Assembly (NCBI GenBank): GCA_021325235.1
Contig: JAJPHN010000031.1
Coordinates: forward strand, 62,001 to 126,000
DNA length: 64,000 bases
Direction: 5' to 3'
Source of the DNA: Terriglobia bacterium
Lineage (GTDB): Bacteria > Acidobacteriota > Terriglobia > Bryobacterales > Bryobacteraceae
Shown: in pieces, positions 1 through 64,000 of the stretch
Layout: each line of letters opens with the position of its first letter
Numbering within the stretch: the first letter of the stretch is position 1
Notes under the pieces: generated by a model
Database searches by the model: none
Seen by the model: the letters and a program-made list of their open reading frames with translations, nothing else
What the model was told of the DNA's origin: nothing
Translations under genes and position numbers: made by a program

Positions 1-2
1 CT

Positions 3-119
3 GCGGCCGCGAAAGTCGCGCGTGAACCGGAGATGGCGGGCAAGACGATCGTAGTGGTTCTCCCGGATGCTGGCGAACGTTATCTAAGTTCCGTTCTGTT
101 CGAAGGCATGTTCGAGTAG
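3..119 (+). CDS. cysK: Cysteine synthase, C-terminal end (partial)
   Basis: The window opens inside this gene. Frame 3 reads 38 residues to a TAG at 117-119, containing the stretch [20 protein letters not shown]. That is the typical C-terminal strand of O-acetylserine sulfhydrylase (cysteine synthase A), the PLP enzyme that makes L-cysteine from O-acetylserine and sulfide in the cytoplasm. Only the last ~12% of the protein is visible, so the catalytic lysine cannot be checked and a cystathionine beta-synthase-like relative is not excluded. The recognition rests on the ERYLS-type tail and the [10 protein letters not shown] core. Confidence 0.8.
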
Positions 120-224
120 TTCTTATCGCCCAATAATAACGGCATATATCGAGAAAATCTGACCTGAACGTGCAACCCAAGTTCCGCTTTTCACGTTCTA
201 ATAGGTACATCCCCGTAACGTGAG

Positions 225-263
225 CGGGTGCTTTCACACCACCTACCAACCCAAAAGCACCCG
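225..263. terminator. Inverted repeat between convergent genes, possible terminator
   Basis: Perfect 10-bp arms, CGGGTGCTTT at 225-234 and AAAGCACCCG at 254-263, are separated by 19 nt. The repeat sits between the end of the cysteine synthase gene (+) and the end of the SDR gene (-), where a shared terminator is expected. There is no strong U-tract after either arm, so the terminator role is inference. Confidence 0.45.
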
Positions 264-275
264 TTCAATCTCACC

Positions 276-1019
276 TCACGCCAGCTGTCCACCATCCACA
301 AATAAGAGCACGCCGTTCACGTACGCCGCGTCGTCCGAAGCCAAAAAGAGCGCCGGCCCGGCTACATCATCGGGCGTTCCCAGACGGCCCAGCGGGATCA
401 CGCCGGATCCAGGGCCGTACTTCTTCTGAAAAGACTCTTCCTGCAGAATCGGTTCGGTGAGCCGGGTGCGGATGAGGCCCGGCCCAATGGCATTGGAGCG
501 AATGCCGAATGGTCCGAGTTCGCGCGCGAGCGTCTTGGCAAGCAGATACAAGCCGGCTTTCGAAGCGTTGTAGTGCGCCAGCTGCGCTTCCCCATCCCAG
601 GCATTGGTTGACGAAATAAAGACGAGTTTGCCGGAGCGGCGGCCAACCATCCCCGGCGCAAAGGCACGCGCCGCCAGATAGCCGCCGCGCAGATTCACTT
701 GCTGCGTACGGTCCCAGGTGTCCACATCGAGATCGAGAAAGGGCACGGCGGGCGCGATCCCGGCGACGTACATCAGCACGTCGAGATGCCCGAAGCGGTC
801 GAGATACTGCTGCGCCATCCGCTGTACCTGGTGCGTGTGGCGCACATCGCATTCGATCGCCCATGCGCGCATCTCCTCGGCGGCGGACTGGGCGGCGTCG
901 AGATCCGCGTCTGCAATGGCGAGTTGGGCACCTTCACCTACCAGGCGCGCCGCGATCGCGCGTCCGATTCCATGTGCGCCGCCAACCACCAGCGCGTTTT
1001 GTCCTGCGAAGCGATTCAC
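276..1019 (-). CDS. SDR family NAD(P)-dependent oxidoreductase
   Basis: A 247-residue classical short-chain dehydrogenase/reductase with a cytoplasmic Rossmann fold. The N-terminal cofactor motif is GGAHGIGRAI (near residues 13-22), an NxxG-type segment (YVAGIAP) follows, and the catalytic Tyr-x-x-x-Lys is in HYNASKAG with an upstream ISSTNAW serine. The C-terminal GPGLIRTRL and DDVAGPALFLASD segments are typical of the family. The length fits the usual ~250 aa. The substrate cannot be read from sequence; the closest general class is the 3-oxoacyl-ACP reductase/glucose dehydrogenase-like group. It is monocistronic and convergent with the cysteine synthase gene. Confidence 0.9.
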   Translation of the reverse strand: MNRFAGQNALVVGGAHGIGRAIAARLVGEGAQLAIADADLDAAQSAAEEMRAWAIECDVRHTHQVQRMAQQYLDRFGHLDVLMYVAGIAPAVPFLDLDVDTWDRTQQVNLRGGYLAARAFAPGMVGRRSGKLVFISSTNAWDGEAQLAHYNASKAGLYLLAKTLARELGPFGIRSNAIGPGLIRTRLTEPILQEESFQKKYGPGSGVIPLGRLGTPDDVAGPALFLASDDAAYVNGVLLFVDGGQLA

Positions 1020-1141
1020 TCTACTTTTAGACCACAGTCGCTTTCGAGCAGCTTCTGCGCCGGCCGACGAGGATGGGCTTCATGCTGGACAGGACGGGGA
1101 ACTGAAGCTGATTAGCGGAAAGAGAGGAAAGAGTTCGATTC

Positions 1142-1218
1142 TGGTGCGCCCGGAGTGATTCGAACACCCGACCTTCTGGTTCGTAGCCAGACGCTCTATC
1201 CAACTGAGCTACGGGCGC
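1142..1218 (-). tRNA. tRNA-Arg (anticodon ACG)
   Basis: A full 77-nt cloverleaf reads on the minus strand. The acceptor is GCGCCCG/CGGGCGC, the D arm is GCTC/GAGC, the anticodon stem TCTGG/CCAGA encloses loop CTACGAA (anticodon ACG, read as ICG after A34 deamination), and the T arm has loop TTCGAAT. The discriminator is A and the 3' CCA is encoded in the DNA. It lies between the SDR gene and the diguanylate cyclase gene. Confidence 0.97.
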
Positions 1219-1291
1219 GCAATGCCTGACTGGATTCGCCCCGCGCGTGGTGCGCGGGCTCATTCAGAGTATAGCAGCGGGCCGGTCTCGC

Positions 1292-2230
1292 TCAGGTGGT
1301 CTGTGCGCCCAGGCTGGAATCCGCTACCGCCAGGCATTTCACGCAGTTGCGACCTGCGGCTTTGGCCTGATAAAGGGCCTCGTCGGCGACTCGCACCAGT
1401 TCGTCGAGAGTCCGCTCGGAGCCGTCGGAGACTGTCACGCCGAAGCTGGCCGACACACTGATTTCAAGCGCATCGACCATCATCTTGGTATTTTCTAAGC
1501 GTTGCCGCATGCGTTCAGCCTGGTGCGCCGCCTGCTCCAGGTCACAGTTGGGAAGGACCACCAGAAACTCTTCGCCGCCGTAACGGCCCACCTGGTCGTA
1601 GGTCCGCATGTTGCCGCGCAGGCGGGAAGCCGTCTCGCGCAACACCGCATCCCCGGCGAAATGCCCATAGGTGTCGTTGATCTTCTTAAAGTGATCGATG
1701 TCGAGCAGCACGACACCGACGGTCCGTTGATCGCGATGGCTGCGCGCCAGTTCCTGCTCGAGCACGGTCGAAATAGCCGAGCGATTGGGCAGCATCGTCA
1801 GCAAATCCTTGTTGGCACGGTCGCGAAGCTCTTCCCGCGCGCGCAGCAGATCCATCTGCAGATCCACGATTCGCTTGCCGACGCGCAGCCGCACCTGCAG
1901 CTCGTGCTGGTCGAAGGGTTTCACGATGTAATCGTCCGCGCCTGCTTCCAACCCTTCTACCGTCTCGCCTTTGCTGTTCTTCGAGGTCAGCAGCAGGATG
2001 TAAGTGTAGGGCTCGCGCCGGGTTTCGCGGACTTTGCGGCAAACTTCCGGCCCCGTCATATGCGGCATGACCCAGTCGAGAATAGCCATCGGAGGTGCAT
2101 CGGGCTGGGCCAGAATGTCCCAGGCCTCGGCTCCGTGCTCCGCCAGTACGACTTCGTATCCCCAATGCGACAGAGCCGTCCGGAGCATCGCCCGGGAGGT
2201 GGCGCTATCGTCTGCTATTAGAACCTTCAT
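1292..2230 (-). CDS. Response regulator with GGDEF diguanylate cyclase domain
   Basis: A PleD-like protein of 312 aa. Residues 1-120 form a receiver domain, with the acidic pair at D7-D8, phospho-acceptor D52 in ILDWVMP and conserved K104 in VKPFD. A short linker helix leads to a GGDEF domain at ~150-310. The active-site signature is GGEEF (218-222), which is catalytically competent. An allosteric I-site RxxD (RTYD, 209-212) lies five residues upstream, as in PleD, so product inhibition by c-di-GMP is expected. It should synthesise c-di-GMP when phosphorylated. The cognate histidine kinase is not in the window. Confidence 0.93.
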   Translation of the reverse strand: MKVLIADDSATSRAMLRTALSHWGYEVVLAEHGAEAWDILAQPDAPPMAILDWVMPHMTGPEVCRKVRETRREPYTYILLLTSKNSKGETVEGLEAGADDYIVKPFDQHELQVRLRVGKRIVDLQMDLLRAREELRDRANKDLLTMLPNRSAISTVLEQELARSHRDQRTVGVVLLDIDHFKKINDTYGHFAGDAVLRETASRLRGNMRTYDQVGRYGGEEFLVVLPNCDLEQAAHQAERMRQRLENTKMMVDALEISVSASFGVTVSDGSERTLDELVRVADEALYQAKAAGRNCVKCLAVADSSLGAQTT

Positions 2231-2538
2231 ACGGCCGGAGCCTTTGCCTCCCTACCATTCATTCGTCTGCCGGGTCGCGAAACTTTAGGCCACACGCGAA
2301 AGAAAAGTACCAGATAAATCGAGTATCCCTATCTAAGTCTCGCCCGGGAGGATGCGGGCGGCCAAGCCAGCTTCTCTTCAGTATCTCCGGAAAACCGGCC
2401 GATTTCCAAACGCGCCGGCCTACAAAATGTAGTGCGTAATTCCGGAACCCTCGCGCAGGAATCCTATATTATGGGGGTGCGAGCCCGCTTCTTCTTTACA
2501 GAGAATTCGACGGCATTGCGTTAACAGGAGTCTTTTCC
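2231..2538. other. 308-bp intergenic region upstream of clpP
   Basis: No gene is visible here. The stretch separates the divergent diguanylate cyclase and clpP genes. It holds a perfect 8-bp palindrome TTCCGGAA at 2440-2447, a -10-like TATATT at 2465-2470 without a convincing -35 box, and the clpP ribosome binding site AGGAG at 2526-2530, 8 nt before the start. The promoter assignment is weak. Confidence 0.5.
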
Positions 2539-3156
2539 ATGCAAAATTCAGTACTCGTGCCGATGGTAGTAGAGCAGACCTCGCGCGGTGAGCGCGCCTA
2601 CGACATCTACTCCCGCCTGCTGAAAGAAAACATTATCTTTCTCGGCACCCCGATCGATGACAATGTGGCCAATCTGGTGATGGCCCAGATGCTCTTTCTG
2701 GCGGCGGAAGACCCGGAGCGGGATATCTCGTTGTACATCAATTCGCCCGGCGGTTCGATTACGGCAGGGCTGGCGATTCTCGATACCATGCGCCTGGTGG
2801 AGCCCGATATTGTGACCTACTGCCTTGGTCAGGCAGCGTCCATGGCAGCCGTTCTGCTCGCCTGCGGAACCAAAGGCAAGCGCTTCAGCCTGCCCAATTC
2901 ACGCATCCTGATCCATCAGCCCTCGATGAGCGGTCTCGGTGGCCAGGCGGCCGATATCGATATATACGCGCGCGAAATCCTGCGCATGCGGCAATCTTTG
3001 AATGAGATACTGGCCGACGCTACGGGACAACCTGTAGACAAGATTGCCCGCGATGTCGATCGCGATTACATTCTGGAGCCCGAAGCGGCCCTCGAATACG
3101 GCATGATCGACCGGATCATCACCAACCGTGCCTCTACCCCGGTTCCGACCAGGTAA
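2539..3156 (+). CDS. clpP: ATP-dependent Clp protease proteolytic subunit
   Basis: A 205-aa ClpP, the self-compartmentalising serine protease that assembles as a tetradecamer and degrades substrates unfolded by ClpX or ClpA/C in the cytoplasm. The nucleophile is S101 in [11 protein letters not shown], the catalytic His is H126 in RILIHQP, and the Asp is in the RDVDRDYIL segment near 172. The SPGGSI oxyanion-region motif is present. The length is normal. AGGAG at 2526-2530 supports this ATG. No clpX or tig gene is adjacent; the next gene is a transglycosylase after a terminator, so it is probably monocistronic. Confidence 0.97.
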
Positions 3157-3183
3157 GAGTTCCGTTCAGCAACCCCGTCGGGC

Positions 3184-3222
3184 GGCGGCTTGATCCCAGG
3201 TCGAGCCGCCGTTCGCATTTTT
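3184..3222 (+). terminator. Rho-independent terminator after clpP
   Basis: GGCGGCT (3184-3190) and AGCCGCC (3204-3210) form a perfect 7-bp GC-rich stem. A TTTTT run follows at 3218-3222. It starts 28 nt after the clpP stop. The gap of 7 nt between stem and T-run is longer than ideal. Confidence 0.6.
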
Positions 3223-3270
3223 ACCCTGCCTGGAAGTCTTTTGTATTCAGCCGCTTGCGTTACAGGAAAG

Positions 3271-3298
3271 TTTCAACAACCGGCATCGGTCGTATAGT
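3271..3298 (+). promoter_or_regulatory. Candidate sigma-70-type promoter for the transglycosylase gene
   Basis: A TTTCAA box (3271-3276), a 16-nt spacer and TATAGT (3293-3298) lie ~140 nt upstream of the chosen start. The -10 matches the consensus at five of six positions and the -35 is weak. Assigned from pattern and position only. Confidence 0.3.
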
Positions 3299-3437
3299 GG
3301 GCCCAGCTGTTGTTGGAGATCCGTCTTCCAAATTTGGAATTCCAGAGCCAGAATGGCCTTGACCATCGTCGGGCGGGTGGGGTAGAGTGATACTGCCGTT
3401 ACAAGTGCGGGTGGGCATAAACGCTACTTATCGACTA

Positions 3438-5012
3438 ATGGGGAAATCGTACTCGTTTCAGCGCGCGGTCGCATTACTTTCTTTCACTCTTCTGGCGGCA
3501 GGCACGTTCTCTTTTCCAGCCATGGCAGCCGACGCGAATTCCGCGCTTTCCGCCGAACTCGCTAGCGCCAGTTCCGACCCCTCTTTATCGCCTGAAACCG
3601 ACGCGCTGCTGCGCAAAGCGGATCAGCACTTCAATGCGGGCCGCCAGTTCTATTTTCAGAACGACTGGACCAACGCGAAGCGTGAATTCGACGCCGCTGT
3701 GAATACGCTGCTCGATGCGCCCGCGTCTACTCCCGACCATCGCCGGATCGAGCGCCATCTGGATGAGATCTGCGATCTGGTGTATCGCTTCGATGTCGAG
3801 AAGATGAGCGGAAGCGGCGACTCGGCCGATGCGGAGACTTCCTTCGATAAAGCGCCCATCGATGAAGTCAGTCACATGACTTTTCCGGTCGACCCGTCGC
3901 TCGCCCCGAAACTCGAGTCGGAGGTGAATCAAACCACCTCCGCCATTCCGCTCGAGCTCGCTGAGCCGGTGCTCAGCTATGTGCACTTTTTCTCGACCGA
4001 TCGCGGCCGGAGCATTCTGCTGGCGGGCTTTAAGCGAGCCGGTCGATATCGTCCGCTGATCCAGAGGATTTTTGCCGAGGAGGGCATCCCGCAGGATCTG
4101 ATCTACCTGGCGCAGGCCGAATCGGGGTTTCTGCCGCGGGCGGTTTCGCGCAAGAGCGCGGCCGGGGTCTGGCAGTTTATCGCCGATACGGGTGCGCGCT
4201 ATGACCTGGTGCGTACGGCGAAGTTCGATGAGCGCCTCGATCCCGAAAAAGCTACGCGCGCAGCGGCGAAGTATCTGAAATTCCTTTATGCCCGCTACGG
4301 CGACTGGTACCTGGCGATGGCGGCCTACAACTGTGGCGAAGGCGCGGTCGACCGAGCGGTTGAGCGCACCGGCTATGCCGATTACTGGGAACTGCTGAAG
4401 CGCCATGCTCTCCCGCGCGAGACCTCCAACTACGTGCCGATCATCGTGGCCATGACGATTATGGCCAAGAACGCCGCCGACTACGGGCTGGTCAACATCG
4501 AATCGGATCAGCCGGTCCAATACGACTCGATGCAGCTGACCGCCGATACCAGCCTGGATCTGATCGCAGACGCGGCCATGCAGCCGGTGTCGGTGATCCG
4601 CGACCTGAATCCGTCGCTGCTTGGTTCTGTTGCTCCCGCCGGTTTCCAGGTGCATGTGCCAGCTGGCACGGCCCAGACCGCGCAGGCGGCACTCGAGAGC
4701 GTTCCTGCTCAGAACCGCAATGCCTGGCGGCTGCATCATGTCGAAACCGGCGATACCCTGGCTGCGATCGCACGTTCGTACCACCTGCCGGCGCAGCGCA
4801 TTGTCGAAGTCAATCACTCAACCGACACTCTGGCCGCCGGCGACGTGCTGCTGATTCCGGCTGTTTATCATCCCGAAGTGGTGAAACACGTAGCCCGTGC
4901 GCGTTCGCGCCGCGTGGTGCACGCTCGGGCGGGACTGCACAGCGCGCATGTTTCGGCTACCCGCCGCGTTGCGCATACCACGACCGCGCGCGGCACACGC
5001 ACCGCCGGCTGA
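3438..5012 (+). CDS. mltD: Lytic transglycosylase with SLT and LysM domains (MltD-like)
   Basis: An exported murein lytic transglycosylase that cleaves the glycan strand and leaves 1,6-anhydroMurNAc. Start 3438 (ATG) is preferred over an in-frame GTG at 3387, because it places a clean signal peptide first (basic residues, the hydrophobic run VALLSFTLLAAGTF, then AMAADA). The SLT domain spans the middle of the protein: QAESGF holds the catalytic Glu, followed by SAAGVWQFI and MAAYNCGEG. A single LysM domain follows (HVETGDTLAAIA ... LAAGDVLLIPA). The C-terminus is a short Arg/His/Thr-rich tail. It lies alone between clpP and the histone-like gene. Confidence 0.92.
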   Translation: MGKSYSFQRAVALLSFTLLAAGTFSFPAMAADANSALSAELASASSDPSLSPETDALLRKADQHFNAGRQFYFQNDWTNAKREFDAAVNTLLDAPASTPDHRRIERHLDEICDLVYRFDVEKMSGSGDSADAETSFDKAPIDEVSHMTFPVDPSLAPKLESEVNQTTSAIPLELAEPVLSYVHFFSTDRGRSILLAGFKRAGRYRPLIQRIFAEEGIPQDLIYLAQAESGFLPRAVSRKSAAGVWQFIADTGARYDLVRTAKFDERLDPEKATRAAAKYLKFLYARYGDWYLAMAAYNCGEGAVDRAVERTGYADYWELLKRHALPRETSNYVPIIVAMTIMAKNAADYGLVNIESDQPVQYDSMQLTADTSLDLIADAAMQPVSVIRDLNPSLLGSVAPAGFQVHVPAGTAQTAQAALESVPAQNRNAWRLHHVETGDTLAAIARSYHLPAQRIVEVNHSTDTLAAGDVLLIPAVYHPEVVKHVARARSRRVVHARAGLHSAHVSATRRVAHTTTARGTRTAG

Positions 5013-5184
5013 AACTTTCTTCGCTTCCCGCATCGGAAGATGTATCGCGATGTCACACCATTGTGAAATACTTTTGCTTCTCCGATCATCTCGATGCATA
5101 GTAAGGAAGAAGGATAAGATTCGAAGAATGCGCCTGCGTTTCCTCAGCTAGGCCATCTCTTGCAGAACTGCGAAGGAGGAGTGC

Positions 5185-5991
5185 GTGAGTTTCGCTTATA
5201 CATTCACAGCCGATAATCAGCAGGACGATTTCGATTACGAAGACGAACACGTTGAGCTCGAATCCGACAAGGATGAGTACGATGACGATCTCGACGAAGA
5301 TGAGGACGACGAGGATGAAGACGAAGAGGAGGCCGAGGAAGTAGCGGGTACTCCGCAACGGCACTCCGAATCGTCGCATTCTGCACGCGGCGGCTCTTCT
5401 CACGAAGAGAGCGCGGGCGAGCATACCGGCCACTCGGCTCACTCACACTCGGGCGAGGAGCACGGTGAGCACGCCGGCGGCGAAGAAGGGCACGCGGGCG
5501 AGCAGCATTCCGGCGGCGCTCCTTCGCACAAACGAGCCAGCCGCGGCGGCGCGAAAAAGAGCGCTGCCAAGAGCGAAAGCGCCGGTCAGAGCGGAACAGC
5601 TGCTGAGTCTGAACAGAAGACGGAATCCAAGGCTGCGCCGGCGGCTAAGAGCGCCGTGAGCAAAGAAACAAAGAGCAGCGGAACGAAGACGGCCGGCAAG
5701 AAGACCGCTGGAAAGAAGACCGCGGCCAAGAAGTCTGCACCGCAAAAGGCTGCCAAGAAGGCTCCGGCGAAGAAGACCGCGGCCAAGAAGTCGTCTGCCA
5801 GCAAGAGCACAGCCAAGAAATCGACCGCCAAAAAATCCACTGCTCGTAAGGCGCCGGCTAAGAAGAGCGCTGCGCGTAAAGGCGCTCCGCAGAAGGCGGC
5901 TAAGAAGAGCAGTTCGCAGCGGTCCGGTGCGAAAAGCACTGCGAAGAAGAGCACTGCGAAGAAGGGCGCGGCGAAAGGAAGACGCCGCTAA
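5185..5991 (+). CDS. Histone H1-like protein with acidic N-terminus and Lys/Ala-rich tail
   Basis: A 268-aa low-complexity protein in three blocks. Residues ~10-55 are almost entirely Asp/Glu. Residues ~56-115 are rich in His, Ser, Glu and Gly. Residues ~120-268 consist of AAKKS/PAKKTAAKK-type repeats like those of the H1 C-terminal tail and bacterial AlgP/HC2-type proteins. The basic tail should bind DNA non-specifically; the acidic head could act as an intramolecular mask or a protein contact. The start is GTG, supported by GAAGGAGGAG just upstream; a terminator follows. The function in nucleoid organisation is inferred from composition. Confidence 0.8.
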   Translation: MSFAYTFTADNQQDDFDYEDEHVELESDKDEYDDDLDEDEDDEDEDEEEAEEVAGTPQRHSESSHSARGGSSHEESAGEHTGHSAHSHSGEEHGEHAGGEEGHAGEQHSGGAPSHKRASRGGAKKSAAKSESAGQSGTAAESEQKTESKAAPAAKSAVSKETKSSGTKTAGKKTAGKKTAAKKSAPQKAAKKAPAKKTAAKKSSASKSTAKKSTAKKSTARKAPAKKSAARKGAPQKAAKKSSSQRSGAKSTAKKSTAKKGAAKGRRR

Positions 5992-6003
5992 ACAGGCGGC
6001 AGC

Positions 6004-6039
6004 GGGGCGCCTCCGGCCTGGAATTGCGCCCCACCTTTT
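6004..6039 (+). terminator. Rho-independent terminator after the histone-like gene
   Basis: GGGGCGC (6004-6010) pairs perfectly with GCGCCCC (6026-6032), followed by ACC and TTTT. It begins 13 nt after the stop codon. It may also serve the convergent small gene ending at 6052. Confidence 0.6.
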
Positions 6040-6051
6040 GCGGAAACCGGT

Positions 6052-6282
6052 TTACTTGCCCTGCCTGGTTACAACGGCGCGGCAGCGCTCGAACAGTTCG
6101 AGCAGAGAATCGGTGTACTCTTCGGCCGACCGCGGGCCCTTACCGCTGCCGAACCCGGCCCCGGTCTGCCCTTTCCCGTATCCTGTCGTGACCGCTATGA
6201 ACTTCATCAGCTCCAGCGCGACTTCGTCGGGATTGCTCGGGTGCTGCTTCTCTGAAGGCTCTTCTGGCATGTTTGCGCTCAT
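6052..6282 (-). CDS. Small conserved-looking hypothetical protein, 76 aa
   Basis: A 76-residue protein beginning MSANMPEEPSE. The start is fixed by AGGAGTG immediately upstream (6284-6290, minus strand), so a longer in-frame reading from 6402 is unlikely. The N-terminus is Pro/Glu-rich. A helical segment follows (VALELMKFIAVT), then a Gly-rich loop (YGKGQTGAGFGSGKG), then a second helix (SLLELFERCRAVV). There is no signal peptide or membrane segment. I do not recognise the family. It diverges from the HipA-like kinase gene across a perfect hairpin, so a functional link is possible but unproven. Confidence 0.65.
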   Translation of the reverse strand: MSANMPEEPSEKQHPSNPDEVALELMKFIAVTTGYGKGQTGAGFGSGKGPRSAEEYTDSLLELFERCRAVVTRQGK

Positions 6283-6308
6283 CACTCCTTTTTCGCCGGA
6301 TCTAACGG

Positions 6309-6335
6309 CGGTCCGTTCGGCTTGCGAACGGACCG
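6309..6335. repeat. Perfect 11-bp inverted repeat between divergent genes
   Basis: CGGTCCGTTCG (6309-6319) and CGAACGGACCG (6325-6335) are exact reverse complements separated by the 5-nt loop GCTTG. It lies between the start of the 76-aa gene (6282, minus) and the HipA-like gene (6371, plus). It could be an operator for a dimeric repressor, an attenuator hairpin or a copy of a dispersed palindrome; there is no U-tract. Confidence 0.7.
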
Positions 6336-6370
6336 TCCTACTAGCCTGATTCTCGCATCCGCCCTCTGCC

Positions 6371-7207
6371 ATGCCGATTCGCGCCGCCAAAGTGATTCGC
6401 AAAATGCGCGGCGGAGCACAGGCGCATCTGATCGAGGCGGCCGACGGCGAGCACTACGTCGTTAAATTCACCAACAATCCGCAGCACCGCCGGATCCTTA
6501 TCAATGAATGGCTGGCCTGTTCTTTTCTGCGCCATCTGCAGATCTTCGTTCCGGAAACGGCACAGATTGAGCTGACGTCTGAATTCATCGAAAATCATCC
6601 CGAGCTTTATCTTTCGATCGGCTCAAAGAAGGAGCCGATTCCTCCTGGCGTCCACTTCGGCTCGCGGCTGGCCGTCCATCCGGAGCGCGTCGCGATCTTC
6701 GATTTTCTGCCGGACAACCTGCTCGGCAAAGTGGAGAACCGGCTGGATTTTCTGGGTATTCTGCTGTTCGATAAATGGGTCGGCAACACGGATTCGCGCC
6801 AGGCCGTGTTCTTCCGCGCACGCGCAAAGAAGTGGACGCCGCTGCGGGGCGATGCGCCGGCACGGGTGGGCTTCTTCGCCCAGATGATCGACCATGGCTT
6901 TGCCTTCAATGGCCCGCACTGGACGTTTCAGGATGCGCCGCTTCATGGCATGTATTTCCGGACCACGGTCTACGAAGAGGTGCGTTCCTACGACTCGTTC
7001 CAGCCCTGGCTGGAGATGATCGAAAATTTTCCCGTCGAGGTGATCGATTCGGCCTGGAAACAGATCCCCTCGCACTGGCTCGATGGCGATGAGGACGAAC
7101 TGGAGCGTATGCTGGAACAGCTGCTGAAGCGGCGCTCGCGAACTGCTCAGCTGGTGGCAGACATGCGCCAGAAGCGGCCCGCGCTGTTCCCGAACTGGAA
7201 AGGGTGA
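6371..7207 (+). CDS. HipA-like kinase domain protein (stand-alone)
   Basis: A 278-aa cytoplasmic protein of the HipA-like kinase family. Visible elements are the nucleotide-binding lysine strand (HYVVKF, near residue 33), the catalytic loop-like segment LLFDKWVGNTDSRQAVFF (~135-152), and the metal-binding MIDHGFAFN (~178-186), which corresponds to the second Asp of HipA. It is far shorter than E. coli HipA (~440 aa) and lacks the N-terminal HipA_N domain. No HipB-like HTH antitoxin is adjacent. It is therefore better read as a HipA-fold Ser kinase of unknown substrate than as a proven toxin. The ATG start follows the gap with the palindrome. Confidence 0.75.
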   Translation: MPIRAAKVIRKMRGGAQAHLIEAADGEHYVVKFTNNPQHRRILINEWLACSFLRHLQIFVPETAQIELTSEFIENHPELYLSIGSKKEPIPPGVHFGSRLAVHPERVAIFDFLPDNLLGKVENRLDFLGILLFDKWVGNTDSRQAVFFRARAKKWTPLRGDAPARVGFFAQMIDHGFAFNGPHWTFQDAPLHGMYFRTTVYEEVRSYDSFQPWLEMIENFPVEVIDSAWKQIPSHWLDGDEDELERMLEQLLKRRSRTAQLVADMRQKRPALFPNWKG

Positions 7208-7413
7208 AAAAGGGGACGCGGATAGGCCCGAGTCAGTGGGAGCGTGCAACCGGCCGCCTAACACGCTAACCTGATGTTTTCACGTCAAATCTGGAACATT
7301 CGTTAGACGGTTTCCGTCTGCCACTGCAAGCGCGAGCGAACGGAACCATGAAAATTGCGGCTGCTGTAAGATGCCCGTGCCGTCGTGCGTCTTGAGTTAC
7401 CGGGGAGTAGAGC

Positions 7414-8838
7414 TTGAAAAAGAAGTGGAAGATTGTAATTCTGATTACGTTGCTGCTTGTGATCACGGGAGCCGTGATTGCCAGCATCCGGATCAGCCAA
7501 AGCGGGATTGTCACGGTGCAGACGGGCAAGGTCGCTCGCATGGATCTCACCTCTCTGGTGACTGCGTCCGGTGAGATCAAGCCTCGTAACTACATCAACA
7601 TCGGTACCAACACGATCGGACCCGCGCCGATCACGGGCATTTACGTCAAGGAAGGCGACCATGTGAAAAAGGGTCAGGTGCTGGCTCGCCTGGCTGCGGT
7701 ACAGCCCAGGGCCGATCTGAATGCGCAGCAGGCGGCGCTTAATTCCGCGCTGGCCGATTCGGCTGCTTCCGAGGCCGCCCTCAAATCCCAGGACGACAAC
7801 ATTGCCGTGGCACAGGCCCAGGTTGATCATGATCAGGCCGATCTGGAGCAGAAGCAGGCCGATCTCAAGCGCGCTCAGGAGCTGTTCAACGCCAAGCTGA
7901 TTGCATCGCAGGATTTCGAAGCCAAGAAGGTGACGTATGATCTGGCGGTCGCGACACTGGAGGCTTCGAAACGCAAAGTGCAGCAGGCACAAGCCGCCCG
8001 CGCTCAGGCCGCCGCGCAACTGGCTTCCGCGCAGAAGAAAATCGCGCAGAATCAGGCCCAGGTGGCGCGCTCCTCCGATGTACTTTCCCAATACGAGGCG
8101 GTTGCACCGCTGGATGGCGTGGTCACCGATCTGCCGATGCGCGTCGGCGAAACGGTGGTGCCGGGCGTACAGAACACGGCTTCGTCGGTGATCATGACGA
8201 TTGCAGACATGTCGATCATCACGGCCGAAGTGCACGTCGACGAGACCGATATCGTCAGTGTAAAGACCGGGCAGACCGCCGACGTGACGATTGATGCGAT
8301 GCCGAACAAGGTTTTCAAGGGCAAAGTGATCGAGATCGGCGATACCGCGCTGGTTCGTTCTACCGGTGTCGCTGCTTCGCAAAGCCAGACCTCCAGCCAG
8401 GAGGCGAAGGATTTCAAAGTCGTGATTGCGCTCGATATTCCGGAGGACGCGGTTCGGCCCGGTTTGTCGTGTACGGCTAAGATCACCACGGCCGTCCGGC
8501 CGCATGCGCTGGCTATTCCGATTCAGGCGCTGACGGTTCGCGAGCGCGGTCAGCTCGAGCAGCCCAAGCCGGGACAGCCGGTGAAAACGGACCCGGCATC
8601 TCTGAAAGCCGCCAAGGAAGAGCTGCAGGGCGTTTTCGTGGTGCGGAACGGGAAAGCGGAATTTCGCCAGGTCACGACCGGGATCACCGGCACGACGGAT
8701 GTCGAAGTGCTGAGCGGGCTCAATGACGGAGACCAGATCATAACCGGCAGCTACCAGGTCGTTCGTACGATACGAAATGACGCTAAGGTGAAAGTGGACA
8801 ACAAAGCCGTAGCGCCGGGCGGCCCGACACCCGCCTGA
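7414..8838 (+). CDS. HlyD/MacA-like efflux periplasmic adaptor subunit
   Basis: A 474-aa membrane fusion protein, anchored by an N-terminal signal-anchor (KKKWKIVILITLLLVITGAVI). It has a split lipoyl/biotinyl-like domain (GPAPITGIYVKEGDHVKKGQ and AVAPLDGVVTDL). Between the halves lies a long coiled-coil hairpin (~residues 100-225) rich in Ala, Gln and Lys. A beta-barrel and a membrane-proximal domain end in GLNDGDQIITG. It should bridge an inner-membrane transporter and an outer-membrane channel. The start is TTG at 7414 with GGGGAG ~8 nt upstream. The ATPase gene follows 9 nt after the stop; no permease or TolC gene is adjacent. A small hairpin AGACGG/CCGTCT lies upstream at 7305-7319. Confidence 0.9.
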   Translation: MKKKWKIVILITLLLVITGAVIASIRISQSGIVTVQTGKVARMDLTSLVTASGEIKPRNYINIGTNTIGPAPITGIYVKEGDHVKKGQVLARLAAVQPRADLNAQQAALNSALADSAASEAALKSQDDNIAVAQAQVDHDQADLEQKQADLKRAQELFNAKLIASQDFEAKKVTYDLAVATLEASKRKVQQAQAARAQAAAQLASAQKKIAQNQAQVARSSDVLSQYEAVAPLDGVVTDLPMRVGETVVPGVQNTASSVIMTIADMSIITAEVHVDETDIVSVKTGQTADVTIDAMPNKVFKGKVIEIGDTALVRSTGVAASQSQTSSQEAKDFKVVIALDIPEDAVRPGLSCTAKITTAVRPHALAIPIQALTVRERGQLEQPKPGQPVKTDPASLKAAKEELQGVFVVRNGKAEFRQVTTGITGTTDVEVLSGLNDGDQIITGSYQVVRTIRNDAKVKVDNKAVAPGGPTPA

Positions 8839-8847
8839 GGTCTGATC

Positions 8848-9630
8848 ATGGCCACCATTGCACCAGGGCAGGAACTGACGTCACAGCAGCGCGAAGAGCT
8901 CGGCCGCGAGCTGCAGAGCGAAGGCATCGTTATCCGTACGTTCGATCTCTGGAAGACCTACATCATGGGCGACCAGGAGATTCATGCGGTTTCCGGAGTC
9001 GATATCGTGATCCGGCGCGGCGAGTACGTGGCCATTATGGGTCCCTCGGGCTCGGGCAAGTCGACGCTGATGAATCTGATCGGCTGTCTCGATACGCCCA
9101 CCAAAGGGCTCTACTATCTGAATGGCAAGCTCGCCAGCGACATGGAAGACGACGAGCTGGCGCGCATTCGCAACAAGGAAATTGGCTTCGTTTTTCAAAC
9201 TTTCAATCTGCTTGCCCGGGCCAGCGCGCTGCACAACGTCGAGCTGCCCCTGATCTACGCCGGCATGCCGACGGAGGAGCGCATCGAGCGCGCCAAGCAG
9301 GCGCTGACAGCGGTCGACCTCACCAGCCGCATGTACCACAAGCCAAACGAGCTTTCGGGAGGACAGCGGCAGCGCGTGGCAATCGCTCGCGCGCTGGTGA
9401 ATCATCCGTCGATTCTGCTTGCCGACGAGCCCACCGGCGCGCTCGACACGGCTACCGGCAAGGAGATTATGGGTCTTTTTGAGCGCCTGCACTCAGAAGG
9501 CAATACCATCGTGCTGGTCACGCACGAGCCCGACATCGCCGCCCACGCACACCGCGTAATTCATATCCGCGACGGTAAAGTGGAGCGCGACGAGGCCGTG
9601 CCTGAATCAGACCGAGTCTCTTTCCGCTGA
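8848..9630 (+). CDS. MacB/LolD-type ABC transporter ATP-binding protein
   Basis: A 260-aa ATPase. Walker A is GPSGSGKST, the Q-loop is FVFQTFNLL, the signature is [15 protein letters not shown], Walker B is [12 protein letters not shown] and the switch His is in VLVTHEPD. An N-terminal extension of ~30 residues precedes the core. The sequence type is that of MacB/LolD/FtsE-like systems that power mechanotransmission rather than classic transport. It forms an operon with the upstream adaptor. The expected FtsX-fold permease is missing at this locus; the nearest such genes are the ADOP (13.3 kb) and the Att-type permease (22.5 kb), neither obviously its partner. Confidence 0.92.
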
Positions 9631-9716
9631 AATTTCTTTTGAATTGAGGGCTTTTCAACCTGGCTTTTCGCTGAACTGCTATCGTGGAGAGGAGCTTGAA
9701 GGCAATTTCCCCCGGC

Positions 9717-9748
9717 TTGCGGGTCAATAACCCGCAAATCGATATAAT
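9717..9748 (+). promoter_or_regulatory. Palindromic operator overlapping a strong -10 box
   Basis: TTGCGGGT (9717-9724) and ACCCGCAA (9730-9737) are perfect 8-bp arms around CAATA. Six bases later stands a perfect TATAAT (9743-9748). The left arm supplies a TTGCGG that could serve as -35, but the spacing of 20 nt is long. The arrangement suggests a promoter for the receiver gene with a repressor/activator site over the -35 region; a hairpin terminating the preceding operon is the alternative. Confidence 0.5.
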
Positions 9749-9829
9749 TTCGGGCATTTGTGTGCCTTCGAGCGCCGTAACGTAACAGCGCGCTCAAAGA
9801 TCGGGGCGCGTTCACACTCGAGACTAGCT

Positions 9830-10243
9830 GTGAGCGAGAATTCATCCAATCAAGCACCGCTGAGGATCTTAATGGCGGAAGACAACGCGATCAACCAGCG
9901 CGTGGGGAAGCTGATTCTGCAGCGCGCGGGTTATCAGATCGATCTCGTCTCGGACGGGAGCGAAGCCGTTGCCGCGCACCGCAATCAACCTTACGATCTG
10001 ATCCTGATGGATTGCCAGATGCCGACCATGGACGGGTTTGAAGCCAGCCGCAAAATACGTGAGCTCGATGGCAAGCAACCTGTGATCATCGCGGTTACCG
10101 CCAATGCGCTGGTAGGCGAGCGGGAAAAATGTCTCGAAGCTGGAATGAACGACTATCTTTCCAAGCCCTTTCAGGCCGATCAACTGGTGGGCGTGATCCG
10201 GAAATGGGCAGTGTCGCGCGACGATTCAGGGACGCCAGAATAA
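9830..10243 (+). CDS. Single-domain response regulator (CheY-like)
   Basis: A stand-alone receiver domain of 137 aa. The acidic pocket is in MAEDN, the phospho-acceptor Asp in LILMDCQMP, the conserved Thr in VTANAL and the Lys in LSKPFQ. The pattern MDCQMPTMDGFEA is typical of receivers attached to or partnered with hybrid histidine kinases. GTG at 9830 is chosen because the first in-frame ATG would delete beta-strand 1. There is no output domain and no kinase nearby. The 3' end overlaps the convergent COX3 gene by 18 nt. Confidence 0.88.
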   Translation: MSENSSNQAPLRILMAEDNAINQRVGKLILQRAGYQIDLVSDGSEAVAAHRNQPYDLILMDCQMPTMDGFEASRKIRELDGKQPVIIAVTANALVGEREKCLEAGMNDYLSKPFQADQLVGVIRKWAVSRDDSGTPE

Positions 10244-10843
10244 CAGCAGTCCGAACAGAAGCAACCACATGAAATCCAGGTAGTGCCAGAACACGGCTAC
10301 GCCGCTGGCTACGGCGCGCGTCTGCATCTGGTATTTCGGTCCGCTGGCGGGTTCGCGCGTGCGATGCAGGAGATACGCGAGGCCGGCCAGCCCCACCACG
10401 ATGTGCAATCCGTGCAGACCGGTGAACAGAAAAATAAACCAGGAGTGCGGATTCTGGGCGAGAATGACGCCGCTGTGCAGAATTTCGATCCAGGCCGTGA
10501 TCTGCCCCAAGAGGAAAAGAACGCCCAGCAGCGTGGTCCACGCCATGAGCTGGAAAAAACCGCGCTGATCGTTGTGGCTCAAGCGCCGGCGCGCCATCTC
10601 AAAGAGCGCGCTGCTTGCCAGCAGAATGCAGGTGGTGGCCCACAGAACGCCGGGAATTCGGATATGTCCCCAGAATTTGCCGCTTCCCGAGCGCATAACG
10701 AAAACGGTGATCATGGCGCCAAACGTCATGGTGACCGTGGCGAGTACCACGACTACGGTGAAAAGAGAAAGCGAGGTCAGCTCGCGTTCGCGGGTAACGG
10801 GTTCAACTGCGGATTGCACTTCAGTTCTTATTTTCTCGCGCAC
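10226..10843 (-). CDS. Haem-copper oxidase subunit III family protein
   Basis: A 205-aa integral membrane protein with five predicted transmembrane helices. COX3-family signatures are FTGLHGLHIVVGL and the C-terminal FWHYLDFMWLLLFGLLLF. It matches the short five-helix subunit III of bacterial caa3/bo3 oxidases. Subunits I, II and IV are not in the window. Instead it is the last gene of an apparent minus-strand operon after the cobalamin-binding protein, whose 3' end it overlaps by 23 nt. It may join an oxidase encoded elsewhere. Confidence 0.88.
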   Translation of the reverse strand: MREKIRTEVQSAVEPVTRERELTSLSLFTVVVVLATVTMTFGAMITVFVMRSGSGKFWGHIRIPGVLWATTCILLASSALFEMARRRLSHNDQRGFFQLMAWTTLLGVLFLLGQITAWIEILHSGVILAQNPHSWFIFLFTGLHGLHIVVGLAGLAYLLHRTREPASGPKYQMQTRAVASGVAVFWHYLDFMWLLLFGLLLFWRP

Positions 10844-11756
10844 GGAGCCAGCCGGTGTGCTCGAAGCGTGGTTCGAAGAGATCGGGATGGAAGATCTCGG
10901 CGAAAATGCGGAGCGATTCGGTTAGCCGGGGACCGGGGCGGTTCATGTACTGATTACCATCGCAGAGAAACACATTGCTGCTACGTACGGCGCGGAGATC
11001 GTGCCAGCCTGGGCGGCCGGTGAGCCAGTGCATTTCTTTTTGGGTGCGGACGAGATCGAATCCGCAGGGAAGCGCGACGATTATGTCGGGGTCGGCCGCT
11101 TTGAGTTCGTCCCAGTTCAGCCAGGGTGAGTGGCCGCCGGCTTCGCCGAAGAGATTGACGCCGCCCGCCAGCTCGATCAGCTCCGGTACCCAATTGCCGG
11201 CAGCCATCAACGGTTCGAGCCATTCGATGGCGGCGACCGTCGGACGGCTGGAAGCGCGGGCGGCACGGGCGCTGATCTGCCGCATCTTGTCTTCGAGCAG
11301 TGCGATCAAATGCTCGGCCGCCTCCGGTGCGCCACAGGCCCTCCCAACACGCTCGATATCACGCCATAGGTCGGCCAGCGCATAGGGCTCGAGAGAAATC
11401 ACGGAGGCATGCGTGTTGAGCCGGGTGCGCAGGTCGCGTTCGACGTCTTCGAGACTCACGGCGCAGACTTTGCATTGCGTCTGCGTGAGAATATGCGTCG
11501 GGCGCAGCTGCTCGACAAGTGCTCCGTCAATCTCATAAATGCTCAGTGCGGATGCCAGGCGGTGTTTGACAAGTGAATCGATTTCGCGGCTGGAACCATC
11601 GACCGGAAAGGCTGGCCGGCTGCAGACGGGAAGCTTCAGAACCGAGGCTGGATAGTCGCATTCATGCGAGCGGCCGACCTGGTACGCGCCCAGACCGAGC
11701 GCGTGCGCAATCTCGGTAGCGCTCGAAAGAAGCGAGAGGATGCGCAACTCGCCCAC
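10821..11756 (-). CDS. BtuF-like cobalamin-binding protein
   Basis: A ~311-aa periplasmic-binding-protein fold of the BtuF/cobalamin-binding group. The family opening is RILSLLSSATEIAHALGLG, followed by the HECDYP segment, and the linker region contains THILTQTQCKVCAVS. The chosen GTG start (11756) follows the stop of the YVTN gene by 7 nt; longer readings run into that gene. No signal peptide is visible, so it may be cytoplasmic like related proteins of this subfamily. The ligand is inferred from the family: corrinoid or a similar metal chelate. It is co-transcribed with the YVTN and COX3 genes. Confidence 0.78.
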   Translation of the reverse strand: MGELRILSLLSSATEIAHALGLGAYQVGRSHECDYPASVLKLPVCSRPAFPVDGSSREIDSLVKHRLASALSIYEIDGALVEQLRPTHILTQTQCKVCAVSLEDVERDLRTRLNTHASVISLEPYALADLWRDIERVGRACGAPEAAEHLIALLEDKMRQISARAARASSRPTVAAIEWLEPLMAAGNWVPELIELAGGVNLFGEAGGHSPWLNWDELKAADPDIIVALPCGFDLVRTQKEMHWLTGRPGWHDLRAVRSSNVFLCDGNQYMNRPGPRLTESLRIFAEIFHPDLFEPRFEHTGWLRARENKN

Positions 11757-11763
11757 GCCGATG

Positions 11764-12810
11764 CTAACGGCCGGGGCGAGTCGCCGAAGTCTGAGCGGCC
11801 TGTTGATTAGCCGCCCACGCCAGGCCGTCCACTTCTTTGCCGGCGTCGATGAGCTGGTCGACTTTCCAGTTGGAAAGATCGATGGATGCAACTTTCTGGG
11901 AGTGATCGCAGGAGACGTAGGCTACCTGATTGTCGGGCCGCACGAGAATCTCCTGCGGCGAGCTGGGAACATCGACCGTGTGATCGACTTTGAGAGTGCC
12001 GAGATCGATGACCGCGACTTTGTTCTCGGAGGGCAGCGTGGCCAGCAGCCATTTGCCATCGTGCGTAACAGTTGTGCCGAAGCCGATGGCGGGAAGATCG
12101 ATCCAGCTCTTGACCTTATTGCTGGCCGTGTCGATGACGGCAAGCCGCGGCTTGGTCTGATCGGCGGTGAACACCATGCTGCCGTCGGGCGTAACCGAGA
12201 TGCGCTGCGTCTCCTTCGAGATGTGAATCACGGTGACGAGTTTGCGCGCTTCGATATCGAGTACGGAAACGGTTCCAGGCCCGACATTGGCGGTGTAGCC
12301 GCGGCGTCCGTCGTCCGAGAGAGCGAGCATGTGCGACTCGGGCTGGCCAGTGGAAATCGTGCCAAGAATCTTGTATGTCTTCGGATCAATCACGGTGACG
12401 GCTTTTTCGAGCTCGGTGGTGACGTAAAGCAAACCATCTTTCGGACCGACAACCGCGCAATGCGGACGCACGCCGCGATCGAAATTGATCTCGTGCACGA
12501 TCTTGCGCGAGGCCAGATCAATAACAGCGATCTTGTTTCCGTCAGTGCCGGGCTTGCCGACACCCGAGTTGCCGTAGATCGGGACGTAAGCCGTGCGGCC
12601 GTCGGGCGAAGCAGCGACCTCGTGGCCCGTAACGCCGCCTTCTGGAATCACCGCGATCTGCTTGCCGCTTTGCACATCGATGAGGCTGAGCGTATGCGCG
12701 CCTTTATTGGTCGCGAGCAGAAGACCGGACGAACTAGCTTGCCCGAAGGCCATGATTCCACCGAAGGTTAGCAGAGCCGCAAAGCAGAGAGAGGTTGGTT
12801 TGAGTAACAT
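11764..12810 (-). CDS. Exported YVTN beta-propeller protein
   Basis: A ~348-aa exported protein made of tandem ~42-residue propeller repeats. Recurring motifs are ATNKGAHTLSLIDVQSGK, VTTELEKAVTVIDPKTYK, TANVGPGTVSVLDIEARK and VSCDHSQKVASIDLSNWK. ATG 12810 gives a clean signal peptide (LLKPTSLCFAALLTFGGIMAFGQA); an ATG at 12828 is the alternative. A longer frame to 13101 would overlap the divergent PadR gene and is rejected. Such seven-bladed surface-layer-type propellers are common in Acidobacteriota. Function is unknown: a binding scaffold, or accessory to cytochrome or redox systems. Confidence 0.85.
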   Translation of the reverse strand: MLLKPTSLCFAALLTFGGIMAFGQASSSGLLLATNKGAHTLSLIDVQSGKQIAVIPEGGVTGHEVAASPDGRTAYVPIYGNSGVGKPGTDGNKIAVIDLASRKIVHEINFDRGVRPHCAVVGPKDGLLYVTTELEKAVTVIDPKTYKILGTISTGQPESHMLALSDDGRRGYTANVGPGTVSVLDIEARKLVTVIHISKETQRISVTPDGSMVFTADQTKPRLAVIDTASNKVKSWIDLPAIGFGTTVTHDGKWLLATLPSENKVAVIDLGTLKVDHTVDVPSSPQEILVRPDNQVAYVSCDHSQKVASIDLSNWKVDQLIDAGKEVDGLAWAANQQAAQTSATRPGR

Positions 12811-12947
12811 CGCTTTCGCGTTCAACATATCACGACGGTGCGTTGCCGGCGCGAGCAGATTAAGAGTCGAAAGAGGCTCCGGCGAAGCGTCATTATCGCG
12901 GGTCTTGACAGAAGCATCCGAAAGCGCGATACTTCCATCGATAGGCG

Positions 12948-13286
12948 ATGGGAGAAAGTCAAAGAAACGCAGAGCTTCTTCCGGGAACACTCGACCTGCT
13001 GATTCTTCGTTCGCTCTTAACCGGGAAAATGCACGGCTATGGGATCGCCGCGCGGCTGAAGCAAGTCTCCGACGATGTTCTGGAGGTGGGTGAGAGTTCA
13101 CTCTATCCGGCCTTGCAGCGGCTGCTGCTGAACGGATGGGTGAAAGCGGAGTGGGGAACCAGCGAAAATAACCGGCGCGCCCGATACTACGCGCTTACCG
13201 CTTCCGGGCGCAAACAACTCACGACAGAACGCCGCGAATTCGAACGGATGATCGGCGCTATCCAGAAGGTTCTGGAGATGGCCTGA
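12948..13286 (+). CDS. PadR family transcriptional regulator
   Basis: A 112-aa winged-helix repressor. It has the PadR opening LLPGTLDLLILRSL, then GKMHGYGIAARLKQ and the conserved ESSLYPALQRLLLNGWVKAEW, with the wing around ARYYALTASGRKQL. The family binds DNA as a dimer and responds to phenolics or drugs. Its stop codon abuts the ADOP permease start directly, so it almost certainly autoregulates this two-gene operon. The pairing is characteristic of Acidobacteriota. Confidence 0.93.
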   Translation: MGESQRNAELLPGTLDLLILRSLLTGKMHGYGIAARLKQVSDDVLEVGESSLYPALQRLLLNGWVKAEWGTSENNRRARYYALTASGRKQLTTERREFERMIGAIQKVLEMA

Positions 13287-15941
13287 ATGGACGTGCTCGA
13301 AAAACTGCGGCGGAGTTGGCGGCGCGTTGTTTTTCTGCTCAATCGCGGGCGTTTCGAGCGCGAATTGCAGGAGGAATTCGAGACGCACCAACGAATGAAG
13401 CTGGAAGAGCTTCGAATGCGCGCTTCGAACGCCGAAGCGGCAGTTGAACAGAGCCGGAAAGAGATGGGCAACCTGACCTTCAACAGAGAGGAATGCCGGA
13501 ATATGTGGAGTTTCTTGTCTCTGCAGCGATTTGTGCAGGATCTGCGATACGCAGCTCGCATGTTCCGGCGAACGCCCGTGTTTACCACCGTGGCAGTTGC
13601 ATCGCTCGCTCTCGGCATCGGAGGCAATGCGGCGATGTTCAGTTTAGTGGATGCGGTGCTGCTGCGTCCGCTGCCGTATTTTGCTCCCGAACGCCTGGTC
13701 CGGATCAGCGGGACGTATCCGCGCGCAGCTGTGCCCTTCTTCGAGCAGCACACGCATGCGCTTGAGATGGCTGGTGTGAGTACCGGCTCGGAGATGAATC
13801 TTAGCCGTTATGGAAGCGCGATGCGAGTGGTCGCTAGCAGCGTCTCGTGCAACTTTCTGAACGTGCTTGGATCGCGGGTTGCCAGAGGGCGCGGCTTCGA
13901 GCAGGGGGAAGACGTTCCGGGTCACGATGGCGTGGCTCTCATCAGCTACTCGCTGTGGAAGGAAAAGTTTGGCGCCGATCCTGGCGTGATCGGCCGGATG
14001 GTCGAGCTGAATGGGACCGAGCGCCAGATTGCCGGCGTGATGCCGAAGGGCTTCAGCTATCCTTCTGCGCGCGTACAGGTCTGGATTCCGATGCGGCTCG
14101 ATCCGTCGAATTTTCTCGAGTACTGGGGCGGTGAGTTTGTGCCGCTGATTGGGAGGCTTCGACCCGACGCTACCCTCGCTACGGCACAATCGCAGGCCGC
14201 GCGTCTGACCGCGGAATTCCGCAAGACGTTCCCATACCCGATGGATCGCAGCTGGAATGCGGATACCCGAGTGATTCCGCTGCAGCGCGATATGGTCGGC
14301 GACGTGCGCGAAAAGCTCATCATTCTGCTCGCTGCGGTGGGCATGGTTCTGTTGATTGCCTGCGCAAATGTGGCGAGCCTTTTGCTTTCACGCGCGACTA
14401 CCCGGAGAAGAGAGATCGCGCTTCGTGCATCGCTGGGTGCAAGCCGTTTACGAGTCGTCCGGCAGTTGCTCACCGAGAGCGCCGCACTTGCGCTGCTCGG
14501 CGCGGTGGTGGGGCTTGCCCTCGGGACAGGTGCGCTGGCGATTTTCAAATCCGTATTACCGGCCTCGCTGCCGGGCGTTCAACAGGCCGCGATCGACTGG
14601 CAGGTGGCGGGCGCCGTCACGATACTGGCTTGCCTCTGCGGAATCGTATTCGGTCTTGCGCCGGCTCTGAGCGCTTCGCAAGTAGACCTTGCGGCCGTAC
14701 TCAAGACCGGAAGCCAGCGCTCGACTTCGACGCTGTGGGTGCGGCTGCGCAGCGCGCTGATTGTCGCGGAAGTGGCGCTCACGCTCGTACTTGCCGTAGC
14801 GGCCGGTCTGCTGCTCAAGAGCCTGTATCAGCTCGCGAATTCGAGTCCCGGATTTGAGCCCGATCATATACTCACGGTGCGAGTCAGCCCGAACCAGTCG
14901 AGCTGTGCGCAGCGTTCGGCCTGCGTCGCGCTGTACGCGCGACTACTCGATGAGGCGACGAAGCTCCATTCGGTACGCGCTGCCGCCATAGCCAACTCGC
15001 TTCCGTTGGAGGGCGATTTGCCGACTCTCCCGGTGGACGTAGAGGATCATCCGAAAACAGCCGATCACCCGGCGCCGATGCTGTGGTTCGGCGCTGTCTC
15101 CCCGGATTACTTCCGCATGCTGCAGATTCGTCTGCTTGCCGGCCGCTATCTTGCCCGCGGCGACGAGCTCACGGCGCAGCCGGTAGCGGTGATCTCCGCT
15201 TCTACGGCGCGCCGCTTCTGGCCGCACGAGAGCGCCATCGGCAAGCACATGAAGCCGACGCTGGCGAGCAATTGGAGAACGATCGTAGGAGTGGTCGCGG
15301 ATACGCATCAGTACACGCTCGCGACGGCGCTGCCGGACTGGGTGCAGGGCGAGATCTATCTGCCGTATGCGCAATCGCAGCGTGAGGACGGACAAATTCC
15401 CGCCGCCATGACGCTGCTGGTGCAGTCGGCCGACGGAAGCGCCTCTTTCCGCAACGAGCTTCAGCAACTCGCGCAAAGCGAAGATCCGAATGTGCCGGTT
15501 GGGCGTGTTCAGTTGCTCGAAGATATCGTGAGCGGGTCGATTGCGCATTTCCGCGCCACTATGCGCGTTTTTCTCAGTTTCGCCGCAGTGGCGCTCTTGC
15601 TTGCGGCGATCGGGATATACGGGCTGATGTCGCACTGGGTCACTCAACGCACGTATGAAATCGGTCTGCGGGTTGCAATCGGCGCCTCTCGCGAGCGGAT
15701 TGTTTCGATGATCTTCGGTGAAGGGCTCCGCCTTTGCGTTTTGGGCATTCTCGCCGGTATTGCCGCCGCGCTCGCGCTTACTCGCTTTCTGGCAGGATTT
15801 CTTTATGGCGTAGGCTCATCCGATGCGTTCACGTTTCTGCTGGTCACGTTCCTGGTCGTCGGAGTCGGGTTGATCGCGACAGCGTTTCCCGCCTGGCGAG
15901 CGGCGCGTATCGATCCGGCGCGGTGTCTGCGAGCCGACTGA
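13287..15941 (+). CDS. ADOP family ABC permease (duplicated FtsX-type)
   Basis: An 884-aa integral membrane protein of the 'acidobacterial duplicated orphan permease' family. An N-terminal cytoplasmic helix-rich segment (~1-85) precedes the signature VQDLRYAARMFRRTPVFT and LALGIGGNAAMFSLVDAVLL. Two MacB_PCD/FtsX halves follow: the first periplasmic domain at ~125-330 with helices at ~345-480, the second periplasmic domain at ~530-730 with helices at ~755-880. No ATPase gene is linked, as the family name implies. Likely roles are small-molecule or peptide efflux, or lipoprotein-type mechanotransmission; the substrate is unknown. Confidence 0.95.
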   Translation: MDVLEKLRRSWRRVVFLLNRGRFERELQEEFETHQRMKLEELRMRASNAEAAVEQSRKEMGNLTFNREECRNMWSFLSLQRFVQDLRYAARMFRRTPVFTTVAVASLALGIGGNAAMFSLVDAVLLRPLPYFAPERLVRISGTYPRAAVPFFEQHTHALEMAGVSTGSEMNLSRYGSAMRVVASSVSCNFLNVLGSRVARGRGFEQGEDVPGHDGVALISYSLWKEKFGADPGVIGRMVELNGTERQIAGVMPKGFSYPSARVQVWIPMRLDPSNFLEYWGGEFVPLIGRLRPDATLATAQSQAARLTAEFRKTFPYPMDRSWNADTRVIPLQRDMVGDVREKLIILLAAVGMVLLIACANVASLLLSRATTRRREIALRASLGASRLRVVRQLLTESAALALLGAVVGLALGTGALAIFKSVLPASLPGVQQAAIDWQVAGAVTILACLCGIVFGLAPALSASQVDLAAVLKTGSQRSTSTLWVRLRSALIVAEVALTLVLAVAAGLLLKSLYQLANSSPGFEPDHILTVRVSPNQSSCAQRSACVALYARLLDEATKLHSVRAAAIANSLPLEGDLPTLPVDVEDHPKTADHPAPMLWFGAVSPDYFRMLQIRLLAGRYLARGDELTAQPVAVISASTARRFWPHESAIGKHMKPTLASNWRTIVGVVADTHQYTLATALPDWVQGEIYLPYAQSQREDGQIPAAMTLLVQSADGSASFRNELQQLAQSEDPNVPVGRVQLLEDIVSGSIAHFRATMRVFLSFAAVALLLAAIGIYGLMSHWVTQRTYEIGLRVAIGASRERIVSMIFGEGLRLCVLGILAGIAAALALTRFLAGFLYGVGSSDAFTFLLVTFLVVGVGLIATAFPAWRAARIDPARCLRAD

Positions 15942-15959
15942 ATCGATGGCGCAAAATCG

Positions 15960-17417
15960 TCAGACGACGCTATTGCGCCGGATCACTTCTTTGTAGAAAT
16001 GCGCGCTCATTTTGGGAATCCGCCGCTGCGTTTTGTAATCGACGTAGTAAATCCCGAAGCGCAGGTTGTACCCGTCGGCCCACTCGAAGTTGTCCATCAG
16101 ACTCCAGACGAAATAACCGTGCACCGGGAAGCCTTCGCTAGCCGCGCGATGCAGATTGATGAGGTAATTGCGCAGAAACATCACGCGATCGGCATCGTAG
16201 ACGTTTCCGTCGGGTGCAACCGTGTCGGCGGATGAGCAGCCGTTTTCGGTCACGTAGATATCTTTCACATTCCAGATTTCGGCAGGATGCCGGACGCCCC
16301 AGTAGAGGCCTTCCGGGCCGATGTTCAGCCACGGCGAGGCCATGTGCGGATACGAAGAAGGCAGGGGAACAACGGCGAATTGGGCCGGTCCGGAGTCGGC
16401 GCGGATATAGGTGGGATTGTAAACGTTGATTCCGAGCAGATCGAGCGGCGCGCTGATGATCTTCAGATCTTCAGGCGTGAATTTCGGGGCAGCAGCGCCT
16501 TGCTGTTGTAGATACTGCTCCAGGTATTGACCCTCCATGATCACGGTCAGGTACGGCGCGTTGAGGACCCGAGTGGCAAGCACGCTCGCCTTGATGTGCT
16601 CCTCCGATTCGATGATGGGTGTTCCGATGATGTAGTTTTCCGCTAATCCCACCTTTGTTCCGGAGCGCGTATTCGCCCGGATCGCCTGCACCGCGAGACC
16701 ATGCGCCAGCACCGCGTTGTGCCGTGTCTGATTCAATTCGGCGGGATCGAGTTTCAGGCCGGGCGCGAATTTGCCGTCGCGATAACCGAGATCGATAAAG
16801 GACGAAAACTCATTCATGGTGAAAAAATTCCGCACGCGATTGGAGAGCCGCCCCGCAATGTAGCCGGCGTAATCGGCAAATGCTTTGGCGGTTTCGCGCG
16901 ATTGCCAGCCCTTGTAGCGATCCTGTAGAGCCTGGGGCAGATCCCAATGAAACAGCGTGCAGAACGGCTCGATGTTTTTCGCTCGAAGCTCATCGAGCAC
17001 CCGCAAGTAGAAATCGACACCCGCCTGGTTTGGCTTGCCCGTGCCTTCGGGAAAGATGCGCGGCCAGGAGATCGAGAGGCGGTAAATCTTCGCGCCGAGA
17101 TCGGAGAGCAGCTGGATATCTTCGCGATAACGATGATAGTGGTCATCGGCCACGTCCCCGGTCTCGCCGTTGTAAGTCGTGCCGGGCTTATGCGAAAACG
17201 TGTCCCAGATCGAGGGGCCGCGGCCGCCCTCCCTCGCGCCTCCTTCGACCTGGTAGGCGGCGGTCGCGCAGCCCCAGCGGAAGCTGTCCGGAAACCGGTA
17301 GAACTCAGGATTCGCCATGCTGCGGGCATCTGAAAGACTGGGAAAGAGTGCAGTGCCGGCGCCTGCAGCGGCAATCGAAGCGCCGAAGCTGCGCCGGGAG
17401 AATCTCTTGGACGGCAT
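15960..17417 (-). CDS. Tat-exported GH1 beta-glucosidase-like protein
   Basis: A 485-aa glycoside hydrolase family 1 protein, a retaining (beta/alpha)8 beta-glycosidase. It starts with a twin-arginine signal (SRRSFGASIAAAGAGTALF), suggesting export in folded form. GH1 landmarks are FRWGCATAAYQVEGG near the N-terminus, the acid/base Glu in TMNEFSSF, the nucleophile in YVTENGCSS and SLMDNFEWADGYNLRFG near the C-terminus. The Pro that normally follows the acid/base Glu (TxNEP) is Phe here, which is unusual. It diverges from the methyltransferase gene with slightly overlapping starts. Confidence 0.93.
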   Translation of the reverse strand: MPSKRFSRRSFGASIAAAGAGTALFPSLSDARSMANPEFYRFPDSFRWGCATAAYQVEGGAREGGRGPSIWDTFSHKPGTTYNGETGDVADDHYHRYREDIQLLSDLGAKIYRLSISWPRIFPEGTGKPNQAGVDFYLRVLDELRAKNIEPFCTLFHWDLPQALQDRYKGWQSRETAKAFADYAGYIAGRLSNRVRNFFTMNEFSSFIDLGYRDGKFAPGLKLDPAELNQTRHNAVLAHGLAVQAIRANTRSGTKVGLAENYIIGTPIIESEEHIKASVLATRVLNAPYLTVIMEGQYLEQYLQQQGAAAPKFTPEDLKIISAPLDLLGINVYNPTYIRADSGPAQFAVVPLPSSYPHMASPWLNIGPEGLYWGVRHPAEIWNVKDIYVTENGCSSADTVAPDGNVYDADRVMFLRNYLINLHRAASEGFPVHGYFVWSLMDNFEWADGYNLRFGIYYVDYKTQRRIPKMSAHFYKEVIRRNSVV

Positions 17418-18189
17418 AGTTGGAAATGAGCATATCTCAACCGCTCAGCGGTCATCGTATGACGACGTGGCAGTTATGTACCACCAGCTTTGGGCGGACT
17501 GGTATCTTCCGGCGGCGATGCCTGCTCTCGAACGCCTCTTTTTTTCCCAAGTGAAACCGGGCGCGCGCGTGCTCGATCTGTGCTGCGGTTCGGGGCACGT
17601 GACAAAAGAGTTGGTCCGGCGAGGTTATCGGGTAACGGGCGTGGATAATTCGGCGGCGCTGATTGAACTGGCGGCCCGAGAGCTTCCGGATGCCGATCTG
17701 CGCGTCTCGGATGCGCGCGAGCTGCCGTTTGATGGTGAATTCGAAGCCGCGCTTTCTACCTTTGACTCGCTGAATCACATTCTGGAACTCGACGGTCTGC
17801 GGCGGGCGATTGCAGGCGCCTTTCGGGCACTCCGTTGCGGCGGTTTGTTTGTTTTCGATATGAATCTCGAAGAGGCGTACACCGCCGATCTGCACCAATG
17901 GTCGGTGGATCTGCGGGAGAACAGCGCCGGTCTGGTGCGCGGGCATTTCGATATGGTCACCAAGCGCGCCTCGACCGAACTGGTCTGGTTCGTGCGAGAG
18001 AGCGGCACCGACTGCTGGCGGCGGAAGCGGAGCACCGTAGAGCAGCAATGCTATCCGCTCGGCGCCATACTGAGTGCCTTAGAAGACGCGGGCTTCCGGC
18101 AGATCGAGAGTATTCCGGCGTATGAAGCTGGCGTGAAGTCGGAACTGGGCTTTGGCCGGATGTACTTTCGCGCACGGCGCCTGTGTTAA
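17407..18189 (+). CDS. Class I SAM-dependent methyltransferase
   Basis: A ~260-aa methyltransferase with a Rossmann fold. Motif I is VLDLCCGSGHVTKEL, the acidic end of beta-2 is VTGVDNSAAL, and the downstream FDSLNHI and ALRCGGLFVFDMN match motifs II and III. The preceding SYDDVAVMYHQLW is the usual lead-in of this group. The start is uncertain: TTG 17407 has GGGAG upstream and overlaps the first bases of the divergent GH1 gene, while GTG 17467 and ATG 17476 are shorter alternatives that cut into the conserved N-terminus. The substrate is unknown. Confidence 0.85.
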   Translation: MDGIVGNEHISTAQRSSYDDVAVMYHQLWADWYLPAAMPALERLFFSQVKPGARVLDLCCGSGHVTKELVRRGYRVTGVDNSAALIELAARELPDADLRVSDARELPFDGEFEAALSTFDSLNHILELDGLRRAIAGAFRALRCGGLFVFDMNLEEAYTADLHQWSVDLRENSAGLVRGHFDMVTKRASTELVWFVRESGTDCWRRKRSTVEQQCYPLGAILSALEDAGFRQIESIPAYEAGVKSELGFGRMYFRARRLC

Positions 18190-18220
18190 TCTTGAAATCG
18201 TCCGACGTCAGCACGAATAA

Positions 18221-18297
<77 letters not shown>

Positions 18298-18404
18298 ATC
18301 CTTCCGATCATTTTTCAAGAGTTTTTCAGACATTCATTTCGGCACCGCTACATTTCGAATCGGGGCCGAAGCGTTACTTTGACGCGCTCCCCCATACTGG
18401 AGAA

Positions 18405-18701
18405 ATGACTCCCGGCCAGCCGACTCCGAAGCTCCACCTGACCAACACTCCCGATTACCGCGAACAGTACGCCAACAGCGTGCAGGTTCGCGTGAGCCTC
18501 TGGGATTTCTTCCTGATGTTCGGAACCATCAATCAAACCGCACCCGACGCGGTAACGATTTCCAATTTCCAGGGCGTTTATCTCAGCCCGCCACAGGCCA
18601 AAGCGCTTTCTAATCTGCTCAGCCAGAATTTGAAGCAATACGAGGCGACTTTCGGCGAGATCCGGCTGGAAACGCCGCAGCAGGGCGAGATCATTCAGTA
18701 G
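18405..18701 (+). CDS. DUF3467 domain protein
   Basis: A 98-aa soluble protein matching DUF3467. It has the central YANSVQVRVSLWDFFLMFG, then an ISNFQGVYLSPPQAKALSNLL segment that fits the family's conserved core. The function is unknown; the domain occurs widely as a short cytoplasmic protein. It is followed 6 nt after its stop by the glycosyltransferase-like membrane gene, suggesting co-transcription. Confidence 0.85.
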   Translation: MTPGQPTPKLHLTNTPDYREQYANSVQVRVSLWDFFLMFGTINQTAPDAVTISNFQGVYLSPPQAKALSNLLSQNLKQYEATFGEIRLETPQQGEIIQ

Positions 18702-18707
18702 CGCGCG

Positions 18708-20192
18708 ATGCCTTTTTCGCGCCGGCTCGTTTCGGTCGCCGTACTGTTTCTGATTTCGAGCGCGCTGCTCGTCGCGCTGCATGCACCACTGCTGACGCTC
18801 CCTTTCTATTGGGATGAACTGGGCCAGTTCGTGCCTACTGCGCTCGATCTATTGCGCACCGGAGCGTGGGTTGCGCATTCGACGATTCCCAATGTGCATC
18901 CGCCGGGCGTAGAAGTCTACCTTGTGCTCTGGTACAAACTGTTCGGCTTTTCGATCCCGATCACGCGGGTGGCGATGCTGCTGGTGGCCTCGGCGGGGCT
19001 CGTGTTTACGTTCCTGCTCGCAATTGAGCTAAGCGGTGAAGCTCCGGGAATGCCGGCCTTCCTGCCGCCGCTGTTCCTGCTCGCTTCGCCGCTGTTTTAC
19101 ACGCAGAGCATGATGGCGCAGCTCGACATGCCGGCCATGGTGCTTACAACGCTCGCGCTGCTGCTTTTTCTCAAACAGCGATGGTTTACATGCGCGATGT
19201 CGTGCGTTGTGCTGGTGCTCGTAAAAGAGACCGGATTGGTTGTGCCGGCGGTCTTCTGTGTAATTTTTCTGCTGCGCAGAGATTGGAAACGCGCAGTATT
19301 GTTCGCCTTGCCGGCGATTCCGCTCGCGGGATGGCTGTTGCTGCTCCACGCGAAGACGGCTTACTGGCTGGGAGATCCCGGTTTTGCGCACTACAACGTA
19401 GGCTATGCGCTACATCCGGTTCGGGTGTTCTTTTCGCTGCTTCGGCGCGTGTACTACCTGTTCTTCGCGGAGTTTCGCTGGATCGGCACGCTGGTGCTGA
19501 TCTGGGCGGCGCGCAAGTATCCTCTGTTTCGGAGCGAGGCATGGAAAATAACGCTCACGGTCAGCATCGCAACTGTTGTTCTGGTTTCGATACTGGGCGG
19601 CGCGGAGCTGGAGCGATATCTTCTTCCCGTGCTGCCGGTGCTCTATATCGCATTCGGCATAGCCTTCGCTTATCTGCCGAGCTCGGCGCGCCTGGCCGCT
19701 GCGGCCGCGCTGATCGTGGCGCTCATGGGCAATCTTTTCTGGAATCCGCCCTACCCGTTTCCGTACGAGAACAACTACGCCATGGTGGATTTTGTGCGGC
19801 TGCAGCGTGTGGCCGCGCAATGGGCGGAGACGTACGCCCGTCGCAGGCCGATCGCAACGGCCTGGCCCTTTACCGCCGCGCTTCGCAGACCCGATTACGG
19901 GTACGTCTCGCGGCCTTTGCACGTGGTCGAAACCGGCGATTTTCACCTCTCCTCCATCGAAGCACTGCCGCCGCGCAGCTTCGATGTACTGATCACCTAT
20001 ACCCGGACCTGGAACCCGCCGGGAGGAGCGATGACGCTACCGTATGTCGAGCGCTTCCTGGCGCGTTTTTATGAGTGGCAGCCCGACATTAGCAACGAGG
20101 AATGCGAGCGGCTAGGGCTGATACAAAAAGCTAACGTGAGCCGGCGCGGTCAAAGCGTCACCATCTATGTCCGGCAAGACGGCGGATTCTAG
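18708..20192 (+). CDS. GT39-like (PMT/ArnT-type) polytopic membrane protein
   Basis: A 494-aa protein with roughly ten or eleven transmembrane helices in the first ~360 residues and a soluble C-terminal part. The first external loop holds PFYWDELGQFVPTAL, with the paired acidic residues (D-E) typical of GT-C glycosyltransferases that use polyprenyl-phosphate sugars. HPPGVEVYLVLWYKLFG follows, as in PMT_2/ArnT-like enzymes. It likely transfers a sugar from a lipid carrier at the periplasmic face; acceptor and sugar are unknown. It overlaps the MFS gene by 26 nt. Confidence 0.82.
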   Translation: MPFSRRLVSVAVLFLISSALLVALHAPLLTLPFYWDELGQFVPTALDLLRTGAWVAHSTIPNVHPPGVEVYLVLWYKLFGFSIPITRVAMLLVASAGLVFTFLLAIELSGEAPGMPAFLPPLFLLASPLFYTQSMMAQLDMPAMVLTTLALLLFLKQRWFTCAMSCVVLVLVKETGLVVPAVFCVIFLLRRDWKRAVLFALPAIPLAGWLLLLHAKTAYWLGDPGFAHYNVGYALHPVRVFFSLLRRVYYLFFAEFRWIGTLVLIWAARKYPLFRSEAWKITLTVSIATVVLVSILGGAELERYLLPVLPVLYIAFGIAFAYLPSSARLAAAAALIVALMGNLFWNPPYPFPYENNYAMVDFVRLQRVAAQWAETYARRRPIATAWPFTAALRRPDYGYVSRPLHVVETGDFHLSSIEALPPRSFDVLITYTRTWNPPGGAMTLPYVERFLARFYEWQPDISNEECERLGLIQKANVSRRGQSVTIYVRQDGGF

Positions 20193-21366
20193 AATCGTTC
20201 GCCGCGCCTGGTGGGGAACGGTGGTTCTGTTCCTGGTGCACGGACTGGTGGTCGCCACCTGGCTCTCCCGCATACCCGCGGTGCAGAGCGCGCTCCACCT
20301 CGCGAATGGAATACTCGGGTTGACGCTGCTCAGCTCTGCCGTGGGCGCCGTTTCGAGCATTCCTGTAACGGGCTGGCTGGTGAATCGATACGGCAGCAAA
20401 CGCGTCACCTCGATCGCGAGCCTGCTTTTTTGCCTGACCTTGTTTCTCCTCGGCTCGGCGTTCAGCACGCTTACGCTGGCGGGCGCATTATTCGTCTTCG
20501 GCGCGCTGGCAGCGGCGATGGACGTTTCCATGAATGCGCAGGGTGTGGAAGTCGAGAAGGCGTTTGCGAAGCCGACCATGTCACGATTTCACGGCATGTT
20601 CAGCCTGGGCGGAATGATCGGCGCCGGACTGGGTGGGCTGGCCGCGGCTCACGGCGTGCGCGTGCTGCCACACTTCGGCGTGAGCGCGCTGTTGAATTTT
20701 CTCTTCATCGCGCTTGCCGCTCCGCTGCTGCTCGAAGCGCATGCCGTTCAGAGCCACGAGCACCGCCTGCCGTTCAACAAAATCCCGCGCGTACTCTTCG
20801 CCCTCAGCGCGATCGGTTTCTGCATTCTGCTCTCGGAAGGTGCCATCGCGGACTGGACTGCCGTTTATCTGAAGCAAGTGCAGCGCGCCGGTCCGGGAAC
20901 GGCGGCCGCTGGTTATGCGGTCTTCTCTGCCGCCATGGCTGTCTTTCGTTTCCTCGGCGATCTGATCACCGCGCGATTTGGCCCGATGCGCACCGTTCGC
21001 GCCGGCAGCATCGTTGCGGGAATCGGCCTGACCTGGGCTCTCCTGATGCCCTCGGCTGCGTGGGCGATGCCCGGTTTTGCCGCTACCGGCGCCGGGTTCT
21101 CGGTCATCATTCCGCTCGTGTTTGGTTCGGGCGGCCGCATTCCGGGCATTCCGCCGGGGCCCGGTATCGCGACTGTTACCGGCATCGGCTATATCGGCTT
21201 CATCGTCGGTCCGCCGGCCATCGGTTTCGCCGCGCAGTTGTCGAATCTGCGGTACGGGCTCTGCATCGTTGTCGCGTGTTGTATTGTGTCGGCTCTGCTG
21301 TCGCGTTCCATGCGCGGACTCGAGCCGGGCGCCCCGCACGAAACGGCTCCTGAGCTTCACTTCTGA
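20167..21366 (+). CDS. MFS transporter (YbjJ-like)
   Basis: A 399-aa major facilitator with twelve predicted helices. It has HGLVVATWLSRIPAVQSAL in helix 1, GWLVNRYGSKRVTSI in the 2-3 loop (motif A type) and AMDVSMNAQGVEVEKAF near helix 4, a stretch characteristic of the YbjJ/FucP-like subgroup. The ATG at 20167 lies inside the preceding gene, so translation is probably coupled. The substrate is not predictable; sugars are possible given the neighbouring GT39-like gene. Confidence 0.9.
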   Translation: MSGKTADSRIVRRAWWGTVVLFLVHGLVVATWLSRIPAVQSALHLANGILGLTLLSSAVGAVSSIPVTGWLVNRYGSKRVTSIASLLFCLTLFLLGSAFSTLTLAGALFVFGALAAAMDVSMNAQGVEVEKAFAKPTMSRFHGMFSLGGMIGAGLGGLAAAHGVRVLPHFGVSALLNFLFIALAAPLLLEAHAVQSHEHRLPFNKIPRVLFALSAIGFCILLSEGAIADWTAVYLKQVQRAGPGTAAAGYAVFSAAMAVFRFLGDLITARFGPMRTVRAGSIVAGIGLTWALLMPSAAWAMPGFAATGAGFSVIIPLVFGSGGRIPGIPPGPGIATVTGIGYIGFIVGPPAIGFAAQLSNLRYGLCIVVACCIVSALLSRSMRGLEPGAPHETAPELHF

Positions 21367-22484
21367 GGCGACAGGCCGCTGAGTTTCACTGGCTGCGCAT
21401 AGCCGGTCATCTCCAGATATCCGACGCCCGTTATCGGCTTACCTTGCGACGTCCCACGATAGTTCACGGCACCTTCCCAGTAGGTTGGGGACGCGCTGTC
21501 CGGTTCGCGCAGCTCCTGATCTTTCAGATCGGTTGTTTCGTTCAATAGCAAACCGAGCGAAGGCACACGAATCTGCCACGTCACGGGATAGGTTGCGCCC
21601 GATTGCGCGCTGTGCCACGTCTCTTGCGGCACGAGTGCGAAATCGCTGCCCGCCAGAAATCGCGCACGGCCCTGCGGATCAACGTAGCTGCCGGAAGAAT
21701 ACGGGCTGATTCTTCCATGAGCATCGCGCAACCGGTACAGCATCAGCTCTTCGTTGGTATTGAGCTGGATGGCAAACCAATCCCACCCGGTTAAGTCGCT
21801 CGCAGGCGGCTCGCTGAAGAATTCGTGGTCCATCCAGGCGGTTCCATTCACGGGTTCGCTGGTCGTGCCAAGTTTGAGCGTGCCGGAAGCTGTCAGCCGC
21901 GTAAAGGAGATGTAGTGCGACGCCTCGGCAGGCTGCGGGCCTTTGCGGCTGATTCCATCCTGGCCCTGGATCACGGGCGGCTTCGCGGACTTGAGATGTA
22001 GCTCGATGGTGAAGCGCTCACAGACTGCCATTAACTCCTGATCTGCTCGCGGAAGCGCTGTCCAGCGCACCTGCCAGTTGCCGTTCCAATATCGCTGGTC
22101 ACTCAGGGCGGCACCTGCCAGGCCGGGACCTGCTCGATGCAACCGCTCCTGGTGATAGAAACGATGACCGTCGATATCGCTCAAAGCAAGGTGCGCCAGA
22201 TAGATCTGGTCGGGACGCCAGACGGGCGGCTCGCTCGCAATCAGCGCCGCATTCAACTTCTGCGCCTGTCGAAAAAAAGTGAGCTCAAAGCCGTAACGAT
22301 GCCCATGGGGCGCATGCAGATTGCCGGTGTAATACCACCATTCAGTCTCGTAGCCGGGATGGCTGAAATGATCGCGCGGGAATTCGTACCGATAGCCGGG
22401 TTGTGCGATTTCCCAGCTCTGCGCGCTCGCCAGAACTATGAATAAGACACATATCAGCGCACTACTCCTCATGCAGCGTCTCAA
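21357..22484 (-). CDS. AttH-like lipocalin-fold protein of an ABC system
   Basis: A 375-aa exported protein with signal peptide SALICVLFIVLASAQS. Family features are FPRDHFSHPGYETEWWYYTG near the N-terminus, FELTFFRQAQ, and NGTAWMDHEFFSEP with GWDWFAIQLN in the middle. These match the CrtC/AttH lipocalin-like fold, which includes carotenoid hydratases and the AttH component of the AttEFGH system. Gene order (ATPase, fused permease, AttH) favours the transport role. It overlaps the permease gene by 23 nt, and its end overlaps the MFS gene by 10 nt. Confidence 0.88.
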   Translation of the reverse strand: MRRCMRSSALICVLFIVLASAQSWEIAQPGYRYEFPRDHFSHPGYETEWWYYTGNLHAPHGHRYGFELTFFRQAQKLNAALIASEPPVWRPDQIYLAHLALSDIDGHRFYHQERLHRAGPGLAGAALSDQRYWNGNWQVRWTALPRADQELMAVCERFTIELHLKSAKPPVIQGQDGISRKGPQPAEASHYISFTRLTASGTLKLGTTSEPVNGTAWMDHEFFSEPPASDLTGWDWFAIQLNTNEELMLYRLRDAHGRISPYSSGSYVDPQGRARFLAGSDFALVPQETWHSAQSGATYPVTWQIRVPSLGLLLNETTDLKDQELREPDSASPTYWEGAVNYRGTSQGKPITGVGYLEMTGYAQPVKLSGLSPQK

Positions 22485-24954
22485 TAGGATTCATAGCCAG
22501 CGCCATACGAGCCGGATATAGACCCGCAAGAATCGTAGACAGCAGGACTCCGCTCAGGACAGCCAGCAACAGAGGCGCCGGCCAGTGGAACTGAATGGTC
22601 CAGCCGAAGGATTGCTTGTTGATCACGAAAATGAGAATGAGCGAGAGCACGGTACCGAGGGCCAGCCCAACCAGATTCGCGATGATGCCGATCAGCCCGG
22701 CTTCGCAGAGGATCAATTTCCGGACCTGTTCAGCAGCCGCTCCCAGAAAGCGTAGTAAGGCGAATTCACGGCGGCGATCGAGGATCATCGCCAGCAGCGC
22801 GCCCGCCACGCCCATCACGGCAACCAGAATCGCAACTGCTTCGAGCGCCCAGGTGATGCGAAACGTGCGGTCAAAGGTTGCCAGCGCAGCTTTGCGCAGA
22901 GTGCTGTTGGAAAAAACGAGAATCCCGCGGCCGTTGATCACTCTGTCGACTTCTTCTCGCACGCGCGAGGCATCCGCGCCAGGCTGCAGATAAACGGCGA
23001 GATTCGATTCGGCCGGATCGGGCAGATACTTGAGCAGAGTCTTACGATCGAGTACTATAAACCCGCGTTCGGTCGAGTAATCGTAGTAAATGCCAAGCAC
23101 GCGGAACGTGCGCACGCCTCCCGCGATCGGCAGTTGCAGCTCATCGCCAGGGCTGATTTTGTGCTTGTTCGCGAAAGGCTCGCTGACTACCACGTAGTCT
23201 CCGGTCGGTAACTTGTCCAGAATGGCGCGTCCATTTTCACCCGGAAGAAAGCGAGTCGCGCCCGCATCGCGCACACGGCTGCTTTCACCGCCGGCCAGTG
23301 TTGCCGGCATGCCGTCGTAAGAAATCGCATAGGCGCGAAAACGATCGACGGCCGCAACGCCAGGCAGCTTTTCAATGTCGTCAGCGATAGCGGGATTCAT
23401 GGTGGGATGCTGATCGGCAGCGGCCGAACCGGCCGGTCGCAGATAGAAATCCGCCTTGAGCGAGCTCGCCATCCAGACGCCAACCGTTTCGCGGAAGCTG
23501 CCCACCATAATGGCCACGCTGGCGGTCATGGCTACAGCCGTGGCAAGCGCGGCCGTAAGTACCGACATGCGCCCGAGCGCCGCTTCGATTGATTGTGCCG
23601 CTAGAAACGCCTCCACGCCTGCCACCCGCATCAGCATGCGCCGGCTCGCGCGTACGCTGGCGCCCAGTATCTCGGGAATGACAGCCGCCGTCCCGATTAC
23701 CAGAAACAGGACCGCGAGATAAGCGAAAACCGGCTGTCCTTGTATCGGAGGTAAACGTGTGAACAACGCAGCCACGCCGAAGAGTAGTAGAGCCATCCAG
23801 GCGCGCTTGCCCGCTCCCTGCCGGCGGCTGAATTCCTCGCGGCCGCGAGCCATCGCTTCGAGTGGGGGAACTCGCGCGGCTTCAACTGCCGGCGCGAGCG
23901 CTGCGATGACAGAAACCAGCAGGCCCATACCCACACCAGCAGCAATCGATTCCAGGCTGAAATGAACCGCGGCCGGACGGCTGCTCACATAGAGCGCCTG
24001 AACCGTATTGCCAACAAGCTTCACCGCGCCCGTAGCGAGCGCGCGACCGAGCAGCAGGCCCAGCACGCTTCCGCAAAAACCAAAAAATAAAGCTTCGGCC
24101 AGAAAACCGGACAGAATCGATTCGCGTGCTCCGCCGAGCGCGCGAACGACGCCGATCTCATTTCTGCGGCGCACAACCGAGATCGCGATCGTGTTGTAAA
24201 TCAGAAATGCGCCGACTACCAGCGCGATATAACTCAGCACGCGCAGGTTCCACCGAAAGGCGCGCAGCATTTTCCGATTCTCATCGGTACGCGATCCCTG
24301 CGGCTCAACACGCACTCCCCGTGGCAGCTGCTTTTCGAGGAGACGACGCCAGGAATCGACGGATCCGCTCGAGGGAAGCTTCACATCGATCGCATCCAGA
24401 TGCCCGAGGCGCTTCGTGATCGTCTGCGCCAGCCCGATATCAGTGACAATCACGTTGTTCTCTTCGCCCGGAAGTACGCCCGCCACGGTGAAATCGGTCA
24501 GGACATCGTTGATGAGCAGACGGACGTTTTGCCCGTTGTGCCAGTTGAGTGCCGCACCAGCCCAGATCGGCCTCTCGAAGTTGCCGAACGAACCTATCCG
24601 AGCCTGGCCGTTCCCAATCAGATCGAGACCGATGAAGGGCAGCGCCTCACCTTTGCCGTTAACGGTCGCGAATGCCTCGATACGGGGCTGAAATTCAAGT
24701 GGATACGGCAGTTCGACAAGCCGGCCAAGCAGATGTTCATCCAGGCCGGCGGTTTGCGTGATCAGCAGATCGCCTTTGCCTGTAAGAGATTCGAGTGAAG
24801 AATGAAAACTGCCCGCAGCCGCATCGCCCGCCAGATCGATCGCGACCACTACCGCCACGCCCAGCGCCACGGAGAGTACGGTGAGCGAGGTGCGCAGCGG
24901 TTCCTGAGCCAATGGCCGGACCAGCAGGCGCCAAAAGAGAAGTAAAGCGCTCAT
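22462..24954 (-). CDS. FtsX/LolCE-type ABC permease (AttF/AttG-like fusion)
   Basis: An 830-aa permease with two FtsX-type halves. An N-terminal helix (LTVLSVALGVAVVVAID) precedes a periplasmic domain (~45-220) and helices at ~245-375. A second, larger unit follows with its own helices (~395-500), a periplasmic domain (~510-690) and three C-terminal helices. Motifs such as RRRNEIGVVRALGGARESI and DRRREFALLRFLGAAAEQV are the FtsX cytoplasmic loop signatures. It probably acts as a mechanotransmission permease with the AttE-like ATPase and AttH. The gene overlaps the ATPase by 4 nt. Confidence 0.92.
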   Translation of the reverse strand: MSALLLFWRLLVRPLAQEPLRTSLTVLSVALGVAVVVAIDLAGDAAAGSFHSSLESLTGKGDLLITQTAGLDEHLLGRLVELPYPLEFQPRIEAFATVNGKGEALPFIGLDLIGNGQARIGSFGNFERPIWAGAALNWHNGQNVRLLINDVLTDFTVAGVLPGEENNVIVTDIGLAQTITKRLGHLDAIDVKLPSSGSVDSWRRLLEKQLPRGVRVEPQGSRTDENRKMLRAFRWNLRVLSYIALVVGAFLIYNTIAISVVRRRNEIGVVRALGGARESILSGFLAEALFFGFCGSVLGLLLGRALATGAVKLVGNTVQALYVSSRPAAVHFSLESIAAGVGMGLLVSVIAALAPAVEAARVPPLEAMARGREEFSRRQGAGKRAWMALLLFGVAALFTRLPPIQGQPVFAYLAVLFLVIGTAAVIPEILGASVRASRRMLMRVAGVEAFLAAQSIEAALGRMSVLTAALATAVAMTASVAIMVGSFRETVGVWMASSLKADFYLRPAGSAAADQHPTMNPAIADDIEKLPGVAAVDRFRAYAISYDGMPATLAGGESSRVRDAGATRFLPGENGRAILDKLPTGDYVVVSEPFANKHKISPGDELQLPIAGGVRTFRVLGIYYDYSTERGFIVLDRKTLLKYLPDPAESNLAVYLQPGADASRVREEVDRVINGRGILVFSNSTLRKAALATFDRTFRITWALEAVAILVAVMGVAGALLAMILDRRREFALLRFLGAAAEQVRKLILCEAGLIGIIANLVGLALGTVLSLILIFVINKQSFGWTIQFHWPAPLLLAVLSGVLLSTILAGLYPARMALAMNPIETLHEE

Positions 24955-25630
24955 CGAGGTGCCAGGGCGCGTTCGAGCCGCCCATCGCGCAGTTGAAGAA
25001 CACGATGCGCGAGAGCGGCGCTTTCGGCGCTGTGCGTCGCCATCATCACGCCAACGCCGAATTCGCGAGCACTCCGTTGTAGAAGCTGCAGTACGACCTC
25101 GCCGGTCGCGCTATCGAGATTCCCGGTGGGTTCATCGGCCAGCAGCAGTTTGGGCGAATGAACCAGTGCGCGCGCAATGGCCACGCGCTGTTGCTGGCCT
25201 CCGGAAAGCTGATGAATCAGGCGGTCCGCGAGCGCGTCCATTTCGACCCAGCGTAATCGGTCGAGCGCGCGCGACCGCACATTTTTCTGCCCCGCAAGCA
25301 GCAGCGGCAGCTCGACGTTTTCCACGGCCGTCAAGGTGTGCAACAGCTGAAACGATTGGAAGATGAAACCGACTTGTTCACGCCGCAACCGCGTCAGCTC
25401 GCGATCGTTGAGAGCCGTTGTCCTTTGGCCGCCGAGCAACACTTCTCCCGAGGTAGGAAAATCCATTGCCCGGACAGATGCAGAAGAGTCGATTTGCCGC
25501 AGCCGCTTTTGCCAGTCAGCGCGACAAAATCGCCCTGATCGAGTGCCAGCGAGATGTGCTCAAGCGCGGCAACCTGCTCGCTTGCCGTTCGATAAATCTT
25601 CCCGACATCTCTCAGCTCGAGCCACGGCAT
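24951..25630 (-). pseudogene. LolD/AttE-type ABC ATPase gene with a frameshift
   Basis: Two overlapping frames together encode one ~226-aa ATPase. The first frame (from ATG 25630) carries LRDVGKIYRT and Walker A GKSGCGKSTLLHLSG. The second carries the Q-loop (FIFQSFQLL), signature [15 protein letters not shown], Walker [13 protein letters not shown] and the switch ATHS. They break at a CCC run (25469-25471, plus strand). Adding one base there gives a continuous ...LSGAMDFPTSGEV... with the expected spacing. As written, the product would lack everything after Walker A. Either an assembly indel or a recent inactivation; a functional frameshift is less likely. Confidence 0.88.
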
Positions 25631-25684
25631 CTGCTCTCAGGATGATACGCGGACATCTTTCACCGTTCGGCTACACTCGGAATC

Positions 25685-26659
25685 GTGGCCAGAATCCTTG
25701 TTACCGGAGGCGCCGGTTACATCGGCTCCGTTACGCGCTACGCTCTTGAAATGCGCGGCCATGAGCCGGTCGTGGTCGATAATTTATCGCGCGGTTATCG
25801 CGAGTCTGTACCAAGCGGACTGCTTCATGTGCTCGACACGCGCGATAAGGGCGCATTAGTAAAGCTTCTCAAAGAGCAGCGCGTAGATGCCGTGATTCAT
25901 TTTGCGGCGTACATTGCTGTCGGGGAGTCGACCAAGCGTCCCGAAGTCTATTTTGAGAACAACGTCAGCGGTTCGATTTCCTTATTTGAAGCCATGGTAG
26001 AGGCCGGAGTGAAGTATCTCGTTTTTTCCTCCACAGCGGCCGCTTACGGTACGCCGCAGCGCGTTCCCATCGCCGAAACCGAGCCGCTTGCACCGATCAA
26101 TCCTTATGGCGAATCGAAGGTTATGGTCGAGAAAGTTCTGCAATGGCTCGACCGATATCGCGATTTCCGCAGTATCTGTCTGCGTTACTTCAATGCGTGC
26201 GGAGCCGAGCCTGAGGCCGGACTGGGCGAGCGCCACGATCCGGAAACACACTTGATCCCGCTGATTCTGCAGGCGGTTGTCACCGGTAAGCCAGTCACGA
26301 TCTTCGGCGACGATTACGACACCCCGGACGGCACCTGCATCCGGGACTATATACACGTCAGCGATCTTGCGCACTCGCACATTCTGGCGATAGAGAGTCT
26401 GCTGGCGGGCGGTGAATCGAATGTATTTAACGTCGGTACAGGCGAGGGGCATTCGGTTAAAGAAGTGATTGCCGCAGTCGAGCGCGTAACCGGTAAAAAG
26501 GTGCCTTTCACATTAGGCCCGCGGCGCGAAGGCGATCCTCCGCGGCTCGTTGCGGACCCCACCCGGCTCAAAGAGAAACTCGGCTGGAAACCCGAACGAG
26601 CGGATCTGGACCGCATTGTGAGTGACGCCTGGAAATTCGCCAGCGCGGCCCCAAGTTAA
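25685..26659 (+). CDS. galE: UDP-glucose 4-epimerase
   Basis: A 324-aa extended SDR that interconverts UDP-glucose and UDP-galactose (Leloir pathway and sugar donors for surface glycans). It has the NAD-binding GGAGYIGSVT, VVDNLSRGY, HFAAYIAVGES, the catalytic YGESK Tyr-Lys pair and the GalE-type LRYFNACGAEP with DGTCIRDYIHVSDL. Length is normal. The GTG start at 25685 lies 54 nt from the divergent ATPase start. The 3' end overlaps the convergent DUF1501 gene by 4 nt. Confidence 0.95.
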   Translation: MARILVTGGAGYIGSVTRYALEMRGHEPVVVDNLSRGYRESVPSGLLHVLDTRDKGALVKLLKEQRVDAVIHFAAYIAVGESTKRPEVYFENNVSGSISLFEAMVEAGVKYLVFSSTAAAYGTPQRVPIAETEPLAPINPYGESKVMVEKVLQWLDRYRDFRSICLRYFNACGAEPEAGLGERHDPETHLIPLILQAVVTGKPVTIFGDDYDTPDGTCIRDYIHVSDLAHSHILAIESLLAGGESNVFNVGTGEGHSVKEVIAAVERVTGKKVPFTLGPRREGDPPRLVADPTRLKEKLGWKPERADLDRIVSDAWKFASAAPS

Positions 26660-27903
26660 ACCAGAATCCCGAGCGGCGGCTGGGGACGAAAGCCCGGAAA
26701 CACGCGCGCGATCTCGCGATTGCCCGTCTGCTTGCCGACCAGCTCCGAAAGCACCGTACGGAAATCCGTGGTGACGTTCAGATCGCGGCCCTCATAAAGC
26801 TGTTCGCGTTCGAGGCCCGGCCAGTGCCCGAAAATATGGCGTCCGCGCACATTGCCGCCCAGCACAAACATGACATTAGCGTGCCCGTGATCGGTGCCGC
26901 GGTTTCCATTCTCCTTGGCGGTACGGCCGAACTCGGACATCGTGACGACTGTGACATCCTCCATCCGATCGCCAAGATCGCGCGAGAGGGCAGCCAGCGA
27001 ATCGCCGAGATCGCGCAGTAAATTGGCCAGCTGACCGGTGTGCGGTTCCGGACCCGTTTCGTTCACGTGAGTATCCCAGCCGCCAACATCGGTAAACGCG
27101 ACTTCCAGGCCAACGTCGGCTTTGATCATACGCGCAATCTGCCGCAGGCTTTGGCCCAGCCGTCCTTTCGGATACGACACGTCCTTGGGCGCGTCCGGCA
27201 TGTGTTCAATCGACTGCATCACCCGCATGGCCTCGAATGTCTCGCGCGCGGTGCCGTTCATGACGCGATCGGGAGAGGATCCATACATCGCTTCAAAGGC
27301 GCTTGCTGCGTGAGTATCGCGGATCTGAAAATCTCCGATGCTTCCCACCGCCACCGCCGCATTCGGTCCGCGCAAGCTCAGCGGAAGATCCGGCGTCAAA
27401 CTGACTGCTCGCACCGGCGAAGCATCAGGCTCGGCACATAATGCGCGGTTGAGCCATCCCACCGAAGTTGTTCTTATGCCTGGGGTGCCTGATTCCATGT
27501 AGTCCTGCGCGTCGAAATGCGAGCGCGTCGGATCGGGCGAGCCAACCGCTTCCACGATCGCAAGTTGTCTCGCCGTCCAGAGCGGCTTCAGCGAAGCAAG
27601 CGCCGGGTGCAGGCCGAAATATCCATCGAGATCGATTGCGCCTGTTCCGCTGCCGTTGGGTCTGGGGATGGCGATCGAAGGACGCAGCGCATAATAGGCT
27701 TGCTCCCCGTGCGGAATTACAACATTCAGCCCATCGACTGCTCCGCGCTGAAAGATCGCCACCAGTACTTTCTTGCGAGTGCCGGGCGTCTCCTGTGCGT
27801 AAACCGCGCGAGACAACCAGCCAGGCACCACACCAATGCCGAACATGGCCAGTGCTGAATTCTTCAAGAAAACTCTACGCGAAGGCATCTGCAAATTCTC
27901 CAA
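26656..27903 (-). CDS. Tat-exported DUF1501 protein
   Basis: A 415-aa DUF1501 protein, a member of the alkaline-phosphatase/sulfatase-like superfamily, with a textbook Tat signal (SRRVFLKNSALAMFGIG). Family segments include VLVAIFQRGAVDGLNVVIPH, HFDAQDYMESGTPG, TDVGGWDTHVN and VVTMSEFGRTAKENGNRGTDHG, which probably bind metal. The enzymatic function is unknown. It pairs with the upstream DUF1800 gene (24-nt gap), the standard arrangement in Acidobacteriota, Planctomycetota and others, and the two are expected to be co-translated and to act together outside the cytoplasm. Confidence 0.93.
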   Translation of the reverse strand: MENLQMPSRRVFLKNSALAMFGIGVVPGWLSRAVYAQETPGTRKKVLVAIFQRGAVDGLNVVIPHGEQAYYALRPSIAIPRPNGSGTGAIDLDGYFGLHPALASLKPLWTARQLAIVEAVGSPDPTRSHFDAQDYMESGTPGIRTTSVGWLNRALCAEPDASPVRAVSLTPDLPLSLRGPNAAVAVGSIGDFQIRDTHAASAFEAMYGSSPDRVMNGTARETFEAMRVMQSIEHMPDAPKDVSYPKGRLGQSLRQIARMIKADVGLEVAFTDVGGWDTHVNETGPEPHTGQLANLLRDLGDSLAALSRDLGDRMEDVTVVTMSEFGRTAKENGNRGTDHGHANVMFVLGGNVRGRHIFGHWPGLEREQLYEGRDLNVTTDFRTVLSELVGKQTGNREIARVFPGFRPQPPLGILV

Positions 27904-27927
27904 ATCGCTCGCTCGCGCGGGCTTATT

Positions 27928-29454
27928 TCATCGGCGCTGAAACTCCGGCGATCCGAGCGTCAGACCCGCGACCATATTTGGCGCCCCACCCTGCTGTTCG
28001 ATAGCTGCTTCCGTTTGCGCGCCCGGCAGCGCTCCCAGAATCGAACGCGCCACCTGCAGCGGATCGCGCTGCGATTCCCAGCTCCCGGTATCGACATGGA
28101 CGCCCTTCACACGGTTCTGCGCCAGCGCCAGCGCAAAATTCATGCGGTCGAGTAGCGAGGCCGAATTGATCCATTCGGTATTGGCGCTCGAGTAACCCGT
28201 CGGCTCGATCTTTCGATAGAGCGGCTCCCCTAATTTCTGTATCTGTCCGGCAAGCGCGTTTGCCGAATCGACGTTCGCATTCGCCGCCCGTACGGCGCTC
28301 ACTACCATCTCGAAGGGAGTCTTCACTTTTGCCTGGTACGCGCCTTCGGACCAGAACTCAGGCGATTTGAGCATCGTCTGCAGCACCTTGCGCAGATCGC
28401 CTCCGCTTTTCAGAAAGGTCTCGCTCATGCGATTTACCAGCGAGGGCGGCGGATCGTCGGCGACAAATCGCTGCGCCAGCTCGAGCGAAATGTGGTGCGC
28501 CGTAGCCGGATGATGCGCCAGAATTTCAAGTACCTCGAGGCCATCCTTCATCCCGCCACCGGCGGGAATGACATGCCCCAGCACAACCTTCGCGCCTTTA
28601 TCGTGCAGCCGGTCGCTATAAAAAAATTCGCCGCCTTTGCCCGGCTGACGAATCGTCCAGCCCGTAAAACAGCGGGCGACTTCGATCACATCTTTCTGCA
28701 TGTAGCCGCCGTTTACACCGAGCGTGTGCAGCTCGAGCAGTTCGCGCCCGTAGTTCTCATTTAAGCCGCGGCGCGCTCGCTTGTTGTTCGGCGCGCGCAC
28801 GGCCAGATCGGGACCAGCCGATTGCCAGTTATCGAGATAGAACAGCATCGCCGGGCTCTCGGCTGTAGCCAACAGCAGATCGTAGAACTTCCCGAACAGA
28901 TGCGGCCGAATGGTGTCGCGCTCATAAACAGCCAGAAAATAGCGATCCGCGCCCTTGTTCAGAAACACGTTGAAGTGGTTGAACCAGAAATCGTCGAGCA
29001 GTTCCGCAAATTGCCGGTTGCTATAGATGGCCCGCAAAATCTTCGCATCGATCAAATCGCGCGCTGCCGGGTTCGGACCTTTTTGACCGGCGCTCTTCTC
29101 GCTTTCATACAGAGCGTATGTCTGCGGAGGCGCCAGATTGAGGCTGGTGAGCGGGCTCAGCTTTTCGATCAGCAGCGAATTTTCGGCGATTTTCTCGGGA
29201 TGAAGCTGCTCATCCAGCCACCTTTTCAGGCCCATCTGATCGAGCCGCTCGAGATCGCCGGGCCGCGGACCGAAGGTCAGCCGGTCCAAAGCATGCCGCA
29301 GCTGATCCTCTTCGGAAAGCGGCCGGTTGAACGCGGCATAATTCGGCGGGTTTGCTCCGGGCTTCAGTTTCCCGGTTTTTAGCGGGCCGGCGGAGAGCAG
29401 CGCGCCGCAAAGAAAGAAACCCAGCACGCTGCCAAACGCTTTCGCCACAACCAT
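27928..29454 (-). CDS. Exported DUF1800 protein
   Basis: A ~508-aa DUF1800 protein. ATG 29454 gives a signal peptide (VVAKAFGSVLGFFLCGALLSA); a longer frame would overlap the divergent signal peptidase gene. Family markers are HALDRLTFGPRPGDLERLDQMG, WFNHFNVFLNK, NKRARRGLNENYGRELLELH and ARCFTGWTI. The protein is mainly helical and its biochemical role is unknown. It is the first gene of the DUF1800-DUF1501 operon. Confidence 0.93.
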   Translation of the reverse strand: MVVAKAFGSVLGFFLCGALLSAGPLKTGKLKPGANPPNYAAFNRPLSEEDQLRHALDRLTFGPRPGDLERLDQMGLKRWLDEQLHPEKIAENSLLIEKLSPLTSLNLAPPQTYALYESEKSAGQKGPNPAARDLIDAKILRAIYSNRQFAELLDDFWFNHFNVFLNKGADRYFLAVYERDTIRPHLFGKFYDLLLATAESPAMLFYLDNWQSAGPDLAVRAPNNKRARRGLNENYGRELLELHTLGVNGGYMQKDVIEVARCFTGWTIRQPGKGGEFFYSDRLHDKGAKVVLGHVIPAGGGMKDGLEVLEILAHHPATAHHISLELAQRFVADDPPPSLVNRMSETFLKSGGDLRKVLQTMLKSPEFWSEGAYQAKVKTPFEMVVSAVRAANANVDSANALAGQIQKLGEPLYRKIEPTGYSSANTEWINSASLLDRMNFALALAQNRVKGVHVDTGSWESQRDPLQVARSILGALPGAQTEAAIEQQGGAPNMVAGLTLGSPEFQRR

Positions 29455-29501
29455 AACGACGTCGGTTGAACAAATCGGTTTACAGCAACGTCTTCTTTCG
29501 T

Positions 29502-30302
29502 ATGCCGCGCACAGGCCCAAAAGCCGTCGTTAAAACACCGGGAAAACTCCACAAATCCATCGCCGAATGGAGCGGATACGTTCTGGTACTGCTTTTCGCA
29601 ACCACCGCCATTGCTCAGCCGTACGTGATCCCGACTGGTTCCATGCAGAATACCTTGCTGGTTGGCGACCACGTGCTGGTCGACAAACTGGCGTACTCGC
29701 CCGCCGGCGGCCTCGCCCGGCATCTGCTTCCCTTCGACGAACCGAAACACGGCGATGTCATCGTTTTCCGCTATCCGCCCGACATCAGCCAGACGCTCGT
29801 GAAGCGGCTGATCGGCGCACCGGGCGATCACATTCGAATCACGCAGGGCGCGGTCTATCGCAACGGCATCCGTCTGTATGAGCCGTACGTTATTCATCAG
29901 CCCGGCTACGTCGCGGCGCTCGACAATTTCCCGGGCGCATGCTGCCTGCCGGTCGCGCAGCCCGAAGCCAGGGAGCGCCAGCGCGAGATGCTCGAGCGAA
30001 ACGTTGTGAACGGCGAGTTGATTGTGCCTCCCGGCATGTATTTCGCGATGGGCGACAACCGCGACGATTCATCCGACAGCCGCTACTGGGGCTTTGTTCC
30101 GCGCGACAGCCTGATGGGCAAGCCGTTTCTCGTGTACTGGTCGTATGATGCTTCGACGCAGGACCTGATGGGGCAGTCGGCTGGTTCGGTGATCGCGCAT
30201 GCCATCGATCTCGGCGAGCATTTCTTCACCCGCACGCGCTGGAGCCGCACCTTGCGCGTTGTACGCGGCGTACCGGATGACGTAACCGAGCGCGCCAACT
30301 GA
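29502..30302 (+). CDS. lepB: Signal peptidase I
   Basis: A 266-aa type I signal peptidase that removes signal peptides from exported proteins at the outer face of the inner membrane. One N-terminal transmembrane helix (WSGYVLVLLFATTAIA) is followed by the catalytic Ser in IPTGSMQNTL, then the general-base Lys in VKRLIGAPGDHI and the conserved GDNRDDSSDSRYWG box. ATG 29502 is chosen over an in-frame TTG at 29466. The protein carries an insertion of about 40 residues between the Lys box and the GDNRDD box. Its 3' end faces the peptide deformylase gene. Confidence 0.95.
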   Translation: MPRTGPKAVVKTPGKLHKSIAEWSGYVLVLLFATTAIAQPYVIPTGSMQNTLLVGDHVLVDKLAYSPAGGLARHLLPFDEPKHGDVIVFRYPPDISQTLVKRLIGAPGDHIRITQGAVYRNGIRLYEPYVIHQPGYVAALDNFPGACCLPVAQPEARERQREMLERNVVNGELIVPPGMYFAMGDNRDDSSDSRYWGFVPRDSLMGKPFLVYWSYDASTQDLMGQSAGSVIAHAIDLGEHFFTRTRWSRTLRVVRGVPDDVTERAN

Positions 30303-30310
30303 CGCTTGAG

Positions 30311-30919
30311 TCAGGGTTGCCGGGACGAATCGAGCTGCTTCAAGGTTTCCTGCACCGGGAGCTTGCTCCAGTTCTTGTTCATCAATTCGACCGACATAAA
30401 CGTCCTCGGCAGCATGCGGTCGATGTAAATTGTCCCCTGCAGATGATCGATCTCGTGCTGTAGGATGCGCGCGTACCAACCGGAGGCCTCGATCACCCGC
30501 GGCGAGGCATGCTCATCCAGGCACTCCACCCGCACCGCTCGCGCCCTGCGCACGACGGCCGTAAATCCGGTCAGACTCAGGCAGCCCTCGAAGAATTCGG
30601 CTTCGCCCTGATCGAGCAGGGTGATGCGAGGATTGATGAGGACCTGAAACGCAACCGGCCGGCGCTCGCGTTCGCGTATCACGTCTGGCGGCACGTCTTT
30701 CATGTACTCGGCCTTGTCTTCAATTACAGCCAGCTGCAGCGGGCGTCCGATCTGCGGCGCGGCTAATCCCACGCCAGGCGCTTTGTACATCGTCTCGCGC
30801 ATGTCGCGGATTAGCTCGCGAATCTCGCGGCTCTGAATTTCCTTAGCTGTGAGTTCGCGAGCTCGCTGGCGCAGCACCGGCTCGCCTACCTGAACAATTG
30901 GCAGAATCTTCGCGGACAC
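30311..30919 (-). CDS. def: Peptide deformylase
   Basis: A ~202-aa Fe/Zn metallohydrolase that removes the N-formyl group from nascent proteins. All three motifs are visible: GVGLAAPQIG, EGCLSL (metal-binding Cys) and QHEIDHLQG (HExxH). GTG at 30919 starts the protein just before KILPIVQVGEPVLR, the typical PDF opening. The frame stays open far upstream but has no family similarity there and overlaps the divergent membrane gene. The C-terminus is ~20 residues longer than the E. coli enzyme. Confidence 0.95.
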   Translation of the reverse strand: MSAKILPIVQVGEPVLRQRARELTAKEIQSREIRELIRDMRETMYKAPGVGLAAPQIGRPLQLAVIEDKAEYMKDVPPDVIRERERRPVAFQVLINPRITLLDQGEAEFFEGCLSLTGFTAVVRRARAVRVECLDEHASPRVIEASGWYARILQHEIDHLQGTIYIDRMLPRTFMSVELMNKNWSKLPVQETLKQLDSSRQP

Positions 30920-30961
30920 CCGCCCATGATAGCGATGCGGAGCGCTCGTCCTTGTACACTC

Positions 30962-31618
30962 ATGCTGAACGTGCGCTCCGATAACGAAAGCTCCAACGAT
31001 CCGCGCTGGAGCGCGGTGCTGGCTCTGCTGGCAGTGGGCGGTTTGTACTACGCCATGCCCGACCCTCTCACGCTTGGTCCGGGCTGGCTCCTGCCTGCTG
31101 TGATCGTGCTTCTGCTTGTGCCGGCGATGGCCGCCCGGCGCGCTGGCTATTCGCGCCTGAACTACGTGCTCGGCCTGCTGCTGTCCGCCGTGATCACGAT
31201 TGCGATGATCTGGTCGCTCGCCCTGCTGATCGCGGGACTGCTGCAGAAACGCCAGGCTGCACCCGAGTTGCTGCGCGGCGCGGTTGCGCTCTGGTTCACC
31301 AACATCCTGGTTTTCGCATCCTGGTATTGGCGGCTCGATGCCGGAGGGCCGAATGCACGCGCCGATCGCGCGTTTCATACCGAGGGCGATTTCCTGTTTC
31401 CGCAGATGATGCTGCCGCCGTCTCTCGCTGCGCGGCAGCAGCGCTGGAAACCCGGCTTTGTGGATTATCTGTTTCTGGCATTCAACACAAGCACTGCGTT
31501 CTCACCAACCGACGTGCCCGTGCTGTCCCGCTGGGCCAAAATCCTGATGATGATTCAGAGCGTGATTTCACTCGGCACGATTGCGCTCGTGGCCGCTCGC
31601 GCGGTCAATATCCTCTAG
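30962..31618 (+). CDS. Multi-pass membrane protein, DUF1345-like
   Basis: A ~218-aa protein with about five hydrophobic helices: two near residues 20-60, two near 70-120 and one at the C-terminus. A conserved-looking segment VDYLFLAFNTSTAFSPTDVPV precedes the last helix. It resembles the pore-like region of DUF1345/ion-channel-type proteins, but the match is from memory and weak. ATG 30962 is preferred over 30926. It ends 2 nt before the WbuC cupin gene, so the two probably form an operon. Function is unknown. Confidence 0.7.
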   Translation: MLNVRSDNESSNDPRWSAVLALLAVGGLYYAMPDPLTLGPGWLLPAVIVLLLVPAMAARRAGYSRLNYVLGLLLSAVITIAMIWSLALLIAGLLQKRQAAPELLRGAVALWFTNILVFASWYWRLDAGGPNARADRAFHTEGDFLFPQMMLPPSLAARQQRWKPGFVDYLFLAFNTSTAFSPTDVPVLSRWAKILMMIQSVISLGTIALVAARAVNIL

Positions 31619-31620
31619 AT

Positions 31621-32106
31621 ATGCAGCAGAGTGGGAAAATTCAGTTCCTTGATTCGCAGCTTTTCGAGAGACTGATCGAATCCGCCCGGCACTCGCCGCG
31701 TTTGCGCATCAACCATAATTTTCATCGGTCGATGGACGACAACCCGCACCGGTTCCTGAACGTCATGATGCGCGGGACCTACGTTGCCCCGCACCGCCAT
31801 CTCGATCCGCCCAAGAGTGAATCGTTCGTGATTCTCAGCGGCGAAGCGGCATTCTTCACCTTTGACGATGCCGGCCAGGTACGCACCTGCACCCGGCTCG
31901 GCCGCGATCCGCTCGGCATCGACATCCAACCGGGCGTCTGGCACACGATTGCGGTCCTCAGCGAATACGCGGTCTGCTTCGAGGTAAAACCGGGGCCGTA
32001 CTCCGCTGCAAACGACAAAGATTTCGCACGGTGGGCGCCGCGCGAAGGCGATCTGCAGGCGAAGGAGTATCTGCAGCGGCTTGTGGCTCGAGCCGGTGAA
32101 AGGTGA
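31621..32106 (+). CDS. wbuC: WbuC family cupin protein
   Basis: A 161-aa single-domain cupin. Metal-binding cupin motif 1 is in YVAPHRHLDPPKSESFVIL, with motif 2 around DIQPGVWHTIAVLSE. The pattern RARLNYHR-like (LRINHNFHRSMDDNPHRFLN) is typical of WbuC, a protein found in O-antigen and surface polysaccharide clusters and thought to be a sugar-modifying or metal-binding enzyme. It starts 2 nt after the upstream membrane gene. Biochemical activity is not established. Confidence 0.88.
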   Translation: MQQSGKIQFLDSQLFERLIESARHSPRLRINHNFHRSMDDNPHRFLNVMMRGTYVAPHRHLDPPKSESFVILSGEAAFFTFDDAGQVRTCTRLGRDPLGIDIQPGVWHTIAVLSEYAVCFEVKPGPYSAANDKDFARWAPREGDLQAKEYLQRLVARAGER

Positions 32107-32110
32107 TTGA

Positions 32111-34322
32111 TTAGTCGGCCGGCTGTTTCGATTGCCGATTGGGAATAAAGGTAAATTTGCGCGACCACGAGGCGGCGTCCGACTGCGCACGCATGTTGCT
32201 GATGATGCGAGCCTCCAAAGTATCAGGAGCTTGCAAGATGTGAACGGCTCCGCGGGCCATAGGCGTCAGGAGCACAGTTTCCAGATCAACATCCAACTTG
32301 TCGAGCCGGCTGCCAAGCGTAGGGTGCGAGTCGAAGGGGTGCGGAGTTTGCGCCTCGAGAAGCGAGTCTGGAAGGACCGGTGGCCAGCTGGAAGGTATTT
32401 GTTGTCCCAGCGGCTCTGGGGTACGATCCGTGTAGACGCGTTCCTGTACAAGCGTCGAAATAGTTGGCCCAAAGATCTCCAATTTCACCAGCGCGGACGC
32501 GAGATTGACGGCGGAGCTGGCCTCTGCGCCAGCCTTGTCCGCCAGGAACTCGCGGTCACGACTCAACGCCGACTGCACTTTGCCGAAGCTGACCAGAAAG
32601 AAATCCAGCATGTAGATGGCCGGTAAGAGAGTCCAGGATCCATCTGCATGCGCCATTGCTTCGAGCGCCTTCGCGGCGGAATTGTAGAGCGGGAAAAAGC
32701 GTTTCGTGAAGCCTGTGTCGGCACCACGGAAGTGACCGAACTCATGGCCGATGATCGCGCGAAGCTCGCCTTCCGTCATCATGCGCGTAGCGGGAACGGA
32801 AATATATAAGGAGTATCCTTCCGCCTTGCAGCCATCCATTTCGATGCGTGACTCGGTAGCAAAGTAATTGGTTCGAGGCCAAGCAAAATGTTGTCCGGCA
32901 ACGGAGCGCCCAACTCCCGCGCGACGCTGGTGGCAAGCTGCCACATACCAGGTTGTTCGCCTGGCAGAACTGAAATAGCATCTACTTCCACATGGGCTGG
33001 ACGAATCGCGCCTAACGTGTGGCGCACAAGATGATAAAGGCCGATGACGAATGCGAGGCCAACTGTTATCAGCAGACCTGAGAGCCTGATGCCTCCGAAT
33101 TCGAGAGGCACATAGTAGAGTAAGGCCGCGAGCAGCGCGCTCTGTGTGGCGACAATCAGGATCGTGCTGACGATGGCCAATACGAGAGTGGACGAAAAAA
33201 GGTCAGTAGCTTCTCGCGATGGCGGTTGCAGTATTCGCCCGTCCAGTGAATTCCGGCCGCCAAACCAAACACAAAAATGAGAACGGCGATGTCGACGTGA
33301 AGGAGCGTTCGCACGTGATGTAGAGTCAGGCAGGGCCCCTCTGGCGTAGGTGCGCTTTCGCACGCAGACGCCGACGTGCCAAGCCGGGCGCGAATGCCAG
33401 CCATCACCGCAGGGAACGTCACCAGTACTAGCAAGGGAACGATCGTCCACCAGAACGCTCCAACAGGCCAGGACCAGACTGGCTTGGCGGCGTGGGAATC
33501 ATGCGCCCCACAGCCCGCCCGTTTAGCCCAAACGCGCTCCATCGAAAGAAAGATGTCTTCTACCGGCCGGGTAATCTGCGTTCCATCAATCGCGACCAGC
33601 GCTCCACCCGCGAATGACATAACGAGCGCTTTCTCTTTGACCGTTGCGAACTGGAGTCCGCTCCATGAGTAGCGCTCGCGCTCCGCGAGCCGCTGAATGA
33701 CGAGCGCGTGCTGCTCGAACCCATACCAAAGGACGGCGCCTCGCAGCAGAAACAGAAACAGACCTGCCACACCAAGCATGACGAGAGCCGGTTTCCATTG
33801 CCCGGCCGCTAACTTGCTGAGGCCAGCAATCAGCGAGGCTGCACAAATAACCAGCGGTTGTAATAAGCCGGTCCATTTTGTTCGGACGCGAAATGGCGGT
33901 ATCAGCCAAGCTGCTAACGCCTCGGCTGAAGCGTGATCCCGCAGTAGACGCTCGAACTGATCCCAGCCGGCCAGGTCAGACAGAATGTACCATCGTCTGC
34001 CGTTGGCGGTCAACCAAACGCCGGAACTTGAAAATTGAACAGCAGAGAACGCGCTCCATTTCGCGAATGTCGACGTCCTTCCGCGAAGAAATCGGATTCC
34101 CTCGCTCTCCACCGTTACGCTCAAACCATAGCGTCTGAAGAGCAGCCACCAGGAGAAGCCGGCGACTGCACAGAAGACGCCGAAGAGCAAATTCGCAGCG
34201 GACCAACCGTGAGAGAGCGAAAACAGAAAAAGAATGAGAGCTATCGCTGGCAGGCTTCCGCGAAACCCGTATCGGAGGTAACCGGGATAGCGAAAGGTGG
34301 CGGTCCCGTCAGCAATTTGCAT
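32111..34322 (-). pseudogene. Membrane M48-type metalloprotease gene with two frameshifts
   Basis: Three successive frames make up one protein of ~737 aa. The N-terminal ~380 residues have several transmembrane helices around a PH-like soluble region. Two further helices (TLVLAIVSTILIVATQSAL, LLITVGLAFVIGLYHLV) come next, then the M48 domain with GLEPNYFATES, the zinc motif HEFGHF and the downstream Glu in SRDREFLADKAG. Frame changes fall in a six-base A run (33195-33200) and at CAATT (32866-32870). One added base at each restores a continuous reading. Start ATG 34322 follows GGAAGAG. As written, the zinc domain would not be made in frame. Assembly errors or real decay. Confidence 0.85.
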
Positions 34323-34376
34323 GCTCTCTTCCACAGCGGCGTAGTTTTCGATTGGCTATGTTCCGGAAGATGTGGT

Positions 34377-35189
34377 CTATGCCAGCGAAGGTGCGAGGGC
34401 GGCGCGCAGACGGCCCCTGGCACCGGCCAGACGGGCTTCGGCTTCCGGGCGGGTGAGGTTGAGCTTATGCATCAGGATCGCGATCCGCACGGAACCAGCC
34501 TGATCGAGCAGACGGGTGGCTTCTTCGTACGAGACGTCCGCGATCTGGGCGACAATGCGGCGCGCGCGGTCGACCAGCTTCACGTTGCTCGGCTGCACGT
34601 TGACCATCAGATTGCCGTAGACGTAGCCGAGGCGGATCATGACGCCGGTGGAGAGCATGTTGAGCACGAGCTTGGTGGCGGTGCCCGCTCGCAGGCGAGT
34701 AGATCCGGTGACGATTTCGGGTCCCGGCACGGGAGTGATAGCGATATCGGCGGCGCGGGCGACCTCGGAATCGGGCACGCAGCTCAAACCGATGGCAATC
34801 GCGCCCAGAGAACGAGCGAGTTCGAGTCCGCCGAGCACGTACGGTGTGCGGCCGCTGGCGGCGATGCCGACCAGGGCATCTTTCGAGCAGAAACCACGGT
34901 CCAGGAGATCGCGTTTGCCCTGTTCGGGACTGTCTTCGGCGCCTTCGATGGAGTGCCGGAGAGCGCGATCACCACCCGCGATAATGCCCTGGACCAGCTC
35001 GGGCGGGGTCTGGAAAGTGGGCGGGCACTCGGAGGCATCGAGTACGCCGAGCCGGCCCGAAGTGCCGGCGCCGAGGTAAAAGAGATGGCCGTTGTTCTCG
35101 AGCCGTTCGACAATGGCGTCGATGGCACGCGCAATGTGGGGCAGCTCGCGCTCGACAGCGCGCGGAACCTCTTCATCGGCCGCATTCAT
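34377..35189 (-). CDS. murQ: N-acetylmuramic acid 6-phosphate etherase
   Basis: A cytoplasmic SIS-domain enzyme of cell-wall recycling that cleaves the D-lactyl ether of MurNAc-6-P to give GlcNAc-6-P. The visible 270 aa hold the family core FYLGAGTSGRLGVLDASECPPTF, IAASGRTPYVLGGL, and STRLRAGTATKLVLNMLST. The first ATG is 35189, but the same frame continues upstream for at least 28 residues with clear MurQ similarity (LTELITEQQNSASL...), back to a TTA at 35268-35270, with no ATG, GTG or TTG there. A CTG start or a lost base is possible. It lies 95 nt after erpA by the ATG start. Confidence 0.92.
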   Translation of the reverse strand: MNAADEEVPRAVERELPHIARAIDAIVERLENNGHLFYLGAGTSGRLGVLDASECPPTFQTPPELVQGIIAGGDRALRHSIEGAEDSPEQGKRDLLDRGFCSKDALVGIAASGRTPYVLGGLELARSLGAIAIGLSCVPDSEVARAADIAITPVPGPEIVTGSTRLRAGTATKLVLNMLSTGVMIRLGYVYGNLMVNVQPSNVKLVDRARRIVAQIADVSYEEATRLLDQAGSVRIAILMHKLNLTRPEAEARLAGARGRLRAALAPSLA

Positions 35190-35284
35190 GATACGGACGA
35201 TTTCCAGGGACGGCAGCGAATCGATCGCGAGCGAGGCGGAGTTCTGCTGTTCGGTGATCAGCTCGGTTAAACCAGGGCAGTCGC

Positions 35285-35608
35285 TTACGCGCTGAAGGAG
35301 CTGCCGCAGCCGCAGGTGGACTTCACGTGCGGGTTGTTGAACTTGAAGCCCGAGCCTTCGAGCGTTTCGACGTAATCAACTTCGGCGCCGTCGAGATAGA
35401 GCATGCTGGCCTGATCGACGAAAACCTTCAGGTCGCCGAAATTGTACGTCTTATCGAGCATGTTGGGCTGGTTCTCGAAGGCCATCGAATAGCTGAAGCC
35501 CGAGCACCCGCCGCCCACCACCGCAATGCGCAGCCCAGCCGGCTTGGGGTCCTGCATGTTCAAGATTTCATTCACTTTGCTGACGGCGGTTTCGGTAAGC
35601 TGAATCAT
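35285..35608 (-). CDS. erpA: Iron-sulfur cluster insertion protein, ErpA/IscA type
   Basis: A 107-aa A-type carrier that accepts Fe-S clusters from the scaffold and delivers them to apo-proteins. The three conserved cysteines are present: one in VVGGGCSGFSY and two in the C-terminal STCGCGSSF. The opening IQLTETAVSKVNEIL and the central DYVETLEGSGFKFNNPH are typical. Length is normal. It is the first gene of a probable pair with murQ. The ECF sigma gene diverges from it ~90 nt upstream. Confidence 0.95.
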   Translation of the reverse strand: MIQLTETAVSKVNEILNMQDPKPAGLRIAVVGGGCSGFSYSMAFENQPNMLDKTYNFGDLKVFVDQASMLYLDGAEVDYVETLEGSGFKFNNPHVKSTCGCGSSFSA

Positions 35609-35774
35609 TTCTTCCTGAGATCTCCTGAGCAGTTGGAGTGCCGATTTCGCCCGGTTCTGGCGGAAAGGGCCGATCCAACTGTTAGTTTACATCCTTTTGA
35701 TGCAACCCTTAGACAAAGGATGCTTTCGAAACTATCTGCAACCGGCCGGGACGTTCTTACGTCGGAAACGTCGT

Positions 35775-36443
35775 ATGAACGGGCTGAGTGTGAGCCTTCC
35801 ATTCCCGGCGGTAGCGGGCGATGCCGCGCACGTCAAGGCCAAAGTGGATCACAGAAGCAGCGATGAGGCGGCGCTCGTCCGGCGCGTTCAGGCACAGGAC
35901 GAGATGGCGTTCCGGGAAATTGTGGAGCGCTATCAGGCCAAAGTTTTTTCTATTATTTACGGCATTTTACGCAACCGCAACGATGCCGAAGACATCGCCC
36001 AGCAGGTCTTCGCCAAAATTTACTTTTCCATCAAGAACTTCGATTTTCGGAGCTCGCTGCTGACCTGGATCTACAAGATCACGGTCAACGAATGCTATGA
36101 CTACCTCCGCAAGAAACGCGTGCGGAAGCTGGTTTACGAAAGCGATTTTTCCTCCGACGAATCGCTGCGGATGGAGAATACGGAGCCGGCCACGGACCAG
36201 GCGCCGGGCGTGGACGACCGGCTGGCGCAGCACGATCTGATTCTGAAGCTTCTGAAAAAGCTCTCGGAAGAAGACCGTTCGCTGATTCTGCTGAAGGAAG
36301 TGGAAGGACATTCGGTGGAAGAATTGTCGGAGATGACCGGCATGAACGAGAACACGATAAAAGTGAAGCTGTTCCGGGCGCGCCAGAAGCTGCTCAAAGC
36401 TGCGCAGCGGCTGGAAAAGGCGCCGCTACTAGTTTCACTTTAG
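35775..36443 (+). CDS. ECF (RpoE-like) sigma factor
   Basis: A ~222-aa extracytoplasmic-function sigma factor. Region 2 spans MAFREIVERYQAKVFSIIYGIL, NRNDAEDIAQQVFAKIY and LLTWIYKITVNECYDYLRKK. A linker leads to region 4 with LSEEDRSLILLKEVEGHSVEEL and the HTH ENTIKVKLFRARQKLLKA. ATG 35775 is chosen; the frame is open further to 35700. The next gene, 100 nt downstream, is a zinc-motif anti-sigma factor, followed by a CpxP-like protein, so this is a complete envelope-stress module. Confidence 0.94.
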   Translation: MNGLSVSLPFPAVAGDAAHVKAKVDHRSSDEAALVRRVQAQDEMAFREIVERYQAKVFSIIYGILRNRNDAEDIAQQVFAKIYFSIKNFDFRSSLLTWIYKITVNECYDYLRKKRVRKLVYESDFSSDESLRMENTEPATDQAPGVDDRLAQHDLILKLLKKLSEEDRSLILLKEVEGHSVEELSEMTGMNENTIKVKLFRARQKLLKAAQRLEKAPLLVSL

Positions 36444-36543
36444 GCTTTTAACGAAGGTCGATCGGGTGTAAGTTGGGAGAAGCGGACAGGCCAGAAGAGC
36501 CGATAAGATCCGTTGAGCAGTACCAAGTTTTTTTGAGGGAGTT

Positions 36544-37023
36544 ATGCACGAACCCATCCGGGATCGATTAGAAGATCTGCTCAGGGACCGGGGTTATCCA
36601 AGCGTGGCGGGCCATCTGGCGAATTGCGCCGAGTGCTCGAGCGAGCTGGATGCCATGAAGCAGCAGTCCAGCCTGTTGGGCACGCTGCGCGGTCCGGAGA
36701 TGGAGCCTGCGGCCGGATTCTATGCGCGGGTGATGCAGCGGATCGAAGAGAGCGAGATCGGCTCGTTCTGGTCGTTCTTTGTCGAATCTCAGTTCAGCCG
36801 GCGCTTGGCCTATGCCTCGCTGACGATTGCGGTGGTGCTGGGAACGTACGTGGTCACGCAGGAATCGCGCGAGCATAACCGGGTGGATACGGCTGCGGTT
36901 GCGCTGAACGGCAAGGCGCATTATGACGCCTTGGTGATGGGCGATCAGACCGAACAGCGGGATGCGGTCCTCGAGAATTTCGCTGTTCACCTGCGGCCGG
37001 CAAGTCAGGGACAAATCCAATAG
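36544..37023 (+). CDS. Anti-sigma factor with HxxxCxxC motif and one TM helix
   Basis: A 159-aa protein. The N-terminal zinc-binding anti-sigma-type motif is HLANCAEC (H-x3-C-x2-C), followed by a helical stalk. A single transmembrane helix (RLAYASLTIAVVLGTYVV) spans ~92-109, and a periplasmic tail of ~50 residues follows. It presumably sequesters the preceding sigma factor at the membrane. The RBS GAGGGAG lies just upstream of the ATG. The CpxP-like gene begins 26 nt later. Confidence 0.85.
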   Translation: MHEPIRDRLEDLLRDRGYPSVAGHLANCAECSSELDAMKQQSSLLGTLRGPEMEPAAGFYARVMQRIEESEIGSFWSFFVESQFSRRLAYASLTIAVVLGTYVVTQESREHNRVDTAAVALNGKAHYDALVMGDQTEQRDAVLENFAVHLRPASQGQIQ

Positions 37024-37049
37024 CAACACCGGCTTCATTTCCGCGCGCT

Positions 37050-37427
37050 ATGCTGCGGCACTCCGAAGTGACGTGGTCGAATCCGAAGGTACTGACCACG
37101 CTTGCGGTCATTTTCCTGTGCGGAGTGGCCGTGGGCGCGGTCATCACGCGCGGGGTGCTGCATGCGCACATGGATCCGCCGCGGCAAGCGCCCGTCATTG
37201 AGCAGGCGCGCAGTTTCGGCCTTGGCGTGCTGAAAGAAAAGCTGAACCTGACGCCTGTGCAGGAGCAGCAGATCACGAAGATCCTGGACGATTACGCCAA
37301 GTTTTATCAGAACATCGAAGACGAGCGCGAGGACACGGCAGCGGTCGGCAAGCAGCAGATTTTGCAGACGCTGACGCCGGAACAGCAGCGGCGCTTCAAC
37401 CAGCTGCTGGGGTCGAAGGCGCGATAG
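37050..37427 (+). CDS. Spy/CpxP-like periplasmic protein, membrane-anchored
   Basis: A 125-aa protein with an N-terminal signal-anchor (KVLTTLAVIFLCGVAVGAVI) and a short helical domain. That domain carries two LTxxQ-type motifs, LNLTPVQEQQI and TLTPEQQRRF, the hallmark of the CpxP/Spy/ZraP chaperone-sensor superfamily. It is the third gene of the sigma/anti-sigma operon and could be the sensor that modulates the anti-sigma factor. Its last 32 nt overlap the convergent rhodanese-like gene. Confidence 0.83.
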   Translation: MLRHSEVTWSNPKVLTTLAVIFLCGVAVGAVITRGVLHAHMDPPRQAPVIEQARSFGLGVLKEKLNLTPVQEQQITKILDDYAKFYQNIEDEREDTAAVGKQQILQTLTPEQQRRFNQLLGSKAR

Positions 37428-37881
37428 CGGATTCGACCGGATAACCTTTCGCCGCCCAATCCGTGTGGAAATTTGTGGGCAGATTGAGCACGCGGACGCT
37501 GCCGAAACCGGAGTTCTTGAGCAGCGAAAAGGCCGGGCGCAGATTCGGGCAGTGCGGCATAGGACAGCAGCCGCAGTAAATCACGACATTCGCATTCCTG
37601 GGCGTGGCCGCGACGAATCCTTTCAGGCGCTCGATGCCTTCCGGCTTGCTCGCCGGACCGGCTAGAAGAGCCTTGGCGACGTGTTTCTGGCGGTAGAGCA
37701 CCGGAAAACCGACGCAAATAACGAGCGGCGGGGAGGCACCTTTGAGAGAGGCGGCGAGATCGGCGGGCTGGAGCAGCTGATCGGAGCTCCAGGGATCGCC
37801 AGACGCGGCGGGTTGAGCCCTCAAAAGAGCGGAAACCGGAGCAAGGATCACGGCTTGCAGACAGCTTCGCCGGGAGAACAA
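37396..37881 (-). CDS. Exported rhodanese-like protein with Cys cluster
   Basis: About 161 aa from the chosen TTG at 37881, which begins a Tat-like or Sec signal (FSRRSCLQAVILAPVSALL). Residues ~50-150 have a rhodanese-like alternation: PADLAASL, LVICVGFPVLY, then VVIYCGCCPMPHCPN, where the active-site loop contains four cysteines. FGSVRVLNLPTNFHTDWAAKGYPVE closes the fold. It follows the zinc-motif anti-sigma gene of the second ECF module by 47 nt, so a thiol or sulfur-related envelope role is possible. Start codon uncertain. Confidence 0.7.
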   Translation of the reverse strand: MFSRRSCLQAVILAPVSALLRAQPAASGDPWSSDQLLQPADLAASLKGASPPLVICVGFPVLYRQKHVAKALLAGPASKPEGIERLKGFVAATPRNANVVIYCGCCPMPHCPNLRPAFSLLKNSGFGSVRVLNLPTNFHTDWAAKGYPVESAIAPSTPAAG

Positions 37882-37928
37882 ACGGAGAAGAGGCGACCTG
37901 GCCTCATGCGACAGAGCCAGCCCGATGG

Positions 37929-38210
37929 CTACTCTTTCGCCAGATGTTTCTTCTTGCAGCAGGGGCCTTCCTCCTGCATTTTCTTCTCGATCGCGGCCAT
38001 CAGGCGGTCCTGAATATCCTTGGGCACTGCCTGCGGCTCGAAACCTTTGAAGACTTTCAGCGTTTTCTCTGTGGTATTGCAAACGACCCAGCAGTTCGGG
38101 CATTCGTTTACATGTCGTTGCAGTTCTTCGAGAGTTGCCGGATCGAGTGTCTGATCGAGATAGTCATTCAGATCCCGCAAAAACTGCTTACAGGTAAGCA
38201 AACGCGTCAT
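37929..38210 (-). CDS. Zinc-finger anti-sigma factor (zf-HC2 type)
   Basis: A 93-aa soluble protein with the anti-sigma zinc motif HVNECPNC (H-x3-C-x2-C) at ~33-40, inside a helical domain. It ends with a second Cys pair (GPCCKKKH). There is no transmembrane segment, as in RsrA/ChrR-like soluble anti-sigmas that sense redox state through zinc-bound thiols. Its start overlaps the end of the sigma gene by 23 nt, a clear sign of coupling. Confidence 0.88.
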   Translation of the reverse strand: MTRLLTCKQFLRDLNDYLDQTLDPATLEELQRHVNECPNCWVVCNTTEKTLKVFKGFEPQAVPKDIQDRLMAAIEKKMQEEGPCCKKKHLAKE

Positions 38211-38811
38211 CCCCCTTTCTTTTGAACTGTCGAGTCAGCTTTTCACGAAGCTGCAAACGCGCCCGAAGAAGCCGACTTTTCACGGCCGAGATAGACAATC
38301 CCAACGCTTCGGCTGTCTCTTCGATCGACAGTTCTTCGATGTCGCGCAGAATGAAAACGGTGCGGTAGGCGGGCTTTAAACTTTGAATCGCTTCATCGAG
38401 CAGTTCGGCCAGCTCTTCGCGGGAGTAGGTTTCTTCCGGATTTTCGTCCCAGACAGCGATTTCGCGGGCCACCTCGTCTTCACCGGTGTCGATCGGCTCA
38501 TCGAGCGGGACCGACCGGTCGGAGCGGCGCTTGCGCAGCTTCATCAGAGCTTCGTTGACGGCGATGCGAACGATCCAGGTGTAGAACTTGGAATTGCCCT
38601 GGAAGTCGTCGAGGTGCGTGTAGGCCTTTAGAAACGCCTCCTGCAGCACGTCTTCCGCGTCGTCGTCGTTCTGCGTGATCTGCTTGGCCATACGAAAGAC
38701 GCGGCGATCGTAGTGGCGCACCAGCTCGGAAAAAGCGTTCGCATCGCCCGCCTTGGCGCGCGCGACGAGAGAAGCTTCATCGAAGCCGTTGTGTGTGGCG
38801 GGAGTGCTCAA
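38188..38811 (-). CDS. ECF (RpoE-like) sigma factor
   Basis: A ~207-aa ECF sigma factor. Region 2 has NAFSELVRHYDRRVFRMAKQI, NDDDAEDVLQEAFLKAYTHL and FYTWIVRIAVNEALMKLRKR. Region 4 has AYRTVFILRDIEELSIEETA and the HTH LSISAVKSRLLRARLQLREK. The acidic linker (DTGEDEVAREIAVWDE) is typical. No good ATG exists; TTG at 38811 best fits the family N-terminus. It is followed by its overlapping anti-sigma gene and the rhodanese-like gene. Confidence 0.92.
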   Translation of the reverse strand: MSTPATHNGFDEASLVARAKAGDANAFSELVRHYDRRVFRMAKQITQNDDDAEDVLQEAFLKAYTHLDDFQGNSKFYTWIVRIAVNEALMKLRKRRSDRSVPLDEPIDTGEDEVAREIAVWDENPEETYSREELAELLDEAIQSLKPAYRTVFILRDIEELSIEETAEALGLSISAVKSRLLRARLQLREKLTRQFKRKGDDAFAYL

Positions 38812-38931
38812 GCGAAGGTATTCATCAGTGTAACAGCGCAACCGGGCTGGACGGTCTCGTTTGGAACAGGTTTCAGCGAGCGGTACGCTCGGTACTTCCA
38901 ATCGCGGAGCATGTTGTCGAGAATCGGAGGT

Positions 38932-39519
38932 ATGACGGAATATCGAGTGGTTTTCCAGGGCGGTGAGCCACGTACGGCCACGATTCGGGCCGATAAAGTG
39001 AACCTGGGTCTGAAGAGACTCTGGTTTTATGACGAGCAGAATCACCTGATCGCGATGTACCGCTGGGAGGAACTGGTGGGGTTTGAGGTGGTCGGTTCCG
39101 CTGAAGGACAGGTACTCGTGGATGAGCTTCTGCACGAGCGCCGGATAGGGGTGCGGAACGAAGATCGCGAGCAGGCGATCGAAGAGCGCGGCAAGATGAC
39201 GGTTCTGCTCGAGGAGTGCCTGGCTACGTTGAAACGGGCTGACAGCGAGATCCGGGATCAATGGATCGCGATCAGCGACGAAAATAAGAAGAAGACGCAG
39301 GTTCAGTTGCTCGTCAATCATCAGGCGGCCCGACTCCAGACGATTCAGGCGGGATTGATCGACACGAGTCGGAGTCTGCAGCGAGTGCTTGAGTTCGTGC
39401 AGCAGGAGTTTGAGCAGATGGGACTGCCCGCTCCTACCGCACCCTCGAAGGCGCCGGTGCCAAATGTTCTGAAAGAATCCGAGGAGACCGGCGATAAAAG
39501 GAAGAGATGGTTCACTTAG
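38932..39519 (+). CDS. Hypothetical coiled-coil protein
   Basis: A ~195-aa soluble protein. The N-terminal ~70 residues (EYRVVFQGGEPRTATIRADK ... FYDEQNHLIAMYRWEELVGFEVV) look like a small beta-rich domain. Residues ~85-165 are strongly helical and heptad-like (EQAIEERGKMTVLLEECLAT ... RSLQRVLEFVQQEFEQ), suggesting a coiled coil. The C-terminus is Pro/Lys-rich. I do not recognise a family. Starts at 38911 and 38932 are both preceded by purine-rich sequence very close to the ATG. It diverges from the second ECF gene. Confidence 0.65.
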   Translation: MTEYRVVFQGGEPRTATIRADKVNLGLKRLWFYDEQNHLIAMYRWEELVGFEVVGSAEGQVLVDELLHERRIGVRNEDREQAIEERGKMTVLLEECLATLKRADSEIRDQWIAISDENKKKTQVQLLVNHQAARLQTIQAGLIDTSRSLQRVLEFVQQEFEQMGLPAPTAPSKAPVPNVLKESEETGDKRKRWFT

Positions 39520-39550
39520 AGTCCCAATGCGTTGGCGGCTCGAAATGCGA

Positions 39551-41053
39551 TCACTTTTGGATCGTCGCCACGGTCACGGAATAGGGACGCAAGGTGATCT
39601 GAGCGGTGTCGACGGATTGCTTTGCGATCGGTCCGCCTCCGGTCGTGAGATCAACCGACTGAATCTGCCCTGCTTTCTGCGGAAGAGTGACGGCGAGATC
39701 GTGTGCACGTTTGTTGATCAGCAGCAATTTGTGGTCGCCGTTTCGAGTTAAGAAGCCCAGCGCGTATAACTCGGACGCGTTACTCGTTGTGGCTACGATT
39801 TTGTCGCCGGGACCGAAGTTGTTCGTAAGCAATTCAAGCACTCGGAAGCGCGCATTGGGTGCGCCGGTGTTCCAGTCGAGCATGGTGACACTGGGAAACT
39901 GCGTCGGATAACCAACCAGCTGCGATTCGCCCGCCACGTCGATTCCCATCGACGCGAGATTACCGAAGACATAAGCGTACGTTGCGCCGCACAGATTCCA
40001 ATAAGAATCGGGAATGGGCGCGGTGACGTGACCGGGTTTGCCCTGCTCGCCGTCGTCGGCCGAGATGCAGCCGATCTCGTCGATCGTGGTGCGGGTTTCG
40101 GGCGACAGGCGCTTGCGAATCTGCTCGATGTAGCGGGTCGTGTTGAGAAAACCGTCGGCCTGGGCGAAGAACGTGTACTGCTGAACTTCGGGCGTTTCGT
40201 CCGGGGCCGGGCTGGCGTAGAAATGGTACGAAATCATGTCCAGCGGAATGCCGGGCTGATGGTTTTTGTGGTTCAGGAAGTATTCGAACATCTCCGGACG
40301 CAGCGACGGCATGGCAAGCGCGAGGCCGACGAATCTGGTTTTCGGCGAGACTTTGTGAATGGCTGAGACCACAGCGTCGTAGCGCGCGGTGTATTGTTCG
40401 GGCGTTGTATTGTGCTCAAAATCGACTTCGTTGAAGACTTCCCAGTACGGAATCTCGAAGTGGTGACCGGAATCGTGGCGCTTGCCGAGCTCATCGGTGA
40501 AGCCGCCGTTCACGTACCAGCTGACCAGGCGCGCATAGTAGCCGCTTAGTTCTTTCATGCTGGGATCGCGAAGCTCGGTTCCCTGCGTGTAATCCCATGT
40601 AACGGCGTCAGGATCCTGCGGATACGCGACCGGTTTCTGAGTCTTGAACATCCAGGCCGGAATGGTGCTGAAGTTGAGAATCGTTGAGTGCCCGGCGGTC
40701 GCTCTGAAGAAATCGATGGTCATGGGATCGATGAGAGAGAAGTCCCAGGAAGTTTTGTCCTCCGATGGCGGCTCGAGTTCAGCTACGGCGAGCTTCGGAT
40801 AGGGCAGCCAGGGCACATAGCGGACGTAGTCCGCTCCGAGCGCTTTCAATTCGGCGAAGGCGCGATCATGGATGGCTGAGCCGGGGCGCAGCGGCGGATT
40901 CACAACGACCTGCAGAGTGGCCGTGGTATTGGAGACGCGCTCGACCTTGTCCCACGCGACGCTGACCTTTTGCGCGTTGCATACGGGGCGGCACGCCAGC
41001 GATACAAAGACAAGCAGTGCTGCGCGCGAGCTGAGTTTGGGTTCGATTAGCAT
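39551..41053 (-). CDS. Exported GH39-like glycoside hydrolase
   Basis: A 500-aa protein with a signal peptide (ALLVFVSLACRPVCNAQ) and a clan GH-A (beta/alpha)8 domain. The acid/base Glu is in IPYWEVFNEVDFEH and the probable nucleophile in TTIDEIGC. The C-terminal ~100 residues (ELYALGFLTRNGDHKLLLIN ... LRPYSVTVATI) form a beta-sandwich, as in GH39 xylosidases/iduronidases. The specificity is unproven; a plant or microbial pentose-containing glycan is plausible. It overlaps the upstream isomerase-family gene by 7 nt, so hydrolysis and isomerisation may be linked. Confidence 0.82.
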   Translation of the reverse strand: MLIEPKLSSRAALLVFVSLACRPVCNAQKVSVAWDKVERVSNTTATLQVVVNPPLRPGSAIHDRAFAELKALGADYVRYVPWLPYPKLAVAELEPPSEDKTSWDFSLIDPMTIDFFRATAGHSTILNFSTIPAWMFKTQKPVAYPQDPDAVTWDYTQGTELRDPSMKELSGYYARLVSWYVNGGFTDELGKRHDSGHHFEIPYWEVFNEVDFEHNTTPEQYTARYDAVVSAIHKVSPKTRFVGLALAMPSLRPEMFEYFLNHKNHQPGIPLDMISYHFYASPAPDETPEVQQYTFFAQADGFLNTTRYIEQIRKRLSPETRTTIDEIGCISADDGEQGKPGHVTAPIPDSYWNLCGATYAYVFGNLASMGIDVAGESQLVGYPTQFPSVTMLDWNTGAPNARFRVLELLTNNFGPGDKIVATTSNASELYALGFLTRNGDHKLLLINKRAHDLAVTLPQKAGQIQSVDLTTGGGPIAKQSVDTAQITLRPYSVTVATIQK

Positions 41054-42483
41054 ATGCGGTGAATTTTCACTCCGAGCAGGGCGGAGAATTTCTCCAGTGT
41101 GGGTGCCACGTGCCCAAGGCCGACGGCGCAGTGGTGCGCGGGAGCATGCGCGTTCCAGTTCTGAATAAAATTGCGCGCACCCATCGGGAAACGGTACCGG
41201 CTGTTGGTGTTGCCGATTTCAAGGATCGGGCCGGGCACGGATTCGCCTTCCGCGACAAGCAGCTCGAGCGTCCCCGTGCCGGTTTCGACCACGGAAAGCA
41301 GAGTGACCGGGCCGTTTTTGACGGACATCTCGACTGAGAGCCCGAGGCCGATTTTGCCGTGGTAAACCTCCAGCGGGCAAACTTTGATTTTGTCCTGCGC
41401 GATGGCAATGTGGCCGGGTCCGTCGTGTCCCATGAGAACAACATCGTCCTCGAAATCCGTGGCGTAGTACTCGGTGAACGAGCCGCCGGCCCCGAAGCAA
41501 TCGAGAATCTTCATCGCCTGAACATTTTTTACTTCGTATTCGCCGGCCACCGGAATGCCGCGCGCGGTCAGCAGACTCGTACCGAGGATGATGGACGTAA
41601 CGGCGTCCTCATTTTCTGCGATGCCGGAGCCTTGATAGTAGTAGGCGAGCGATCCGAGGTCATGTTCAGCAACCAGTCGATCGAGGGCGATTGATGTGCG
41701 AGCCGCCCGCTCCAATTCCGATGCGGGGCAGTCGGGCTGCACGTCGAAGACGTCGTGGAAATGCGCCACACGCGCGGCGATGTCGGCGGCGTTCACGTCG
41801 CGGCGAAGTGCGGCGAGCTCATCGACCTCAAGCATTTCGAAATGGCAGCCAAAAACCGCCGAGTGCAGTGTCAGATCGGAGTAGATGTCGAGCATACCGC
41901 CGTAGTAGTGACCCATCAGTCCCACACGATTGTGCTCCATCCTCGAAACAACGCGCGCGGCCTGCACCCAGCCGTCGATTTCGTTCCAGACCGATGCTTC
42001 GTCGAGGGTGCCCGTCACCTCGAAAAAGGGAATGTTGGATCGGCGGAAGACATTTGCAATTTCGGGGACCGGGCATGCCTGGCACCAGGCCAGCCATTCG
42101 CCGGTCATCTCACGGCGGCTCGTGAGCCGGTTGAAGGCCATATAGTCGATCGCATCGCCCGGCGCGAGATTGAGAATAATCACGGGCACTCTTGCGCGTC
42201 GAACAACGGGCAGCACGGTCGACGAAAGCGCGTAAGTCGAGACATGCAGAAAGATCAGGTCCACATCGGCCGCTCGAAACTGGTGACCCGCCTGCCGCGC
42301 TCTCGCAGGATTGTCGATAAGCCCGAGATTGGTAAGCTCAACACCGCTCGATTCGAGCTGCGTGGCAATTCGGCGGTTCGAAGTAAGGAGGCGATCCTGC
42401 AAGCCGGGGAACTGAGGCCAGTAGGTCTCGAGGCCGATACTGAACAGCCCCACCCGCACTCCGCTTGCCGCATTCTGTTTCAT
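41047..42483 (-). CDS. L-fucose/L-arabinose isomerase family protein
   Basis: A 478-aa cytoplasmic protein of the ketol-isomerase family that includes L-arabinose and L-fucose isomerases. Landmarks are VGLFSIGLETYWPQFPGL at the start, NRVGLMGHYYGGMLDIYSD, AVTSIILGTSLLTARGIPVA with GEYEVK, and FTEYYATDFEDDVVLMGHDG, which holds candidate metal-binding residues. The exact substrate is unresolved. ATG 42483 opens directly into the conserved N-terminus. The downstream GH39-like gene overlaps it by 7 nt. The upstream side borders a decayed region. Confidence 0.85.
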   Translation of the reverse strand: MKQNAASGVRVGLFSIGLETYWPQFPGLQDRLLTSNRRIATQLESSGVELTNLGLIDNPARARQAGHQFRAADVDLIFLHVSTYALSSTVLPVVRRARVPVIILNLAPGDAIDYMAFNRLTSRREMTGEWLAWCQACPVPEIANVFRRSNIPFFEVTGTLDEASVWNEIDGWVQAARVVSRMEHNRVGLMGHYYGGMLDIYSDLTLHSAVFGCHFEMLEVDELAALRRDVNAADIAARVAHFHDVFDVQPDCPASELERAARTSIALDRLVAEHDLGSLAYYYQGSGIAENEDAVTSIILGTSLLTARGIPVAGEYEVKNVQAMKILDCFGAGGSFTEYYATDFEDDVVLMGHDGPGHIAIAQDKIKVCPLEVYHGKIGLGLSVEMSVKNGPVTLLSVVETGTGTLELLVAEGESVPGPILEIGNTNSRYRFPMGARNFIQNWNAHAPAHHCAVGLGHVAPTLEKFSALLGVKIHRIC

Positions 42484-42625
42484 CTGCACAATTATTGAAC
42501 TTATGCCTGATGCGAAAGATCGATCGGCTTTGTGAACGCTTCGAAGTGATCGCCCGGAAGAACGGCGCACGCGCTTGTTCTTATGCAAGAGAGTGAGGTG
42601 AGGGTGCGAGCGCAGCATCGCGCGC

Positions 42626-42776
42626 GAGCGGATTGTTCGACGCGGGCGAGCATGTGATTGAGAGTTTCCGAGAGCCGCTGCAGTTCATCGCCCGAGCCAG
42701 GGATTGAGAGCCGGGCGGAAAGGTTGGCGGGTTCGATGGCGCGCGCTTCCTCGATGATCTGATCCAGTCGCCTATA
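42626..42776 (-). pseudogene. HAMP-domain remnant of a histidine kinase
   Basis: About 50 residues in one frame (RRLDQIIEEARAIEP ... RLSIPGSGDELQRLSETLNH) match the HAMP linker that precedes the HisKA domain in sensor kinases. The expected kinase core does not follow; after LARVEQSA the similarity stops. Upstream it is joined directly to an unrelated membrane-protein remnant in another frame. There is no start or stop consistent with a functional gene. Confidence 0.6.
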
Positions 42777-42998
42777 GCGGTGCCGGCCGTGCGAGCAATG
42801 GCGACAGTTGTCCAGTAGAGCGCAATAATCCGTGCAGCGCGGCCCCGTCCGACGAAGAGCACGCCGAGAAGCACCGCCGTGAGCGCGCAATGGAGGCAAC
42901 GCCTTCGCCGGCAGCGTGCTCGCATATGTCCCCACAACCGTACCGAAGACGCCCGCCGTGAGCATTGCGAGCCAGTAGGGAGTGTTGGTCTTCGGTAG
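42776..42998 (-). pseudogene. Membrane-protein remnant with internal repeat motif
   Basis: Two frames hold fragments of one polytopic protein. YWLAMLTAGVFGTVVGTY is in one, and ALTAVLLGVLFV with ALYWTTVAIARTAGTAIGD is in the next. The AGVFGT..GT and RTAGT..GD motifs look like the internal repeats of COG4705-type membrane proteins, recalled from memory. The frame change and missing ends mark a pseudogene. It is fused to the HAMP remnant. Confidence 0.55.
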
Positions 42999-43028
42999 TG
43001 AGCGCGACGATTCGGTGTCTGCACGTAA

Positions 43029-43649
43029 GGCGCGCGCGACTGGAACTGGCACAACGTTCTTGGCATCTGGTGTGCTGTCCCGCTGCTCGTGATTCTGCTG
43101 AAGGGCGTGGTGATGTCGTTTCAGTGGGCGAACACGCTGCTGTTTCAACTAAGCGGCTCGAAGCCGCCTGCGGCGGGGCATCGTGGAGACGAATCGCCCG
43201 CACGAGGCGCAGAAGCGAGCGATTTCGATTACGACCGGCTGATGGCTGTTGCGCGATTGCTGGATCCGGCATGGCGCACGATCACGTTGAACCTGCCGAG
43301 GGACGGTGACGCGCCGATCCCGGTGCAAGTCGACACGGGCAGCGGAGGGCAGCCGCAAAAACGTAGCCAATATCTGCTGAATCGCGAGAGCGGCGCGGTT
43401 TTGCGAGTTACCCGATTTACGGACGGAAGCCGAGGGCAGCGATGGCGTGCGTTTGTGCGCTTCGGCCATACCGGCGAGTGGTACGGCGCGGCGGGACAAG
43501 CGATTGCCATGCTGGTTTCCTTGGGGGCTTGCCTGCTCGTGTGCACCGGGTTGGCGCTATCGGTCCGCAGGCTGGCGGCAAGTCTCAGACGAAGAGCAAA
43601 CGCCGCCACGGCGGAGCAGAAGCGCGCGGAAGAAGCGGCAGTCTCCTGA
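43029..43649 (+). pseudogene. 5'-truncated PepSY-associated TM protein
   Basis: About 206 residues remain of a PepSY/iron-regulated-type membrane protein. ARDWNWHNVLGIWCAVPLLVILLKGVVMSFQWANTLLFQ carries the second helix and the W-A-N motif; FVRFGHTGEWYGAAGQAIAM and the last helix LGACLLVCTGLALSVRRLA close it. The first helix and PepSY domain, about 150 residues, are missing. A stop (TAA 43026-43028) sits immediately upstream in frame. A shorter ORF from GTG 43089 is open, but a functional product is unlikely. Confidence 0.72.
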
Positions 43650-43652
43650 GGA

Positions 43653-44513
43653 TCACGGAGCGCAGTTATCGCCCGTCAAACCGGCGGCCCAGGCAATCGC
43701 GTTGGCGAGTTCTCTGCGATGCAGAGGCTCGTCATACGTAACGGCGGAATGGCCCAGCGCGGAATAGAACGCGCGGCCTTTCCCGACGCAGTGCTTCCAG
43801 ATGATCGGGTGGCTGCCCATGCGAATGTCTTTCCACCACATCTTCGGTTCATACGTGCTCTCGTCCAGAACCGCCAGAACCTTCGCGCCCTGTGCGGCGG
43901 GTGTGTTGGCGAACGAATACCACTCGTCCACGCGGCTCCATTCCGCGGGAAGGCCCTGCATCGTGACGTCGTTCGGTTGAGCGATGCGAATCAGCGCCCG
44001 TTGAAACTGCGGATGCAGAGTGTGGCCCTCGAACTGAGCGCCGATCAAGGTTTCCACATACCAGCGCCATTCATAGCGTGGATCTCCGCCCGCGCCGTGG
44101 ATGCCGACGAAGCCCCCGCCATTCTCGACGTACCGGCGAAACGCCTGCTTTTGCGCGCTTGTCAGCACATCGCCGCTGGTATTGTTCCAAATGGTCGCGT
44201 CAAAGCGGGCGAGATCGCCTGCATTGAAAACGGCTCCGTTTTCGGTAAAGAATGTCGACCAGCCGCGCGATGTTGCGATAGCGGCCAAGGCACGGTTGGC
44301 GGATCTGATGGCGTCGTCGTCGCGGAATCCGTTCGTTTTTGAAAAGATGAGAATGGCTGGATGTGCCGGCTGGGAGGGCAAACCGGGCGGAATGGTTTCG
44401 TAGACATGCCGTCCGTAATAGACGCGATGGAAAACGATGCCGCCGTAGACGGCCGCGATCAGGACCACCGCGGCGAGGGTCAGCAGCAGCCATTTCAGAA
44501 TCTTTCGGATCAC
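43653..44513 (-). CDS. ThuA domain protein, membrane-anchored
   Basis: A 286-aa protein with an N-terminal transmembrane anchor (WLLLTLAAVVLIAAVYGGIVF) and a ThuA-like class I glutamine amidotransferase fold. Family segments are ILIFSKTNGFRDDDAI, FDATIWNNTSGDVLT, GGGFVGIHGAGG and GKGRAFYSALGHSAVTYD. ThuA proteins are linked to trehalose and other sugar utilisation; the activity is not settled. It diverges from the TetR gene over a 68-bp region holding a paired operator-like repeat. Confidence 0.88.
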   Translation of the reverse strand: MIRKILKWLLLTLAAVVLIAAVYGGIVFHRVYYGRHVYETIPPGLPSQPAHPAILIFSKTNGFRDDDAIRSANRALAAIATSRGWSTFFTENGAVFNAGDLARFDATIWNNTSGDVLTSAQKQAFRRYVENGGGFVGIHGAGGDPRYEWRWYVETLIGAQFEGHTLHPQFQRALIRIAQPNDVTMQGLPAEWSRVDEWYSFANTPAAQGAKVLAVLDESTYEPKMWWKDIRMGSHPIIWKHCVGKGRAFYSALGHSAVTYDEPLHRRELANAIAWAAGLTGDNCAP

Positions 44514-44538
44514 GGCCGCTCACTCTGCAAAACAGTAT

Positions 44539-44570
44539 TTGTACACCGTACGAAAATCATGTACACTGTA
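44539..44570 (+). promoter_or_regulatory. Promoter with paired operator-like repeats upstream of tetR
   Basis: GTACACCGTA (44541-44550) and GTACACTGTA (44561-44570) repeat exactly 20 bp apart. Each contains a TACAnTGTA-like palindrome, perfect in the second copy. A -35-like TTGTAC (44539-44544) and -10-like TACACT (44562-44567) with a 17-nt spacer overlap the repeats. The TetR start follows at 44582, and the divergent ThuA start is at 44513, so both could be controlled here. Confidence 0.5.
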
Positions 44571-44581
44571 TCATTCGAAAA

Positions 44582-45349
44582 GTGAGCGCGTCAAATAAAC
44601 CCGGAAAACGGAGCAGATCGAGTTCAACCTGGGACAGGCTGCGCGAAGCGAAGCGCAACGATCTCACGCGCGAGCGGATTGTAGCGGCCGGGATTGGTCT
44701 CGCCGATAAGCATGGCCTGCCAGCTGTTTCAATCCGCAGGATTGCCGCCGAATTGGGTTCGAGTCCGATGGCGCTGTATCATTACGTTCCGAGCAAGCGC
44801 GATCTGTTGAACCTGATCCTCGACGCGCTGAGCGCCGAATTTGAATACCCGGACAGACCCTTCAAGGACTGGCGGAGCACGCTGGTCCACTTTGCGCGCG
44901 AGACGCGGCGGTCGCTGAAACTGCATCCCTGGGCAAGTGCGCTGCGAGCAGCAGATCCCGAGTACGGCCCCGAGTGTATTCGAACGCTCGAGTATCTGCT
45001 CGGCGGCTTATGTGGATTCGGGTTCGACATACGAACGGCAACGCGTGCGCTGGGCGTATTATTTGTCTTTGTCAATGGCTTTGTGGCGGTGGAAACCGGA
45101 CAGGCCGCGGTAGCTTCGCGCAAGAACGGCGGCCAGTTGGTGCCAGCCCGATTTTCGAGCGCCGTCCTCGAAACGGGTAATTTCCCGAATGTCGCCCGGT
45201 TCGTGGCGATTGGCGCCGAACTTCCGGATGACGAGGGATTCGAGCGCGCGCTGAAGTGGATTCTGGACGGAATTGAAGCGGATCTGCCGGCGCGCTTCGC
45301 GGGGCCGCGTATGAACCGGACGGTAAACAGGCAAAAGAGGAGCGCCTGA
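44582..45349 (+). CDS. TetR family transcriptional regulator
   Basis: A ~255-aa repressor. The N-terminal HTH is in LTRERIVAAGIGLADKHGLP, then SIRRIAAELGSSPMALYHYV and PSKRDLLNLILD. The C-terminal domain resembles TetR_C ligand-binding modules of the tetracycline-repressor-like class. GTG 44582 is the start; longer readings run into the divergent ThuA gene. The stop is 5 nt from the sugar isomerase/epimerase gene, so it probably heads the operon and represses it through the upstream paired repeat. Confidence 0.88.
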   Translation: MSASNKPGKRSRSSSTWDRLREAKRNDLTRERIVAAGIGLADKHGLPAVSIRRIAAELGSSPMALYHYVPSKRDLLNLILDALSAEFEYPDRPFKDWRSTLVHFARETRRSLKLHPWASALRAADPEYGPECIRTLEYLLGGLCGFGFDIRTATRALGVLFVFVNGFVAVETGQAAVASRKNGGQLVPARFSSAVLETGNFPNVARFVAIGAELPDDEGFERALKWILDGIEADLPARFAGPRMNRTVNRQKRSA

Positions 45350-45354
45350 AGATC

Positions 45355-46308
45355 ATGGATGCAACAAAGATTTCGCGCAGAAAACTATTGAAAGCGGCAG
45401 GACTGGCGGCAGCTCTTCCGGCCGCACACAGGAGCGGCATCATGATGGCGAAAACAACGAGTGCACCGATCGGGCTCCAACTGTACACGGTTGGCAAAGA
45501 GATGGACGCGGATCCATTCGGCACGCTCAAGCGCGTCGCGGCCGTGGGTTACCAAACGGTGGAGCTGTCGCCCATGGCGAAGGTGCCGCTGGCGGATCTG
45601 AAGAAAGGGCTCGACGATGTCGGGCTTACTAACCCGTCCGGCCACTATCTGCTGCAGGATCTGATGAGCAAGCTCGATCAGAACATCGAAGCGGCCAAGC
45701 AACTGGGGCAGCAATATATGATCGTCACCGTGCCCTGGGTGGCGGATCCTTCGCGCTTTCCAAAGAACCCCGATCCGATGGCGTTTTTTCTTTCGGTGCT
45801 GCAGGGACTGACGCTCGACGACTGGAAGTGGAACGCCGAGCAGTTCAATAAAGTCGGCGAGCAGGTGAAGAAGGCCGGGCTGCAACTCGGCTACCACAAC
45901 CACAACTTCGAGTTCAAATCGTATGGCGCGACAACTGGCTACGACGAATTTCTCCGCCTGACCGATCCGGCGCTAGTAAAGCTGGAACTCGATTGCGGCT
46001 GGATGACCGTAGCCGGGAAGGATCCGGTGGCGTATCTCACGAAATATCCGGATCGCTATCGCCTACTGCACATCAAAGATTTCAAAAAGGGCTTCGCGCC
46101 CACCACCGTCCTGATGAGCAAGGGACCGAATGCGCCGGTGCCGACCGAACTGGGTCGGGGCGCCATCGATTACCGAAAAATTCTGCAGACTGCAAAGGCG
46201 CGACAGATCGAATTCCTGTTTGTAGAGCAGGAGCCGCCGTTCACTGAAATGCCCGCGCTCGAAGCAATCAAAGTAGATTACGATTACCTGAAGAACCTGC
46301 AGGCGTGA
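45355..46308 (+). CDS. Sugar phosphate isomerase/epimerase-like TIM barrel protein
   Basis: A 317-aa xylose-isomerase-like TIM-barrel protein (AP_endonuc_2 fold) with a Tat-type signal (ISRRKLLKAAGLAAALPAA). Core segments are IGLQLYTVGKEM, VAAVGYQTVELS, YHNHNFEF (metal-binding His), ELDCGWMTVAGKD and LLHIKDF. Exported members of this family are frequent in Acidobacteriota and Planctomycetota, often beside sugar dehydrogenases. It lies between the TetR regulator and the cytochrome c/PQQ pair. The substrate is likely a sugar or sugar acid. Confidence 0.9.
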   Translation: MDATKISRRKLLKAAGLAAALPAAHRSGIMMAKTTSAPIGLQLYTVGKEMDADPFGTLKRVAAVGYQTVELSPMAKVPLADLKKGLDDVGLTNPSGHYLLQDLMSKLDQNIEAAKQLGQQYMIVTVPWVADPSRFPKNPDPMAFFLSVLQGLTLDDWKWNAEQFNKVGEQVKKAGLQLGYHNHNFEFKSYGATTGYDEFLRLTDPALVKLELDCGWMTVAGKDPVAYLTKYPDRYRLLHIKDFKKGFAPTTVLMSKGPNAPVPTELGRGAIDYRKILQTAKARQIEFLFVEQEPPFTEMPALEAIKVDYDYLKNLQA

Positions 46309-46321
46309 AGGAGACCAACGA

Positions 46322-47218
46322 GTGAGGCAGGCACATTTTGTTCGCGCATTGAGCGCTCTGCTGTTAGCCGTGTCGCTAAGCGCAGCGCAGGCCGATCAGG
46401 TAGCGGGCGCGGAAAAAGAGAGGAACGCGCAGCAACAAAAGAAGGATCCAACGCAGAAAGAAAAAACGGAAAACGCACTGGCGAATTTGATGGGTGGCCC
46501 GAAGCTGGATCAGGCCGCAGTCGATCGCGGGCGAAAAATCTTCGTGCCGACCTGCGGATTTTGTCACGGCAACGATGCGCATGGCAAGAGCGGGCCCGAC
46601 CTGGTGCGATCGACTCTGGTGCTGCACGACAACAAAGGCGATACGATCGGTCCGGTGATTCACAACGGACGCCCCGACCGTGGCATGCCCGCCTTCCCGT
46701 CCTTGACAACAGATCAGATTGCAGATGTCTCGACGTTTCTGCATTCGCGAGCAGCCGATGTGACCAACCGCTTTGCTTACCAGATCGGCGACGTGGTGAC
46801 CGGCGACGCGCGCAAAGGAGCGGAATTCTTCAAGGGCGAGGGGCACTGCGCGAGCTGTCATTCGACCTCGGGCGATCTGGCGCATATCGCTACCAAGTAT
46901 CAGGCCGTGGAACTGCAGCGGCGTATGTTGTATCCAGCCCCGAATCTGATCGATATGTTTCTCGGGAAAGCGGTCAAGACGGCGCCGATCAAGGTGACCG
47001 TGCACACCGCATCGGGCGAGGAGGTGAGCGGAACGCTCGATCACATCGATGAATTCACCGTTTCGCTGCACGATGCTGCCGGCTGGTACCGTTCGTTCTC
47101 GCGCGAAACCGCAAAAGTGGACGTACAGGATCCCCGGGCCGCGCACGAGGCGCTGCTACCCAAGTACACAGACGATGACATGCACAATCTGCTTGCTTAC
47201 CTGGAGACCTTGAAATGA
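46322..47218 (+). CDS. Dihaem cytochrome c
   Basis: A 298-aa exported cytochrome with signal peptide (ALSALLLAVSLSAAQA), a Lys/Gln-rich linker and two haem-binding sites: CGFCH (~77-81) and CASCH (~176-180). A candidate axial Met lies in RGMPAFPSL. The region around VTVHTASGEEVSGTLDHIDE adds a small beta-domain between the second haem and the C-terminus. It begins with GTG 13 nt after the TIM-barrel gene and overlaps the PQQ gene by 4 nt. It is the likely electron acceptor of the PQQ dehydrogenase. Confidence 0.93.
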   Translation: MRQAHFVRALSALLLAVSLSAAQADQVAGAEKERNAQQQKKDPTQKEKTENALANLMGGPKLDQAAVDRGRKIFVPTCGFCHGNDAHGKSGPDLVRSTLVLHDNKGDTIGPVIHNGRPDRGMPAFPSLTTDQIADVSTFLHSRAADVTNRFAYQIGDVVTGDARKGAEFFKGEGHCASCHSTSGDLAHIATKYQAVELQRRMLYPAPNLIDMFLGKAVKTAPIKVTVHTASGEEVSGTLDHIDEFTVSLHDAAGWYRSFSRETAKVDVQDPRAAHEALLPKYTDDDMHNLLAYLETLK

Positions 47219-48789
47219 AGCGCGCTCTACTGGCATTGGTGCTGCTCGCTCCACTCGCGCAACATGCTCAGCAACTGCCGCCCGATGCGCTGCTCAAAGG
47301 CCAGAATGGCTCGTGGCCGACTTACAATGGCGATTACTCGGGGAAGCGCTTCAGCCCGCTGAAGCAGATCAATTCGTCGAATGTCGCTGCCTTATCGACC
47401 GCCTGGGTTTATCATGCGACGAACTACGGCGCCGGCGGATTCGGCGCAGTTATCAAATCGACCCCGCTCGAAGTCAATGGCGTGCTCTATTTCACGATGC
47501 CGGACAACGTCTGGGCGGTGGATGCGCGCAGTGGGCGCGAGATCTGGCATTTCAAATATCCGCCGAATGAGGGCGGACACATCGGCCAGCGAGGGGTAGC
47601 GATGTGGGGCGACTGGCTGTATTTCGAAACTCCGGATTGCAATTTGATTTCGCTCAATGCGAAAGATGGAAAAGAGCGCTGGCGCAAGCAGATTGCAGAC
47701 GTGAAGCTGGAGTACTTCTGCACGGTGTCCCCGCTCGTAGTGGGCAATCACATCGTTACCGGCGTGGGCGGCGATTCGCTGGATAATCCGGGATATCTGG
47801 AATCGCGTGATCCGGAGACGGGCGAAGTGCAGTGGCATTGGAATACGGAGCCGGCCAAAGGCGAGCCCGGTTCGGAGTCGTGGCCCAACGACGATGCGCG
47901 CAGTCATGGCGGCGGAATGACGTGGATGACGGGCACCTACGATCCCGAACTGCACCTGCTCTACTGGGGTACCGGCAATCCCAATCCGGTGCACGCGGGC
48001 GAGGCGCGTAAAGGCGACAATCTGTGGACCTGTTCCATCGTGGCGCTGAATGTCGATACGGGCAAAATGGCGTGGGGCTACCAGGTCTCGCCCCACGATA
48101 CGCACGATTGGGATGCGGTGCAGACGCCGATTTTGTTCGATGCCGAATTTCAGGGTCGTCCGCGCAAGCTGCTCGCACAGGCAAGCCGTAATGGTTTCTT
48201 CTTTGTCCTGGATCGCACCAATGGCGAACATCTGCTGACTGCTCCTTTCATCAAGAGCAACTGGAGCATGGGCATCAACGCGAAGGGACAGCCGATTCCC
48301 GATCCGAAGAAGGAGCCAGCGCGCAACGGCACGCTCGTTTCCCCGAGCTCGAACGGAGCCTCGAACTGGTTTGCGCCAACCTTCGATCCCGAGACGAGTT
48401 TGTTTTATGTCGTGGCTTCGCAAAGCTACAGCGTCTTTTATCTCACCGCGGAAGGCAAAGCGGAGGGCTTCGCGGGGCGCGACGATTTTCTCAATTTCCC
48501 TGGCACCATCAAAGCCATCGATTATCGCTCTGGCGAGATCAAGTGGACACACGATATCGGCTCGATGGGGCCGGGACTGCTGACCACGGCAGGCAACCTG
48601 CTGTTTACCGGAGACAGCTCCGCGCATTTCATCGCTCTCGATCCGGCCACCGGTAAGACGCTGTGGCACGCCGGTATCGGCGCAAATCAGACGAATGGCG
48701 CGATTACGTATGAGCTGGATGGGAAACAGTACGTGGTGGTCGGAGCCGGCGATAGTCTGGTGGCGTTTCGTCTGGACAAGAGCGAATAA
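47215..48789 (+). CDS. PQQ-dependent dehydrogenase
   Basis: A 524-aa periplasmic quinoprotein with signal peptide (LLALVLLAPLAQHAQQ) and the eight-bladed PQQ propeller. Motifs are WPTYNGDYSGKRFSPLKQI, VWAVDARSGREIWHF, YWGTGNPNPV (metal Asn) and PHDTHDWDAVQTP (catalytic Asp). The second Asp two residues later (D-W-D) is the position that marks lanthanide-using enzymes of the XoxF/PedH type; this is inference from motif alignment. There is no vicinal CC pair. The substrate is probably an alcohol or sugar. It is the last gene of the tetR-isomerase-cytochrome operon. Confidence 0.93.
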   Translation: MKRALLALVLLAPLAQHAQQLPPDALLKGQNGSWPTYNGDYSGKRFSPLKQINSSNVAALSTAWVYHATNYGAGGFGAVIKSTPLEVNGVLYFTMPDNVWAVDARSGREIWHFKYPPNEGGHIGQRGVAMWGDWLYFETPDCNLISLNAKDGKERWRKQIADVKLEYFCTVSPLVVGNHIVTGVGGDSLDNPGYLESRDPETGEVQWHWNTEPAKGEPGSESWPNDDARSHGGGMTWMTGTYDPELHLLYWGTGNPNPVHAGEARKGDNLWTCSIVALNVDTGKMAWGYQVSPHDTHDWDAVQTPILFDAEFQGRPRKLLAQASRNGFFFVLDRTNGEHLLTAPFIKSNWSMGINAKGQPIPDPKKEPARNGTLVSPSSNGASNWFAPTFDPETSLFYVVASQSYSVFYLTAEGKAEGFAGRDDFLNFPGTIKAIDYRSGEIKWTHDIGSMGPGLLTTAGNLLFTGDSSAHFIALDPATGKTLWHAGIGANQTNGAITYELDGKQYVVVGAGDSLVAFRLDKSE

Positions 48790-48798
48790 AAAAACAAC

Positions 48799-49782
48799 TC
48801 AGCTCTGCGGAAGCGCGAGCGATCCGTCAGTGGCGGCAGGCGTGCTGACCGGTTCGACAGGATAGCCGAGATCGCGCCACGCTTCGAATCCGCCCGCAAG
48901 AGGACGCACTCGATGGATTCCGGCGCGCTTGAGCTGCAGCGCCACACGGGCGCTGGTGGCCTCGTTCGGTCAAGTGCAATAAAGAATGATCTGCTGGCTC
49001 TCGGGTATTTCGTGCGAGCGCGAGGTAAGCTCTTCAGGCCGCAGAATTCGCGCGCCCGCAATTTTTAATCCCTCTCGCTCGATATCCGACGGGTGCCGAA
49101 GATCGATGACTGCCACTGCTTCGGCAGCTTCGAGTAAAGCGCGCGCTTCCTGCGGTGTGACGCGATTGATGCGCAACTTGCGGAAGAAGAGGCGCCGCTG
49201 AATGTACTTGAACCCGATGTACAGGGCGATAAGAGCGAGAAACAATACGCCAGCACGGCGGCCGAACAATCCCAGAGCTGCGATCAGTGCATCGATCTGG
49301 CGGTGAAAGATGCGGCCGAGCAGGAGATACGAGCTGATCCAGAGCGTGCATCCTGCGGCATCGGCGAGCAAGAAACGCGCATACGGCAACTTACTGACGC
49401 CGGCAAGGCAGGCTGAAGCGATCCCTAACCCGGGCACGAATTTTGCAAACAAGAATGCGCCCGCGCCGCGCCTGCCGAAAGCGGTTTCGGTCTTTCTCAC
49501 GCAGGTATCCGGCTCGAGGGCGAGTTTGCACAATAACTTCAGGACCGAGCGGCCCTTCCGGCGTCCGAGTTCATACCAAACTGTGTCGCCCAGGACGGCC
49601 GCGATCACAGCCGCAAGCAGCGACGAAACGAAATGATTCTGATGGTTGCCGATAGTTGCTCCCATCAGCAGAAACACTGGATCGGCGGGCAGCGGCAGTC
49701 CGGCGGACACCGCGAGCGTATAGACGAACAAGAACAGATACCCGTGGCGGAGGAGCAGATAGTGGAGCGAGAGCCAGTGCAT
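48799..49782 (-). CDS. DedA family protein fused to rhodanese domain, with in-frame UGA (candidate selenoprotein)
   Basis: The first ~200 residues form a DedA/SNARE-associated membrane domain (LAVSAGLPLPADPVFLLMG, FAKFVPGLGIASACLAGV). A C-terminal rhodanese domain follows (VAVIDLRHPSDIEREGL). The frame meets TGA at 48970-48972 (residue 271), right after QQIILYCT, where homologues as I recall them have Cys. It then continues through PNEATSARVALQLKRAG and VRPLAGGFEAWRDLGYPVE to a normal TGA at 48799-48801. A perfect hairpin lies 21 nt (to its loop) after the UGA. If the UGA is read, the protein has 327 aa; if not, it is a truncated 270-aa product. ATG 49782 precedes the DedA opening HWLSLHYLLLRHGY. 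Confidence 0.75.
48937..48955 (-). other. SECIS-like hairpin downstream of an in-frame UGA
   Basis: On the transcript CAGCGCC, loop CGUGU, GGCGCUG: a perfect 7-bp stem with a 5-nt loop whose second base is G. The apical loop starts 21 nt after the UGA. As I recall the bacterial SECIS consensus (upper stem of 4-16 bp, loop of 3-14 nt with G in the first two positions, 16-37 nt from the UGA), all terms are met. The stretch is also coding, as bacterial SECIS elements are. Confidence 0.5.
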
Positions 49783-49870
49783 CTGAACCACAGGATACAG
49801 GCGCGCTCGCCGCTTCTCGCAAAATCGTGAGAAGCTCTTTGTGAAACGGCAGCGACAAAGGAAAACTTGG

Positions 49871-50179
49871 ATGGCCGATATTAAGAGAGCACGAATGGCG
49901 CTCGTGCAATGGATTCTGGAAGGCCCCGGACACGCATTGGCCACAGAACGAGGCGCCGCTTTTGCAAACGCCGGACTGGCAGGACCGCTAGCAAGTCTGG
50001 TCGATAAAGTTGCGAAGTGTTCCTACAAGATCACGGACGAAGACATAGCGGGTGCAAAGGCAGCGGGCCGGAGCGAAGATCAGCTCTTCGAGCTGATCGT
50101 GTGTGCGGCGACCGGCCAAGCCGCGCGGCAGTATGACACGGCGCTCGCTGCGCTCGATGCCGCAGCCGATCAGGAGTAA
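49871..50179 (+). CDS. AhpD/CMD-like small protein
   Basis: A ~102-aa helical protein. The segment KCSYKITDEDIAGAKAAGRS and EDQLFELIVCAATGQAARQY resemble the carboxymuconolactone decarboxylase/AhpD fold (SEDQLFELVV... type), but it lacks the CxxC pair. ATG 49871 has AAGGAAA ~10 nt upstream. It is followed after 2 nt by a full CxxC-bearing CMD protein, so the two are co-expressed and may form a heteromer. It diverges from the DedA gene. Confidence 0.75.
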   Translation: MADIKRARMALVQWILEGPGHALATERGAAFANAGLAGPLASLVDKVAKCSYKITDEDIAGAKAAGRSEDQLFELIVCAATGQAARQYDTALAALDAAADQE

Positions 50180-50181
50180 GC

Positions 50182-50757
50182 ATGCGCCTCGCAATCCTGG
50201 ATCACGGACACAGCGCCGGAACGAAGGTACTGTTTGCGCTGATTCGCATAGCTTCAAGGCAACCGGTGCTGGATGTGATCAAGCTCGCAAAGTACCGGCC
50301 GGACTTTCTTCGTCTACAGGAGATTACGCACGAGGCGATGCGCGGACCATCAACGTGGTCGATCGCTGATCGTGAACTGATGGCAGCCTTCGTGGCCAAA
50401 AGCAATCAATGTGAGTGGTGCACGAGAGCGCATTCGGCTGTGGCAGCACGAGCCTCGCAAGATCGGGACCGCATAGCGGCCGTGCTGTCGGATCTGGAAT
50501 CTGCACCCATCGAAGACGCTTTGCGCGCTACCCTTCGGATGCTCGGAAGGCTGACTCGCGAACACTCGGTTACGCCGGACGACATGCGCGCCTTACTCGC
50601 GAGCGGTGTTTCGCGCGAGCAGATCGAGGATGCGCTGGCCGTGTGTTTTGCCTTCAACATTACCGCGCGTCTGGCGAACGCGTTTGGCTTTGCGATGCCC
50701 ACCGCAGCGGCCTTCGAGAGTGGAGCAAAGTACCTGCTCGCGCGAGGTTACCGATGA
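50182..50757 (+). CDS. Carboxymuconolactone decarboxylase family protein (AhpD-like)
   Basis: A 191-aa AhpD-fold protein with the redox-type motif QCEWCTRAHS (CxxC followed three residues later by His), the signature of AhpD-like thiol peroxidase/adaptor proteins. The helical pattern LRATLRMLGRLTREH, then VTPDDMRALLASGVS and CFAFNITARLANAFGF completes the domain. It probably reduces peroxides or disulfides in the cytoplasm. It shares an operon with the small CMD-like gene before it. Confidence 0.88.
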   Translation: MRLAILDHGHSAGTKVLFALIRIASRQPVLDVIKLAKYRPDFLRLQEITHEAMRGPSTWSIADRELMAAFVAKSNQCEWCTRAHSAVAARASQDRDRIAAVLSDLESAPIEDALRATLRMLGRLTREHSVTPDDMRALLASGVSREQIEDALAVCFAFNITARLANAFGFAMPTAAAFESGAKYLLARGYR

Positions 50758-50770
50758 TTGGTGTTCCGGG

Positions 50771-52444
50771 TTAGAGTACCGGAGAATCGTTGCCGAGCAT
50801 GGCGTGCCGGATCAGGCGGATGGGCACTCCGCCCTGCTGCATAAACGTATTGTGAAACTGCTCGAGCGAGAACCTATCGCCCATTTTGGCGCGGTAATCC
50901 TGGCGCAGCTTCATGATCTCGAGTTTGCCGAGCGTGTAAACAAGATAGGTCGGATCCGAAGTGCCGCGCTTGGTTTCGCGCGTCGAATAATCGCGCGACA
51001 TGTAGCCTTCCTTCATGAAGAATTCGATTCCCTGCTCGTAGGAGCGCTTGCCGGTGTGCATTTCGATGCCGACGATGTAGCGGCAATTGCGCAGCAGAGC
51101 ATCGAGCAGCTGGCCGACTTTCAATTCCGGATCGTCCTTGCCATATCCCTGGTCGATCATCATCTGCTCGCAGTAATGCGCCCATCCTTCCACGTTCGAA
51201 TTCGACTGAATCAGTTTGCGAACTTTCGACTGCACTTTCTGGAACCACAGCAATTGCACATAATGCCCTGGATAGGCCTCGTGAATGGCAGTGCTCTCGA
51301 TTGTGCCGCGATTGAATGCTGTCATGAATTCTTCGACGCGCTCGTGCGGCCAGTTCTTTTCGGGCAGCGTGACGTTGAAGAACGCCTCGGTGGCAACTTT
51401 CTCATACGGACCCGGGGTGTCCATTGACGCAGTAGTCAGGGCGCGCATAAACGGCGGCGTCTCTTCGAGAATGGGCCGTATCGTGGAAGGAACGGTGATG
51501 ATGCGGTGCTCGTTGATGAAATCGATCAGGCCGGAGAACGTGTTGCGGAACGTCTGCAAAAGCTGATCGGGCGCGGGATGGTCCTGCTCAAATTTCGCGG
51601 CGATCTGCTGTGGTGTCTTGCTCGGATCGATGGACTTGCATAAAGCGACCAGCTTGCGCTGATTCTCGTGCAGATTGTCGTAGCCGATTTGCAGTAGCCG
51701 ATCGAGCGGCAGATCGACCATCTCCTCATACTTCACTTTGTTGTGGTAATTTTCGGCGCCGATGCGAAAATCGCCATGCGAGCGCGGCAGCACATCGGCC
51801 CGCACCCATTGCTCGTAGCGCTTCAACTCGTCGATCGCGGCCTGATTCGTTTGTTTGAACTCGTCAAATAGAGCCCGATCCGTAACGTCCTTAAACGCAT
51901 CCGGCACATCGTTTGCGAAAAATGACTGGATGCCCGGCAACTGCTCGAGCGCTACTTCGGTATAGATCTGCGGCGGATTTTTCAAGTTTGCACGCGCCGC
52001 TGCGAAGACCTGCGGAAACTGCTTCTCGCGCGCAATCACATCACGCAAGCGCTCTTCGGGGGGAGCGAATTTTCGGCTGATCAATCCGAAAATGGAACCT
52101 GTCACCCCACTCGAATAGTCGTCGGGATTCTTTTCCCAGCTGCGTATATCGCGCAGATTCACCAGCTCGGCGTGCAGGTGCGAAATCATCCAGTCGCGGT
52201 CGCCCGATTGTGGCTCTTTCTCAAAAAGCGGTAGGTACTTCTCGGAAAGCGCGATGCGTTTCTCTATTCCTGCGCGCGAATAATCCTCCAACTGCGCATC
52301 GTAGGGATGATGGAAACCGGCCGCGGTTGCCTGGCTCGGCTGCAAAGCAAAACTTTCGTCGAAATATCGGTCGACGAGACTGTCGAAGTGGGAAGCGGCG
52401 GACATGATGGTAGCGCCTGCCAGCAGCAGCGCGGCGATTTTCAT
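50771..52444 (-). CDS. Exported DUF885 family protein
   Basis: A ~557-aa exported protein of DUF885. ATG 52444 gives a signal peptide ([18 protein letters not shown]). The family core is in the C-terminal half: [15 protein letters not shown], a HExxxGH-type metal-binding signature, together with [16 protein letters not shown] and [15 protein letters not shown]. The fold resembles gluzincin peptidases, so a periplasmic carboxypeptidase-type activity is plausible but unproven. It diverges from tyrS with only 17 bp between start codons. Confidence 0.9.
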
Positions 52445-52461
52445 GTCGTCATTATAAGGAT

Positions 52462-53685
52462 GTGGGTTTCGCACCGGTCGACGAACAACTCAAGTATCTG
52501 AAGAAGGGCCTCGCCGAACTGATTCGCGAAGAGGATCTGCGCGAACGCTTAACTGCGGCCGCTAAAGAGAATCGCCCGCTGCGGGTGAAGGCTGGTTTTG
52601 ATCCGACTGCGCCCGATCTCCATCTCGGCCACACGGTTTTGCTGCGCAAGATGAAGCATTTCCAGGATCTCGGCCACACCGTGATCTTTCTCATCGGCGA
52701 CATGACGGGACTGATCGGCGATCCCACCGGACGCAACGTCACGCGGCCGCCGATGACCCGCGACGAGATCAACAAAAATGCGCAAACGTACCGCGAGCAG
52801 GTGTTCAAAATCCTCGATCCGGAAAAGACGGAGATTCGATTCAACAGCGAATGGCTCGAGCCGCTGACGTTTGAGAACGTCATCCGGCTCTGCTCGAAAT
52901 ATACGGTGGCGCGGCTGCTCGAGCGCAATGATTTCAGCAAGCGTTTCAAAGAGGGCGTGCCGGTCTCGGTGCATGAGCTGTTGTACCCGCTCTCGCAGGC
53001 TTTCGATTCCGTCGCGCTCGAGTGCGATGTCGAGATGGGCGGCACGGATCAGACTTTCAATCTGCTGGTGGGTCGCGAGATTCAGAAGGATTACGGGCAA
53101 GCAGCGCAGATCGTGGCGACGGTGCCGATTCTCGAAGGGCTGGACGGCGTCGAGAAGATGTCGAAATCGAAAGGCAACTACATCGGCATTACCGAGCCGC
53201 CCAAGGTGATGTTCCGCAAGGTGATGCAGATCAGCGATGAGCTGATGTACCGCTACTGGGAGCTGCTGACGGATCTGCAGATGGACGAGATTGCGCGGCT
53301 GCGGAGCGATGTTGCGAGCGGCGCGAAGGATCCGATGCAGGTGAAAATGGAACTCGGCCGCCGCATTGTGGCGGATTTTCATTCGCAGGCAGAGGCGGAT
53401 CAGGCGGTAGAGGCATTCGATCGCGAAGTGCGTCAGGGCCTTGAGCCGGCCGACACGGAAACGGTTGAGCTGCCGCCACTCGCGAAAACGGATAAGGGTA
53501 TTCGCGTGGATAAACTGCTGGCCGCCGTAGGGCTCGCCGAGAGCGTGACGGATGCGACGCGCAAGATCAAGGCGGGAGCGGTGGAGATCAACGGCAACAT
53601 CCAGAAAGAGCTGCTGCTCAGCCCTGCCGACGGCACGCTGGTCGTGCGGCTCGGCAAGAAATGGAAGCGCGTAAAGACATCCTGA
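52462..53685 (+). CDS. tyrS: Tyrosyl-tRNA synthetase
   Basis: A 407-aa class I aminoacyl-tRNA synthetase of the TyrRS2/TyrZ type. It has the HIGH-type motif HLGHTV, the tyrosine/ATP site in [14 protein letters not shown] and [10 protein letters not shown], and KMSKS as [15 protein letters not shown]-terminal S4 RNA-binding domain ([19 protein letters not shown]) follows. It charges tRNA-Tyr. GTG 52462 fits the family N-terminus; AAGGA lies immediately before it, closer than ideal. The frame then runs to 53685 without interruption. Confidence 0.95.
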
Positions 53686-53722
53686 CGCGAGTTACTGCTT
53701 TTCGAACCGGTACCGGACCGTC

Positions 53723-54253
53723 CTACGGCACGCGATGCAGCAGCATCTCCACCAGCGTTCGCGGCGGAGAATTGCCTGCAGTCATCTGGGTCGTCTCTGC
53801 CCACTCGCCTTTGCTGTTGACTTCCATGCTGTTGGTGATCTTTGTTGGGCCTCCCTCGAAACCCCAGCTGAATCCGTTCGCTGAAACGTGGAGCTCCGTA
53901 TCCAGGTATCGTCCCCCGCTGTAAGCTCGGAAGCGATAGGTCGAAGTGGCCTCGTCGTATGCGATGGTCGCGAGCGCCTGAAAGGCAATCTCGCCGCTCG
54001 GGTTCCGTCCTGTTCCCTCGACCAGCATCACTGTGCCATCCAGTTTGAGCTCGACTTTCTCTGTCTGCGTCAGCTTCATTTCCGTTGGGCCGGGATTTAC
54101 CTTCGCTTCGCCCGACCAGGTTCCAACCAGAAAACCCAGCTTCTTCATCGCCTCACGCTGCGTCGCGAGGTTTGGTTGCTGGCCAAGGCTGATCGAAGCC
54201 CCGGCATGCAGGACGGCTCCGGCAAACAGGACCATTGAATAGGGTTGTCTCAT
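53723..54253 (-). CDS. Exported DUF1579-like protein
   Basis: A 176-aa protein with signal peptide ([20 protein letters not shown]) and a lipocalin-type beta-barrel. The motif [15 protein letters not shown] and later [20 protein letters not shown], then [17 protein letters not shown] match DUF1579/THAP4-like heme- or lipid-binding barrels. The function is unknown. It is convergent with tyrS and divergent from the aldehyde dehydrogenase gene. Confidence 0.82.
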
Positions 54254-54350
54254 TCCGCCACCTCCGGCGAATGCCAGTCATGATATCGAGTTTCATTCCG
54301 GGATCGGCTCGCTTCCCTTGGCATATGATGTTGCCGGAAGGAAGAGAACC

Positions 54351-55832
<1,482 letters not shown>

Positions 55833-55842
55833 GTCGGTTCGG

Positions 55843-56145
55843 TCAGGCGAGCGCGTGCGTGCCGTGGGTGATGGCCGCTCCGGCACGCAGCGCCGCCGCA
55901 ATCACGACCACTTCGCTGAGTTCCTGGTCCGACGCCCCAGCCTCGCGCGCTCTCTTCGCGTGAATCTCGATGCAGTAGGGGCACTGGGTGGTGAAGGCCA
56001 CCGCGAGCGCCATCAGTTCTTTGTATTTCACCGGGATAGCGCCGGCTGCCATAGCCGCCTTATCGAACGCCCAGAACGCCTTCATGCCCTCCGGAGCATT
56101 TGCATCCAGAGTTTTGAGTTTCCCCAGATTTTTCATGTCGTACAT
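55843..56145 (-). CDS. Carboxymuconolactone decarboxylase family protein
   Basis: A 100-aa AhpD-like protein with the motif TTQCPYCIEIHAKRARE (CxxC followed by His), the peroxidase-type thiol site. Family helices KELMALAVAF and ELSEVVVIAAALRAGAAITHG surround it. It is convergent with the aldehyde dehydrogenase gene (10-nt gap). Likely a small thiol-based antioxidant protein. Confidence 0.92.
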   Translation of the reverse strand: MYDMKNLGKLKTLDANAPEGMKAFWAFDKAAMAAGAIPVKYKELMALAVAFTTQCPYCIEIHAKRAREAGASDQELSEVVVIAAALRAGAAITHGTHALA

Positions 56146-56209
56146 CGTCGCGTTACCTCCAGGGCGCTAGTGTATCGAAGCCGGCTCGAAGATCTACGGG
56201 TCTGCTGTT

Positions 56210-57181
56210 TTAGAACAGCAGCAGTTGGGAGCCGGCTGGCGCGGGCGGGTTCGTTCTTGAAAAATCGCGCTGCCCGATCCCGACGCGTTCTCGAATCCGC
56301 TGGATGCGTTCGCGGATCATCTCGGGATAGCTGCCCTTGAGAAACGCGTTGGAGCCGTAGCTCTGCCGGTAGCGAAGAGCGAGCGCCGGAAACTGTTCTT
56401 CGATGAAAGGCAGATAGACGCGGCTCGAGCAGGGTTTCAGGAACAAGACATTCGCCCCGAACTGATCGGCCCCGGCTTCCTTCGCAGCTCGCGCTACGGA
56501 TTCCAGATTTTCTTCGGAATCGGTGATCCAGGGCAGCACCGGGCTGGCGATGACGCCGGCGGAAACGCCCGCCTCAGTCAGTGCGCGAACCGCTTTCAGG
56601 CGCAGATCGGGGCGGGGAGCAAAGGGTTCGGTTCGTTTCGCCAATTTCGCATCGACCGTCGTGACCGAGAATGTAACCCGCACTTCATTTCGTTCGGCAA
56701 TCGCGCGAAACAGATCTGCATCGCGCGCGGCGAGGTCCGATTTGGTGGTGACGAAGAGCGAAATGCCCGAGATGCGCTGCAGTGCTGTCAGGACGGCACG
56801 GGTTCGACCGAATTTGCGCTCAGCCGGCTGGTAGGGGTCCGTCGCAGTGCCGACCCCGATCACCTGGCCCGGTTTCACCTGCCGCAATTCGCTTTGAAAT
56901 TGAGCCGGATTCCACTCTTTGGCATAGATTTCGGTTTCGAAAGCCTCGGCTTCTTCCTTCTCCAGGAACTCGTGAGTGAAGCGGGCGTAGCAGTATTTAC
57001 AACCGTACTCGCAGCCCCGGTAGGGGTTGATGGTCCAGTCGAAGGGCACACGGCGGGAATCGCAGCGGTTCAGCCAGCTACGGGTGGGCAGGCTCCGATA
57101 TTCGACTCGGCGCTTTTCGGCCAGCAGCGAACCCTCGGCGGCCAGACGAGCGATGCCAACGAGGCGGACGAGATCCTGCAT
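56210..57181 (-). CDS. Radical SAM protein, Rv2578c/SPL-like
   Basis: A 323-aa radical SAM enzyme. The cluster motif is CEYGCKYCYARFTHEF (C-x3-C-x2-C), preceded by PFDWTINPYRGCEYG, as in the Rv2578c and spore-photoproduct-lyase-like groups. Later segments QVIGVGTATDPYQPAER and ITTKSDL-type (FVTTKSDLAARDADL) complete the barrel. The substrate is unknown; these proteins generate a 5'-deoxyadenosyl radical in the cytoplasm. It is monocistronic. Confidence 0.9.
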   Translation of the reverse strand: MQDLVRLVGIARLAAEGSLLAEKRRVEYRSLPTRSWLNRCDSRRVPFDWTINPYRGCEYGCKYCYARFTHEFLEKEEAEAFETEIYAKEWNPAQFQSELRQVKPGQVIGVGTATDPYQPAERKFGRTRAVLTALQRISGISLFVTTKSDLAARDADLFRAIAERNEVRVTFSVTTVDAKLAKRTEPFAPRPDLRLKAVRALTEAGVSAGVIASPVLPWITDSEENLESVARAAKEAGADQFGANVLFLKPCSSRVYLPFIEEQFPALALRYRQSYGSNAFLKGSYPEMIRERIQRIRERVGIGQRDFSRTNPPAPAGSQLLLF

Positions 57182-57256
57182 GAGAATGCCTCTCCTGCAG
57201 GTATATTCGCCTATTCTTCGCCTCTAGTCAACTGCGCTTTGCGCAAACAGGGTAGT

Positions 57257-57328
57257 TGAAAATTCAAACCCAACCGAACTTTGGCAGAGATCTGAAAATT
57301 CAAAGCCAGTTCAAATTCAAAGCCAACC
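57257..57328. repeat. Three imperfect AAATTCAAA-containing direct repeats
   Basis: Three ~18-nt units lie between the radical SAM start (57181) and the end of the LuxR-type gene (57328): TGAAAATTCAAACCCAACC (57257-57275), TGAAAATTCAAAGCCAGT (57293-57310) and TCAAATTCAAAGCCAACC (57311-57328). They are AT-rich against the GC-rich background. No coding potential. A regulator-binding array or slipped duplication. Confidence 0.6.
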
Positions 57329-57999
57329 TATGAGGCCAGCAGGGAGACGATGCCCTTTTGGCGGAGTCCGTTCAGCGCGAGGCCGTGGCGGCCGTGGACG
57401 CCGGTTTTTTCGAAGATGTGTTTCAGGTGGATTTTCACCGTACCGGGGCGAATACCCAGTTCCTGAGCGATTTCGCGATTTTTGTAGCCCTGCTCTACCA
57501 GCTCCATGACCTGGTGTTCGCGGGGGGTGAGCTCGGTACGGATCTGAATTTCCGGGATGATGGCATCGCGGAAGACGGAATCCTGCATCCAGCTGCGGCC
57601 CTGCGCGACGGATCGCAGACACGCGAGCACGGCTCCACTGTCAGCAGACTTACGGATGATGCCTCTGGCTCCGGCTTGCAGGAAACGCAGCGCTTCGGCT
57701 TCGGTGATGGACATGCCCCAGACGACGACATACGGCATGCGGAATCGCCCTTCGGCGGCATCGCTGCTCATCTGCATCAGAGCTTCGAGAACCAGCTTGG
57801 CGCCGAGTCCCTTATCAATGATGAGGATGTCCGTGCGAGCGGCATCAGCGCTGGTTCGCCATTCGGCGGGAGTGGCGTGTGCCGAGCCGAATTCCAGATC
57901 GCCGGTAGAAGCGAGGAGGTGCTCGAGCCCGAATACGGTCAACGGCTGTGTCTCACAAATAGCTACGGTCTTTTTACGCCGTGTCAGTTCCAGGTTCAT
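57328..57999 (-). CDS. LuxR-type response regulator with degenerate receiver
   Basis: A 223-aa NarL/FixJ-like protein. The C-terminal HTH (~155-215) is canonical: LTPREHQVMELVEQGYKNRE, IAQELGIRPGTVKIHLKHIF. The N-terminal receiver-like domain keeps the phospho-acceptor-like Asp in DILIIDKGLG and a Lys in GIIRKSAD, but the acidic pocket is reduced to a single Glu (VAICETQP). Phosphorylation by a kinase is therefore uncertain. It has no adjacent sensor kinase. Confidence 0.88.
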   Translation of the reverse strand: MNLELTRRKKTVAICETQPLTVFGLEHLLASTGDLEFGSAHATPAEWRTSADAARTDILIIDKGLGAKLVLEALMQMSSDAAEGRFRMPYVVVWGMSITEAEALRFLQAGARGIIRKSADSGAVLACLRSVAQGRSWMQDSVFRDAIIPEIQIRTELTPREHQVMELVEQGYKNREIAQELGIRPGTVKIHLKHIFEKTGVHGRHGLALNGLRQKGIVSLLAS

Positions 58000-58163
58000 A
58001 GATCAGTCTTCGAGATTCTTATCGGCAAAGAGGCTCGGAATTTGAGTGTTTGTTGAAATAAATAACTCTCGGGGAATTCGGAGAGAGCCGCGGGAGGCGC
58101 ACAGAACTCGACATGCACAGTACGAAAGTTTGAACGGCGGGTTCGAATGGCGATAATCGAGGA

Positions 58164-58616
58164 ATGCGCCTCACACTTGTTCCGCTAGCGGTTTTCGCAT
58201 CGCTACTGCTGGTGAACGCCTGCTCGCATGGCGACCGCGAGAAGCTGCACGACAAAGCTTCAAACCTGGCGCACGAAGCGAAGCAGCAGGCGCATCAGGT
58301 TGCCTCCGACATCAAGACGAACGACTCGGCGCAGGCGGAAGAAAAGCTGCATCGCGGCGAGCAGGATCTGAAGAAGGCGGGCGCGGAGGCGTCAGTGAAA
58401 CTTGATCACGCTGCTCTGGAAGCGAAAGTGAAAGCACGGCTGGCGAACGATCTGGGCGCGTCGAGTTTGACAAACATTTCGGTCGCAGCGGCGGACGGAG
58501 AAGTTACTCTGACCGGTCATGTTGCGTCGACGGATCAGAAGACGGCAGCAGGGAACGCGGCGGCGGCTGTGCCGGGAGTAGCCAAAGTGCGCAACGACCT
58601 TACGATTGCGCCGTGA
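58164..58616 (+). CDS. BON domain lipoprotein
   Basis: A 150-aa lipoprotein. The signal peptide ends in the lipobox LLVNAC. An Ala/Lys/His-rich helical spacer (~20-85) follows, then one BON domain (EAKVKARLANDLGASSLTNI ... ADGEVTLTGHVASTDQ ... VPGVAKVRNDLTIAP). BON domains bind membranes or lipid and are common in osmotic-stress proteins such as OsmY. Its end overlaps the convergent MscS gene by 17 nt. Confidence 0.88.
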   Translation: MRLTLVPLAVFASLLLVNACSHGDREKLHDKASNLAHEAKQQAHQVASDIKTNDSAQAEEKLHRGEQDLKKAGAEASVKLDHAALEAKVKARLANDLGASSLTNISVAAADGEVTLTGHVASTDQKTAAGNAAAAVPGVAKVRNDLTIAP

Positions 58617-59583
58617 GCTGGACCTTGAGCGGCGGCATACCAACCACCTCATACGTTCCGGAGGCAATGCCGATGCCCGCTTCATCGAAGCTCTTAAGGA
58701 TTTCGCGGCTCATAGCGCTTTTGATCGAGCGAATGCCGTAATCGGGAACGATAAAGCGGACGGTCATCTCGACCCAGTTATCCGTCAGACGCCAGAAGAC
58801 CTGCGGCTCCAGCTCGCTCGGCTTCATGGCATAGCGCGACTCGAGCTCCTGGAGCGCGCCCTGGCTCATACGGGCGATTTCGACGGTGTGGCGGCGGGCG
58901 GCCTCGAGCAAAATCTGTTCCGCCTTTTCGCGATTCGCAGTGTAGGGAATCGGGAGCCGCATCTCTTCCCAGATGTAAGGAAACTCGCGCGTGTAGTTAT
59001 AGATCGGCTCGTCGAAGATGGTGGCGTTGGTGACGCGTACGATACGGCCGGTGTACTGGCGCGCCTGCACCCACATGGGATCGCCGGAATCGCCTTCGGC
59101 AGGCTGACCCATCTCCATGATGACGGTCTGGAAAAAGTTGAGCTCGATGACGTCGCCGCGAATGCCGCCCATAGTGATGCGGTCGCCGACACTGAACGAC
59201 TTGCCGCGCAGAATCACGAGATAGCCGGCGAAAGCCGTGACCACGCGCTGCAGGGCAAAGGCGAGTCCGGCAGTGACCATGCCGGCGGCGGTGGTGAGCG
59301 TGGCGGGATTGTCGAACCAGACCGAGACCAGGCCGATGACGATCAGCACGGTGGTGGTGATCGAGATACCCTGGCGAGTCCAGAAGACGATGCGCTTACT
59401 GTGGTGGTCGCGCTCGTTGGGCCGCGCGATCCAGCGCAGCAGCTGACCGATCAGGTAGACGATCAGGACGAAGACGGCCGAAAAGAGGAGCTTCTTAGCC
59501 GTGACGGCGTTGACGCCGACCAGTTTCACGCCGAAGAGCTGGACCGCCTGGTTGGGTCCGACGAGCTGAAAGAAGCTGCCCAC
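58600..59583 (-). CDS. Mechanosensitive ion channel, MscS family
   Basis: A 327-aa MscS-like channel. Two or three transmembrane helices come first (LLFSAVFVLIVYLIGQLLRW, ITTTVLIVIGLVSVWFD). The pore-lining helix is AAGMVTAGLAFALQRVVTAF, with the post-pore LVILRGKSFSVGDRI and IELNFFQTVIMEM beta-domain. The C-terminal cytoplasmic cage is present. It opens when membrane tension rises under osmotic downshock. A BON lipoprotein of osmotic-stress type is encoded next to it, convergently. Confidence 0.93.
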   Translation of the reverse strand: MGSFFQLVGPNQAVQLFGVKLVGVNAVTAKKLLFSAVFVLIVYLIGQLLRWIARPNERDHHSKRIVFWTRQGISITTTVLIVIGLVSVWFDNPATLTTAAGMVTAGLAFALQRVVTAFAGYLVILRGKSFSVGDRITMGGIRGDVIELNFFQTVIMEMGQPAEGDSGDPMWVQARQYTGRIVRVTNATIFDEPIYNYTREFPYIWEEMRLPIPYTANREKAEQILLEAARRHTVEIARMSQGALQELESRYAMKPSELEPQVFWRLTDNWVEMTVRFIVPDYGIRSIKSAMSREILKSFDEAGIGIASGTYEVVGMPPLKVQLTAQS

Positions 59584-59657
59584 GACAAGCTCTATTCAGC
59601 TAGAAAGCGGTCAGCGAACGAATGTTACACACATTCGCGGGTGCTCCCCGCAGGCGG

Positions 59658-59876
59658 TCAGCGTGTTCGGCAACCCGGAAGACACTGTATCTCGCGGAGC
59701 AGGCGGTGCTTATCCTCGGCCGGGAGAGCGTCTTTCACCCATTCGAAGTAGGTGCGCAACTCGTCGGCGGCGCGGCGGGCGGATATTTCCGATTTTTGAG
59801 CCAAACGGCGAACTCTTCGGATCGCGTGCACCAGATACCGCGACCGTATGCGTGTTACATCGGCTCCCGGTTCCAT
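59658..59876 (-). CDS. Possible small protein, 72 aa
   Basis: A 72-codon frame beginning MEPGADVTRIRSRYLVHAIR, followed by a helical, charged stretch (SARRAADELRTYFEWVKDAL, then PAEDKHRLLREI). The composition looks more protein-like than the competing plus-strand frames. It fills most of the 388-bp gap between the MscS and kinase genes. I recognise no family, and no clear ribosome binding site is visible. A short hairpin CGAATG/CATTCG lies at 59619-59637 just beyond its 3' end. Confidence 0.35.
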   Translation of the reverse strand: MEPGADVTRIRSRYLVHAIRRVRRLAQKSEISARRAADELRTYFEWVKDALPAEDKHRLLREIQCLPGCRTR

Positions 59877-59971
59877 ACCGGAATTACTTGCACTCCAAGA
59901 ACCACAGGGCTATTACGCCCGTCTTTCGGGCTACAGGAGAGGCGGGGTTGTATTTCTTACCGCGAACGGGT

Positions 59972-62900
59972 TCAGCGGCCGCCGGAAATGTTTTCCGAGA
60001 GGTGACCGGCGGACTGCGCGCGGCTGAAGGAGAAGCTGCGGAGGGCGATCTCGTTATTGCCGATCAGCGGGAAGCCGGAAGAGCGGCCCGGCACGATGAA
60101 GCCGAAGCTGCCATCGGCGAAATCGACCTGGGGATCGGTCCAGGTATCGACGGTCTGGCCGTTGATGCGATGAATGATCGTACCTTTTCGAATGATGATC
60201 TCGACCGAGAAATCCTTGCCGTTCCCGCTCGTGTATTCCTTGCGGGCGGAATCGATAGAACGGCCGTTCACGATGGCGTTGCGAGAGAGGTGCTGCTTGT
60301 CGGCTTCGAAGTGGCAATAATTTTCTGGGCCTTTGAAATGAACAAACCACTGCAGGCGCTTGCCTTTGCGGAGCTCGGCGTCGAAATGTATGGTGCCGGT
60401 CAGATTGGTGCGCCCGTAGAAGGCCATACCACCGCCGCGGCGAACCGCATAGCCGTTCTCACGACTCCAGCTGCCGACGTCTTCCCAGCCGGCGAGGATG
60501 TCGGTAGCGGGGTGGCGCTCTTCGACGGCGGGAAGGAGCTTTACGGGCAGCTCTTTGGTTTCACCGGATGCGAGGTCGATGGTCAAATTTCGAGAAACGA
60601 AGCCAGGAGCGGAGACGCTGACTTCGTAACTGCCGGCGGGAAGCGAAAGAGCTTCGCCGGCGTGGGCCCGGGAGACGTTGCCGGCGGCGTTCTTCAGTGA
60701 AACAGTGGCATGGGCCGGCGTGAGCGCGAAACGAAGCGTGGCTGGAGGCTCCGCGCTGCGTTCGAGTTTCGCCTCGTTCTCGAGCTGTAATCTCTGGCCC
60801 GAGCCGATCGTGTAGCTCTGAGATCTGGCGGTGAACTTCGGCTTACTGAATGCGATCTCGTGTTTGCCGGGGGCGAGTTTGAGCGGGCCGAGTGCGCCCG
60901 CTGCGTCGAGCTGCCCGACTTGCTGACCATCGACGCTCACCTCCGCTCCGGGGGTTCCGCTGCTGATCTGGAGTGATCCAGGCAGCGGTGTTTGAGCGCT
61001 CAGTGGCAGATTCACGGCCACTTCTTTACCGGTGGTGATGGTGAAATTGCCGGTGCGATCCTCGAAGCCAGGCTTGGCAACCTTCAGGGAATACGTATGC
61101 GGGGGAAGATTGCCGACGCGCAGAAAGCCGTTACGGGTTTTGCGGCGAAGTTTCACGCCATCGATGTAGACATCGGCATCATCGACGCCTGCATTGATCA
61201 GGACCGAGCCGCCGCTGAGGGCGTGTGCCATGGCCAAATAGCTGTCGGAGGGCGTGGCGGCGAGCGGAATGGACCAGTTATCGGCACCATAAGCAAAGGT
61301 TACGAGGTGGGGTCCGCTGCCCCGCAGCGCAAAGCGGGCACCAGAGCCGATTCTGCGCCAGCCACCCTGATCGACGGAGGCGGCGAGCATGGGATTGCTG
61401 CTCAGCAGGGTGAGAGTCTTGGGCTCGATGTGCGCTGAGACGGCGAGCAGCCCTCTACCGGATACTTTGGGCGGGAGCACCCTGGAGGTGGCGGAGTCGA
61501 AATCGAAAAATGCCCTGCGTCCGCCGGCCGCGCTGATAACGAGTTGCTGCTTTCCGGCGGGCAGCGTGTTGAGATCGAGTGAATTGGCTGAGAGTGGTTC
61601 TTCCGGTTTACCGTTGATACTGACGGTGTCGTCGGGGCTATCGACTCGCACGAGGAGCGGAGGTCCGGAAGGAACGGGTGGGGGTGCGGGAACGGTTTTG
61701 GCGGGCGGCGGAGCAAGGGCGACAGCGCGCTGCGGAACGGCGCTGGGACGCTGCGAGCTTTGATGAAGCAGGAGCACGCCCGCGGAAAGCACCGCGGCGG
61801 CGGCAGCTACACCACCGGCCCAGAGAAACAGTTTGGCAGTTTTGGGTTTCGGGGCGGCTTGCGGCTGAGGCGGAACGGGAATAGCGGGAACCTTGCCATT
61901 GGGGCGGGGACTCTCGGGCTTGACGGCGGCGGCGCGAGGGCGTCCAAGAAGCCGCTCGAGAAGCAGCCGGCGCTGCTGTTGCTCTTCGGTCGGGGTGCCG
62001 CTGCGGCGAATGGCTTCTTCCAGATTTTCGGCTTCGCGCTCGTAGGTGGCGCGGTTCTGCTCGAAGCGGCGGTTGAGCGTGCCGAGCAGGCTGTCGAGGC
62101 GCGGATCGCCGGGATAAGCGGACAGACCATCCTGCACGGCAGCAAGGGCGGCGGGCAGATTACCTTCCGATTGATGCCGGCGCGCCTGGGCCAGGACGGC
62201 GGAGACTCGCTCCTCGCGCTTATGGTCGGCCACTTTGCGCTCTACTTCACGCAGGCCGGCGGTGTTGGGGTCGAGAGCGGCTGCTTCTCGGGCGAGTTGC
62301 TCGGCGGCATCGGGGTCGGGGTCGACGCGGCGCTGCGCTTCGCGAAGAAAGATTTGGGCGATCCGCGAACTCAGGGCGGCATCGGTTGGATTCTCGGCGT
62401 GCGCCTGTTTGAGAGCTGCGATGCCGGGCTGCAGTTCGCCTTGTTCACAGAGCCGGTCGCCGCGGACGAGCAGTTCCTCGCTCTTATTGCGACGGGCGCT
62501 GCGCTGGGCAGCGAGCTTTTCGAGCTCGTCGAGTTCAGCATCACCGGGGAAACGCTGGCGGGCTTCGGCGATGAGACCGAGAGCGGCGCTGACACGGTCG
62601 GCTTCGAGCTCGCGATCAATGCGGCGAACCCAGCGGGCTTTCTCTTCGGCTTCGCTATGCTGTTCGCTGCGCTTCTGGAGGCGCTGGATATTTTCGGCGA
62701 GGCCGGGATGGGCGGGGTGAATGCCGCCGATCAGTTTCCACTGCTCGAGCGCGCCGTTCCATTCGTGAGCCTTCTCGAAATCGGCGGCGCGGCGCTCGAG
62801 GCGGCGCACGAGATCGCGATGCTCACGAGCGCTGCTGAGCGCCTGGTGAAACTGCTGCTCGTCGGGATAGCGCGCCTCGGCTTCTTCGAGTAATTCGACG

Positions 62901-64000
62901 CGGCGGTCGAGGTCGTTTTCAGCGGTAGCGCGCGCCTCGACATCGGCCAGATAGCGAGCGGACTGCTTGCGGCGCTGATCGAGAGCCGAGAGGCGGAGGG
63001 CTTCGAGGAGCGGCTGGGAAGGATACTTCTGCAGCCAGCCACGGCAGGCGGCGAGTGCTTCGCCGGCTTGTCCCTGCGCGAGAAGATCGCGAATTTCGGC
63101 GACCGCGCTATTGAGCTTTTCGACTTCCTGCTTCAGCTTGGCGTGACTTTCTTTGAGCTCGGCCGAGCCATTGTCGCCATCGAGCTGAAGCGCGCGTTCG
63201 AGGCGTTCGAGGGCAATGGCGAGATCGCCTTCGCGCCAAGCGTGGAGTGCGCTGCGATAGAGACGATCGCGCTCTTCGCAGCGATTGCGGTAATCGGCTT
63301 CTTCGATTTTGAGCTCGGCTGCGAGGCGTTTGGCGTCGGCATGAGCGGGACGAAGCTGGAGAACGCGGGTGAGATTTTCCTGGGCTCGCTCGTAATCGTG
63401 CGCTTCGCGGCTGCGGCGGGCGAATTCGAGCCACTGCTCGATGCGGCGCTCATCGCGCCGGTTCTCGATTTCGGCGCGCAGCTCCTGAGCGGCGTGATTC
63501 GTTTCGTCGAGCCGCAGGGCTTCGGTGACCTTCTCGAGCGCGAGGGAGTATTCGAGCTCGCCCAGACGGTGACGCGCTTCGGTAAGCAGGCGGTCGACAC
63601 GCGAGCGGCGCTTTTCGGCTTCGATTTTGCGGCGCAGACCGCCGACGCCGGCGTGCAGTGAACCCTCGTCTTCGAGCTCGGCGGTGATCTCTTCGGCGAA
63701 AGTGATGTCGCCGGCCGCGAGCGCACGCTCGGCGCGTTCGATGCGGGGCAGCAGCAGTTTTTCGTCGAACACGGTGAGCGATTTGTTCTGCAGAAAGGCG
63801 CGTTGCAGAGCGTCCGAAAATTCCTTGATGGTGCCGAAGCGATGGGAGGGCTTTTTGGCGAGCGCTTTGGCGATGACCTGACTAACGGCCAGACTGATGG
63901 CGGGATTCGCCTCGAAGACGGGCGCCGGAACGGTGTTCAGGATGGAACGCGCGATCTCGCGCGCCGAAGTGCCCGGGAATGGCAGCTTGCCGGCGAGCAG
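59972..64000 (-). CDS. Ser/Thr kinase with TPR region, TM helix, PEGA repeats and lectin-like domain (partial)
   Basis: The gene continues past the right edge; 1342 residues are visible. The first ~75 are the end of a PknB-type kinase C-lobe (LLAGKLPFPGTSAREIARSI, KPSHRFGTIKEFSDAL). Residues ~80-650 are a long helical TPR/coiled-coil region (EVLLER, ERALQLDGDNG and similar). One transmembrane helix (LFLWAGGVAAAAAVLSAGVL) lies near 725. Outside the membrane are a Pro-rich linker and about four PEGA domains (~780-1130; e.g. ADVYIDGVKLRRKTRN, AEVSVDGQQVGQ). The C-terminal ~165 residues (WEDVGSWSRENGY ... FGFIVPGRSSG) form a DUF1080/LamG-like sandwich. A transmembrane signalling kinase with a surface-sensing ectodomain is likely. 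Confidence 0.93.
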   Translation of the reverse strand: MLAGKLPFPGTSAREIARSILNTVPAPVFEANPAISLAVSQVIAKALAKKPSHRFGTIKEFSDALQRAFLQNKSLTVFDEKLLLPRIERAERALAAGDITFAEEITAELEDEGSLHAGVGGLRRKIEAEKRRSRVDRLLTEARHRLGELEYSLALEKVTEALRLDETNHAAQELRAEIENRRDERRIEQWLEFARRSREAHDYERAQENLTRVLQLRPAHADAKRLAAELKIEEADYRNRCEERDRLYRSALHAWREGDLAIALERLERALQLDGDNGSAELKESHAKLKQEVEKLNSAVAEIRDLLAQGQAGEALAACRGWLQKYPSQPLLEALRLSALDQRRKQSARYLADVEARATAENDLDRRVELLEEAEARYPDEQQFHQALSSAREHRDLVRRLERRAADFEKAHEWNGALEQWKLIGGIHPAHPGLAENIQRLQKRSEQHSEAEEKARWVRRIDRELEADRVSAALGLIAEARQRFPGDAELDELEKLAAQRSARRNKSEELLVRGDRLCEQGELQPGIAALKQAHAENPTDAALSSRIAQIFLREAQRRVDPDPDAAEQLAREAAALDPNTAGLREVERKVADHKREERVSAVLAQARRHQSEGNLPAALAAVQDGLSAYPGDPRLDSLLGTLNRRFEQNRATYEREAENLEEAIRRSGTPTEEQQQRRLLLERLLGRPRAAAVKPESPRPNGKVPAIPVPPQPQAAPKPKTAKLFLWAGGVAAAAAVLSAGVLLLHQSSQRPSAVPQRAVALAPPPAKTVPAPPPVPSGPPLLVRVDSPDDTVSINGKPEEPLSANSLDLNTLPAGKQQLVISAAGGRRAFFDFDSATSRVLPPKVSGRGLLAVSAHIEPKTLTLLSSNPMLAASVDQGGWRRIGSGARFALRGSGPHLVTFAYGADNWSIPLAATPSDSYLAMAHALSGGSVLINAGVDDADVYIDGVKLRRKTRNGFLRVGNLPPHTYSLKVAKPGFEDRTGNFTITTGKEVAVNLPLSAQTPLPGSLQISSGTPGAEVSVDGQQVGQLDAAGALGPLKLAPGKHEIAFSKPKFTARSQSYTIGSGQRLQLENEAKLERSAEPPATLRFALTPAHATVSLKNAAGNVSRAHAGEALSLPAGSYEVSVSAPGFVSRNLTIDLASGETKELPVKLLPAVEERHPATDILAGWEDVGSWSRENGYAVRRGGGMAFYGRTNLTGTIHFDAELRKGKRLQWFVHFKGPENYCHFEADKQHLSRNAIVNGRSIDSARKEYTSGNGKDFSVEIIIRKGTIIHRINGQTVDTWTDPQVDFADGSFGFIVPGRSSGFPLIGNNEIALRSFSFSRAQSAGHLSENISGGR

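Follow-up and report, generated by a model that had tools for sequence, protein, structure and literature searches.

The window analysed here, a 64,000-nucleotide stretch of a Terriglobia bacterium contig, carries on its minus strand a gene in which a DedA-type membrane domain precedes a rhodanese domain, and within the rhodanese domain lies an in-frame TGA (Table 1). Does this codon end a truncated protein, or is it read as selenocysteine (Sec) within one longer selenoprotein? A first-pass annotation had inferred Sec in the rhodanese active-site loop, with a TGC-to-TGA nonsense mutation as the competing explanation. The selenocysteine genes of the assembly, the TGA and Cys codons of homologues and a hairpin maintained across the family all support decoding as Sec, which we regard as almost certain; no protein data exist, and insertion of Sec in the cell is inferred. 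That the product is a single selenoprotein combining decoded UGA, DedA domain and rhodanese domain is highly probable, a judgement that covers identity and decoding and does not extend to the redox relay proposed below.

An in-frame UGA in a rhodanese active-site loop

The frame opens with ATG and, as the first-pass annotation had described, passes the TGA and continues for 56 residues to a normal stop. Both Pfam domains exceeded their gathering scores (PF09335, 52.2 bits against a cut-off of 33.9; PF00581, 41.8 bits against 22.2). An AlphaFold2 model built from a 69-row alignment (A1: the window and 68 others, with 6 of 74 candidates omitted as near-copies) had a mean pLDDT of 91.1 and a pTM of 0.83, and its tail adopts a rhodanese fold, with 3tp9 as the top PDB match (1.7 Å across 104 columns). 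Alignment to 3tp9 and 5ve3 placed Cys269 on the loop Cys of both, which we take to be the catalytic one, and made Sec271 an additional residue two places further along; the loop exceeds that of either structure by two residues. The site is thus a C-x-U motif (C269-T-U271), and its loop, C-T-U-P-N-E-A-T-S, deviates from the C-R-x-G-x-R type usual in sulfurtransferase rhodaneses. PADLOC gave no match. Two convergent plus-strand neighbours, at 47215-48789 and 46322-47218 of the window, resemble by eye a PQQ-dependent dehydrogenase and a cytochrome c.

Table 1 Features of the DedA-rhodanese gene, with positions in the window
Feature	Positions	Strand	Description	Basis
Whole reading frame	48799..49782	minus	Opens at ATG 49782; 327 residues, Sec at 271	DedA/VTT and rhodanese domains
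VTT/DedA membrane domain	49312..49692	minus	Residues 31-157	PF09335, E 1.1e-13
Conserved CX8C	49501..49530	minus	Cys85 and Cys94, around LEPD	110/110 DedA genes, 0/20 DedA-only paralogues
Rhodanese domain	48874..49158	minus	Residues 209-303	PF00581, E 1.6e-10; fold match to 3tp9 and others
Cys269	48976..48978	minus		Aligned with loop Cys of solved rhodaneses
In-frame UGA (Sec271)	48970..48972	minus	In Y-C-T-U-P-N-E-A-T-S-A	Sequence; TGA in 21/27 homologous loci
SECIS-like hairpin	48937..48955	minus	7-bp stem, 5-nt loop CGUGU	Folding of window and 145-gene comparison
Terminal stop TGA	48799..48801	minus		Sequence

Homologues were sought in 60 genomes including the window's own, all of which gave some match; 30 loci were examined and 27 reach the site (L042 stops short of it, and the codon of L031, L033 and L035 was read directly from the sequence). 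Aligning these loci at the site, a check suggested at first pass, gave TGA in 21, the window included, Cys (TGC or TGT) in 5 and Gly (GGC) in 1. The annotation had named homologues without any Cys or Sec at this position as grounds for rejection, and this condition was not fulfilled. The accompanying expectation that homologues have Cys here holds for five loci; the Cys typical of rhodaneses corresponds to Cys269 and not to the Sec.

A pattern of the form C-x-TGN-P-N-E-[AT]... matched 19 times across 396 genomes of the phylum, with 18 TGA, one TGT, no TGC and no TGG, and the reversed pattern, our control, gave none in the same 396 genomes. The 18 TGA matches include DedA, antiporter and short forms, with the window among them; the single TGT match has no rhodanese context and was judged a chance match. 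A TGA-only version of the pattern, run over genome contigs, found at least 117 stretches, among which L097, L133 and L176 are chance matches. Because TGA and PNE were built into this pattern, it says nothing about the ratio of Sec to Cys, and those of its own residues that are invariant in A1 do not count as evidence. Among the matches listed, at least 110 unique non-chance loci comprise 76 DedA fusions, 10 long antiporter-type fusions, 18 short or other forms and 6 that are cut at the 5' end. By record title, and again among the matches listed, the DedA form occurs in Acidobacteriota (49), Rokubacteria (10), Pseudomonadota (8), Myxococcota (4), Methylomirabilota (2), Nitrospirota (1), SAR324 (1) and an unassigned deltaproteobacterium (1), spanning at least six named phyla and SAR324; in the same set the non-DedA forms add Thermodesulfobacteriota and Chloroflexota. 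Relatives are found in many bacteria, from soil and other habitats.

Independent genomes from several phyla share this TGA, which can be neither a sequencing error nor a fresh nonsense mutation, so that a pseudogene, or a DedA protein with half a rhodanese ending at the UGA, is virtually excluded: a standard ORF does stop there, but conservation of the codon in 21 of 27 homologous loci and in at least 110 unique loci (76 of them DedA fusions, among the matches listed) already refutes this reading, and purifying selection past the UGA argues against it as well. Gene callers that have no selenoprotein model for this family would stop at the UGA, and at least 110 unique genes could therefore be annotated without their active site (their annotation is unchecked).

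Five loci from the rhodanese matches, L059-L062 and L064, were rejected as other proteins, most of them MoeB-like by eye, in which the TGA (TAG in L064) is the normal gene end. Three DedA-rhodanese paralogues, L050, L052 and L053 (genomes G011, G001 and G005), have neither Cys nor Sec at the site, which reads YSSSG[GE]D, and a second DedA-rhodanese paralogue in the same lineage (L047, L048, L049, L051 and L054) has two Cys, in YCTC[VIH]R[EQ]ATS. The membrane and rhodanese parts of another DedA-rhodanese gene (L045, G036:C763) lie in different frames. A DedA-rhodanese gene from a record titled Nevskia soli, a gammaproteobacterium (L106), groups with Bryobacterales, pointing to a misnamed bin or a transfer.

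Machinery, hairpin and constraint downstream of the UGA

Absence of selA, selB or selC, which the first-pass annotation had named as grounds for rejecting Sec, was not found: all three, and selD, are present in the assembly (5.03 Mb, 60 contigs, 95.7% complete, 4.8% estimated contamination). selA was matched at E 9.8e-121, and tRNA-Sec (selC) was identified by both Rfam and ARAGORN, with anticodon tca. selB is present as one full copy and one partial copy at the edge of a small contig, and two selD genes scored over the cut-off. A formate dehydrogenase whose RIUHSSTV stretch contains an in-frame UGA lies on the same contig as selA; it and the sel genes are all on contigs other than that of the window. 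The second copies of selB (selB loci C22:67787 and C36:150-1004) and selD (selD loci C8:123094 and C3:9955) are either true duplicates or part of the 4.8% contamination.

A selA match over the cut-off was found in 60 of 60 relatives, with the best match weak (E >1e-12) in G004, G032, G033 and G052, where it may represent another PLP enzyme. One of these genomes, G004 (79% complete), has UGA genes of both fusion kinds and only the weak selA match. Strong selA matches occur in all five genomes that carry the Cys form and in the one with the Gly form (split across two contigs in G022), so loss of Sec decoding does not account for the Cys form.

The perfect 7-bp hairpin noted at first pass, CAGCGCC-CGUGU-GGCGCUG, is present past the UGA, with 21 nt from UGA to loop and G as the second loop base. 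In isolation, the window's 23-nt hairpin stretch folds at -12.5 kcal/mol (z -2.5 against dinucleotide shuffles). Folds of 40 and 41 nt contain the hairpin and are barely better than shuffles (z -0.8), and when 51 nt of context are included a different fold has the lowest energy; the window is one of 8 genes among 145 that do not pass the SECIS-like test described next. A search of Rfam with 48600-49900 at a lax threshold gave no match. Given the alternative 51-nt fold and the z of -0.8, the window's single hairpin is weak evidence; the strong evidence is the comparison of 145 genes.

This comparison used 145 unique UGA genes: the 21 homologous loci, 110 from the scan that found at least 117 stretches and 14 from the 396-genome scan. 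The chance matches L097, L133, L176 and L203 were dropped before counting, and 8 of the remaining 159 loci were removed as duplicates, too short or containing N, leaving 151. We folded the 51 nt past each UGA, compared the result with synonymous recodings of the same stretch, and scored a hairpin as SECIS-like if its loop started 16-37 nt from the UGA and measured 3-14 nt, with at least three stem pairs and a G in the first two loop bases; these loop limits are general background on SECIS elements. A SECIS-like hairpin was predicted in 137 of 145 genes, against 53.8 expected (DedA 99/106, antiporter 11/11, short 16/17, others 11/11). In control windows the counts were 89 against 78.5 expected (the next 51 nt) and 62 against 56.7 (the 51 nt upstream), and the six Cys or Gly homologues had it no more often than chance (2 of 6 against 2.7 expected). 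Mean folding energy was little informative (mean z -0.46, against -0.33 and -0.14 in the control windows).

The position of the element is also fixed, with the loop at exactly nt 21-25 in 117 of 145 genes and G at nt 22 in all 145. Pairing nt 14-20 with nt 26-32 as a fixed stem, 7 pairs are possible in 79 genes, 6 in 51 and 5 in 15; the mean of 6.44 pairs compares with 6.13 ± 0.04 when partners are re-dealt (maximum of 500 deals, 6.25), and the two outer pairs are loose, formed in 93 and 118 of the 145. Two pairs join third codon positions on both sides, and the search pattern constrains amino acids, not these bases. Pair 20-26 is formed in 144 of 145 genes (CG 140, TA 2, AT 1, GC 1) and pair 17-29 in all 145 (CG 124, TG 10, TA 10, GC 1); in the six Cys or Gly genes they are formed in 2 and 4, respectively. 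All 128 loop Arg codons are CGT or CGG, whereas these two account for 1,656 of 3,873 CGN codons in the same genes (site included). The UGA genes thus maintain the hairpin through codon choice. As related sequences are not independent, we attach no p-value to this comparison.

Purifying selection acts on the residues past the UGA. Along 38 codons counted from the UGA, L016 shows 23 synonymous and 3 non-synonymous differences to the window, against an expectation of about 0.79 non-synonymous without constraint, and 13 further comparisons gave 13-21 synonymous and 4-10 non-synonymous differences. Four residues past the UGA and outside the search pattern, G288, G297, G298 and W302, are invariant in 69 of 69 rows of A1. 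A quick tree of 117 rows placed eight Cys rows (five orthologues and three paralogues) among Sec rows, with at least three changes forced by the starred branches. This tree has no bootstrap, its rooting is unsure, no branch separates the outgroup from the remaining rows, and the branch leading to the Cys paralogues is long; the tree omits L094, which has an assembly gap over CX8C, and L047, which failed the motif filter.

A cysteine pair, lost arginines and possible functions

The membrane part has features of its own. A CX8C pair is present in all 110 unique DedA genes whose site codes for Sec or Cys and in which the pair is not lost to an assembly gap; by class, it occurs in 105 of 106 UGA genes, the exception being the gap in L094, and in 5 of 5 Cys genes. 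The sole Gly gene, L040, lacks the second Cys. Two of the three paralogues without Cys or Sec at the site (L050 and L052) retain Cys85 and Cys94, so the Cys pair and the Cys-Sec site are not strictly tied. In 20 DedA-only paralogues, a sample of those found in relatives, neither Cys occurs, and all 20 have Arg at the place of R136 of E. coli YqjA.

That Arg is missing from the fusions. In the 69 DedA-rhodaneses of A1, the R136 column contains no Arg (S 26, N 24, G 7, Q 7, T 3, A 1, gap 1) and the R130 column, also numbered by YqjA, has Lys in 67 and Arg in none; the window has K114 and G120 at these two places. The D51 column has Asp in only 2 of 69, the window being one, and the E39 column has Glu or Asp in 66, with Val in the window. 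The available text of PMC10127716 describes two Arg of the second re-entrant helix as essential in DedA flippases, and notes that DedA-rhodanese fusions exist whose relation to lipid is unclear.

These observations lead us to a model in which the decoding and identity of the protein are highly probable and the mechanism is inferred. tRNA-Sec and SelB would decode the UGA as Sec, guided by the hairpin starting 14 nt past it, to give a DedA-type membrane domain joined to a cytosolic rhodanese domain with a Cys269-Thr-Sec271 site. The sidedness is inferred by the positive-inside rule from the many Arg and Lys residues around 74-105 and 192-207, which would put Cys85, Cys94 and the rhodanese on the cytosolic side. 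Cys269 and Sec271 could form a fast selenol-thiol redox or persulfide-handling pair, acting on Cys85 and Cys94 at the membrane surface and so driving or gating a DedA part that lacks the Arg needed by undecaprenyl-phosphate flippases. Both partner and substrate in this scheme are inferred. We hold the relay from the Cys-Sec site to the Cys85/Cys94 pair, the likeliest mechanism, only tentatively, with rather more doubt than confidence. Weighing against it are the Cys pair retained in L050 and L052, the window's Asp at the D51 place, the C-x-C of one unfused antiporter and the lack of a conserved gene neighbourhood (both described below).

The same Sec-rhodanese is also joined to a second, long transporter-like domain, at 12 loci of which 11 are distinct (L208 repeats L187). 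These Na+/H+-exchanger-type antiporter fusions (L084, L115, L120, L136, L139, L155, L164, L170, L179, L187, L191 and L208) have the site C-A-U-P-N-E, but C-T-U in L170. The domain assignment comes from L120, the only one scanned (PF00999 Na_H_Exchanger, 135 bits, and PF00581), with which the others align. All 12 have a C-x-C motif, LC[DQ]CF, in the membrane part, compared with one of four unfused antiporters (three from relatives and E. coli CvrA). That one, L237 of genome G048, has C-T-C where the fusions have C-x-C, and no rhodanese motif by two simple patterns. L056-L058 are further CxU fusions of the Sec-rhodanese to such an antiporter, and genome G024 has a DedA form with Cys and an antiporter form with Sec. 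From the two fusions one could picture the Cys-x-Sec rhodanese as a portable redox input module placed on at least two unrelated transporter folds, DedA and the Na+/H+-exchanger-type antiporter, with their own Cys pairs (CX8C and C-x-C) as targets, making up a class of selenol-controlled membrane transporters; this generalization is speculative and we think it rather unlikely to hold.

Other functions can be fitted to the same selenoprotein. Rhodaneses carry persulfide sulfur, and the DedA part might move sulfur or selenium species (selenite or something persulfide-like) that the Cys-Sec rhodanese receives or reduces in the cytosol. The missing R136 would suit such a role, as would a 2005 title on a DedA protein and selenite resistance cited in the available text of PMC10127716, and a review, PMC11422209, has DedA participating in selenite uptake. 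In crude ORF calls around 88 loci, however, there was no conserved partner, the commonest family appearing at only 8 of 88 and none being recognised as a sulfur or selenium gene (no family search was made), and the antiporter fusions suggest a module that is not bound to one substrate. We consider chalcogen handling unlikely, while keeping it in contention. Retention of undecaprenyl-phosphate or other lipid flipping by the DedA part, with the Sec-rhodanese merely regulating or protecting it, seems improbable: 68 of 69 members match the UptA equivalog model, the acidic residue of the E39 column is widely kept and the window retains Asp at the D51 place, but the window's 50.5 bits fall far below the model's cut-off of 250, its E39 place holds Val, and in the family the D51 equivalent is nearly always gone, R130 is replaced by Lys and R136 is never Arg, both Arg being those reported as essential (PMC10127716). 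More doubtful still is a selenium sensor, in which ribosomes stop at the UGA when selenium is low and a second, intended product is a DedA protein that lacks the rhodanese half. The UGA does sit past the entire membrane domain, and the truncated form could for that reason be stable; the five Cys homologues, however, can yield only the full protein, and the residues past the UGA are strongly conserved.

Under the preferred reading, a Cys-Sec rhodanese on a DedA domain, selenium use in Acidobacteriota and Rokubacteria becomes directly testable, the unexplained DedA-rhodanese fusions gain a chemical handle, and the Sec and Cys forms offer a natural series for testing why selenium is retained.

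Relation to known selenoproteins and DedA proteins

Sec rhodaneses as such are already known. A 2026 table of 119 prokaryotic selenoprotein families lists rhodanese forms 1-5, and the part of it available names no DedA or antiporter Sec fusion (PMC13188914 Table 1). The word "DedA" is absent from the main texts of PMC13188914, PMC1794560, PMC5029168, PMC2398784, PMC1088965 and PMC12013277. Titles and abstract openings from literature on selenoproteins together with rhodanese, DedA, antiporter, Acidobacteriota or Rokubacteria do not describe the fusion; an earlier mention remains possible, as supplements and most subscription papers lay outside this scope.

The closest named family is NF041203 (rhodanese_LYCAU in NCBIfam, "rhodanese-related (seleno)protein"; "rhodanese-like form 3", CxU, in PMC13188914 Table 1), which shares the rhodanese fold and the C-x-U motif and differs in having a 126-position model without a membrane domain. 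All 69 rows of A1 match this model at E 0.001. The window scores 81 bits, below the 115-bit cut-off, as do a stand-alone acidobacterial protein (L091, 97.5 bits) and the antiporter fusion L120 (71.7 bits), and a stand-alone Desulfosarcina protein in L089 exceeds it (172 bits). The tail of the window's protein is kin to this known Sec-rhodanese.

TsoB (NF045694, rhodanese/DsbD fusion-like) also combines, by its name, a Sec rhodanese with a membrane redox protein; it differs in its UxxxxU motif with two Sec, as given in the available part of PMC13188914, and the window matches its model at only 14.4 bits against a cut-off of 805. The same partial source names further selenoproteins that are membrane transporters, YeeE/YedE, a cation ATPase and the SO_0444 efflux transporter, which belong to other families with other motifs (GUxSG, UxxC and UxC) and for which no rhodanese is named. 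Among proteins not known for selenium, P. aeruginosa PA1209 has the same domain order as the window, and no word starting "selen" appears in the accessible portion of its paper (PMC12893004). In the rhodanese fusions of COG0586, selenium enters the text seen of PMC10127716 only through the cited selenite title. The undecaprenyl-phosphate flippases UptA and YqjA/YghB share the VTT domain; relative to these, the DedA-rhodaneses lack the R136 equivalent, lack the D51 equivalent in 67 of 69 and carry CX8C. We consider it very likely that the gene represents a new Sec fusion class of the known Sec-rhodanese module, and what sets it apart from the systems above is the DedA form across at least six phyla and SAR324, the loss of the flippase Arg together with a Cys pair, and the antiporter fusions with their C-x-C.
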